A stretch of 36,441 nucleotides of DNA from assembly GCA_015655195.1 (NCBI GenBank), contig JAATFM010000306.1, forward strand, positions 1 through 36,441, read 5' to 3'. A program made the translations under genes and the position numbers. A model generated the notes under the pieces. That model was not told where the DNA came from. It saw only the letters and a list, made by a program, of their open reading frames with translations, and did not search any database. This DNA comes from Terriglobales bacterium. GTDB taxonomy: Bacteria; Acidobacteriota; Terriglobia; Terriglobales; Acidobacteriaceae. Shown one piece after another: positions 1-36,441 of this stretch (position 1 is its first letter; each line of letters begins with the position of its first letter).

Positions 1-1
1 A

Positions 2-91
2 GCTATAGCACAGCTCTTCAAAACGCTGGCCGAAGCGGGAACTCTGACCGAAGAGCAGCTTGATGAGATTTTGCTAGCGGTGACTTGGTAG
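2..91 (+). CDS. C-terminal fragment of unknown protein (runs off left edge)
   Basis: An open frame enters from the left edge and ends at TAG (89-91). It encodes 29 residues ending EEQLDEILLAVTW. The peptide is rich in Leu, Glu and Ala and looks helical, but no family can be named from so little. It lies 27 nt upstream of the SLOG pseudogene on the same strand, so the two may once have shared a transcript. It could also be a chance open frame. Confidence 0.3.
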   Translation, partial: AIAQLFKTLAEAGTLTEEQLDEILLAVTW

Positions 92-118
92 CCCTGCGTC
101 TGACGAGAGGTGCGCCAA

Positions 119-502
119 TTGAAAGTCATTATTGTCGGATCACGCGGCATCCCGGCTCAGACAGGACGAGAGTTGCTCCGAATAGGAATTGAGGACGCAC
201 GCTCACACGGGATTGAGATTACCGAAATCGTTTGCGGCAAGTCTCGTGCCGGAATAGATAAAAACGCCCGTGAATGGGCTGCTTAAAATTCTCTGCCAGT
301 GAAAATTTACGGCGCAGACTACGACACAAATAGGGCCTCTGGCGGTTATATGCGTAATTACGATTTAACGGAGAATGGTGACGCCTTGATTGCGATTAGT
401 ACCGGCACCGCTGGCACTGAGCACCTGATTCACGTTGCGCGGGCAAAGGGAATGCCTGTGTTCGTCATCTCTGTGTCGTATCCAAGCGCCCCAGATGCGT
501 GA
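119..502 (+). pseudogene. DUF2493/YspA-type SLOG protein, broken by an in-frame TAA
   Basis: Reading from TTG at 119, with AGAGG about 8 nt upstream, gives an N-terminal Rossmann-like strand (KVIIVGSRG) and a CGKSRAGIDKNAREWA segment. A TAA follows at 284-286. The same frame then continues with VKIYGADYD, GGYMRNYDL, GDALIAIS and GTEHLIHVARAKGMPVFVI. This order matches DUF2493, a member of the SLOG nucleotide-binding superfamily often carried on phages, plasmids and defence islands. Without the stop the product would be about 127 residues, close to the family's usual size. The simplest reading is a single nonsense mutation in an otherwise intact gene. A sequencing error or expression as two pieces (restart at GTG 299) cannot be excluded. 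Decayed relaxase and helicase remnants nearby support degeneration. Confidence 0.65.
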
Positions 503-545
503 AGTGACGGGGCATCCGGCCTGGACCGCCCCGCCATGTGCCCGC

Positions 546-716
546 TCACGCGTGGATGCGGACCTTTAATTGCCTTCCGCTAGCCGGACAAATAAGCACA
601 ATCATTGGCTGATTCTGCGTTTGTGACGGGATTCTCTTCTCAATCAACGGTTCACGGTGATAGCCGCAGATCGATTCGCCGGAAGCGTCATTATCCTCGT
701 AGCATTCACGTGGCAT
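546..716 (-). CDS. 56-residue hypothetical protein with four Cys/His pairs candidates
   Basis: A short minus-strand ORF starts at ATG 716 with a good Shine-Dalgarno (AAGGAG, 723-728) and ends at TGA 546-548. The product begins MPRECYEDND and contains ICGYH and LICPASGRQL. Its three Cys (residues 5, 17, 43) and nearby His could bind a metal, but no family is recognised. It starts inside the last codons of the upstream truncated helicase frame (11-nt overlap), an arrangement suggesting translational coupling. The ribosome-binding site is the main argument that it is real. It may be an ORFan left in a decayed island. Confidence 0.4.
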   Translation of the reverse strand: MPRECYEDNDASGESICGYHREPLIEKRIPSQTQNQPMIVLICPASGRQLKVRIHA

Positions 717-870
717 GTGTTTCTCCTTGGCCTAAGGCTCCCGGTCCTTGGTCTGTCCCATAGATTCTGTCCACACCATCACTAATGTCCTTGGCCCGTA
801 TCTGGGTAAATGATCGGGCAAAGCGACGATAGTCACCTAAGAGCTTCTCATCGAGTTCAAATACATCCAT
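706..870 (-). pseudogene. N-terminal stub of a large DEAD/DEAH-box (DUF1998-type) helicase
   Basis: The frame from ATG 870 to TGA 706-708 encodes 54 residues. The first part (MDVFELDEKLLGDYRRFAR, then SFTQIRAKDI and VDRIYG) resembles the start of very large bacterial DEAD/DEAH-box helicases with a C-terminal DUF1998 domain. Those proteins begin with a similar MDVF...L..DY....RSF..IR pattern and run well over a thousand residues. Here similarity fades after about residue 37 and the frame stops, so the helicase body is missing. The family call rests on remembered N-terminal sequence and is tentative. A deletion that removed the helicase and fused its start to unrelated DNA would explain the structure and the overlap with the next small ORF. 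Confidence 0.45.
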
Positions 871-1049
871 AATTCGTCCGATCTTTCCTCAACTTCCAGC
901 AACAAGACCAGGCCTGCTAGCCCGCAGATTCTACAGGACGTAAACTGACGCTCTTGGACGTTGACACTCTAAATATACCCCTCTGAAATGATCGATTTGA
1001 CCATGTTTGACGAGTAACAATCAGCAAAACTGCACCTTCCCGCTGGACG

Positions 1050-1243
1050 CGGGAGAGTTCGTCCCTGGCCTCGTAGCTGGCCCAGGAGATAGAAACATAG
1101 CCGAATCAGGAGTTGAGTACGTCAAGTTGACTCCCGGTGTCGGCATTGACCAGGACGCGCTCAGCGGTGAGGCCCCGAGAGCCGTGGGTGGTAACAGCGT
1201 AATCGTGGTCGAAATGACGATGCTCTTTGGAATTTGGCGGCCA
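1050..1243 (-). pseudogene. MobF-family (TraI/TrwC) conjugative relaxase C-terminal remnant
   Basis: Minus-strand translation from about 1243 gives HFDHDYAVTTHGSRGLTAER followed by VLVNADT and, after an in-frame TGA at 1106-1108, FGYVSISWASYEARDE. This corresponds to the last helicase motifs of MobF relaxases, where HFDHGYAVTSHSSQG...RVLVN.DT and F.YVSVSR.S..A are typical. Only about 65 residues of a protein normally near 1000 residues remain. There is a stop inside and a second stop (TAA 1244-1246) just upstream. It is a dead scrap of a conjugative or mobilisable element that was once next to the tRNA gene. A plus-strand frame at 1007-1366 is its shadow. Confidence 0.65.
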
Positions 1244-1439
1244 TTATCGGGGCGAGCAGAGACGCGGCCATCCGACGCTACGGATTCGACGCCATCCGGA
1301 GACAGTCAAGAATGCCGCGAATGGCGAGTGCGGACGATGCGGGCATTGGAGGTGACGGAGGGATAATGGAGGCCGGCAGAAAACTGGTCCCGGTGTGGTC
1401 CCGGCCTCGCGCATAAATCTTGTAAGTTTCTGATTCGAT

Positions 1440-1517
1440 TGGCGTCCCCGACGGGATTTGAACCCGTGTTATCGCCGTGAAAGGGCGGTGTCCTAGGCCG
1501 GGCTAGACGACGGGGAC
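1440..1517 (-). tRNA. tRNA-Glu (anticodon TTC)
   Basis: The minus strand folds as a tRNA. The acceptor arms GTCCCCG and CGGGGAC pair, the discriminator is G, and CCA is encoded at 1440-1442. The anticodon loop CTTTCAC gives TTC (Glu). The T arm reads ACGGGTTCAAATCCCGT. The sequence is close to bacterial tRNA-Glu, with a D loop about two bases longer than that of E. coli. Its 3' end faces the decayed mobile-element region at 1-1430, the usual orientation when an integrase has used a tRNA 3' end as attachment site. No second copy of the tRNA 3' end was found in the window. Confidence 0.95.
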
Positions 1518-1757
1518 GTTTGAGAAAGGCGCATCGGATTCGGCGGCGAGGATGCCACTGCGGTCTTCCAAAGGCCATGGGGCGCATTTGGTGTGGTGCT
1601 GCCCTCTTATGAAGTTATCAATTTGAGGGGGCGGTGTCAAAGAAACAGCCCCGACGCGTCGGCAACAGTCTGGGCACGGAAGCGAAAATTTTGCGACAAT
1701 GTTCTGTGCTCCGGAATCCCCCGAATCCGGTCATGGAAGCGAAGTGAGGGTAGCTCT

Positions 1758-2840
1758 CTGAAGCGCGTAGCGATTGTAAGCAGTATGGTGCTGGCCGTGG
1801 CAGCCCTGGGCGGATGTCGCAAGCAGACTGGTCCGGCGCAGGCCGCGCCGCAGGCAATGCCGGTGCGGACGGTCGAAGTGGTGCTCTCGCCGGTTCCGCA
1901 GACGAGCGAATATGTGGCCACGATTAAGTCGCGGCGCTCGGCCACGATGCAGCCGCAGGTGGATGGGCGGTTGACGGCGATCCATGTGCGCTCCGGCGAT
2001 CACGTGAAGGCTGGCCAGGCGCTGATGAACATTGACCCGCTGCATCAGCAGGCCACGGTGGACTCGCAGAAGGCGACCGAGCGGCAGAAGAAGGCCGTCC
2101 TCGACTACAACACGAGCGAATATGGCCGGCAGAAGAAGCTCTTCGACGCGGGCATTACCAGCCGAGACGTTTACGAGCAGGCCGATCAAGCGTATGAGAA
2201 TGCAAAGGCCGATTACGAGTCCGCCGTGGCGCTGCGCAAGACGCAGGAAGAGCAGCTTGCGTATTACACGATTCGGGCGCCGTTTGACGGCGTGGTGGGC
2301 GACATTCCCGTGCATGTGGGCGATTATGTTTCGGCTACCACAATGCTGACGACGGTGGACGAGAACAAGGACCTCGAAGCCTACATCTACGTGCCGACGG
2401 AGCGCGCCACACAACTGCGGCAGGGCCTGGAAGTGGACCTGACAGACACCAACGGCAAGCTGCTTGAAAAGACGAGCATCGATTTTCTTTCGCCGCAGGT
2501 GGACTCGACCGTGCAGGGCGTACTGGTGAAAGCGCCGGTGCATTCGAGCCTTGAAGTTCTTCGCACCGCGCAGCTTGTGAAGGCGCGAATAGTGTGGACG
2601 ACGCAGCCGATGGCGACGGTTCCGGTGCTGGCCGTCTCGCGGCTGGGCGGGCAGAGCTTTGTGTATGTAGCGCGCCAGCAGGGCAGCGGCTTTATTGCCT
2701 CGCAGATTCCCGTCACGCTCGGCGATACGGTGGGCAATAGCTACGCCGTGTCGAACGGCCTCAGCGCGGGCGATAAGGTAATCGTTTCGAGCACGCAGTT
2801 TCTGGTGAACGGAATGCCGGTGATGCTGCTGGGCAGCTAA
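1758..2840 (+). CDS. RND efflux periplasmic adaptor (membrane fusion protein), lipoprotein
   Basis: This is the adaptor of a tripartite RND pump, linking the inner-membrane pump downstream to an outer-membrane channel. An N-terminal signal with lipobox LGGC (Cys near residue 20) predicts a lipid anchor. A barrel-sandwich (lipoyl-like) half follows at about 55-95 (VDGRLTAIHVRSGDHVKAG), then a long alpha-hairpin at about 95-170. The second half (IRAPFDGVVGDIPVHVGDYV) and beta-barrel domains complete it. The frame is open from GTG 1593, but no signal peptide would fit that start. CTG at 1758, 7 nt after TGAGGG, puts KR just before the signal core. ATG 1785 would give an unusually short signal. 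The pump gene begins 175 nt downstream. No outer-membrane channel gene or regulator is adjacent. Confidence 0.9.
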   Translation: MKRVAIVSSMVLAVAALGGCRKQTGPAQAAPQAMPVRTVEVVLSPVPQTSEYVATIKSRRSATMQPQVDGRLTAIHVRSGDHVKAGQALMNIDPLHQQATVDSQKATERQKKAVLDYNTSEYGRQKKLFDAGITSRDVYEQADQAYENAKADYESAVALRKTQEEQLAYYTIRAPFDGVVGDIPVHVGDYVSATTMLTTVDENKDLEAYIYVPTERATQLRQGLEVDLTDTNGKLLEKTSIDFLSPQVDSTVQGVLVKAPVHSSLEVLRTAQLVKARIVWTTQPMATVPVLAVSRLGGQSFVYVARQQGSGFIASQIPVTLGDTVGNSYAVSNGLSAGDKVIVSSTQFLVNGMPVMLLGS

Positions 2841-2880
2841 CAGGTTTCAACAGGCTGAGATTTTTTGAGGTTCATGCTTT

Positions 2881-2906
2881 CCCAGGTCCGAAAATCCGGA
2901 CCTGGG
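2881..2906. repeat. REP-like palindrome, family B (copy 1)
   Basis: CCCAGGTCCG and CGGACCTGGG form a perfect 10-bp stem around the loop AAAATC. Related hairpins with the same CAGGTCC core occur at 8881-8909 and 16955-16976. It lies in the adaptor-pump gap immediately before a family A element. Confidence 0.75.
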
Positions 2907-2928
2907 CACGCGGCATCCGGCTTTTGCA

Positions 2929-2973
2929 CTATCCCACCCCTGCGCCAGAAAAAGGCGCAAGGATGGGGCACGG
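2929..2973. repeat. REP-like palindrome, family A (copy 1)
   Basis: The pattern is CTATCCCACCCCTGCGCC, an A-rich loop (AGAAAAA), then GGCGCAAGGATGGGGCAC. The arms pair with a few mismatches or wobbles. Five more copies are seen in intergenic spaces of this window. This one separates the RND adaptor from its pump and could act as an mRNA hairpin within the operon. Confidence 0.75.
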
Positions 2974-3015
2974 GAAAATCGCGGGAGTATCGCGGAAGAA
3001 CGAAAGAAGGTCGTT

Positions 3016-6000
3016 TTGTTCGTCAATTTCTTTATCTACCGGCCTGTCTTCGCCACGGTCTGCGCTCTGCTCATCATTCTTGCCGGAGCGGTGTGCATTC
3101 CCAACCTGCCCATTGCCATGTATCCGGATTTGGCGCCGCCGCAGGTGACGGTAACGAGCAACTACGTGGGCGCGAACGCCGATACGGTGGAGAAAGCGGT
3201 GACGATTCCGCTCGAAGAGTCCATCAACGGCGTGGAGGGAATGCGCTACATCAGCTCGTCAAGCACCAACAGCGGTGTGAGCACCATTACCGTCACCTTC
3301 CAGACCGGCTACGGTCTCGACATCGGCGCTGTGGACGTGCAGAATCGCGTTGCCAGCGTGCAGGGCCGTTTGCCCTCGGCGGTGAACCAGAGCGGCATCA
3401 CGATTACCAAGTCCAACAGCAACTTTGTCTTCGGCGCCGGCTTTTATACAAAGGACGGGCGCTACTCGTCGGAGTTCCTCTCGAACTATCTCGACGTTTA
3501 CGTGAAGGATGCCATCAAGCGCGTGCCCGGCGTGGGTGACGTGCAGATATTCGGCGAGCGTAAGTACGCAATGCGTGTATGGCTTGACCCGGTGAAGCTG
3601 GCCAGCCGCAACCTGACATCGACGGACGTAATTAACGCGCTCGCCGAGCAGAACGTGGAGATTCCCGCCGGCCAGCTTGGACAGCCGCCGGCCAGCGGCT
3701 CGCAGGCTTACCAGGTACCGGTGCGCGTGGTGGGCAGGCTGAGCAGTCCGCAGGAGTTCGACAACATAATTGTCAAGAATGCCCCGAACGGCCTTGTGCT
3801 GCTCAAGGACGTGGGCCACAGCGAAGTGGGTGCCGAGGATTACAGCTCTTCGCTCAAGTTCAACGGAATGGACGCGATGGGAATTGGCGTGCAGCAGCTA
3901 TCGAACGCCAATGCACTCGAAGTGGACCGGCAGGCGAAGGCGGTGCTTGCGAGCCTCAAGAAGAGTTTTCCGCCGGGGCTCGAATACGCCATCGCATTCG
4001 ACGGCACCACGGTTGTCGGCGACTCAATCAAGGAAGTGATGACAACGCTGGCCGAGGCGATTGCGATTGTCATTGTCGTCATCTTCCTTTTCCTGCTCGA
4101 CTGGCGCGCTACCATCATTCCCGCCGTCACGATTCCGGTCTCGCTTATCGGCACCTTCGCCTTCATCAAGCTCTTCGGCTTCTCCATCAATACACTCACG
4201 CTCTTCGGTATCACGCTTGCGACGGGGCTCGTCGTGGACGACGCGATTGTCGTGATCGAAAACGTGCAGCGGCACATTGCCATGGAGCACTCCGACCCGC
4301 ACCAGGCCACTTCGCGTGCAATGGGCGAGGTGACGAGCGCGGTCATCGCGACCTCGCTGGTGCTGATCGCGGTCTTTGTGCCGGTCTCGTTCTTCCCCGG
4401 TACCACGGGCATTCTCTACCGGCAGTTCTCGCTCACCATTGCCTTCTCGATTGCCATCTCGGCCTTCAATGCGCTGACGCTTTCGCCGGCGCTCTCGGCG
4501 CTCTTTCTGCGCGGTGAAGAAGAGCGTCCGCACCAACTCGACTTTCTCCACATCGCGCCGCTCTCGCGAGCCTTCGCCGCCTTCATCCACGGCGCGGACG
4601 CGGCGATTGGCTGGCTGGGCCGCACCTATGCGAAGTCGATTCACTGGGCGCTGCGGCTACGCTACCTGCTGCTCTTGCTCTTCTTCGCGGGTCTGGGCGC
4701 AACGGCGTGGCTCTACCAGTCCGTGCCAACGGGCTTCATTCCGCAGGAAGACCAGGACTTTCTGATGGTGATTGTGCAGGCGCCTCCAGGCTCGTCGCTC
4801 GCCTACACTACAAATCTTGCCGACCGTGCCAACGCGATCATTGCACAGGATCAGGATATTGCCGGGGCGTTTTCCGTGATGGGCTTCGGCTTCAACGGCG
4901 GCGCGGCCAACGCGGGCTTGATGTTTGTGGCTACGAAGCCCTCGGACCAGCGGCGCGCCAAAGGCCACTCCGCCGCGGAGATTGTCGCGCGCTTGTCGCA
5001 GCCGCTGCAGTCGCTGATGTTCGCGCCCGACGGCGGCCTTGTGCTGATGGTGCAGCCGCCCGCAGTGCAGGGCGTGGGCAGCGTGGGCGGATTCCAGTTC
5101 ATGCTGCAGGATCAGGGACAAAACACGCTGGCCGATCTGGACCGCGTGGCGCACCAGATGGTGGGCACGAGCCAGACGAACAAGGATCTGACCAACGTAT
5201 TTACCCAGTTCTCCGCCAACGACCCGCAGGTATTGGTGACGATTGACCGCGAGAAGGCCAAGGCGCTGAACATTCCGCTCTCGCAGATCACGAACACGCT
5301 GGGCGTTTTCATGGGCTCGCAGTACGTGAACGATTTCGACTACAACAACCGCACTTATCGCGTCTACGCGCAGGCCGACCAGGGTTTCCGCATGACGGCC
5401 TCCGGCCTGCATAACTTTTATGTGCGGTCGGATTCGGGCCAGATGGTGCCGCTCGATAACCTTGTAACGGTTGCCGACAGCGCTGGCCCGCCGGTCATCA
5501 ATCACTACAACCTCTTCCGCGCCGTGGAGATTGACGGCTCACCCGCGCCCGGCAAAAGCTCCGGCACGGGAATCACGGCCATGGAAAAGCTGGCCGAAGC
5601 CAACATGATGCCGGGCATGAAATACGATTGGACGGGACTGACGCTGGACGAGATCGAATCCGGCGGCAAGGCGCTGATTATCTTCGGCCTCGGCATTCTT
5701 GTGGTTTACCTCACGCTTTCGGCGCAGTATGAGAGCTTCGCGCTGCCGTTCATCATTCTGCTCGCCGTGCCAATGGCGGTGCTGGGCGCGCTGGGCGCCG
5801 TGACGATGCGGGGCATGTCGAACGACGTTTACTGCCAGATCGGGCTCGTGATGCTGATCGGCCTCTCGGCCAAGAACGCGATTCTGATCGTCGAGTTCGC
5901 CGAGCAGTTGCGCCGGCAGGGGAGGTCTATCGCGGACGCGGCGGTTGAGGCTGCTGAGTTGCGCCTGCGGCCCATCCTGATGACTTCTTTCGCCTTCATC

Positions 6001-6204
6001 CTTGGCGTGCTGCCGCTGGTCTTTGCCACCGGCGCTGGTGCGCTGGGCCGCCGCTCCGTGGGAACGACAATCGTAGGAGGAATGCTGCTCTCGACCGTGC
6101 TGAACCTCTTCTTCATTCCCGTGCTATATGTGATTCTGAGCGCAATTCTGAGAACGAAGGCCGGAAGATCGGGCAAGCAAGAGGCTGAAGTTGCACACGC
6201 CTGA
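3016..6204 (+). CDS. RND multidrug efflux transporter, HAE1 (AcrB/MexB) family
   Basis: This proton-driven inner-membrane pump exports hydrophobic or amphiphilic compounds with the adaptor encoded upstream. At 1062 residues it has the normal AcrB length. It starts FVNFFIYRPVFATV, the usual first transmembrane segment. The proton-relay pair Asp408/Asp409 lies in GLVVDDAIVVIENV (TM4) and Lys953 in GLSAKNAILIVEF (TM10). Two six-helix halves are each preceded by a large periplasmic loop. The start is TTG 3016 with GAAGG 5-6 nt upstream; no ATG fits before the first membrane segment. The gene is probably co-transcribed with the adaptor across a 175-nt gap filled by two repeat hairpins. No OprM/TolC-type gene follows, so the channel must be encoded elsewhere. 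The substrate cannot be told from sequence. Confidence 0.97.
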   Translation: MFVNFFIYRPVFATVCALLIILAGAVCIPNLPIAMYPDLAPPQVTVTSNYVGANADTVEKAVTIPLEESINGVEGMRYISSSSTNSGVSTITVTFQTGYGLDIGAVDVQNRVASVQGRLPSAVNQSGITITKSNSNFVFGAGFYTKDGRYSSEFLSNYLDVYVKDAIKRVPGVGDVQIFGERKYAMRVWLDPVKLASRNLTSTDVINALAEQNVEIPAGQLGQPPASGSQAYQVPVRVVGRLSSPQEFDNIIVKNAPNGLVLLKDVGHSEVGAEDYSSSLKFNGMDAMGIGVQQLSNANALEVDRQAKAVLASLKKSFPPGLEYAIAFDGTTVVGDSIKEVMTTLAEAIAIVIVVIFLFLLDWRATIIPAVTIPVSLIGTFAFIKLFGFSINTLTLFGITLATGLVVDDAIVVIENVQRHIAMEHSDPHQATSRAMGEVTSAVIATSLVLIAVFVPVSFFPGTTGILYRQFSLTIAFSIAISAFNALTLSPALSALFLRGEEERPHQLDFLHIAPLSRAFAAFIHGADAAIGWLGRTYAKSIHWALRLRYLLLLLFFAGLGATAWLYQSVPTGFIPQEDQDFLMVIVQAPPGSSLAYTTNLADRANAIIAQDQDIAGAFSVMGFGFNGGAANAGLMFVATKPSDQRRAKGHSAAEIVARLSQPLQSLMFAPDGGLVLMVQPPAVQGVGSVGGFQFMLQDQGQNTLADLDRVAHQMVGTSQTNKDLTNVFTQFSANDPQVLVTIDREKAKALNIPLSQITNTLGVFMGSQYVNDFDYNNRTYRVYAQADQGFRMTASGLHNFYVRSDSGQMVPLDNLVTVADSAGPPVINHYNLFRAVEIDGSPAPGKSSGTGITAMEKLAEANMMPGMKYDWTGLTLDEIESGGKALIIFGLGILVVYLTLSAQYESFALPFIILLAVPMAVLGALGAVTMRGMSNDVYCQIGLVMLIGLSAKNAILIVEFAEQLRRQGRSIADAAVEAAELRLRPILMTSFAFILGVLPLVFATGAGALGRRSVGTTIVGGMLLSTVLNLFFIPVLYVILSAILRTKAGRSGKQEAEVAHA

Positions 6205-6287
6205 GCGGTGAGCCGCTATTTCAGGTCGCGGGTCAGTTTGAATCTGCCCGTATCCTGTCTTCGTCGTGTTTTTGTTTTTGCGGCCGC

Positions 6288-6405
6288 CACTATGGCGCGG
6301 ATGCACAATGGCGGCTGGTAGGTAGGCCGGGGATTTATCCCCGGCAATAAGTCCAGCTAATGCGTGGGGCCTTTAGGCCCTGAGGTATGCTTTTCGCTTC
6401 AAATC
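6288..6405 (+). repeat. Dispersed element C (copy 1), two internal hairpins
   Basis: This stretch shares an extended similarity with the reverse complement of 18510-18643. The shared parts are a TATGGCGC.GATGCACAATGG start, hairpin GCCGGGGAT/ATCCCCGGC, an AAGTCCA spacer, hairpin GGGCCT/AGGCCC, then CTGAGGT and GCTTCAAAT. It fills the gap between the RND pump and the convergent ComEA-like gene and reaches almost to that gene's stop codon. The distal inverted terminal repeat seen in copy 2 is not preserved here. Confidence 0.75.
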
Positions 6406-6408
6406 GCT

Positions 6409-6711
6409 TTATTTCGGATCGCGGTGAGCGATGATGTAGTCGCGAATGCGGCCGTAAACGGCCGAAGGGACGATTCCCTTATCGATCAGATCGTTCTTGG
6501 CGCGATAAGGGCGAAAGCGAACGATGCGCCCGGCCCAGATGGGCGTGATGCCGGGCAGCTTGAGAAGCTCGCTCATCGATGCGTGGTTGATGTCGATGCG
6601 GTCCTGAGGCGCAGGCAGTGCGGGCGCGAGAGATTTTGCCGTCTGGGCGAATGCCAGCGGAGAGGCCAGAACCGCCGCCAGAATCCCAATCATCGCTTTG
6701 CGTCGGTGCAC
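6409..6711 (-). CDS. Secreted ComEA-like helix-hairpin-helix protein
   Basis: The 100-residue product has a signal peptide (RRK, then a hydrophobic stretch ending SPLAFAQ near residue 23). A ComEA-type helix-hairpin-helix domain follows (RIDINHASMSELLKLPGI, then AGRIVRFRP, LIDKGIVP and YGRIRDYI). In ComEA and relatives this domain binds double-stranded DNA without sequence specificity during uptake across the envelope. Here the protein is short and stands alone, without the membrane anchor or other competence genes nearby, so a role in DNA uptake is only an inference. The start is GTG 6711; ATG at the seventh codon is possible but loses the basic n-region. It is convergent with the RND pump gene. 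Confidence 0.8.
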   Translation of the reverse strand: MHRRKAMIGILAAVLASPLAFAQTAKSLAPALPAPQDRIDINHASMSELLKLPGITPIWAGRIVRFRPYRAKNDLIDKGIVPSAVYGRIRDYIIAHRDPK

Positions 6712-6895
6712 GACTCTATTCTGGGCTCTGCCTTAGCTTCCCGCAACCGTTTCTGTGCAGACAGAGCCGAGGGAGCCAGCCGCAACTCCTTCCTGAAACA
6801 ACCTTTACGCCTGCCGCCTCCCATCCCGGCGGCACGGATTATCACAAGAGATGCGCCCCGCAACATTTTGGCGCGCGTGCTGCTATCCTTGGACC

Positions 6896-7501
6896 GTGGC
6901 CGACAGCGGAAAATACAGGGTTTTTGCCGTCGCGGCGCTGGTCTTCGCCTCTGCGCTTGTTGGCTGCCGCAAGCAGGAGCAGGAGGTGGTGGGCGTGGCG
7001 GCAAATGCGGCGCACTCCGCCCAGCAGGTAGCTACGCATGCTGCCCTAAGCGCCGAAAAGCATGCCCAGCAGGCCCAGGCCGCCGCCGCGGAGAGTGCCA
7101 GCGAGCGGGACGCGCTCGAACACATTCCCTTGCCCACCAAAAGTCTTTATGTCAACGTGCATGAGCCGGCCGACTGGAAAAACCCTTTCATCACTGTGGA
7201 TGCCGATCGCATCGACCTGCGGGTGATTCAGGCCGACGCCAATCCCAGCACCATCGGGCAGGGCTCGATGCTGCGTCTCGAAGCGGCACGGCGGCAGGAG
7301 TTGCAGCTTCGTCCGGCCGACCTGCCAAAAGCCCTGATCGCACTCCCCGATGGCGCGTGGCGTTACGGAAGGGTGGTGGCGGTAGCCGAGTCGCCGGACG
7401 CCCGGGCCAAGGACCGCCCGGCCATCCGCCGAGGGGTAGAGGCCGTGATCCAGAAGCTTAACGATATGGGGGTCGTGGTGGAGGAGTGGCCGGCACGGTA
7501 G
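6896..7501 (+). CDS. Putative lipoprotein of unknown function
   Basis: The 201-residue product carries a lipoprotein signal ending ALVGC (Cys near residue 23). An Ala/Gln/His-rich segment (about 35-70) follows, probably a helix or coiled coil (AANAAHSAQQVATHAALSAE). A globular C-terminal region contains DRIDLRVIQADANPS, LQLRPADLPKALIALPDGAW and YGRVVAVAESPDAR, ending near VVVEEWPAR. The last part looks like a conserved domain but I cannot name it. The frame is open from 6851; GTG 6896 is preferred because it places the signal peptide at the N-terminus. It lies downstream of and opposite to the ComEA-like gene. The product should sit on the outer or inner membrane facing the periplasm. Confidence 0.72.
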   Translation: MADSGKYRVFAVAALVFASALVGCRKQEQEVVGVAANAAHSAQQVATHAALSAEKHAQQAQAAAAESASERDALEHIPLPTKSLYVNVHEPADWKNPFITVDADRIDLRVIQADANPSTIGQGSMLRLEAARRQELQLRPADLPKALIALPDGAWRYGRVVAVAESPDARAKDRPAIRRGVEAVIQKLNDMGVVVEEWPAR

Positions 7502-7669
7502 ATACCGCTGGTAATCTGTTCCGCAAGCCTCTGGTAATCAGGAAGTTATCTTTTTTGGTTCTGGAGGCGATATTGAAACTCTGTTCTACGCGCATTCATT
7601 GGCTATTCACGGGCATTGTGGAAAATAATCGTGGGTAAAGCCCAGCCAGACAGGGGGTTAGGAGAAGAA

Positions 7670-8830
7670 ATGGCCCAATCGACCGTTTCCTACCTGTGGC
7701 GCGACCGGAAGGCCGCGGACGGATACCGCTCCGGCGTGTCGCTGCACAGCCACACTAATCAGTCGAAGGAAACGCTGGACTTTCTGGCGAACTTCGGCAA
7801 CCAATACCCGCTAATGCGCCCGATCATCTCGCGCATGGAGCGCCGGTCGCAGGACAACCATAGCGTTGCCGTGAACTATGCGGCCAGCTATTGGACCCCG
7901 CCAATGACGCCCAAGCTGGCCTTCGACCTCGAAAGCCGGCAGATTGCCGACCTTGGTGTGGCGCCGATGGTTTCCATCTCCGACCACGACAATATCAAGG
8001 CTCCCATGCTGCTCCGGACCGTGCCGAGCGCACGCCAGATCCCGGTTTCCGTGGAGTGGAGCGCACCTTACGGCGGCGTTCAGGATTTCCACCTCGGCGT
8101 GCACAACCTGCCCAGCGCCAAGGCCGCCGAGTGGATGGCGACCCTTGAGGATTACACGAAGAATCCGAGCGACGAGCGGATGGGCGAGATTCTCGCCGCG
8201 CTGAACGCTGAGCCCAATGTGCTGGTTGTCTTCAACCATCCGCTGTGGGACCTCTACCTGATCGGCAAGCAGAAGCACGAGTTCCTGGTGAACGAGTTCC
8301 TGCTCAAGTACGGGAACTTCATGCACGCGCTGGAGCTGAACGGCCTGCGCCACTGGGAAGAGAACCGCGAGGTGCGCCGCCTGGCCGAGAAGTGGAACAT
8401 GCTGCTGATCTCCGGCGGCGACCGGCACGGCGTGGAGCCGAACGCGAACATCAATCTGACCAACGCGGAGAGTTTCACCGAGTTCGTGCACGAGATTCGC
8501 ACCGAGAAGCGCTCGAATGTGCTCTTCATGCCGCAGTACGCGAATCCCTGGAAGCACCGGATTCTGCAATCCACGCTGGACGCGATCCGCCATTACCCGG
8601 ATTTCCCGACCGGTTCCCAGCGCTGGGACGAGCGCGTTTATCATCCGGACGCCCACGGCGTGGTCCGGCCACTGTGCGAGCTCTGGCCCGACGGCACGGC
8701 GCCGCCGGTGATGCGCTACGGGATCAGGCTTGTGCTGCTGATGGGCACGGCTCCGGTTTCGCGCGGTCTGCGCTATGCCTGGAGCGAGTCGCGGCAACTG
8801 CGGCTGGCGCTCGGCGAACAGGAAGGATAA
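7670..8830 (+). CDS. PHP-superfamily metal-dependent phosphoesterase-like protein
   Basis: The 386-residue protein shows the scattered metal ligands of a PHP (polymerase and histidinol phosphatase) domain. They are LHSHT (His26, His28), SDHDN (Asp105-His106-Asp107), VEWS, FNHP (His190), ALELNG and SGGDRHG (Asp251, His253). PHP proteins hydrolyse phosphoesters with a trinuclear metal centre. No polymerase or AMP-phosphatase-specific domain is present, and the substrate is unknown. ATG 7670 is chosen because AGGAGAAGAA lies directly upstream; an earlier start at 7616 lacks this. A glycosyltransferase gene follows after 110 nt on the same strand, so the pair may work on one glycolipid or polysaccharide pathway. 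That link is contextual only. Confidence 0.85.
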   Translation: MAQSTVSYLWRDRKAADGYRSGVSLHSHTNQSKETLDFLANFGNQYPLMRPIISRMERRSQDNHSVAVNYAASYWTPPMTPKLAFDLESRQIADLGVAPMVSISDHDNIKAPMLLRTVPSARQIPVSVEWSAPYGGVQDFHLGVHNLPSAKAAEWMATLEDYTKNPSDERMGEILAALNAEPNVLVVFNHPLWDLYLIGKQKHEFLVNEFLLKYGNFMHALELNGLRHWEENREVRRLAEKWNMLLISGGDRHGVEPNANINLTNAESFTEFVHEIRTEKRSNVLFMPQYANPWKHRILQSTLDAIRHYPDFPTGSQRWDERVYHPDAHGVVRPLCELWPDGTAPPVMRYGIRLVLLMGTAPVSRGLRYAWSESRQLRLALGEQEG

Positions 8831-8909
8831 CAACTCTGGCCGGGGTGTCCCAGGCAGGAAGGATAATTTCTGCCGGGTGCCCCAGGTCCCTCGCATTCGG
8901 GGACCTGGG
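8818..8909. repeat. Imperfect tandem duplication plus REP-like palindrome, family B (copy 2)
   Basis: CAGGAAGGATAA occurs twice (about 8818 and 8855), each followed by a C/G-rich tract ending CCCAGG, so the end of the PHP gene is partly duplicated. The second unit runs into the hairpin CCCAGGTCCC/GGGACCTGGG (8881-8890 with 8900-8909), a family B copy. It occupies most of the space before the glycosyltransferase. Confidence 0.65.
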
Positions 8910-8940
8910 ATAAGACCTGACCCCGCCGGCGCTGCTGCCT

Positions 8941-10140
8941 ATGATCGACTTCACTCCACGCGTTGCCTACTTTCCGGACTCCTTCCATGAGATCAACGGG
9001 GTCGCGCATACCAGCCGTCACTTCGAGGCTTTTGCGCGGCGGCGAAATCTGCCGTTTCTCTGCGTCCGCGCCGGCGACCGCGAGCAGAGCCTGACCAAGG
9101 ACGGCAACGTGTGGACGCTGGAACTGCCACGCGGCATCTTCTCCTTCGGCCTCGAAAAAGACCTACGCTTCGACCCGGCCTTTCTGCGTCACGTGCCGCA
9201 GATCGAAGAGGTTCTGGTGCGCTTTGCGCCGGACCTGATCCACATCACCGGCCCCAGCGAGGTGGGAATGCTGGGCGCGGGCCTCGCGCATCATTTCGAC
9301 CTGCCGCTGGCTGCAAGCTGGCACACCAACGTGCACGAGTATGCGGCGCGGCGTGCGGAGTGGTTCCTGCGGATGCTGCCCCCCGAGCGCGCCGAATCCA
9401 CCGAGCAAAAGATCGAAGATTTGACGATGACCGCGGCGGCGAAATTCTATTCCGTGGCGCGAATGCTCTTTGCCCCCAACCGCGAGCTTTGCGCGCTGCT
9501 CGAACGCACCACGGGGCGCGAATGCCGTCTGATGCCGCGCGGCGTGGACGCGGAGCTGTTTCATCCCGCCAAGCGGTCGCGCAAGCCAGGCGATAAGGAA
9601 TTCGTCTTCGGCTTCGTGGGCCGGCTCTCGATTGAGAAAAATGTAACGCAGCTTGTCGCCGTGCAGGACGAGCTGGAGCGGATGGGAGTCACGAACTTCC
9701 GTTTCCTCATCGTCGGCCACGGCGCGGAAGAGAATTGGCTCCGCGAGCGCCTGCATCGCGCGGAGTTTGCCGGCGTGCTGCGCGGCGAGGCGTTGTCAGC
9801 CGCCTACGCCGGCATGGACCTCTTCGTCTTCCCCTCGCACACCGACACCTTCGGCAACGTGGTATTGGAAGCGCTGGCCAGCGGTGTTCCGGCGATTGTG
9901 ACGCCGCACGGCGGCCCCTGCACCATCGTCCGTGACGGCGAAACCGGTCGTATCGCGCCGGATGAGGGATTCGCCGCAGTCGTAGCGGAGATTCTCACCG
10001 ATCCCGCAAAGCACGAAGCAATGCGGATAGCAGCCCGCAAGTACGCCGAGACGGCAAGCTGGGACGCAGTCTTCGAAGGTGTCTACGATGCCTATGAAGC
10101 GATCCTGCCGCAAGCCGCGCCCGTGCCGCTCAGCGCGTGA
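8941..10140 (+). CDS. GT4-type glycosyltransferase (MgtA/PimB-like)
   Basis: The 399-residue protein has the GT-B fold layout. An N-terminal acceptor domain opens with RVAYFPDSFHEINGVAHTSR. The C-terminal nucleotide-sugar domain contains FGFVGRLSIEKNV, FLIVGHGAEENWL, and the retaining GT4 E-x7-E region FPSHTDTFGNVVLEALASG. ASWHTNVHEY and PRGVDAELFHP are typical of the group that adds mannose or glucose to lipids (MgtA, PimB, SQD2-like). It probably acts on the cytoplasmic face of the inner membrane. The donor and acceptor are not readable from sequence. ATG 8941 directly precedes the first conserved strand. It follows the PHP gene and overlaps the convergent unknown gene by 11 nt. Confidence 0.93.
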   Translation: MIDFTPRVAYFPDSFHEINGVAHTSRHFEAFARRRNLPFLCVRAGDREQSLTKDGNVWTLELPRGIFSFGLEKDLRFDPAFLRHVPQIEEVLVRFAPDLIHITGPSEVGMLGAGLAHHFDLPLAASWHTNVHEYAARRAEWFLRMLPPERAESTEQKIEDLTMTAAAKFYSVARMLFAPNRELCALLERTTGRECRLMPRGVDAELFHPAKRSRKPGDKEFVFGFVGRLSIEKNVTQLVAVQDELERMGVTNFRFLIVGHGAEENWLRERLHRAEFAGVLRGEALSAAYAGMDLFVFPSHTDTFGNVVLEALASGVPAIVTPHGGPCTIVRDGETGRIAPDEGFAAVVAEILTDPAKHEAMRIAARKYAETASWDAVFEGVYDAYEAILPQAAPVPLSA

Positions 10141-10720
10141 GCCACGCTTTCCGCGTTCCTGTTTTTAGGTCGAGCACAAACGGCGTTTCTTTGTCCGTCA
10201 TCATCTGCCAGCCGAGGCCGCGGAGTGTCTCGCCTTCGATGGCGGTGATCGTTACGCCCTCGTCGGAGAGCTTGCCGGATTGCCAGGCCAGCCCCTCGTT
10301 GCCCCAGGCCAGAATGCTGTGATGGCCGGCGAAAAGCAGCAGACCTGCCTCGGGCGCGGGCCAAACCTGCATCACAGGCCGAAGCGGCAGCATCGTGAAT
10401 CGCTCCGGGACCGCAGTGTCGATCAGGTAGGTATATCCGCCCGAGACGGCGCAGATTTCTTCCGGTTTTGGGCAGGACCAAATGCCAGTGGGAACGGAAG
10501 AATCGCGGAATCCCAAAGCACAGGTGGCGAGGAAGGATTGCGCAGTGTTGTCATCGGGGTGAATCAGGATTTCGAGTGCCCCGCGCTCCACCTCTTCGGC
10601 GGCCTGCGGGTAAACGAAGGCGCGTGAAGGCAAAATCATCGGCCTTGCAGGCAGAATCTCCGCGACCCACGTATGCGGAAAGCACAGGTCGAGACTCGGC
10701 GCAGAAGTGGGCACAGTCAC
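10130..10720 (-). CDS. Conserved-looking hypothetical protein linked to gltX
   Basis: The 196-residue product has no signal peptide, membrane segment or motif I recognise. Trp, Pro and aromatic residues are frequent (HTWVAEILPARPMIL, GIWSCPKPEEICAVSGG, LLLFAGHHSILAWG). The C-terminal half (LLLFAGHHSILAWG, then GETLRGLGW and PFVLDLKTG) reads like two or three blades of a beta-propeller or a WD/PQQ-like sheet. That is only an impression. GTG 10720 lies 1 nt after the gltX stop codon, so it is almost certainly co-transcribed and perhaps coupled with gltX. Its 3' end overlaps the convergent glycosyltransferase gene by 11 nt. Confidence 0.75.
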   Translation of the reverse strand: MTVPTSAPSLDLCFPHTWVAEILPARPMILPSRAFVYPQAAEEVERGALEILIHPDDNTAQSFLATCALGFRDSSVPTGIWSCPKPEEICAVSGGYTYLIDTAVPERFTMLPLRPVMQVWPAPEAGLLLFAGHHSILAWGNEGLAWQSGKLSDEGVTITAIEGETLRGLGWQMMTDKETPFVLDLKTGTRKAWLTR

Positions 10721-10721
10721 T

Positions 10722-12239
10722 TCAGACTCCGGTGAACTGCTCGATCCGCTGCCGGACGCTCAGGATGCCGAGGCCGAGCGACGAGCCTTCCTCAATGAGC
10801 GGCAGGAGCTTGTCGAACTCGGGGCCGGAGTGCGCGCCGGTGAGCGCGATTCGCACCGGATGGAAGAGTTCCTTGCCCTTTATGCCGGTCGCGGCCTTAA
10901 TCTCGTTCATCCAGCCCTTGAAAACTTCGGGCGTGACGGGGCCAAGATGCGTGCGGACGCGGGAGGCGAATTCGGCCAGAACCTTCTGCGCGGATTCGGC
11001 TGCCAGCAGCGGCGCATTTTCGGGGTTTGCGCGGGCCTCTTCGGCGTTGTAGTCAAAAATTGCCGCAGCCTTGGCCGGCAACTGGTCGAGATGATCGACG
11101 GCGGGCAGAATGAGCGTGAGCAACCGCGCGAACCACCCCTCCGGCGGAGCCGTTGCTCTCGCAAGTCTCTCAATAAAATAAGGTTGCGCAAGCGCCGCCA
11201 GCCGTTGCGGGTCGGCGAGCTTGATGTAATGCCGGTTGAGCCAGTTGAGCTTGTCGAAATCGAAGACGGCGGGCGAGGGCGTGACGCGTTCGAGCGAAAA
11301 GACGCGGGCCAGCTCGTCGAGCGTAAAAGTCTCGGTCTTGCCGTCTTCCGCGCCCCAGCCGAGCAGCGCCAGATAATTGACGAGCGCCTCGGGCAGATAG
11401 CCCATCTCGCGGAAGCTGGCAATCGACGTAGCGCCGTGGCGCTTCGAGAGCCGCTCGCGGTCTGCGCCGAGAATCGTGGAGAGATGCGCGAACTCCGGCA
11501 CCTTCCAGCCGAAGGCCTCGTAAATCGCCACCTGTTTCGGCGTGTTCGAGATGTGGTCGTCGCCGCGGATGACGTGGGTGATTCCCATCAGCGCGTCGTC
11601 CACGGTGACAACGTAGTTGTAAACCGGCACGCCTGCCGACGTTCCGGATGCCGAGCGGACCAGGATCGGGTCGCTGACCGTCTCCGGCGCAAACTCGACC
11701 TCGCCGCGGACAAGATCGTGGAAGCGCAGGGGGTGGTCCTCGATTTTGAGGCGGACGGCGAAGGGTTTCCCGGCGGTCAGATTCGCCTCAATCGTTGCCG
11801 AGTTCAGATTGCGGCACCTGCCGGAGTAGACCTGTGGACGGTGCTCGGCGGCGGCCAGCTTGCGCTCGGCTTCCAGCTCCTCCGGCGTGCAGAAGCAGCG
11901 GTAAGCCTTGCCTTCGCTCAGAAGCTGCGCGGTGTGCTTGGCGTAGATGTCGAGCCGCTCGCTCTGCCGGTACGGCCCGAAATCGCCCTCCGGCGCGCCA
12001 TTCAGCCGGCCCGGTCCCTCGTCCCAGTCGAGGCCGAGCCAGTGCAGGTCCTCGATGAGCTGGGCCTCATAGCGTGCCTCGGAGCGTTCGAGATCGGTGT
12101 CTTCAATGCGAAGCAGGAACTCGCCACCTGTGCGGCGGGCAAAGAGCCAGTTATAGAGCGCCGTCCGGGCATTACCCACATGGACCATGCCAGTAGGTGA
12201 GGGCGCGAAGCGGACACGGATTTTCTTTTCGGCGGTCAC
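10722..12239 (-). CDS. gltX: Glutamyl-tRNA synthetase
   Basis: The enzyme charges tRNA-Glu (and tRNA-Gln in organisms using the amidotransferase route) with glutamate in the cytoplasm. The 505-residue length is normal. The class I signatures are present: [17 protein letters not shown] carries the HIGH equivalent (HVGN, 20-23), and LSKRHG (about 264-269) is the KMSKS equivalent. A zinc-binding CFC...YSGRC pattern lies in the acceptor-binding domain. The frame is open far upstream, but homology starts at [14 protein letters not shown], so GTG 12239 is chosen. The Shine-Dalgarno is weak. It is divergent from the NAD(P)-binding gene by 100 nt and followed at once by an unknown gene. A tRNA-Glu gene in the same window is probably coincidence. 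Confidence 0.97.
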
Positions 12240-12339
12240 AATTTCGATGATAGCCGCTCCAGAGCCGCCTCCGATGCCGTAAAAAACTGCCGAGTCCAGC
12301 GGGTCGGCCAGCGCATCCCATCTCGCAGGAGAAAGAACC

Positions 12340-12969
12340 ATGAACGTAGTGCTGTTTGGAGCCTCCGGCATGATTGGCAGCCGGGTGCTGGAGGAGCTTT
12401 TGCGGCGCGGCCATAAGGTGACGGCCACGGCGCGCCATCCAGAGAAGATTGCCCGCAGCGCGGGAGTGGTGGCGATTGAGGCAGACGCGGGCGACCCGGA
12501 GAGCGTGGCGGATGCCGCCGAGGGTGCCGAGGCCGCCATCTGCGCGATTGCACCGCCGCACGAGAATCCGGAGAGGATTGTGGGAACGATCCGCGAGCTG
12601 ATTGAGGGGCTGGGGCTGGCCGGAGTGCAGCGGCTCATCGTGGTGGGCGGCGCGGGAAGCCTGGAAGTCGCGACGGGAATTCAGCTTGTCGACACGCCGG
12701 AGTTTCCCGCGGCTTGGCTCGGCGTGGCGCGGGCGCACCGCGAAGTGCTGCCGGTGCTGAAGGCATCGCGACTGGAGTGGAGCTACTTCAGCCCGGCGGC
12801 GATGATCCAGCCCGGCGAGCGGACGGGCAAGTTTCGCCTCGGCGGCAATGAGCTGCTGACGGACGACAACGGCGAAAGCCGTATCTCGGCCGAGGACTAC
12901 GCCGTGGCGCTGGTGGATGAGCTGGAAAGACCGCGTCGGGTGCGGCAGCAGTTCACGGCGGCTTATTGA
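12340..12969 (+). CDS. NAD(P)-binding Rossmann-fold protein (NmrA/YwnB-like atypical SDR)
   Basis: The 209-residue protein begins [20 protein letters not shown], the glycine-rich GxxGxxG dinucleotide site. It continues with [20 protein letters not shown] and AICAIAP, as in atypical short-chain dehydrogenases of the NmrA/YwnB type. [11 protein letters not shown] is the strand usually carrying the active-site Ser, but no canonical YxxxK triad is obvious. It may therefore act as a redox sensor, isomerase or reductase; the substrate is unknown. ATG 12340 has a strong AGGAGAAAG 6-8 nt upstream. It is divergent from gltX and convergent with thiL, with a family A hairpin between the two stops. Confidence 0.9.
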
Positions 12970-12980
12970 GGGTTGTCGTT

Positions 12981-13025
12981 GTCCCACCCTTGCGCCAGAA
13001 AAAAGGCGCAAGGGTGGGGCACGGG
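12981..13025. repeat. REP-like palindrome, family A (copy 2, best preserved)
   Basis: CCCACCCTTGCGCC (12983-12996) and GGCGCAAGGGTGGG pair perfectly over 14 bp around an A-rich loop. It sits between the convergent stops of the NAD(P)-binding gene (12969) and thiL (13033) and could stop or stabilise both transcripts. Confidence 0.8.
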
Positions 13026-13032
13026 CATTTCG

Positions 13033-14097
13033 TCAGGAGAAGTGCTGCCAGCCTTGCGGTTCTAGCGGGATGATTCCGGCGGTGGTGAGCAGAGTGACTG
13101 GCGGGCGATTGGCGCTTTTGCGCACAATGCGGCCAATCTGCGTTATCGGTACGCCAGCGATGCTGCGCGGGAGCTTTCTTTCGGCTGGTGCGGTGAAGAG
13201 CAGCTCGTAGTCCTCGCCGCCGTGGAGGGCCTCTTCGAGCGTGGCGCCGAATCCGGCACTGGAATAAACGGGCAGCGCGGCGGCGTCAATCTCGGCGTGG
13301 ACGCCGGACTCCTCGCAGAGCCGGGCGAGATCGATAGAGGGGCCGTCGCTTAAATCCATTGCTGCGGTTGCCGTGCCGTGTCGGGCGAGCCACTGTCCCT
13401 GCGCGATGCGCGGCTCGGGCCAGAGATGAGGTTTGACGAAGGCTTCGAGCGAAGCTGGAATCTTCTTTCCTGCGAGAGCTTCGAGCCGCCGCAGGCCGGC
13501 CGCCGAGCCGCCGAGCGAGCCGGTGACGTAGAGCAGGTCGCCGGGCCGCGCCCTGTTGCGGAGCAGAGCCTTTCCGCGGCGGACGGCGCCAACCAGCATA
13601 ATATCGGCCACAACCTGTGGAAACTGGGCCAGATCGCCGCCGGCGAGCGGGGTTTTGTGAGCCGCGGCAAGCTTGAAAAGGCCGTCGTAAAAGCGTGTAG
13701 TCCAGCTTTTGTTTTGAGATTTGTGGCTGGTTTTGCGGCCGCGCGGGTTGCGGGTCAGTTCCGGTGGCACGGCGAGCGAGAGAAATGCAGCGAGCGGCCG
13801 CGCTCCCATGGCTGCCAGATCGCTCAGGCCGCGCGCCAGCGTCCGGTGGCCGACGGACTCCGGCGGGTGCATGTCGAGGCGGAAGTGGCGGCCTTCGAGG
13901 CTAAGGTCAGTCGTGACAACGATCTCTTCGTCGGGACGCGGGCGCAGGATGGCGCAGTCGTCGCCGATGCCGAGGCGAAGGCCGGGGCTCTTGAAGCCCT
14001 CCGCCCGATGGCGGATAAGGCGCAGAAGCTCGACTTCGCTGGGTGAATCTGCGGCTTGTGATTTCGTGGAGCGCGGATGGAAACCTTTGGGGACCAT
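13033..14097 (-). CDS. thiL: Thiamine-monophosphate kinase
   Basis: ThiL phosphorylates thiamine monophosphate to the active cofactor thiamine diphosphate in the cytoplasm. Family marks are LGIGDDCAIL, VVTTDLSLEGRHF, RTLARGLSDLAAMGARPLA, LAGGDLAQFP, YVTGSLGGSAAG, MDLSDGPSIDLARLC and GGEDYELLF, in the usual order for the AIRS/PurM fold. About 355 residues is slightly long. A basic insert (RGRKTSHKSQNKSW) after VPPELT explains this and is unusual. The frame is open upstream, but ATG 14097 is the first start that leaves a sensible N-terminus. The Shine-Dalgarno is poor. It is divergent from the M23 peptidase gene. No other thiamine genes are nearby. Confidence 0.93.
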   Translation of the reverse strand: MVPKGFHPRSTKSQAADSPSEVELLRLIRHRAEGFKSPGLRLGIGDDCAILRPRPDEEIVVTTDLSLEGRHFRLDMHPPESVGHRTLARGLSDLAAMGARPLAAFLSLAVPPELTRNPRGRKTSHKSQNKSWTTRFYDGLFKLAAAHKTPLAGGDLAQFPQVVADIMLVGAVRRGKALLRNRARPGDLLYVTGSLGGSAAGLRRLEALAGKKIPASLEAFVKPHLWPEPRIAQGQWLARHGTATAAMDLSDGPSIDLARLCEESGVHAEIDAAALPVYSSAGFGATLEEALHGGEDYELLFTAPAERKLPRSIAGVPITQIGRIVRKSANRPPVTLLTTAGIIPLEPQGWQHFS

Positions 14098-14242
14098 TCG
14101 GGACAAGGATAGGGCATTCGCCCGGCACCGGCGCAAAACTGCCCCAAAATGGCATGGAAATAACCTCGAAATGCGCTGGTCCGGCCCGGTTTCCAGATGT
14201 TGGAATTGCACTACAGGCCGCGAATTTCGCCCCAATTCTTCG

Positions 14243-14271
14243 TTGACCCCTCCGAACGGGTCTGATAGCCT
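14243..14271 (+). promoter_or_regulatory. Possible sigma-70 promoter for the M23 peptidase gene
   Basis: TTGACC (14243-14248) is followed after 17 nt by TAGCCT (14266-14271), a weak match to the -10 consensus. It lies in the 328-nt thiL/M23 divergent gap, where I see no gene. Nothing else recognisable was found in the gap. Confidence 0.3.
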
Positions 14272-14425
14272 GAACGAGCGTTCTGAAACGGCACAGCTTT
14301 TGAGTGTGTTCTGCTCTCGACTGTACGGGCTGAGGGGCGAGCTTGCGTTTTGTTTCCCCCGGGAACCAAAACGCCGCAACTTTCCGCCGTCGCGAGAGCC
14401 GCCGGCATACGATGTGGGTCCAATA

Positions 14426-15397
14426 ATGTTTCGCAAGCGCTACTACATTCTCTTTGTTGCACGCGATGAAGAGGGCCGGGTCCGTAAGATCCCGATCCCT
14501 CTCCACTACGCGTATGGGTTTGTAGCCGCGGCGATGGTTGGGGCCTTTACCATTGCCGGGCTTGCGGGTTCCTACACGCGGATGCTGCTCAAAACAGAGA
14601 GCTACAACCAGGTGCGTCAGGAGCGCGAGACGCTCCGCAAGAACTACCAGCAGATGGCGCGCATCGCGCATGACAAAGACGTACAGGTGGCATCGCTGGG
14701 CGCGCTGGCCAATGAGGTGACGGCTCTCTACGGACTGCGCCAGAGCCGCGCCGCCGCGCATGTGGACGCTGCCAAAGCAGCCGCCGCACCGATCCCGGCC
14801 TCGCTGGTCGCTGCCGACGAGGCCAACCCGCAGAGCGTGAAGTTCTCGATCGACAAGCTCTACGCACTGCGCAACGACGCCATGAGCGGCCACTTTTCGC
14901 GCCGGCTGATGGGCGATTCCACGCCCGGCCTTTCCGGCGACTCGGCTGTCTTTGCGGGTGGCCCCACGCTGTGGCCGGTGGAAGGGCGCGTAACTTCGAA
15001 CTTTGGCGAGCGGCAGGACCCGTTTAACGGTGAGGGCGCTTTCCACGCCGGCATCGATATTGGCGCGCCGGTCGGCACGCCGGTACGCGCCACGGCCGAC
15101 GGCGATGTGGCGAAGGCCGGCTGGGGCACCGGATACGGGCGCGAGATTGCCGTCGACCACGGCCACGACATCGAGACCGTTTACGGCCATCTCTCTTCGA
15201 TTGCGGTGGTGGAGGGCGAACATGTGACCCGCGGCCAGGTAATCGGCTACGTGGGCCAGTCCGGCCGCTCGACCGGGCCGCACCTGCACTACGAGGTTCG
15301 CGTGCACGATGTGGCGGTGAACCCCCACAAGTACCTGCGCGACAGCTACGAGCAGTTGGCGGACGCCTCCGCTACGACCAAGCCGGCGGGCCAGTAA
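14426..15397 (+). CDS. Membrane-anchored M23 (LytM-type) peptidase
   Basis: The 323-residue product has a short basic cytoplasmic tail and one transmembrane segment at about 32-54. A coiled-coil periplasmic stretch (about 55-105, QVRQERETLRKNYQQMARIA) and a C-terminal M23 domain follow. The zinc ligands His207 and Asp211 (HAGIDIG) and His288 (HLHYE, with His286) are all present, so the enzyme should be active against peptidoglycan cross-links. It resembles cell-wall hydrolases needed for division or elongation. The open frame begins upstream at 13721, but the coding look and the basic-TM start begin at ATG 14426. Downstream after 127 nt is a GH5 gene on the same strand. Confidence 0.93.
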   Translation: MFRKRYYILFVARDEEGRVRKIPIPLHYAYGFVAAAMVGAFTIAGLAGSYTRMLLKTESYNQVRQERETLRKNYQQMARIAHDKDVQVASLGALANEVTALYGLRQSRAAAHVDAAKAAAAPIPASLVAADEANPQSVKFSIDKLYALRNDAMSGHFSRRLMGDSTPGLSGDSAVFAGGPTLWPVEGRVTSNFGERQDPFNGEGAFHAGIDIGAPVGTPVRATADGDVAKAGWGTGYGREIAVDHGHDIETVYGHLSSIAVVEGEHVTRGQVIGYVGQSGRSTGPHLHYEVRVHDVAVNPHKYLRDSYEQLADASATTKPAGQ

Positions 15398-15524
15398 AGC
15401 CTTTTTGTAATGGGTGCGGCTCCAATACCGCGCCAGTCCGAACACAGGCCGAACGCAAACCAAATCCGAACCAGACATAGTATCGTTATCCCGGCGATTG
15501 AATTCCTCTCCGGGGGCTACTCTC

Positions 15525-16697
15525 ATGCGTCTTCCGCGCATTTTTCTCTTCGTTGCGGCGGTTCTTCTTCTGCTCTTCCTACCTGGCTTTTCTCAATCCG
15601 GTTCCGCCCAATCCAGTTCTGCCCAAAGCTGCGAGGAAGGCGTCAAGACCGCCTTTGCGCGCGTGCAGCATCTGAGGCGTGGCATCAATGTCTCGCACTG
15701 GTTTTCGCAGAGCGCGGGGGATTACTCGGCGCACCACACCGAGACGGAGACGACGCCGGAAGACATACAGACGATTGCCAGTCTGGGCTTTGACCATGTG
15801 CGGCTGAGCATCGATGCGACGCCGCTGGAACAGTCGTTTGCCGGCTACGGGCCGAACGCGGATTTTGTGGCCCGGCTGGACAAGGCCGTAGACGAAATTC
15901 TGGGCGCGGGGATGGCGGTCGAGATCGATCTGCATCCGGAGGAGCCATACAAACTGGCGGTACGCACCCAGGGCGATGCGGTAGACAAACTGGTGGCGCT
16001 CTGGCGGAAGCTGGCCGCGCATTATGCGAACCGCGACCCGGAGCGGGTCTTTTTTGAGGTGATGAACGAGCCGGAGGTGAATGATCCCTATCGCTGGGCG
16101 GGGATTCAGGCGCGTGTGGCGGCGGCGATTCGAGAGGTTGCGCCGCAGCATACGATCATCGCCACGGGGGCCAACTGGAGCGACATTCAGGACCTGCTGG
16201 CTCTTCACCCGCTGCCCGATGGGAACGTGATTTATAACTTCCACGACTATGACCCGCACGAGTTTACGCACCAGGGGGCGTCGTGGGGGCCGGTCTACTG
16301 GACTGAGGAGAAGGCGATTCCGTATCCGTCGGACGAGGCGGTGATGGCGGACCGGCTGAAGCAGATTTCTGATCAGGCGGCGCGGTATCGCGTGAAGGGC
16401 TACTGGCTCGACCACTGGGACGAGCACCGCATCCGGCTGATGATCGATTCGGCTGCGGAGTGGGCAGGGGCGAATCATGTGCCGTTGATCTGCAATGAAT
16501 TTGGCGTGTACCAGAAGGTTGCGGAGCCGGCAGACCGGCTGCGCTGGATTCACGATATGCGGACGGCGCTCGAAGCCGACGGTATCGGCTGGGCAATGTG
16601 GGACTATCACAACGGCTTCGGCGTGGCGGTGAAGGACAAGGACGGCAAATCCGTCGTCGATCCGGGGACAGTAGAGGCGCTGGGGCTGAAGAAGTAA
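15525..16697 (+). CDS. Secreted glycoside hydrolase family 5 (cellulase-like)
   Basis: A signal peptide (LPRIFLFVAAVLLLLFLPG) and a Ser/Gln/Ala linker (about 24-36) precede a GH5 (beta/alpha)8 barrel. The opening RRGINVSHWF, the acid/base in VMNEPEVND (Glu182), and the nucleophile in CNEFGVY (Glu325) are the expected catalytic pieces, with NFHDYDPHEFTHQG and WAMWDYHNGFG in between. At 390 residues it is a single-domain enzyme with no carbohydrate-binding module. Likely substrates are beta-1,4 glucans or related plant or fungal polymers, acting in the periplasm or outside the cell. ATG 15525 gives the complete signal peptide. Confidence 0.93.
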   Translation: MRLPRIFLFVAAVLLLLFLPGFSQSGSAQSSSAQSCEEGVKTAFARVQHLRRGINVSHWFSQSAGDYSAHHTETETTPEDIQTIASLGFDHVRLSIDATPLEQSFAGYGPNADFVARLDKAVDEILGAGMAVEIDLHPEEPYKLAVRTQGDAVDKLVALWRKLAAHYANRDPERVFFEVMNEPEVNDPYRWAGIQARVAAAIREVAPQHTIIATGANWSDIQDLLALHPLPDGNVIYNFHDYDPHEFTHQGASWGPVYWTEEKAIPYPSDEAVMADRLKQISDQAARYRVKGYWLDHWDEHRIRLMIDSAAEWAGANHVPLICNEFGVYQKVAEPADRLRWIHDMRTALEADGIGWAMWDYHNGFGVAVKDKDGKSVVDPGTVEALGLKK

Positions 16698-16998
16698 GGC
16701 GGCTCGTGTTTTCTACCTGGGCCGTATCGACATATAGGTACTGCAAATCTGGGACGAAACTCTTGCGTCGTCCCACGCTCGCGCCGGAAACAAGGCGCAA
16801 GGATGGGGCGGAAGCTTGAGGGAGAGAGGACGAAACGCAACTGCGGATTCTTCGACTCCGCTGCGCTCTGCTCAGGATGACACTGTATTTATGATGTGAA
16901 CTTTGGAGACAGGACACCAGGCAAGGATGGGCACCCGAGCATTTGTGCTATCCCCAGGTCCCAAAAACAGGACCTGACACTTGCATTGCGGTGTGCCA
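16698..16998. repeat. Gene-free repeat cluster (families A, E and B)
   Basis: The gap between the GH5 and NapC-like genes holds no gene. It contains a degenerate family A hairpin (16769-16810), a GATTCTTCGACTCC...CTCAGGATGA element E (16845-16882), and a degenerate family B palindrome (CAGGTCC 16955-16961 with GGACCTG 16970-16976). A shorter copy of E lies at 34865-34890, again beside an A element. Confidence 0.65.
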
Positions 16999-17038
16999 GC
17001 ATCTCTTCCACGCCTCGGAAGAGGCGTGGAAGAGATGC
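16999..17038 (-). terminator. Strong hairpin at the end of the NapC-like cytochrome gene
   Basis: An 18-bp perfect stem with a 4-base loop (GGAA on the plus strand) begins 6 nt after the NapC-like stop codon. On the minus strand it is followed by mixed sequence rather than a U-run. It may therefore be a rho-independent terminator of poor type or a 3' stabilising hairpin. Confidence 0.65.
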
Positions 17039-17044
17039 GATGGG

Positions 17045-18487
17045 TTACTGCATTCCGATCTCGGAGAGAATCTTCGGGTTCGGTTCGTCCACGGCGAGCA
17101 GGTTGTGGCAGGTTGAGCAGTCGTTCGGAATGCTGTCGCCGGCTTTGGCCTTGTTTACGTGATCGCCGTCGTGGCAGCGGAAGCAGCCCGGATAGTTCAT
17201 GTGGCCGATGTTGTTGGGGTGTGTGCCCCAGGTGACCTTCATAAATGGGAAGACATTCTGGCTGTAGACGACGGCGAGCTGCTGACCGGCGGTTTTGACC
17301 AGCGCAGACTGCGAGGCGAGAACCTCCGGGTGGCTCGAACGGTAGAAGGCTTCGAGCTGGGCGGGAATCTTCTGGCGGGCCTCGTCTTCGCTCGCGTAGC
17401 TGGCCTTGAGCAGCTCCATGCCTTCCTTGTGAATCCAGGGAATCTGCGGGCTGACGGCGCCCGCGTACATGGCGTTATTCAGAGCTTCTTCCGGTGTGAC
17501 GAAGGCGTGGGCAGCGCGGTTGTGGCAGTCGATGCAGTCCATGGTGCGGCGCTCGCCCTGCGGGACGCCGCTGCCGGCTGCGGAGGTGGCGTAAACGGTC
17601 TCCTTGCCGTCGGGGGTGCGGCGCATGACCCAGGGAATGGTGGAGCGTTCCTTGTCCGTGGCGACATATTCGATGTGGCCGAGGTGAACGCCGTGGATGC
17701 CGGTGAGATTGCCGAGCGTGTCGCGGCCGCCGATGTGCAGGAGCACGATGGACTGCGTCCTGGAGTTGTGCTCGTCGTCGCCGTAGCTGGTCTTCACGAT
17801 GAATTTGTCGCCGGCGAACTTGGCGGGCGTGTGGCAGCTCTCGCAGATGTCACGGGCCGGGCGCAGGCTCTCGACGGGCGACCCTATGGGTGTTGGGTAG
17901 TGGTGGAAGGCGACTTCAATGAGCTGTTTGGTGCCGTTGGCCTTGGCGCGGATATAGGAGTTGATACCGCTGCCCACATGGCACTCCGTGCAGGGCACAT
18001 GAGAGTGCGGGCCGATCTTGTAGGCGGTGTACTCGGGATACATGACATGGCAGGCCGCGCCGCAGAAATTGGGGGAATCCATGTAAGCCACGCCACGAAA
18101 GCTGGCCGTGCCGACGAGGATGAAGTTCACGAAGGTGGCGGCAAGGACGAATTCGATGCCGCGGCGGAAGATGGGATCAGCGAGGTTGATCTGCGGGTAC
18201 GCCTCGGGTAACTGGCCCTTTATGCGCAGGCGGCGGCGGCGCAGCCACATTCCAACCGGAATGAGCAGCAGGCCGAAGACGAAGACGCCGGGGAGGAGCA
18301 GATCGACGAGAATGCCGAGGTAGGGGTTCGTCGAGCCGCCACGGCCGAGGATGTCGACAATCCAGAAGCCGACGAGTGTGAGGCCGGCGGCGGTGGTGAG
18401 TGCGCCGCCGATGAGGCTGAGCGGATTGTTGCCGAAGAAAAGCGCCGGGCGAACCCAGCCCTCGCGAAAATTCTTGAAAGACGGCAC
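17045..18487 (-). CDS. Inner-membrane NapC/NirT-type multihaem cytochrome c (ImcH-like)
   Basis: The protein probably oxidises membrane quinol and passes electrons to periplasmic cytochromes, or the reverse. Its 480 residues start with three predicted membrane segments (about 22-47, 56-82, 110-131). Six haem sites then face the periplasm: CGAACH at 142-147 with a three-residue spacer (CX3CH), and CTECH 166, CESCH 215, CIDCH 318, CFRCH 435, CSTCH 457. The first site with VMYPEY and the second are the NapC/NirT pair. The multi-TM start and long C-terminal haem domain recall ImcH of Geobacter rather than the shorter CymA. The start is GTG 18487, 4 nt after GGAGG. The gene follows the small cytochromes, separated by a hairpin and a MITE-like repeat, so it may have its own promoter. 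Confidence 0.85.
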   Translation of the reverse strand: MPSFKNFREGWVRPALFFGNNPLSLIGGALTTAAGLTLVGFWIVDILGRGGSTNPYLGILVDLLLPGVFVFGLLLIPVGMWLRRRRLRIKGQLPEAYPQINLADPIFRRGIEFVLAATFVNFILVGTASFRGVAYMDSPNFCGAACHVMYPEYTAYKIGPHSHVPCTECHVGSGINSYIRAKANGTKQLIEVAFHHYPTPIGSPVESLRPARDICESCHTPAKFAGDKFIVKTSYGDDEHNSRTQSIVLLHIGGRDTLGNLTGIHGVHLGHIEYVATDKERSTIPWVMRRTPDGKETVYATSAAGSGVPQGERRTMDCIDCHNRAAHAFVTPEEALNNAMYAGAVSPQIPWIHKEGMELLKASYASEDEARQKIPAQLEAFYRSSHPEVLASQSALVKTAGQQLAVVYSQNVFPFMKVTWGTHPNNIGHMNYPGCFRCHDGDHVNKAKAGDSIPNDCSTCHNLLAVDEPNPKILSEIGMQ

Positions 18488-18496
18488 ATGGCCTCC

Positions 18497-18655
18497 AGTG
18501 GTGAGCGCTATTATGGCGCGGATGCAAAAACAGCAATTTGAAGCCTAAAACGCACCTCAGGGCCTAAAGGCCCAACTCATTTGGCTTGGACTTGTTGCCG
18601 GGGATAAATTCCCGGCCTACCCATTGTGCATCAGCGCCATAATGGTAGTGGTGAG
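18497..18655 (-). mobile_element. MITE-like element C (copy 2) with terminal inverted repeats
   Basis: Inverted ends ATTATGGCGCGGATGCA (18510-18526) and its near-complement at 18627-18643 match at 16 of 17 positions. AGTGGTGAG occurs as a direct repeat outside both ends (18497-18505 and 18647-18655), separated from them by 4 and 3 nt. Inside are two hairpins shared with copy 1 at 6288-6405, in reverse orientation. No transposase frame fits in about 134 bp, so any movement would need an enzyme in trans. Confidence 0.6.
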
Positions 18656-18660
18656 AGCGA

Positions 18661-18684
18661 AAGGCCCGCTCGCAGGCGGGCCTT
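18661..18684 (-). terminator. Hairpin after the second small cytochrome c gene
   Basis: AAGGCCCGC and GCGGGCCTT form a 9-bp stem with a 6-base loop, 25 nt after the stop of the 102-residue cytochrome. On the minus strand the tail is TTTCGC, a weak U-run. It may end, or reduce, transcription before the NapC-like gene. Confidence 0.6.
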
Positions 18685-18708
18685 CATTATTGCTTGCAAT
18701 GAAACAAT

Positions 18709-19017
18709 TTACTTCAAGGTACGGAAATAGGCGACGGCTTCCTTGATCTGCGCGTCTGTGAGCTTGCCGGCAAAGGGCTTCATCTTGTTCTTGCCGTTCT
18801 TGACGGCGGTGAACTGCTCTTCTGCGGAAGTTTTATATTCGGCGGCCGGCTTGATGTCCATCATCTTTGCCATGCCGGGGCTGGGTGTGCCAGTGGCGCC
18901 GTGGCAGCTTTGACAGTTGGCCTTGTACGTCGCTCCGCCCGCTTGAGCAAAGCCCATAGCGCCGCCCACGGTAACCACCGCGGTCAGCACCACTAGAGAT
19001 CGAATTGCTTTTGTCAT
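18709..19017 (-). CDS. Small periplasmic monohaem cytochrome c (second copy)
   Basis: The 102-residue precursor has a signal peptide cut near AQA|GG (residue 26) and one haem site, CQSCH (35-39). The probable Met ligand is in NKMKPF (Met79), followed by the terminal helix LTDAQIKEAVAYFRTLK. This is the class I, c6/c551-like layout with His-Met ligation. It would shuttle electrons in the periplasm, most plausibly between the NapC-like protein and the decahaem cytochrome. ATG 19017 has AAGGAG 8 nt upstream. It is clearly a paralogue of the next gene upstream, sharing the CHGATG and LTDAQIK...YFRT blocks. The 157-nt gap between the two shows nothing recognisable. Confidence 0.93.
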   Translation of the reverse strand: MTKAIRSLVVLTAVVTVGGAMGFAQAGGATYKANCQSCHGATGTPSPGMAKMMDIKPAAEYKTSAEEQFTAVKNGKNKMKPFAGKLTDAQIKEAVAYFRTLK

Positions 19018-19174
19018 TGCGACACTCCTTAGGATTTCCCGGCCTGTACTGAATCAGCCCCCGGCCGGGGATTCTGCTCTTCGGCGCCGCATCTGCGACC
19101 GTCCGGTGAGGGCTGGCAAGATTCAACCATCTCTCGTCGATCTGCGCAATACCCGTCGATCCGCGGTAGCCGTC

Positions 19175-19495
19175 TTACTTCACGAACGTGCGGAAATACT
19201 CTACCGCATCCTTGATCTGCGCATCGGTAAGTTTATCCTTAAAAGGCTGCATCTTACCCATGCCGTTTTTGGTGGCCGCAATCATCTCGGCCTCGTTCAA
19301 TTTTTTCACATCAGGATCGGTCGCCGGCTTTACCTTCATTGCTTTGCCCGCTCCGCTGTCCGCCATGCCGGTTGCGCCGTGGCACATCTGACACTTTGTT
19401 TTATAAATGCTCGCCCCGCCACTTTGTGCAAAAGCAGCCGTCATTGTCATAGCCGCCATCATAGCGAGAGTCGTAACTCCAGTCCTGAACTTCAT
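19175..19495 (-). CDS. Small periplasmic monohaem cytochrome c (first copy)
   Basis: The 106-residue precursor has a signal peptide ending near AFAQ (residue 24), haem site CQMCH (35-39) and a probable Met ligand in GKMQPF (Met82). It shares with its downstream paralogue CHGATG, the K-rich middle and LTDAQIKDAVEYFRTF. It belongs to class I cytochromes c and should be a soluble periplasmic carrier. A Shine-Dalgarno (AAAGGGG) precedes ATG 19495. The gene follows the outer-membrane barrel gene after 73 nt that include a 13-bp hairpin. Tandem duplication with divergence suggests the two copies may have different potentials or partners, but that cannot be read from sequence. Confidence 0.93.
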   Translation of the reverse strand: MKFRTGVTTLAMMAAMTMTAAFAQSGGASIYKTKCQMCHGATGMADSGAGKAMKVKPATDPDVKKLNEAEMIAATKNGMGKMQPFKDKLTDAQIKDAVEYFRTFVK

Positions 19496-19526
19496 CAGCG
19501 ATCCCCTTTCAGCTTACCGTTTCGTT

Positions 19527-19563
19527 GGGTCTCCACTCCTATTTCGTTTTGGAGTGGAGACCC
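19527..19563 (-). promoter_or_regulatory. Intercistronic hairpin between barrel and cytochrome c genes
   Basis: GGGTCTCCACTCC (19527-19539) and GGAGTGGAGACCC (19551-19563) form a perfect 13-bp stem with an 11-nt loop. No U-run follows on the minus strand. It could be a processing or stabilising hairpin that sets the relative levels of the barrel and cytochrome messages. Confidence 0.55.
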
Positions 19564-19568
19564 GGCCG

Positions 19569-22229
19569 TCAGAACTCGTAGTGCAAACCAAGCGTCACGT
19601 TGCTGGCGTGGAAGTTCCGTGGCGCGGTGGAGCCGTACGCTGGCCCGCTCATCGCGGTATTCGGCACGCTGCTGCAAGGCACCACGGGCAGGGGGCCGGG
19701 GTCGTTTACCGCAGGAGAGGTCGCGATGTTGCAATACTGCGCACCCGATTGGCCGCCCTCGCCGTAGCCGAAGTAGTCATACTCGCCCTTGAAGATGAGA
19801 TCCTTGTGAACCGCATAAGCGACATTCACAAAGGGCGACTGATAAGTGGAGACCAGCGAACCGTTGACATCGGTCGCATCGGTGAAGAACCGGCTGCCAT
19901 TAGCTGAGCTGATGCGGTAGCCTATGCTGGAATGAAGCTTCGCGACCGGCGAGAGCGCCAGAGCCGCCGAAGCGTACTGCGTCGGCGCATCTTCAAAATC
20001 CTTGGCAGGTCCGATGAGAACGGTCTCCGAGCTGTGCCCGGACGCGACGGGAGTGCAGAGGTTCCCGCTTTGGGTTGAGGCGGAAGGCGCGACTGCGCCA
20101 CCCGCAACAAAGCTGGCCTGGCTCTGGAAGCAGATGTTGGTCGCCGTGTAGACGTCGCTGTAGGCGTAAGTGATGTCGAGTCCGTAGTGCTCATTCGGCA
20201 TCAGGTCGGCGCTCAGGCTCACAACCCGGCTGTGGTCGACGTGGCCGAGCGGGCCGGTGCCGGACGGGGTGCCAGTGTTGTTGGTGTTGTTGTGCCGCTC
20301 CAGGTCGTTGTAGGCACCCGAGATCGTCGCCCAGCTCTTCGGACGGAACATGGTGTGCACGCGATAGTGCTGAAGCTCGCGAGGAGCGACCGGCGTGAAG
20401 ACGTTGTCGGCATACAGAACCTCAACCGAGCCATTGATCTCCCAGTTGTTGGTCGGCCGCGTCGCTACGGCGAGGATAGCGCCGTTATCGTTGATCGGGT
20501 ACGTGGTCACACCCACCGCCGGAGCGGTGGCGGTCGCAGCGGTAAAGGAGTTGCCCAGGATTTCGGCGATGGTGTGCGCCTGGTGGCGATACGTGAGCGA
20601 GAGCGTGGTGCGATCCGTGACATCCCAGGACGCGGTGATGTTGTTGGTAATGAACTTCTGGCCGAAGTAGTTGGACAGCGTCCCACCGATCGCGGGAGTC
20701 CCTTCAGGCACCGAGGTGGTCGGCTTGCAGCCGGCCGGCGAGGTTGTGGTCGAGTTTATCGTCGTGCAGCTCGTCACGTTCGTATTGTTGATGGTGTCGC
20801 TGCCGACAGTCGTGGGCACCGTCATAGTGGTCCCGCTCGTTAGCCCGGCGACTCCCGGCTGGTGCACATTCGAGAAGTCGATCTGCTCGGCCAGACTGAA
20901 CTTCTTCGTCACCTGCCAGACGATGCCGTAATCGGCTGCGATAGTTTCCCGCTTGGCGTTCGCATAACCGGCATAGGAGATCGAGCGATTCGCTGCCTGC
21001 AGGCCCTGGAAGTCCTCGTAATAATGCGGCATGTTCATGTTTGCGTTGGTGTAGCGGACATTGCCGTTCATCGTCACGTTCTTAATGCTTGAGCTTTGCA
21101 GGCGGAGGATCTCGGAGGGAAAGATCTCGCGCGTCGGCTGCGAGCGGAAGTAGCTGCTGATCACGTAGCACGCCGGATCGATGATCGGAGCGCCGCCGCT
21201 GGGATTCGCAGAAAGAATCGTGGACGATTGGGTGATGCTGCCGCTGCAGACGCCACTGGGGGTAAACTTTCCCGTGCTGCCACTGTAGCCGTAGGCATAA
21301 GAATTCTGGTAACTGAACAACGGAGCGACCTTGGTCCCGTCCGCCTCCTGGAAGATGTAGGCGCTGGGAGCCATGGTGAAATAGGAGTCGCCCTTGTAGT
21401 GATCAATCTGCTCTTCGTAGGTCAGCCGCGTTCCCTGGATGGGCTTCCATTCGATCGCACCCGTCCAGTCGTCCGTGCTGTTGCGCTGGTACTCCTGGAG
21501 CAGAACTTCTTGTCCGGCCACCGAATTACCACTTGGAGTCAGGCTCGGCCCCTGGAAGATGTTCTGCGAGTAGCCAAAGCGGTAGGTCACCTTCGAGAGC
21601 GGCAGCAGGGTCAGGCTGGTGTCCGTCATGCGGCGCACGGTGTTGAAAAGGAACGGCGACTGATTGACCTGCGACCATGCGTATGGCGTCGCGGAGCCGC
21701 TGACGGGAATCGTCTGCCCGCCGGGGATGCCTGGGTTGCCCAGCAAGTCATAGTCGAAATACTGCCGGTTGCGGCGGAATACTCCCGAAAAGTCATAGAG
21801 CTTGCCCTTCGAGAAGTCCAGCTTGGAGAAGCTGTTCGGATCGCCGCCAAACCCGGTGCTGAAAGCCCTCAGATTATCGAGAATTCCGCCCTTGGTGCCT
21901 GGCAGGGCGCGCAGCTCAAAGGTCTCGCCCTGCACGCGCGGCCCGGACTGCAAATTGACCAGCGTGCTGTACATCGCCGAACTGCCTACGGTGTTGGTCA
22001 TGCGCCCGCCCAGGTCCACGGTTTCGTGGACCGAATATCCCTTCGGAACGGACATTGCCGCGCCCGGCGCCGGAAGCGGCGAGCCTGGTATCTGCACCTG
22101 GACCTGGGCCATGGCGGCGCTCGTAGTCATTCCTAAAATCGCGACTACAAATCCCCCGGCAATGTGCTGAATCATCGCTCTTGAGGACTGTTGTTTAGGC
22201 AGTCGTGAAAGCCAGCCTGTCTGCGTCAT
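19569..22229 (-). CDS. Outer-membrane beta-barrel protein, MtrB/PioB-like porin
   Basis: The 886-residue precursor has a signal peptide (about 19-42, GGFVVAILGMTTSAAMAQ). A long run of alternating strands follows with many Tyr, Thr and Asn, ending LGLHYEF; a terminal Phe is the usual outer-membrane barrel signal. Repeated strand-turn units such as TLSLTYRHQAHT, HYGLDITYAYSDVY and LHSSIGYRIS fit a large porin. In MtrAB/PioAB systems such a barrel sheathes a decahaem cytochrome to carry electrons across the outer membrane. The decahaem gene directly upstream makes this the best call. There is no N-terminal CXXC as in Shewanella MtrB, and the sequence is highly divergent, so another kind of barrel is possible. 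ATG 22229 has GAGG 7 nt upstream. Confidence 0.75.
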   Translation of the reverse strand: MTQTGWLSRLPKQQSSRAMIQHIAGGFVVAILGMTTSAAMAQVQVQIPGSPLPAPGAAMSVPKGYSVHETVDLGGRMTNTVGSSAMYSTLVNLQSGPRVQGETFELRALPGTKGGILDNLRAFSTGFGGDPNSFSKLDFSKGKLYDFSGVFRRNRQYFDYDLLGNPGIPGGQTIPVSGSATPYAWSQVNQSPFLFNTVRRMTDTSLTLLPLSKVTYRFGYSQNIFQGPSLTPSGNSVAGQEVLLQEYQRNSTDDWTGAIEWKPIQGTRLTYEEQIDHYKGDSYFTMAPSAYIFQEADGTKVAPLFSYQNSYAYGYSGSTGKFTPSGVCSGSITQSSTILSANPSGGAPIIDPACYVISSYFRSQPTREIFPSEILRLQSSSIKNVTMNGNVRYTNANMNMPHYYEDFQGLQAANRSISYAGYANAKRETIAADYGIVWQVTKKFSLAEQIDFSNVHQPGVAGLTSGTTMTVPTTVGSDTINNTNVTSCTTINSTTTSPAGCKPTTSVPEGTPAIGGTLSNYFGQKFITNNITASWDVTDRTTLSLTYRHQAHTIAEILGNSFTAATATAPAVGVTTYPINDNGAILAVATRPTNNWEINGSVEVLYADNVFTPVAPRELQHYRVHTMFRPKSWATISGAYNDLERHNNTNNTGTPSGTGPLGHVDHSRVVSLSADLMPNEHYGLDITYAYSDVYTATNICFQSQASFVAGGAVAPSASTQSGNLCTPVASGHSSETVLIGPAKDFEDAPTQYASAALALSPVAKLHSSIGYRISSANGSRFFTDATDVNGSLVSTYQSPFVNVAYAVHKDLIFKGEYDYFGYGEGGQSGAQYCNIATSPAVNDPGPLPVVPCSSVPNTAMSGPAYGSTAPRNFHASNVTLGLHYEF

Positions 22230-22278
22230 AATAAAGCCTCACTTGTAAAAACAGTTCCTAAATCTGCGTGTACACTCG

Positions 22279-22327
22279 CCATGGAATCTGTGCCGGGCCG
22301 TCCGGCATCGCAGCGCAGATTCCATGG
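22279..22327 (-). promoter_or_regulatory. Hairpin between decahaem and barrel genes
   Basis: CCATGGAATCTG (22279-22290) and CAGATTCCATGG (22316-22327) pair perfectly over 12 bp, with TGCCGG/CCGGCA pairing inside. It occupies nearly half of the 115-nt gap after the decahaem stop. It has no U-run, so partial attenuation or RNA stabilisation is more likely than full termination. Confidence 0.55.
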
Positions 22328-22344
22328 CTCCAGCCTCGGGACTT

Positions 22345-23244
22345 CTACCTGAGGAACGCCGCATTCATGTTCGAGCCATGAATGTAGGTGTGGCAGCTCG
22401 TGCACGGTACGCTATCCGACGATCCCGCGTTCATCCCATGAACCGTGTCCTGGGCTACCTGGCTGTGGCACTGGTTGCACAACACGTTGATGTTCGGCAT
22501 GTTCAGCAGCCGGGCATTCTGTGAGCCGTGCGGAGTGTGGCATCCTGTGCATCCCTCCGCCTTCACCGCGGCGTGCTCGAACACAAATGGCCCGCGCGTC
22601 TCGGTGTGGCACTTGGTGCAGATCGCGTTTTGATCGGCCGTGGTCTTCAGGTTCTTTTCCCCGAAGGTGCCGTGAACGTCATGGCAGTCGTTGCACGTTA
22701 CAAGGCCCTCGTTCACCTTGTGGTGGAACGGCATGTCGAACGATGGCTTCACGTCGGTGTGGCACTGGTAGCAAAGCTGGGGCTGTGACGCCTTCAGCAG
22801 ATGCTCCGGCTCCTTGCTGGCGTGAACGCTGTGGCAGCTTGTGCAGCCCACGTTGGCCTTGGCGTGCGGCGAGCGGTCAAAGTTCGGATGCGCTCCCGCA
22901 TGGCAGCCCAGGCAGGTCTTGTCCACTTCCTTGCTCGAAGCCTTGGCGGGATCGAAGATCTTCGTTACATCGCCTCCGCCGTCGACGTGCGCTTTGCCCG
23001 GCCCGTGGCAGCCTTCGCAGGTCACGCCGCTTTTGCCGTGCATCTCCGCGATCTTGGTATGCGGATTGTTCGCGAACCCCTTCGCCACCTCGTCATGGCA
23101 GGTCGCGCAGGTCTCCGAGCCAACATATTCGGAGGCTGCAGGAGGAGGAGCGGGAGACTGCGGTTTACTGCTTTGCGCAGGAGCTGTTCCGCTGTAAGCT
23201 ATGATTGCAGAAACCAGCGCTGCCATCTTCAGGAAGCGACCCAT
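22345..23244 (-). CDS. Periplasmic decahaem cytochrome c, MtrA/DmsE family
   Basis: The 299-residue precursor has a signal peptide ending APAQ (residue 24), a Pro/Ser-rich linker and ten CXXCH haem sites starting at residues 46, 76, 111, 134, 158, 184, 209, 232, 256 and 281. The number, even spacing and overall size match MtrA, PioA and DmsE. Those insert into an MtrB-type barrel and move electrons between periplasm and cell surface. Pairs such as CHSVHASKEP and CHTPHGSQNA, with an extra His a few residues on, are typical of bis-His multihaem proteins. ATG 23244 follows GAGG by 8 nt; the frame is open further up but without a signal. It appears to be the first gene of the electron-transfer operon. 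Confidence 0.92.
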   Translation of the reverse strand: MGRFLKMAALVSAIIAYSGTAPAQSSKPQSPAPPPAASEYVGSETCATCHDEVAKGFANNPHTKIAEMHGKSGVTCEGCHGPGKAHVDGGGDVTKIFDPAKASSKEVDKTCLGCHAGAHPNFDRSPHAKANVGCTSCHSVHASKEPEHLLKASQPQLCYQCHTDVKPSFDMPFHHKVNEGLVTCNDCHDVHGTFGEKNLKTTADQNAICTKCHTETRGPFVFEHAAVKAEGCTGCHTPHGSQNARLLNMPNINVLCNQCHSQVAQDTVHGMNAGSSDSVPCTSCHTYIHGSNMNAAFLR

Positions 23245-23294
23245 TCTAATCACCTCAAAATCCGTAAAAGCCCTCAAGATTACCGATAGAATAA

Positions 23295-23314
23295 GCGCAC
23301 TTCTTACAGTGCGC
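23295..23314. promoter_or_regulatory. Inverted repeat upstream of the decahaem gene
   Basis: GCGCACT (23295-23301) and AGTGCGC (23308-23314) flank TCTTAC, about 50-70 nt upstream of the decahaem start and some 215 nt from the LysR start. Position and symmetry suit an operator or a 5' leader hairpin. The regulator is unknown, and no convincing -35/-10 pair was seen around it. Confidence 0.35.
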
Positions 23315-23528
23315 TCACTTGCGTCACCAGGAGAGTAGCTCAACTGTAGCCGGATTTGTTGTGACTGTCATCACGGGGCGGTGACAGGAAAGGTTCGTTC
23401 GATCCCATCCCGGCTGCATAATTACCTTTTGCGGTCAGTTTGGGATAGCTTCCCTGCAAGCGGATCCACTACCAAAAGCGCACCAGGTTTCCCGCCTGTG
23501 GCCGAAGGAAAGCTGCTCTAATCGTTGC

Positions 23529-24503
23529 ATGGCGGCACTCGACAACTTTCGTCTGGTCGTCTTTCGCGCCGTTGCCGAGCAGCGCAGCTTTCGCAAGGCT
23601 GCCGAGAAGCTCTACCTGACGCAGCCCGCTGTGAGCCTGCAGATCAAGGCGCTCGAAGAGGAGCTGGGTGTCGAGCTTTTCGACCGCTCCGGCGCGAACG
23701 TCAAACTCACCGCCGCCGGCGCCATCCTGCTCGAACACGCGCGCCGATCAAGCGAGATTCTTGGCGAGGCAGCCGAAGAGATTGCCGCCCTGAACGGCGC
23801 GCAAGCCGGCGAGCTGACGCTTGGGGCCTCGACGACAATCGCGCAATACCTAATGCCGCGGCTTCTGGCCGAGTTCCGCCGCCTGAATCCCCGCGTGCAT
23901 CTTCGCCTCACCAGCGGCAACACGGAGGCGGTAGTGCGCGCCGTGGAAGAGCGCAAGATCCTGCTCGGCTTCATCGAAGGCCCGCCACGCAGCCGCAACG
24001 TGACGACCGAGCCGTTTCTCGAAGACGAACTGGTGCTGATTGCGCCTGTCTCGCACGATCTGCCTTCTCGGGATCTACCGGCGCGAAACTGGACAGGCGG
24101 CGGGCTTGCCTCCGCAGCCGATCTCGCCCGCATTCCTCTGCTCATGCGCGAGCGCGGCTCCGGTACGCGGCGCATTGTCGAGATGGCGCTCTCGCGGTAC
24201 GGCGTGAAGCGATCCTCGCTCCAAATCACGATGGAGCTCGATTCCACCGAGGCGATTAAATCCGCCGTGGAAGCGGGTCTCGGCGCGGGATTTGTCTCGC
24301 GCTGGGCCCTCGCCAAGGATGCGCGGCTGGGCCGCAGCTTCGCGATTGTCGAGATCGACAGCCTCCGCATCCGGCGCGAGTTTCTCGTCGTCGCCAAGCG
24401 CGAGCCCGAGCAGCCGGGGCTGGCGCGCGAGTTTCGCCGGTTTATCCGCGCCCACGCCGCCGCCCGTCAGGCGCAGCTTGAAAGGGCGCGCAAGGCGCGT
24501 TAG
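23529..24503 (+). CDS. LysR-family transcriptional regulator (CysB/YeiE-like)
   Basis: The 324-residue protein has an N-terminal winged helix-turn-helix (NFRLVVFRAVAEQRSFRKAA, then LYLTQPAVSLQIKALEEELG) at about 5-65, a linker helix, and a LysR substrate-binding domain opening ELTLGASTTIAQYLMPRLL. The sensing domain resembles the CysL/YeiE group. A YeiH-family exporter gene follows after 175 nt in the same direction. In Enterobacteria yeiE also neighbours yeiH, so regulation of the exporter is the natural guess. It is divergent from the cytochrome operon with 284 nt between starts, so an effect on that operon is possible but less supported. ATG 23529 fits the usual LysR N-terminus. Confidence 0.93.
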   Translation: MAALDNFRLVVFRAVAEQRSFRKAAEKLYLTQPAVSLQIKALEEELGVELFDRSGANVKLTAAGAILLEHARRSSEILGEAAEEIAALNGAQAGELTLGASTTIAQYLMPRLLAEFRRLNPRVHLRLTSGNTEAVVRAVEERKILLGFIEGPPRSRNVTTEPFLEDELVLIAPVSHDLPSRDLPARNWTGGGLASAADLARIPLLMRERGSGTRRIVEMALSRYGVKRSSLQITMELDSTEAIKSAVEAGLGAGFVSRWALAKDARLGRSFAIVEIDSLRIRREFLVVAKREPEQPGLAREFRRFIRAHAAARQAQLERARKAR

Positions 24504-24530
24504 AGCGGTTCTCCTATTGCGGTAGAGGAA

Positions 24531-24580
24531 GCCCCACCCTAGCCGGAAAAACAAAGACCTGGCGAGGGTAGGGCACCCGA
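24531..24580. repeat. REP-like palindrome, family A (copy 4, divergent)
   Basis: CCCCACCCTAGCC, an A-rich loop (GGAAAAACAAAGA), then GGCGAGGGTAGGGCACCCG. The outer arms pair while the core differs from the best copy. It lies between the LysR and YeiH genes. Confidence 0.6.
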
Positions 24581-24678
24581 GACTCTATACCTGCACGAGA
24601 ATGCTCTAAAGCCGTGCTCCGATACGGCGCTCTGCTTCAGGACGATAAGAAAAACTTATCACGCATCATTCCTTCTGC

Positions 24679-25635
24679 TTGGACTCGCGCATTGCAACGG
24701 CGCAGACTCGGTCTGTGCCGAAAAACATCTTCTTTCTTGGATTGATCCTTGCGGCGAGCGGCGTCATCCCGCCGCCGATTGCGCTCCTTGCCGGGCTGAT
24801 TTACGGCTTCTCCTTTGCCCATCCCTATCACCTGGATTCGAAACGGCTCTCAAAGCTTCTGTTGCAGATTTCCGTCGTCGGCCTCGGCTTCGGCATGAAT
24901 CTAAGCCAGGTGCTGAAGGCGGGACAATCGGGCTTCGTCTACACCGCAGCGGGAATCACGCTTGCGCTGTTGCTCGGCTGGGGGCTGGGCCGGCTGCTCG
25001 GTGTCGAGCGGCAGATTTCTTACCTTATCTCCGCCGGCACGGCTATCTGCGGCGGCAGCGCCATTGCCGCCATTGCGCCGATTACGAATGCCGGCGAGGA
25101 GGAGATTGCGGCCTCACTGGGAACGGTCTTCGCGCTCAACTCCGTAGCGCTGCTCGCCTTCCCTCCCATCGGCGCGGCGCTCGGCCTGAGCCAGCAGCAG
25201 TTCGGCCTGTGGGCGGCGCTCGCCATTCACGACACCAGCTCGGTCGTAGGCGCGACGGCAGCCTACGGGGCCACGGCGCTCGCCATTGGCACCACCGTAA
25301 AGCTCGCCCGCGCGCTCTGGATCGTTCCGCTCTCGCTGGGAACCGCCGCCATCCTCCGCAGCAAGGCGCGCATCCACTGGCCCTGGTTTATTCTCTTCTT
25401 CTGCGCCGCCGCGGTAGTCAACAGCTACCTGCCCGTGCTGCACCCCGTCTGCTCCACGCTGCAACATATGGGCGTCGTTGGGCTTACGGCCACGCTTTAC
25501 CTGATCGGAACGCACCTCAACGCGAAGACACTGCGCGCGGTGGGTGCAAGGCCGTTTGTGCAAGGCATTCTGTTGTGGATCGTCGTGGCTTCCGGCTCAC
25601 TGCTACTCATTCGCAAGGGCTGGGTTCACCTCTAG
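24679..25635 (+). CDS. YeiH/UPF0324 family membrane protein (putative sulfate or sulfite exporter)
   Basis: About 318 residues with nine or ten predicted hydrophobic helices. Family marks include LLLQISVVGLGFGMNLSQVL, the discontinuous-helix segment SAGTAICGGSAIAAIAPI, ALNSVALLAFPPIG, AIHDTSSVVGATAAYG and a final GVVGLTATLYLIGTHL. YeiH proteins are annotated as sulfate or sulfite exporters on limited evidence, so the substrate is uncertain. The start is unclear: TTG 24679 opens the frame without a good Shine-Dalgarno, and GTG 24715 (VPKNIFFLG) would begin nearer the first membrane helix. The upstream LysR gene forms the conserved partner. Confidence 0.88.
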   Translation: MDSRIATAQTRSVPKNIFFLGLILAASGVIPPPIALLAGLIYGFSFAHPYHLDSKRLSKLLLQISVVGLGFGMNLSQVLKAGQSGFVYTAAGITLALLLGWGLGRLLGVERQISYLISAGTAICGGSAIAAIAPITNAGEEEIAASLGTVFALNSVALLAFPPIGAALGLSQQQFGLWAALAIHDTSSVVGATAAYGATALAIGTTVKLARALWIVPLSLGTAAILRSKARIHWPWFILFFCAAAVVNSYLPVLHPVCSTLQHMGVVGLTATLYLIGTHLNAKTLRAVGARPFVQGILLWIVVASGSLLLIRKGWVHL

Positions 25636-25796
25636 GATGTAGGCCGGCGTAGCCGCCGTAGAGCCTGAGAGTTACGAAAGTCCATGTTCAGGCTGTAGCC
25701 CTACGTCATGAAAATATCCTCAGCAGCCAACGTGATTCAACCTCGCTTTAACCTTCATTCATCTGGCATTCGCAGTAGCTGCGTAGGTTGGCGGCT

Positions 25797-28700
25797 ATGA
25801 AAACTATATTCAGAAGTTATTTTTCTGTCTTTCTGGCCGCGCTCCTGAGCGCGGCTTTGAGTCTCCCGGCCAGAGCACAATATGACAATGGAAGCCTGGT
25901 GGGGACGGTAAAGGATTCAGCCGGCGCGGCGGTTCCAGGCGTCGCGGTAACGGCCACCAACACTGCCACCGGCATTTCCGCTCGAACCGTGACAAACGGC
26001 TCGGGCGACTACGAGTTTCCTGACCTGAAGGCCGGAAGCTACTCGGTGGAAGCCTCGACGAACGGCTTTTCGCCGGCCGCGGCGCGGAATATTAACGTCT
26101 CTGTGGCCAGCCGCGTCCGCATCGACCTGACGCTGAAGGTCGGTTCTGCCGAAACCACCGTCGAAGTTCAGGGCGTGGAAGTTGCGCCCGAAACCGAGAC
26201 CAGCGAGCGCGGGCAGACGATTTCCAACTACCAGACGGCGAGCCTGCCGCTGGTAAGCCGCAACTACTCCGACCTGCTGGCCCTCGTCACCGGCTCGCGC
26301 CAAGCGCCCACGGCGGCCACGACGACATCTGTGACAAGCCTCGTCCGCGCCGGCTCCTACAACGTGAACGGCCAGCGCTCGATGTTCAACAACTACCTGC
26401 TCGACGGCCTCGACAACAACGCCTACGGCGAAAGCAACCAGGGCTTCGACAACCAGATCATCCAGCCGCCGCCGGACTCCATCGCGCAGTTCCAGGTGGT
26501 GACAAACAACGAAAGCGCCGAGTACGGCCGCTCGTCCGGTGCAACCATCAACGTGGCTTCGCGCTCGGGAACGAACAAGTTCCACGCTACGCTCTACGAG
26601 TTTCTCCGCAACACGGACCTGAACGCCTTCGGCTATATCAAGGCCGTCAGCGGCACGCATGAGTTTCCCAAGCCGGGATTCAACCGCAACCAGTTCGGCG
26701 CCAACTTCAGCGGGCCGGCAATCAAGAACAAGCTCTTCTGGTTCCTCGATTACGAGGGCTTCCGCCAGACGCTCACGCCGACGGTGGTGCTGACCGTTCC
26801 GACGCAAAATGAGATCGGTGGCATTCTGGCCGTGGACGTACAGGACCCGTATTCGCCGGGAACGTATTACAAGGCCGGCACTTCGATCCTGAACTCGCCC
26901 GACGCCAGCCCCGTTGCCAAGCAGATTCTCGCGCTCTACAGCCAGCTTCCCTCGCAGTGCCAGATCGTGCCGGGCGCGCCGGGCATCAATGCCTCGACCG
27001 GCATTGCCACCAACGACTGCGCCACTAACGCGCCGTTTACCGACAACGCCGACAAAGGCGACCTGCGCCTCGACTACCAGCAGAACGAGCGCAACTCGTG
27101 GTTCGTGCGCATCAGCGATCGCAAGGAGACCGGCATCAACTTCAAGACGCTGCCCGGCCAGCTCGATGGCCAGACCAACGGCCGCATCAAAATTCTCGAT
27201 CGGCAGGTCGTGCTGGGCTATACCGGCCTTTCCGGCGCAAACAAAGTGCTCGATGCGCGCATCGGCCTTTCCGGCACGCAGGCCGGCAAGTACACGCTCT
27301 CCATCGGAGAGAATTCGATCACCTTCCCTGGCCTGCCAACGGACCCAACCGTCGCCGGCGGCCTGCCCTCCATTGGAGTTTCGGGCGGCTTCAGCGGCTT
27401 TGGCCGCCAGAGCACCAACCCGCAGTGGCAGAACCCCTCGCTGCTGGACCCCAAGGTGAACTTCTCCTGGGTCAAGGGCAGTCACTCGTTCCGGTTCGGC
27501 TACGAGTACGAGCATGTCTGGATGGAGGTGCAGGACTCGAACCCGCTCTTCGGCTCCTTCAGCTTCGGCAAGGGGTACAGTGTCTGCCCCAGCGTGACGG
27601 TGGCTGGCGTGGCGCAGCCGGCAAGCCCCAACTGCCAGACGACATCGCCCACCGCCGATACCTACTGGGCCGACTTCCTCTTCGGCGCCTCCAACAACTA
27701 CGCGCTGGCAACCTACTTCAAGGCGCATCTGCTCACCAGCATGGACAATGCCTACGCACAGGATGACTGGAAGGTATCGCCGACGCTGACGCTGAACCTG
27801 GGCCTGCGCTGGGAGTACGGAGCGCCCTATTCGGAGGTGCACAACAACCTCTCGAACTTCATTCCCGGCACCGTCTCCATGCAAACGCTCACGCCGGGCT
27901 ACACGCAGACGCAGTTCATCTCGCCCTATCATGGTGGCGGCGTTTACGGAAAGACGCTCATGAATCCAGACCTGAACGACTTCGCGCCCCGCATTGGCTT
28001 CGCCTGGCAGTTCCTGCCGAACACCGTCATGCGCGGTGGTTTCGGCACCAGCTACGTGCATTACACGCGCGCCGGCTCGGGCGACATCCTTGCCATCAAC
28101 GCGCCTAATGCGCTTTTCGTCTCCGTGACGCAGCCCGGCACGGCCACCGCATCCGGCTACCGCACCATGGACGCGGGATTCCCCAACGATCTGGCCACAA
28201 CCTTCTCGCCGGGCACGGACAACATCACCTATGTCCCAAAGAACACCGCGGACAGCTACGTGGAAAACTACTACATCGCTTTCCAACGCCAACTCGCCAA
28301 GAACATCCTCCTCGACGTGGCCTACGTCGGCAACCACGGCCTCAAGCTGCAGGGCTTTTTCAACGCTAATCAGGGCAATCCCTCGCTCGGCGTCGCCAAC
28401 CCGACGAACCAGCTTGCCGGCGCGGGCTTCGTGCGGCCGTATCCCACCTGGGGCGGCAACGTTGGCTCGCAGTGGACCTATGGCGACATCACCGAGGCCG
28501 GCAATGTCTTCTGGTCGAACTTCAATGCGCTGCAGGTGCGCTACGAACAACGTTTCGTAGCCGGCCTCACGCTGCTGAACTCCTTCACCTGGGGGCACGC
28601 ACTCGACAACGCCTCGGCTTCGCTCGAAGGCAACACGCCAAGTCCGCAGGATGCCAACAACCTGGCCGCCGACCTCGGCCAGAGCGATTACAACCTGCCC

Positions 28701-29339
28701 GTAGCCAATATCACGAGCCTCGTCTATGACCTGCCCGTGGGCCACGGACGCCACTATCTCAGCAGCGCCAATCCCTTAGTGGACGCGGTGCTCGGCGGGT
28801 GGCAGATAAGCGCCGTCAACACCATGCAATCCGGCACTCCGTTCAACATCGGCTACACGCCCAACTCAACCCAGGCCGTCAGCCCGCAGATCTCGGCAAC
28901 GTATCGCGGAGCCAACGAATACCGCCCCAACCAGGTCGCCGGCCAACCGATCGTTACCTGCAACTCCGGCCACTCGTGCCTCAAACAGGTGGCGTCCAAC
29001 GGCACTGTGCAGTACGTCAACCTCGCTGCCTTCTCGCTACCTTCCATTAAGGACGCGAGCGGCAACCTGCTGAGTCCCTTCGGCAACACCGCCCGCAACC
29101 CGGGCCGCACGCCCGCCTACTACGAAACCGACCTCGACCTCAACAAGCGCTTCCGCGCCGGAGATCGCTTCGGCGTGGAATTCCGCGCCGAGCTCTATAA
29201 CCTCTTCAACCACACCAACCTCTATCTGCCCGGCAGCGGCCTGAGCGGCACGCAGGGCTCTGCTCCCACCGGCGGCGGCACCGTCTCCGGAACTTTCGAG
29301 CCGCGCATCGTGCAGTTCGGCCTGAAAGTGACGTATTAA
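25797..29339 (+). CDS. Oar-like TonB-dependent receptor with carboxypeptidase-regulatory-like domain
   Basis: This 1180-residue outer-membrane protein has a signal peptide ending ARAQ (about 26) and an Ig-like CarboxypepD_reg domain at about 30-110 (GSLVGTVKDSAGAAVPGV, then GSGDYEFPDLKAGSYSVEA). A plug-like region follows (YNVNGQRSMFNNYLLDGLDN, QFQVVTNNESAEYGRSSGA). The rest is a 22-strand-type barrel with GLRWEYGAPYSE and NIGYTP segments, ending FGLKVTY. Such proteins are greatly expanded in Acidobacteriota and are thought to import large nutrients such as oligosaccharides. No TonB box was recognised. ATG 25797 is preferred over TTG 25788, although the Shine-Dalgarno is weak. A clear terminator follows. 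No partner genes indicate the substrate. Confidence 0.93.
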   Translation: MKTIFRSYFSVFLAALLSAALSLPARAQYDNGSLVGTVKDSAGAAVPGVAVTATNTATGISARTVTNGSGDYEFPDLKAGSYSVEASTNGFSPAAARNINVSVASRVRIDLTLKVGSAETTVEVQGVEVAPETETSERGQTISNYQTASLPLVSRNYSDLLALVTGSRQAPTAATTTSVTSLVRAGSYNVNGQRSMFNNYLLDGLDNNAYGESNQGFDNQIIQPPPDSIAQFQVVTNNESAEYGRSSGATINVASRSGTNKFHATLYEFLRNTDLNAFGYIKAVSGTHEFPKPGFNRNQFGANFSGPAIKNKLFWFLDYEGFRQTLTPTVVLTVPTQNEIGGILAVDVQDPYSPGTYYKAGTSILNSPDASPVAKQILALYSQLPSQCQIVPGAPGINASTGIATNDCATNAPFTDNADKGDLRLDYQQNERNSWFVRISDRKETGINFKTLPGQLDGQTNGRIKILDRQVVLGYTGLSGANKVLDARIGLSGTQAGKYTLSIGENSITFPGLPTDPTVAGGLPSIGVSGGFSGFGRQSTNPQWQNPSLLDPKVNFSWVKGSHSFRFGYEYEHVWMEVQDSNPLFGSFSFGKGYSVCPSVTVAGVAQPASPNCQTTSPTADTYWADFLFGASNNYALATYFKAHLLTSMDNAYAQDDWKVSPTLTLNLGLRWEYGAPYSEVHNNLSNFIPGTVSMQTLTPGYTQTQFISPYHGGGVYGKTLMNPDLNDFAPRIGFAWQFLPNTVMRGGFGTSYVHYTRAGSGDILAINAPNALFVSVTQPGTATASGYRTMDAGFPNDLATTFSPGTDNITYVPKNTADSYVENYYIAFQRQLAKNILLDVAYVGNHGLKLQGFFNANQGNPSLGVANPTNQLAGAGFVRPYPTWGGNVGSQWTYGDITEAGNVFWSNFNALQVRYEQRFVAGLTLLNSFTWGHALDNASASLEGNTPSPQDANNLAADLGQSDYNLPVANITSLVYDLPVGHGRHYLSSANPLVDAVLGGWQISAVNTMQSGTPFNIGYTPNSTQAVSPQISATYRGANEYRPNQVAGQPIVTCNSGHSCLKQVASNGTVQYVNLAAFSLPSIKDASGNLLSPFGNTARNPGRTPAYYETDLDLNKRFRAGDRFGVEFRAELYNLFNHTNLYLPGSGLSGTQGSAPTGGGTVSGTFEPRIVQFGLKVTY

Positions 29340-29363
29340 CATTTGTCAGTGAACAGTGGTCAG

Positions 29364-29398
29364 ATGGCCCGGCGATCCTAGCCGGGCCATTTGCTTTT
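29364..29398 (+). terminator. Rho-independent terminator of the TonB-dependent receptor gene
   Basis: ATGGCCCGGC (29364-29373) and GCCGGGCCAT (29381-29390) form a perfect 10-bp GC-rich stem with a 7-nt loop, followed by TTGCTTTT. It starts 25 nt after the receptor's stop and lies just before the convergent membrane-protein stop. Confidence 0.85.
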
Positions 29399-29402
29399 AT
29401 CG

Positions 29403-29756
29403 CTAGAAGCTTTCCATCGCCCGGCTGGAAATGAACGGCCCGCACTGCTGCGCGAGATTGCCGAGATACCACCCCGCAGTAAAGAATGCGGCAATCGCGC
29501 CGAGCGACCAGAGATAGAGCCGGACAGGAAGCGTTCGCCCGAGCGGCTGGTCGCGGTCGGGGTTGGTCCGCGCCGGGAGCGCAAAGAGCATTCCGCTCAA
29601 CAGGCAGATGCAGCCGGCAAGCCCAAGCCGAACCAGCGCAAAGACAAGCCTCTCCCGCCACTGCGCGCCGGGAACAAAGAAGGCATGAATCGCCGCGTGA
29701 TACAGGCTCACAATGCAGAGGAAGAACGAAACCGCTTTGGCCAGATCGAGAAGCAT
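29403..29756 (-). CDS. Small integral membrane protein of unknown function
   Basis: The 117-residue protein has three predicted membrane helices (about 5-25, 36-60 and 80-100), a positively charged loop with PARTNPDRDQPLGRTLP, and a Cys in LAQQCGPF near the end. The first helix carries SLYHAAIHAFF. I do not recognise a family; the size and layout look like a conserved small membrane protein rather than a chance frame. ATG 29756 lacks a strong Shine-Dalgarno. The gene follows the antiporter gene on the same strand after 118 nt and could be co-transcribed with it. It is convergent with the receptor gene across the terminator. Confidence 0.65.
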   Translation of the reverse strand: MLLDLAKAVSFFLCIVSLYHAAIHAFFVPGAQWRERLVFALVRLGLAGCICLLSGMLFALPARTNPDRDQPLGRTLPVRLYLWSLGAIAAFFTAGWYLGNLAQQCGPFISSRAMESF

Positions 29757-29874
29757 CGCTGCCGGCTTTACTTGCGCCGCCTTTAATTGTAGGTCCGTTT
29801 GCGCCGCGCCGGCAGGGCGCTCCGCTCAGCCTGACTGCGTTCCTTTGTTCCCTGTTATCTCTTGTTCCCTCGGC

Positions 29875-31473
29875 CTATTCTTCCTGCCCCTGCGTCAGCC
29901 GCGCTTCGCTCAGGTCCAGCTCGCGCTCGATTCTTCGCAGCACCGCGTCGTTGATGCGGCCCTGGTTACGCAGCCGGATTGCCGTCTCGCGTTCCACCTG
30001 AAGGGTTTCGAGCGAGAGATCGACGTAGTGATTGTGCATCTGCGCGTGCTCGTGGTTCTCGTCATGCAGGCTGGCCAGCTTATGAAGGTAGTGATGCGTC
30101 AGGTCCTCGTAGATTTCCTGCCAGCGATCCTCGTCGCCCTCTTTCGCCTCTTCCAGATGCGTGACTGCCGCGGAAGTAATGAGGCGCCGCGCCTCAACCT
30201 CCTCGCAGTTCGGCCCCTCGCCGCCTCCGAGCCCCAGCCACCGGATCAGCACCGGCAGAGTCAGTCCCTGTGCCACCAGCGTTACCAGAATCACGCAATA
30301 GGTGAGCAGCACAATCGCGTTGCGGTGCGGAAAGGGCGAGCCGTCCATCATTACCGTGGGCAGCGCCATGGCTGCGGCCAGCGAGACCACGCCGCGCATT
30401 CCCGTCCAGCCCACCACGAAAACCTCACGAGGATTGACCGGCGGCACAATCCGCTTCGAGAGGCCGTCCTGCACCCAGTGGGCCAGATGCGCGCCGGGAT
30501 AGACCCACACCAGCCGCAGCAGAATCAGCAGCAGGCTGAAGATAGCGCCGTCGAGCAGCACTTTCTGAATTCCATACTCCTGAATCGAGGCGAGAATGGC
30601 GGGAAACTGCAAGCCGATCAGCACAAAGACCACGCCGTTCAGGATGAAAGTCAGCGATTCCCATATCGTCCAGACCTTCATGCGCGTGGCTGCGGAGAAG
30701 AAGTGCGTGCTGCGGACGGTCAGGAACAAGCCGCAGGTGACGACGGCCAGAACGCCACTGGCGTGGACGCTTTCGGCAGCGACGTAAGCGACATAGGGCG
30801 AGAGAATGCTGAGCGTAATCTCGATGGAAGCGTCTTCGATGCGGCGCTCGATCCAGTCGTTGGCCCACCCCAGCACCAGGCCCACCAGCACGCCGCCCAC
30901 GGTGAGCCAGAGGAGCTTCAGCAGGCCGTCGGTGATTGTGGGAATGTGCTCGCTCACCACGATCTGCGTGGCGAATTCGAGCGCCAGCAGGCCGGTGGCG
31001 TCGTTAATCAGGCTCTCGCCTTCGAGAATGTCCACAATGCGCTCTGGCAGGCCGATGCGCCGCGCAATGGCCGACGCGGCAATCGCATCGGTGGGCGCGA
31101 CGACCGCACCGAGCACCATTCCCAGCCGCCAGTCGAAGCCTGGAAGGAAATACCGCGCCAGCAGCGAAACGCCCAGCACGGTGAAACCTACCAGCCCGAA
31201 TGCCAGCAACGAAATCTGGAGGATGTTTTTGCGGAAATCGCGGACGGAGGTGGACCACGCCGAAGAGTAAAGCAGCGGCGGCAGAAAGATGAGAAAAATC
31301 AGGTCCGGGTTCAGCGTGATGCTGGGAATCCCCGGCACGAAGCTCAGTGCGAGGCCGCCGAGGACCATGACAATCGGGTAAGGCGTGGCGAGCTTGCGCG
31401 CAAAGATGCCGAAGAGAACGACGAAGAACAGCAGCAGCAGAAAGATGGTCTCTACGGCGTGAATCTCGCTCAT
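29875..31473 (-). CDS. Na+/H+ antiporter, CPA1 (NhaP/YjcE-like) family
   Basis: The 532-residue protein has about twelve membrane helices. The CPA1 core is visible in IFLPPLLYSSAWSTS, then VLGAVVAPTDAIAASAIARR with the cation-binding Asp region, EGESLINDATGLLALEFA, and GWTGMRGVVSLAAAMALP. The C-terminal 130 residues form a charged cytoplasmic tail rich in His and Glu (LHDENHEHAQMHNHYVD), probably regulatory. The likely role is pH and sodium homeostasis at the inner membrane. ATG 31473 is chosen over the upstream open frame because GGAG lies 7 nt before it and the first helix follows directly. Confidence 0.93.
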   Translation of the reverse strand: MSEIHAVETIFLLLLFFVVLFGIFARKLATPYPIVMVLGGLALSFVPGIPSITLNPDLIFLIFLPPLLYSSAWSTSVRDFRKNILQISLLAFGLVGFTVLGVSLLARYFLPGFDWRLGMVLGAVVAPTDAIAASAIARRIGLPERIVDILEGESLINDATGLLALEFATQIVVSEHIPTITDGLLKLLWLTVGGVLVGLVLGWANDWIERRIEDASIEITLSILSPYVAYVAAESVHASGVLAVVTCGLFLTVRSTHFFSAATRMKVWTIWESLTFILNGVVFVLIGLQFPAILASIQEYGIQKVLLDGAIFSLLLILLRLVWVYPGAHLAHWVQDGLSKRIVPPVNPREVFVVGWTGMRGVVSLAAAMALPTVMMDGSPFPHRNAIVLLTYCVILVTLVAQGLTLPVLIRWLGLGGGEGPNCEEVEARRLITSAAVTHLEEAKEGDEDRWQEIYEDLTHHYLHKLASLHDENHEHAQMHNHYVDLSLETLQVERETAIRLRNQGRINDAVLRRIERELDLSEARLTQGQEE

Positions 31474-31524
31474 GGCCTGCTCCGGTGCGTGCGACTTTCT
31501 GATAGCGAACTTGCTTTGTAACAG

Positions 31525-31596
31525 GGCACGACTTTGGTCGTGCCGCAAACCGCACAAAACATGGGCGGGCTTTTAGCCCCTGAGATATTTTTCAAA
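31525..31596. repeat. Short palindrome and partial element C (copy 3)
   Basis: GGCACGAC and GTCGTGCC pair around TTTG (31525-31544). At 31562-31596 the sequence GGGCTTTTAGCCC followed by CTGAGATAT and TTCAAA resembles the second hairpin and tail of element C. It occupies the divergent gap between the antiporter and dut genes. Confidence 0.5.
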
Positions 31597-31686
31597 CAGA
31601 AGCACAACCCGCTTCTCTTGCATTCGAGCATAGCCGATGCGTGGGTGGGGCGAGAAGCCGTTGCCCGGCTCGGCTATCATCTCCTC

Positions 31687-32121
31687 ATGCTGCGCGTTAA
31701 ACGGCTCGATCCCGCCGCCACTCTACCCACGGTGGCACATCCGGGGGAAGACCTGGGCTACGATGTCTTTTCCCTCGAACCCGTAACCCTCTCATCCAAA
31801 GAATCTAAAAAACTCCGCACCGGCATTGCTGTCGAAGCTCGCCATCCGCGGACCGGCGAGCCGCTGGGCCTGCTTGTCCGCGACCGCTCTTCAATGGCCG
31901 CCCGCGGCCTTGCCACGACCGGCGGAGTGATCGACGCCGGCTACCGCGGCGAAATTCTCATCCTGATGACGAATCTCGGCGACGCGCCTGTTGTGCTGAA
32001 ATCCGGCGAAAAGATCGCGCAGATGATCCCGGTGCCCGTTCTTACTGGAGTGGTTGAGGAAGTTGAGGCGCTGGAAGACTCCGCGCGAGCGGAAAAGGGC
32101 TTCGGAAGCTCTGGGCGGTAG
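31687..32121 (+). CDS. dut: Deoxyuridine 5'-triphosphate nucleotidohydrolase (dUTPase)
   Basis: The enzyme hydrolyses dUTP to dUMP and pyrophosphate, keeping uracil out of DNA and supplying the dTMP precursor. The 144-residue length suits the homotrimeric family, and all five motifs are present: HPGEDLGYDVFS, DRSSMAARG, GGVIDAGYRGEI (catalytic Asp near residue 83), EKIAQMI, and the C-terminal EKGFGSSGR arm that closes the active site. The frame is open from 31534, but ATG 31687 starts the usual LRVKRLD N-terminus. It stands alone between the antiporter and the permease pair, followed by a family A repeat. Confidence 0.96.
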   Translation: MLRVKRLDPAATLPTVAHPGEDLGYDVFSLEPVTLSSKESKKLRTGIAVEARHPRTGEPLGLLVRDRSSMAARGLATTGGVIDAGYRGEILILMTNLGDAPVVLKSGEKIAQMIPVPVLTGVVEEVEALEDSARAEKGFGSSGR

Positions 32122-32132
32122 CGGGCGCGGCG

Positions 32133-32185
32133 CTATCCCACCCCAGCGACAAAAACAAAGACGTCGCGAGGGTGGGGGCATCCGG
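32133..32185. repeat. REP-like palindrome, family A (copy 5, divergent)
   Basis: CTATCCCACCCCAGCGAC, an A-rich loop (AAAAACAAAGA), then GTCGCGAGGGTGGGGGCATCC. The arms pair with small differences. It follows the dut stop by 11 nt. The remaining space to 32360 shows nothing else. Confidence 0.6.
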
Positions 32186-32359
32186 TGGGGTGGTAAGCCG
32201 GGCGGTGCTTTCGCGATAACTTTCGCCGCCGGCTGGAACCGGAGGGCTGGAAAGGCCGTATTCTTATTACGATCCTGCTTTTCTCCTGCCGCGGCCGCCT
32301 GCGTGGCTTTCGCAACCAGGCTCGAACTAATGGGGCTCAAGCTCCGGTAAGCGACGACT

Positions 32360-33586
32360 ATGCAATGGATTGAGGCATTCCGGCTGGCTCTGCAATCGCT
32401 GTGGGCCAACAAGCTGCGCTCGCTGCTGACGCTCATCGGCGTCATCATCGGCGTCTCGTCCGTTATTACCGTCGTCACGCTCACGAACGGCGCCAAGAAG
32501 TTTGTCACCTCCAAGATCAACACCTACGGCGCATCCACCATCACTATCAGCAAGATGCCGCAGAACTTTATGACCATGGATGAGTGGCTCGATTTTCAGC
32601 GGCGAAAAGATGTGACCTACGACGACTACAAGGCCGTGCTGGAGGGCTGCACCTTCTGCGCCAGCGTGGGCGCGCAGCGCACCTCCACCGGCGGCGTGGT
32701 TTACGGCAAGCAGAACACCACAGACTCGAACATCCGCGGCTGGACCTGGACGATGCCCGCCATCTCCAACCAGAACATCACCCTTGGCCGCTCCTTTACG
32801 CAGGTCGAAGACGAGCACGCCACGCATGTCGCCATCGTCGGCGCGGATATTGTGAACAACATGCTCGGCCCTGGCGATCCGCTCGGCAAGGAGATTCGCG
32901 TCGGCGGCACGCCGTACACGGTCGTTGGCGTAGGCGAGGCGCAGGGCAAGATGTTCGGCAACAGCATGGACAACTGGGTGGCCGTTCCGCTCACCGCCTT
33001 CCTGCACCAGTACGGCTCGCACGCCACCATGACCGTTTACGCGGATGCCGGTTCCGGCGGCGCGTCGATGGATAACGTGATGGACCAGCTTCGCGCCATC
33101 ATGCGTGCGCGGCGACACCTGGGGCCAGCGGACAAGGACGCTTTCTCCATCGATTCGAGCGCCACCTTCCAGAACATTCTCGGCCAGGTGCTGAACAACT
33201 TCGGCGCGGTCGTCGCCGCCATCGCGTCCATCTCGCTGGTCGTGGGCGGCATTGTGATTATGAACATCATGCTGGTGGCTGTCACTGAGCGCACGCGCGA
33301 GATCGGCGTCCGCAAGGCGCTTGGCGCAAAGCGCAAAGACATCCTGCTGCAATTCCTCATCGAGTCCGCGCTGCTTTCGCTCTTTGGCGGAGTCATCGGC
33401 ATCCTTCTGGGCATTGCTCTGGCTAAAGGCATCACGCTGGCCATCTCATTTCCCTCCGCGGTCGAGTTGTGGTCGGTTATCGCCAGCCTTTTCGTCTCCA
33501 CGGCGGTTGGCCTCTTCTTCGGCATCTATCCGGCATACAAAGCAGCCTCGCTCGATCCCATCGTGGCGCTGAGGGCCGAGCTATGA
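32360..33586 (+). CDS. ABC transporter permease, MacB/FtsX type (first of pair)
   Basis: The 408-residue protein has one N-terminal helix (SLLTLIGVIIGVSSVITVV, about 20-42), a large periplasmic MacB_PCD-like domain (about 50-270) and three C-terminal helices with the FtsX core (MNIMLVAVTERTREIGVRKA, then LGAKRKDILLQFLIE). The terminal FGIYPAYKAASLDPIVALR is also typical. MacB-type systems do not transport through the membrane but transmit ATP-driven movement to periplasmic partners, for example in lipoprotein or peptide export. No ATPase domain is fused and none is in the window, so the ATPase must be encoded elsewhere. ATG 32360 is preceded only by a weak Shine-Dalgarno. The stop overlaps the next start. 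Confidence 0.92.
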   Translation: MQWIEAFRLALQSLWANKLRSLLTLIGVIIGVSSVITVVTLTNGAKKFVTSKINTYGASTITISKMPQNFMTMDEWLDFQRRKDVTYDDYKAVLEGCTFCASVGAQRTSTGGVVYGKQNTTDSNIRGWTWTMPAISNQNITLGRSFTQVEDEHATHVAIVGADIVNNMLGPGDPLGKEIRVGGTPYTVVGVGEAQGKMFGNSMDNWVAVPLTAFLHQYGSHATMTVYADAGSGGASMDNVMDQLRAIMRARRHLGPADKDAFSIDSSATFQNILGQVLNNFGAVVAAIASISLVVGGIVIMNIMLVAVTERTREIGVRKALGAKRKDILLQFLIESALLSLFGGVIGILLGIALAKGITLAISFPSAVELWSVIASLFVSTAVGLFFGIYPAYKAASLDPIVALRAEL

Positions 33587-34839
33587 TGTTCGATGATTCC
33601 AAAGAAGCCGTGAAACTGGCGCTCGATACCCTGCGTAAGAACAAGCTGCGCTCGGGGCTCACCATTCTCGGCATTGCCATTGGCATCTCTACGGTGATTC
33701 TGATCTCGTCGGCCATCAACGGGCTCAATACGAATATCGACGACTTTGTGAAGCAACTCGGCACCAACGCGCTCTGGATATTTCACTACGAACCTTTCGG
33801 CCGCCGGCCCACCACCGAGGAGCTGAATCGCAAGAAGCTTACCTACGAAGATGCGCTCGCGATTCGCAAGCTGCCTTACGTGCTGGCCGTGGACGCACAG
33901 CTCTTTTACCAGAACTTCCAGACCGGCCTGGGCGCGGTCTCCGTCAAGGCCGGCACGCACAAGGTCTCGAACACCATTCTTCAGGGCGATACCACCGCGA
34001 TCAAGGATGTGCAGAATGTGAACCTGACCGCGGGCCGCATCTGGACCGACGGCGAAGAGCAGCGCGCCGCCAATGTTGTTGTGCTGGGCCACGACGCCGC
34101 CGAAGACCTGTTTCCTAACGGCAATGCCATTGGCCAGGATGTCGACATCGAGGGCGACATCTTTACCGTCATCGGCACGCTTGACCTTGCGCCCCAGCCC
34201 TTCGGCAGCGGACGCAACTCGCAGGACAATGCCGCTTACTTCCCGCTTGAAACCTTTCGCAAGATTCATCCGGAGATCAAGGAATACTGGCTCGTGGTGA
34301 AATACGACGATGCCAGGCACAAGGAGATCGTCACCGAGGAGGTTCGCGAGCTGCTCCGCGTGCACCGCGGCCTGCGCGTGGAGCAGGACGATAACTTCTT
34401 CATCTCCAGCCCGGATTTTCTGACCCGCCTCTGGGATTCGCTTACCAGCGGCCTCTTCATCTTCATGATCGCCGTATCGAGCGTGGGCCTGATGGTGGGC
34501 GGCGTGGGCGTGATGAACATTATGCTGGTCAGTGTCACGGAGCGCACGCGCGAGATTGGCGTTCGCAAGGCCATCGGCGCTACCCGGAAGAACATCCTGC
34601 TGCAATTCACGCTCGAAGCCATGACGCTGTGCGTCGTTGGCGGCATCATCGGCATTCTTGCCGGCGCGCTCTTCACGCTTATCCTGCACTTTGCCGTGCC
34701 GTTCCTGCATGCGGCGCTCTCGGCTGCGTGGGTTGGAATCTCCTTCGTCGTCGCCGCTGTCATCGGGCTTGTCTTCGGCATCTACCCGGCATGGAAGGCG
34801 GCGAATCTCGATCCGATTGAGGCGCTGCGGTACGAATGA
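33583..34839 (+). CDS. ABC transporter permease, MacB/FtsX type (second of pair)
   Basis: The 418-residue paralogue has the same layout: N-terminal helix (SGLTILGIAIGISTVILIS), periplasmic domain (about 55-290), and an FtsX C-terminal half with MNIMLVSVTERTREIGVRKA, IGATRKNILLQFTLE and FGIYPAWKAANLDPIEAL. It starts at ATG 33583, overlapping the upstream stop in an ATGA arrangement that implies translational coupling; GAGGG lies 7 nt before. The two genes probably form a heterodimeric permease. The open frame upstream (from 33469) is not coding. No ATPase or adaptor gene is adjacent; the next genes are convergent. Confidence 0.92.
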   Translation: MMFDDSKEAVKLALDTLRKNKLRSGLTILGIAIGISTVILISSAINGLNTNIDDFVKQLGTNALWIFHYEPFGRRPTTEELNRKKLTYEDALAIRKLPYVLAVDAQLFYQNFQTGLGAVSVKAGTHKVSNTILQGDTTAIKDVQNVNLTAGRIWTDGEEQRAANVVVLGHDAAEDLFPNGNAIGQDVDIEGDIFTVIGTLDLAPQPFGSGRNSQDNAAYFPLETFRKIHPEIKEYWLVVKYDDARHKEIVTEEVRELLRVHRGLRVEQDDNFFISSPDFLTRLWDSLTSGLFIFMIAVSSVGLMVGGVGVMNIMLVSVTERTREIGVRKAIGATRKNILLQFTLEAMTLCVVGGIIGILAGALFTLILHFAVPFLHAALSAAWVGISFVVAAVIGLVFGIYPAWKAANLDPIEALRYE

Positions 34840-34860
34840 GCAGGGACAAAGAAAAGGCAA

Positions 34861-34960
34861 CCGTAGATTCTTCGATTACTCTCAGGATGAAAGCGGCTGG
34901 GAAAGGTTCATGCTATCCCATCCTTGCGCCAGAAAAAAGGCGCAAGGATGGGGCACGGAG
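34861..34960. repeat. Element E fragment and REP-like palindrome, family A (copy 6)
   Basis: GATTCTTCGATTACTCTCAGG (about 34865-34886) is a shortened relative of element E at 16845. It is followed by the hairpin TCCCATCCTTGCGCC, an A-rich loop and GGCGCAAGGATGGGG (34917-34955), a nearly perfect family A copy. The cluster separates the permease pair from the convergent response regulator gene. Confidence 0.65.
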
Positions 34961-35019
34961 CTGCAAGGGCAGGGGCACCCGTTTCAAGCGGAATTGCATC
35001 GCAGCTTTTCCCTTTTTCT

Positions 35020-35676
35020 CTATTCTCTGTTTTTTCGCAATGATTCGAGCGGCACAATTCCGCGCTGAAGCGCTGCCGTGGCTGCCTGTGTGCGGTCGCT
35101 TACGCCGAGTTTGCTCAGCAGGCTGTTGATGTGCGTCTTTACCGTGGCTTCGGAGATTTTAAGCTCGGTTGCGATCTCCTTGTTGCTCCTGCCATACACG
35201 ATCTGCTCCAGCACATCTAGCTCGCGTTGCGTCAGCTCTTCCGTCCCTATGCGCTCGGCCAGCCGCTGCGCAACCGCCGCCGGAATGTGCTGCCGCCCTG
35301 CGTGTACCGCGCGGATTGTCGCGATCAGCTCCTCGCTCGTCATGCCTTTGAGCAGATAGGCCCGCGCACCGGCCTGCAGGGCGCGATAGATGTCCTCGTC
35401 GCCGTCGTAGGTCGTTAGCACGATGAATCGCGCTCCCGGCGTTTCCATCCGCACGCGCTCGATCACTTCTACGCCGGAGAGGCGCGGCATTCGCAGGTCG
35501 ATGAGTGTAATCGCCGGCTGATGCTTGCGGAACTGCGCGATTGCCTCCACGCCGTCGGCGGCCTCGCCCACCACTTCCAGGCCGTCGGCCACGCTGAGCA
35601 GCGCTACCAATCCCTGCCGCACCACGTGGTGGTCTTCCACTACCAGCACTCGAATCGTCTCTGCTGTTGCAGTCAC
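35020..35676 (-). CDS. NarL/LuxR-type response regulator
   Basis: The 218-residue protein has a receiver domain (IRVLVVEDHHVVRQGL, phospho-acceptor Asp in TLIDLRMPRLSG, the conserved Thr in VLTTYDGDED and Lys in YLLKGMTSEE) and a C-terminal LuxR helix-turn-helix (LTQRELDVLEQIVYGRSNKE, then ISEATVKTHINSLLSKLGV). All key receiver residues are present, so normal phospho-activation by the adjacent kinase is expected. GTG 35676 overlaps the kinase stop by 4 nt (GTGA) and has GGAGG 7 nt upstream, so the pair is translationally coupled. Target genes are unknown. Confidence 0.95.
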   Translation of the reverse strand: MTATAETIRVLVVEDHHVVRQGLVALLSVADGLEVVGEAADGVEAIAQFRKHQPAITLIDLRMPRLSGVEVIERVRMETPGARFIVLTTYDGDEDIYRALQAGARAYLLKGMTSEELIATIRAVHAGRQHIPAAVAQRLAERIGTEELTQRELDVLEQIVYGRSNKEIATELKISEATVKTHINSLLSKLGVSDRTQAATAALQRGIVPLESLRKNRE

Positions 35677-36441
35677 GCTTTTTCCTCCGTGCCTTGTTGC
35701 GTTGGAACCTGCGGGGCCGGAACTATGAGCCGGACCACTGTACCCGTTCGTGCTCCCGCGCCCGGCTCGCTCTCGATGGCAAGCGCGGCGCCGATCTCTT
35801 CGGCCCGCTCGCGCATTCCTGTCAGCCCAAAGTGTCCCGGCGGCGACTCGATCCTGCCGCTGGCGCTCGCCGGCTGAAATCCGCGTCCGTCGTCCCGTAC
35901 TTCAAGCGCCACCTCGCCCGGTGTGTATTCGAGCCGCGTCCACAAGTGCCGCGCCTGTGCGTGGCTCTTTCCATTATGGATGGCCTCCTGCGCGATGCGG
36001 AGAATCTCGCGCTCGGTTTCGGGGGCGAGCGCGCGGTAGGCACCGTAGACGGCGAAGGTCGCATCGAGATTGTTTTCGGGCCCATTGCCGCCGTCGGCCT
36101 GCTCCACCATGCGCCGCAGCCGGACAGGCAGCGTCGTCTCTTCGCTGCTTTGCGAGCGCAGCGCCCAGATGGACTGCCGCGCATCGGCCAGACCGGCGCG
36201 CACGCTCTCCCGCGCCGCGTCGAGCTGCTTTGCGGCTGCCTCCAGCCGGTTGCGCCTGAGCAGCTCGCTCAGCACTTCGAGTTGCACGCTTACGCCCACA
36301 TAGCCCTGCGCCAGCGTGTCGTGAATCTCGCGCGCGATGCGGTTGCGCTCTTCAAGCACGGCGCGGAACTGGCGCTCCGCACGGCGCAGGCGCAGCCGCA
36401 GGGCAAGAAAGACCAGCGCAAGCACCAGCAGGATTGCCGCC
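35673..36441 (-). CDS. Sensor histidine kinase, HisKA_3 type (C-terminal part, cut by window edge)
   Basis: The visible 255 residues begin with the end of a membrane helix (AAILLVLALVFLALRLRL). The dimerisation domain carries the phosphorylated His in NRIAREIHDTLAQGYVGVSV, typical of NarX/DesK-type kinases. The HATPase_c domain has an N-box like AIHNGKSHAQA, the G1 box VRDDGRGF and the G2 region GHFGLTGMRERAEEIGA. The N-box is somewhat unusual (HNGKSHA where TNxxKHA is common) but keeps the Asn. The sensor part lies beyond the edge, so the signal is unknown; in related bacteria such kinases often carry a large beta-propeller sensor. It pairs with the overlapping response regulator. Confidence 0.93.
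   Translation of the reverse strand, partial: AAILLVLALVFLALRLRLRRAERQFRAVLEERNRIAREIHDTLAQGYVGVSVQLEVLSELLRRNRLEAAAKQLDAARESVRAGLADARQSIWALRSQSSEETTLPVRLRRMVEQADGGNGPENNLDATFAVYGAYRALAPETEREILRIAQEAIHNGKSHAQARHLWTRLEYTPGEVALEVRDDGRGFQPASASGRIESPPGHFGLTGMRERAEEIGAALAIESEPGAGARTGTVVRLIVPAPQVPTQQGTEEKA

What the first reader, a model, noticed from the sequence alone, without database searches (positions are those of the whole stretch)
17045..23244. Candidate transmembrane electron conduit: decahaem cytochrome, outer-membrane barrel, two monohaem cytochromes and NapC-like quinol cytochrome
Five minus-strand genes encode every layer needed to move electrons between quinones and the outside. These are an inner-membrane NapC/NirT-type cytochrome, two soluble monohaem carriers, a ten-haem MtrA-like protein and an 886-residue barrel. 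The set combines an MtrAB/PioAB-like module with an ImcH-like module, which I know from different bacterial groups. In an Acidobacteriota-like genome it would be a distinct porin-cytochrome system, serving either Fe(III) or mineral reduction or Fe(II) oxidation. The direction cannot be told from sequence.
Basis: partly seen in the sequence, partly recalled or inferred. Interest (0 to 1): 0.9.

Follow-up and report, generated by a model that had tools for sequence, protein, structure and literature searches.

The report
Low-oxygen electron conduit of peat Acidobacteria
Five neighbouring genes in an acidobacterial genome encode an inner-membrane cytochrome, two small cytochromes, a ten-haem cytochrome and a barrel predicted to fold like the Shewanella outer-membrane electron pore, so that together they would likely carry respiratory electrons out of the cell when oxygen runs low.

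The parts
23361..23374 (-). CRP/FNR-type palindrome GTGATGACAGTCAC upstream of the decahaem gene
   Evidence: Exact match; the same palindrome type near the start of 60 of 74 named decahaem loci against 0.03 expected per 450 bp. Binding is not shown.
22345..23244 (-). Decahaem c-type cytochrome, MtrA/DmsE family, 299 aa
   Evidence: TIGR03508 264 bits, cut-off 192; MtrA 6r2q_A E 1e-36; ten CXXCH
19569..22229 (-). MtrB-like outer-membrane barrel, 886 aa, matched by no family model tried
19175..19495 (-). Monohaem class I-type cytochrome c, 106 aa
   Evidence: PF13442 53.4 bits, cut-off 27; one CXXCH
18709..19017 (-). Monohaem class I-type cytochrome c, 102 aa
   Evidence: PF13442 55.5 bits, cut-off 27; cytochrome c6-like in the PDB
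17045..18487 (-). ImcH-type inner-membrane cytochrome, 480 aa, 3 membrane helices, CX3CH + 5 CX2CH
   Evidence: PF03264 36.5 bits, cut-off 24.1; NrfH 2j7a_C E 8.5e-8; hydropathy and motifs; AlphaFold2 helices 22-46, 55-90, 105-136 at moderate confidence, pLDDT 69

Best explanation
Five adjacent minus-strand genes encode an ImcH-type cytochrome, two monohaem cytochromes, a ten-haem MtrA/DmsE-family cytochrome and a barrel whose predicted fold matches MtrB best, and together they likely form an electron path from the quinol pool through the outer membrane that is predicted to be switched on at low oxygen and would likely discharge onto Fe(III) or humic acceptors. Steps. (1) Inferred: when oxygen falls, an FNR-like, cysteine-bearing CRP-family regulator binds the palindrome at 23361-23374 and activates the operon. 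(2) Inferred from the ImcH family: quinol is oxidised by the ImcH-type protein. (3) Inferred: the two small, probably high-potential cytochromes ferry electrons across the periplasm. (4) Family and fold computed, complex inferred: the decahaem wire sits inside the MtrB-like barrel and carries electrons to the surface. (5) Inferred: no MtrC partner was found, so the last haem discharges directly, or through a protein not found, onto Fe(III) or humics, whose high redox potential in acid soil suits an ImcH/class I cytochrome chain.
Against: No complex was predicted and haems were not modelled. No expression or activity data. The barrel fails the MtrB/PioB HMM, is about 11% identical to MtrB, and Foldseek's own superposition is looser (TM 0.49/0.66, rmsd 8.7). 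The window's divergent neighbour is a LysR gene, not the FNR-like gene of relatives; the closest protein in this genome is 33% identical and elsewhere (contig C60). 14 of 74 loci lack the palindrome in the stretch searched, among them the cultured Terracidiphilus gabretensis S55 (L139), and 30 of 71 lack the divergent FNR-like gene. The palindrome also precedes coxB, citrate synthase and icd, so the regulon is not purely anaerobic. No MtrC/OmcA-type cytochrome exceeds its cut-off in this genome. A 24-genome comparison concluded that related strains with mtr homologues do not use Shewanella/Geobacter-like Fe(III) pathways (PMC5900883 passages). Such modules run in either direction in other bacteria.
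Confidence: 0.62

Rival explanations
1. The same conduit runs inward: it oxidises Fe(II) or another outside donor, as MtoAB/PioAB are thought to, and feeds electrons through the monohaem cytochromes to the quinone pool or an oxidase.
For: Gene content parallels mtoA-mtoB-mtoD-cymA of Sideroxydans (PMC10654088 passages): decahaem, porin, small cytochrome, NapC-family cytochrome. No MtrC found. The oxidase gene coxB shares the palindrome.
Against: No RuBisCO match in a 96% complete genome. Shared site with fermentation and hydrogenase genes. ImcH-type rather than CymA-type partner, so far tied only to quinol oxidation.
Confidence: 0.15
2. The conduit is DmsEF-like: it feeds an extracellular reductase for DMSO, iodate or a similar solute rather than minerals.
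For: The best curated match of the decahaem is the DmsE family model.
Against: No molybdenum reductase among the 16 window proteins scanned (the smaller ORFs were not scanned), and I recognised none by eye among the ORFs listed for 9 relatives, which is not a family scan.
Confidence: 0.08
3. Not a transmembrane wire: the decahaem is a periplasmic electron store and the barrel an ordinary porin or substrate channel.
For: No physical association has been shown.
Against: MtrB, not a substrate porin or TonB receptor, is the clear best structural match; decahaem and barrel genes adjoin in 74 of 74 loci.
Confidence: 0.07

Closest known systems
MtrAB of MtrCAB (Shewanella; PDB 6r2q)
   Same: Decahaem aligns along nearly all of MtrA; barrel with the same predicted fold and a detectable profile relationship; adjacent genes.
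   Different: Barrel 886 aa against 695 in the 6r2q_B sequence, below the MtrB/PioB HMM, with conserved Cys pairs in long loops (C328/C354, C700/C725, C833/C852). No MtrC found. ImcH and monohaem carriers in place of CymA.
mtoABD-cymA of Sideroxydans
   Same: Four-function layout: decahaem, porin, small cytochrome, NapC-family inner-membrane cytochrome (PMC10654088 passages).
   Different: ImcH-type protein with 3 helices and 6 haem motifs instead of tetrahaem CymA; inferred direction opposite.
ImcH of Geobacter
   Same: Three N-terminal helices, CX3CH next to them, then CX2CH motifs (PMC6295460 passages).
   Different: Five CX2CH instead of six. In that 2018 survey no mtrAB/mtoAB lay next to imcH; here an MtrAB-like pair does.
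GSU2203/GSU2204 decahaem-barrel pair of Geobacter
   Same: Decahaem scores 227 bits against NF041028; 4 of 10 related barrels scanned show weak NF041027 matches (20.6-27.8 bits, cut-off 350).
   Different: Decahaem below the NF041028 cut-off (325); the window barrel has no NF041027 match at E 1e-3.

Membership tests
MtrA/DmsE decahaem (TIGR03508) | Curated HMM score and ten CXXCH motifs | tested here: met
   264.2 bits, cut-off 192.2; ten motifs
MtrB/PioB (TIGR03509) | Curated HMM score above 240 bits | tested here: not met
   No match at E 1e-3 and none genome-wide (whose controls were silent); the model does work in the phylum, 24 of 297 genomes over the cut-off
MtrB-like fold | About 26-strand barrel superposing on MtrB better than on other outer-membrane barrels | tested here: met
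   profile link
MtrB-like fold | Holds the decahaem cytochrome inside | not testable with these tools
   Only single chains can be predicted
ImcH | Three N-terminal membrane helices | tested here: met
   Hydropathy peaks at 23-48, 55-83, 110-131; helices 22-46, 55-90, 105-136
ImcH | CX3CH next to the membrane part and 5-9 CX2CH (PMC6295460) | tested here: met
   CX3CH at 142 and five CX2CH
ImcH | Direct sequence similarity to Geobacter ImcH | not tested
   No named Geobacter sequence was fetched
ImcH | Quinol oxidation in vivo | not testable with these tools
   Needs biochemistry or mutants
MtrCAB | MtrC/OmcA surface cytochrome in the cluster | tested here: not met
   No third multihaem frame in the window. 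Genome-wide best TIGR03507 match 24 bits, cut-off 209; none of the 14 control genomes passed that cut-off, so its sensitivity is untested
MtoABD-CymA | Tetrahaem CymA | tested here: not met
   Six haem motifs and three helices
MtoABD-CymA | MtoD-type monohaem cytochrome | tested here: inconclusive
   Two class I-type monohaem cytochromes; no entry named MtoD among the 36 PDB matches of the 102-aa one; the other was not searched
CRP/FNR regulon | GTGA-N6-TCAC palindrome upstream, above background | tested here: met
   60 of 74 loci; background 75 sites in 1,128,640 bases
CRP/FNR regulon | Regulator binding and oxygen response | not testable with these tools
   Needs EMSA or transcripts

The most novel reading that the evidence does not exclude
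Acidobacteriaceae share an overlooked acid-soil respiration built on a distinct MtrB clade: a barrel with disulfide-stapled surface loops that lets the decahaem wire discharge without an MtrC, under an FNR-like oxygen switch, and with exchangeable periplasmic inputs. The inputs would be ImcH (quinol) in most loci, a 13-haem cytochrome b fusion added in Acidobacterium-type clusters, and a hydrogenase-2-like enzyme with its own seven-haem protein in others, the last possibly passing electrons from H2 straight to the outside.
Probability: 0.25. Interest if true: 0.78.

Novelty: new variant of a known kind. Interest (0 to 1): 0.62.

Why it matters
Acidobacteria are abundant in acid and peat soils, and members of this group reduce Fe(III) under oxygen limitation (PMC8790237 passage) without, in the passages I read, a known pathway. 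Peatland MAG SbA5 was reported to lack known metal-reduction genes, with Fe(III) respiration left open (PMC6018796 passages); its contig carries this operon in full (L163). A likely reason is a barrel that the standard MtrB model misses. The operon occurs in the cultured Terracidiphilus gabretensis S55 and Silvibacterium bohemicum S15, and SbA5 has peat metatranscriptomes, so the question becomes directly testable.

Tried and rejected

Rows dropped: one search kept the best 80 of 103 confirmed loci. Of these 80, one search used 74 for the palindrome (3 without a decahaem on the piece, 3 at an edge) and 71 for the regulator; one search used 74 for the decahaem and 59 for ImcH. The palindrome stretch was 400 bp before and 50 bp after the longest-ORF start, not the true start. 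Loci of related genomes are not independent, so the counts overstate independent events. The MtrB profile uses 10 of the 12 loci fetched (no barrel ORF was printed for L224 and L230). L131 was left out of alignment A2. Of the 48 distinct palindromes in this genome many lie inside ORFs and are probably chance; the full report names 13 promoter regions besides the operon. Among 39 family genomes with both ImcH and barrel, 14 have them apart or on different contigs; 13 have ImcH without the barrel and 9 the barrel without ImcH; the ImcH homologues counted go down to 37% identity (one split into two pieces at 45 and 36%).

Full report
WHAT IS THERE. The five minus-strand genes exist at the stated places. 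From upstream to downstream they are: decahaem cytochrome (23244-22345), barrel (22229-19569), two monohaem cytochromes (19495-19175 and 19017-18709) and an ImcH-type cytochrome (18487-17045). Gaps are 73 to 221 bp, so one transcript is plausible but not shown. The genome (G000, 4.76 Mb, 96% complete) is in the same genus as G005. A contig of G005 (385,832 bp) has the length of the Terracidiphilus gabretensis S55 contig found by name (L139), so I infer a Terracidiphilus-type acidobacterium. Neighbours outside the operon look unrelated (cellulase, AIR-synthase-type protein, peptidase M23, LysR, YeiH-family).

DECAHAEM. It scores 264 bits against TIGR03508 (DmsE family, cut-off 192) and aligns to chain A of the Mtr complex (6r2q_A, which I take as MtrA; the file names the molecule otherwise) with E 1e-36 over residues 74-327. 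It has ten CXXCH motifs.

IMCH-TYPE PROTEIN. Three hydrophobic segments, CX3CH at 142, then five CX2CH. AlphaFold2 shows three long N-terminal helices at moderate confidence. It matches PF03264 above the cut-off, the NrfH model below its cut-off and NrfH in the PDB. This fits the ImcH description in PMC6295460 (passages). Of 54 ImcH-like ORFs in the named loci all have one CX3CH and 52 have five CX2CH.

SYNTENY. In 80 named loci, the decahaem is upstream of the barrel in 74 of 74 with enough sequence; a monohaem gene is present in 52 of 59 and ImcH in 49 of 59, in 48 of them downstream on the same strand. Cultured carriers include T. gabretensis S55 and Silvibacterium bohemicum S15 (with ImcH), Bryocella elongata (two loci, one with ImcH), Granulicella paludicola and G. 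rosea (without ImcH beside the pair). In 100 genomes drawn from the family, 52 have ImcH, 48 the barrel, 39 both, and 25 of the 39 have them within 10 kb. The 2018 ImcH survey reported no mtrAB/mtoAB next to imcH (PMC6295460); I think the unrecognised barrel, and the genomes available then, explain the difference.

REGULATION, NEW. The palindrome GTGATGACAGTCAC lies 117-130 bp upstream of the decahaem ATG. GTGA-N6-TCAC occurs in the 450-bp stretch around the start of 60 of 74 named decahaem genes; the rest of the same loci predicts 0.03 per stretch. Its distance and its core vary, so it is not just copied flank. Of 71 loci with enough upstream sequence, 41 have a divergent CRP/FNR-family gene within 1.5 kb, 40 of these with a CX2CX8C motif (the one scanned, L098, has Pfam HTH_Crp_2 and cNMP_binding). 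Of 51 such proteins in the named loci, adjacent or not, 48 carry RETVTR and 45 the CX2CX8C motif. From recalled knowledge an R-E-x-x-x-R reading helix, as in E. coli CRP, recognises GTGA, and N-terminal cysteines suggest an FNR-like Fe-S sensor. The window has a LysR gene there instead; its genome keeps an FNR-like gene with both features on contig C60 (sequence printed), with palindromes around it. Against: T. gabretensis S55 (L139) and 13 other loci lack the palindrome in the stretch searched.

REGULON. GTGATNNNNNTCAC has 50 listed matches (48 distinct sites) in this genome against 4 for the reversed pattern. Sites near identified genes: adhE, phosphoketolase, hoxE, a NuoL/hydrogenase-4-type membrane subunit, frd/sdhC cytochrome b, class I fumarase, icd, citrate synthase, coxB and the FNR-like gene; rex-hydG-hydF-hydE; a TIGR04053 radical SAM gene with a universal stress protein gene opposite; a tetrahaem cytochrome; and the operon itself. 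That looks like an oxygen/redox switch that includes fermentation but also respiratory genes, so the operon likely works when oxygen is scarce. Regulator binding is not shown.

DIRECTION. For export: this regulon, the ImcH type (implicated so far only in quinol oxidation), no RuBisCO match (control rang in 5 of 14 genomes), and Fe(III) reduction under oxygen limitation in Acidobacterium capsulatum and Acidicapsa (PMC8790237 passage; that these carry this operon was not checked). For import: the layout equals mtoABD-cymA in function. I weigh export about 4 to 1, a judgement.

PRIOR ART. Acidobacterial MtrA homologues were proposed as Fe-reduction markers in 2013 (PMC3669403 passages). mtrA/mtrB homologues were seen in T. 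gabretensis S55, S. bohemicum S15 and others in 2018, but read as not a Shewanella/Geobacter-type pathway for lack of complete operons (PMC5900883 passages). An mtrCAB survey had five hits in Acidobacteriia (PMC8805035 passages). Peat MAG SbA5 was said to lack known metal-reduction genes (PMC6018796 passages), yet its contig holds decahaem, barrel, two monohaems, ImcH, the palindrome and the FNR-like gene (L163). My searches for this combination (open-licence PMC only, capped listings) showed no paper I recognised as describing it; I read passages of ten papers, none whole.

VARIANTS. In bog MAG L131 the pair is followed on the same strand by a hydrogenase small subunit, a seven-haem protein, an iron-sulfur protein, an NrfD-type protein and a nickel-hydrogenase large subunit; its barrel reference held stops, so an assembly error is possible there. 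Eight named loci, five of them labelled Acidobacterium sp., carry relatives of a 13-haem cytochrome with a b561-type domain (domain scanned in L116 only). The periplasmic input looks exchangeable; this is inference.

Noticed in passing
L131:6912-17439: Decahaem-barrel pair followed by a [NiFe] hydrogenase operon with a seven-haem cytochrome and no ImcH; hydrogenase-2-like large subunits also lie near the pair in L146, L148 and L150.
   Followed up: partly
L116:11087-15015 and L123:10986-15959: A 13-haem cytochrome fused to a b561-type membrane domain, an 11-haem protein and a separate cytochrome b-type gene inserted between barrel and ImcH.
   Followed up: partly
L178:1-8581 (G000 contig C62): An 11-haem cytochrome with a b561-type domain beside rex, hydG, hydF, hydE and an [FeFe] hydrogenase-like gene, a possible second multihaem quinone-linked protein.
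   Followed up: partly
L191:3919-4353 (G000 contig C311): A 144-aa tetrahaem cytochrome ORF with the CRP-type palindrome about 30 bp upstream.
   Followed up: no
G131:C18:40672-49977: An ImcH homologue about 5.6 kb from a barrel that matches the MtrB/PioB model below its cut-off, in the same family.
   Followed up: no
23529-25635: Divergent LysR gene next to a YeiH-family membrane protein (PF03601), probably unrelated to the operon.
   Followed up: partly
25788-29339: 1183-aa TonB-type barrel with a carboxypeptidase-regulatory domain (PF25183, PF13620).
   Followed up: no
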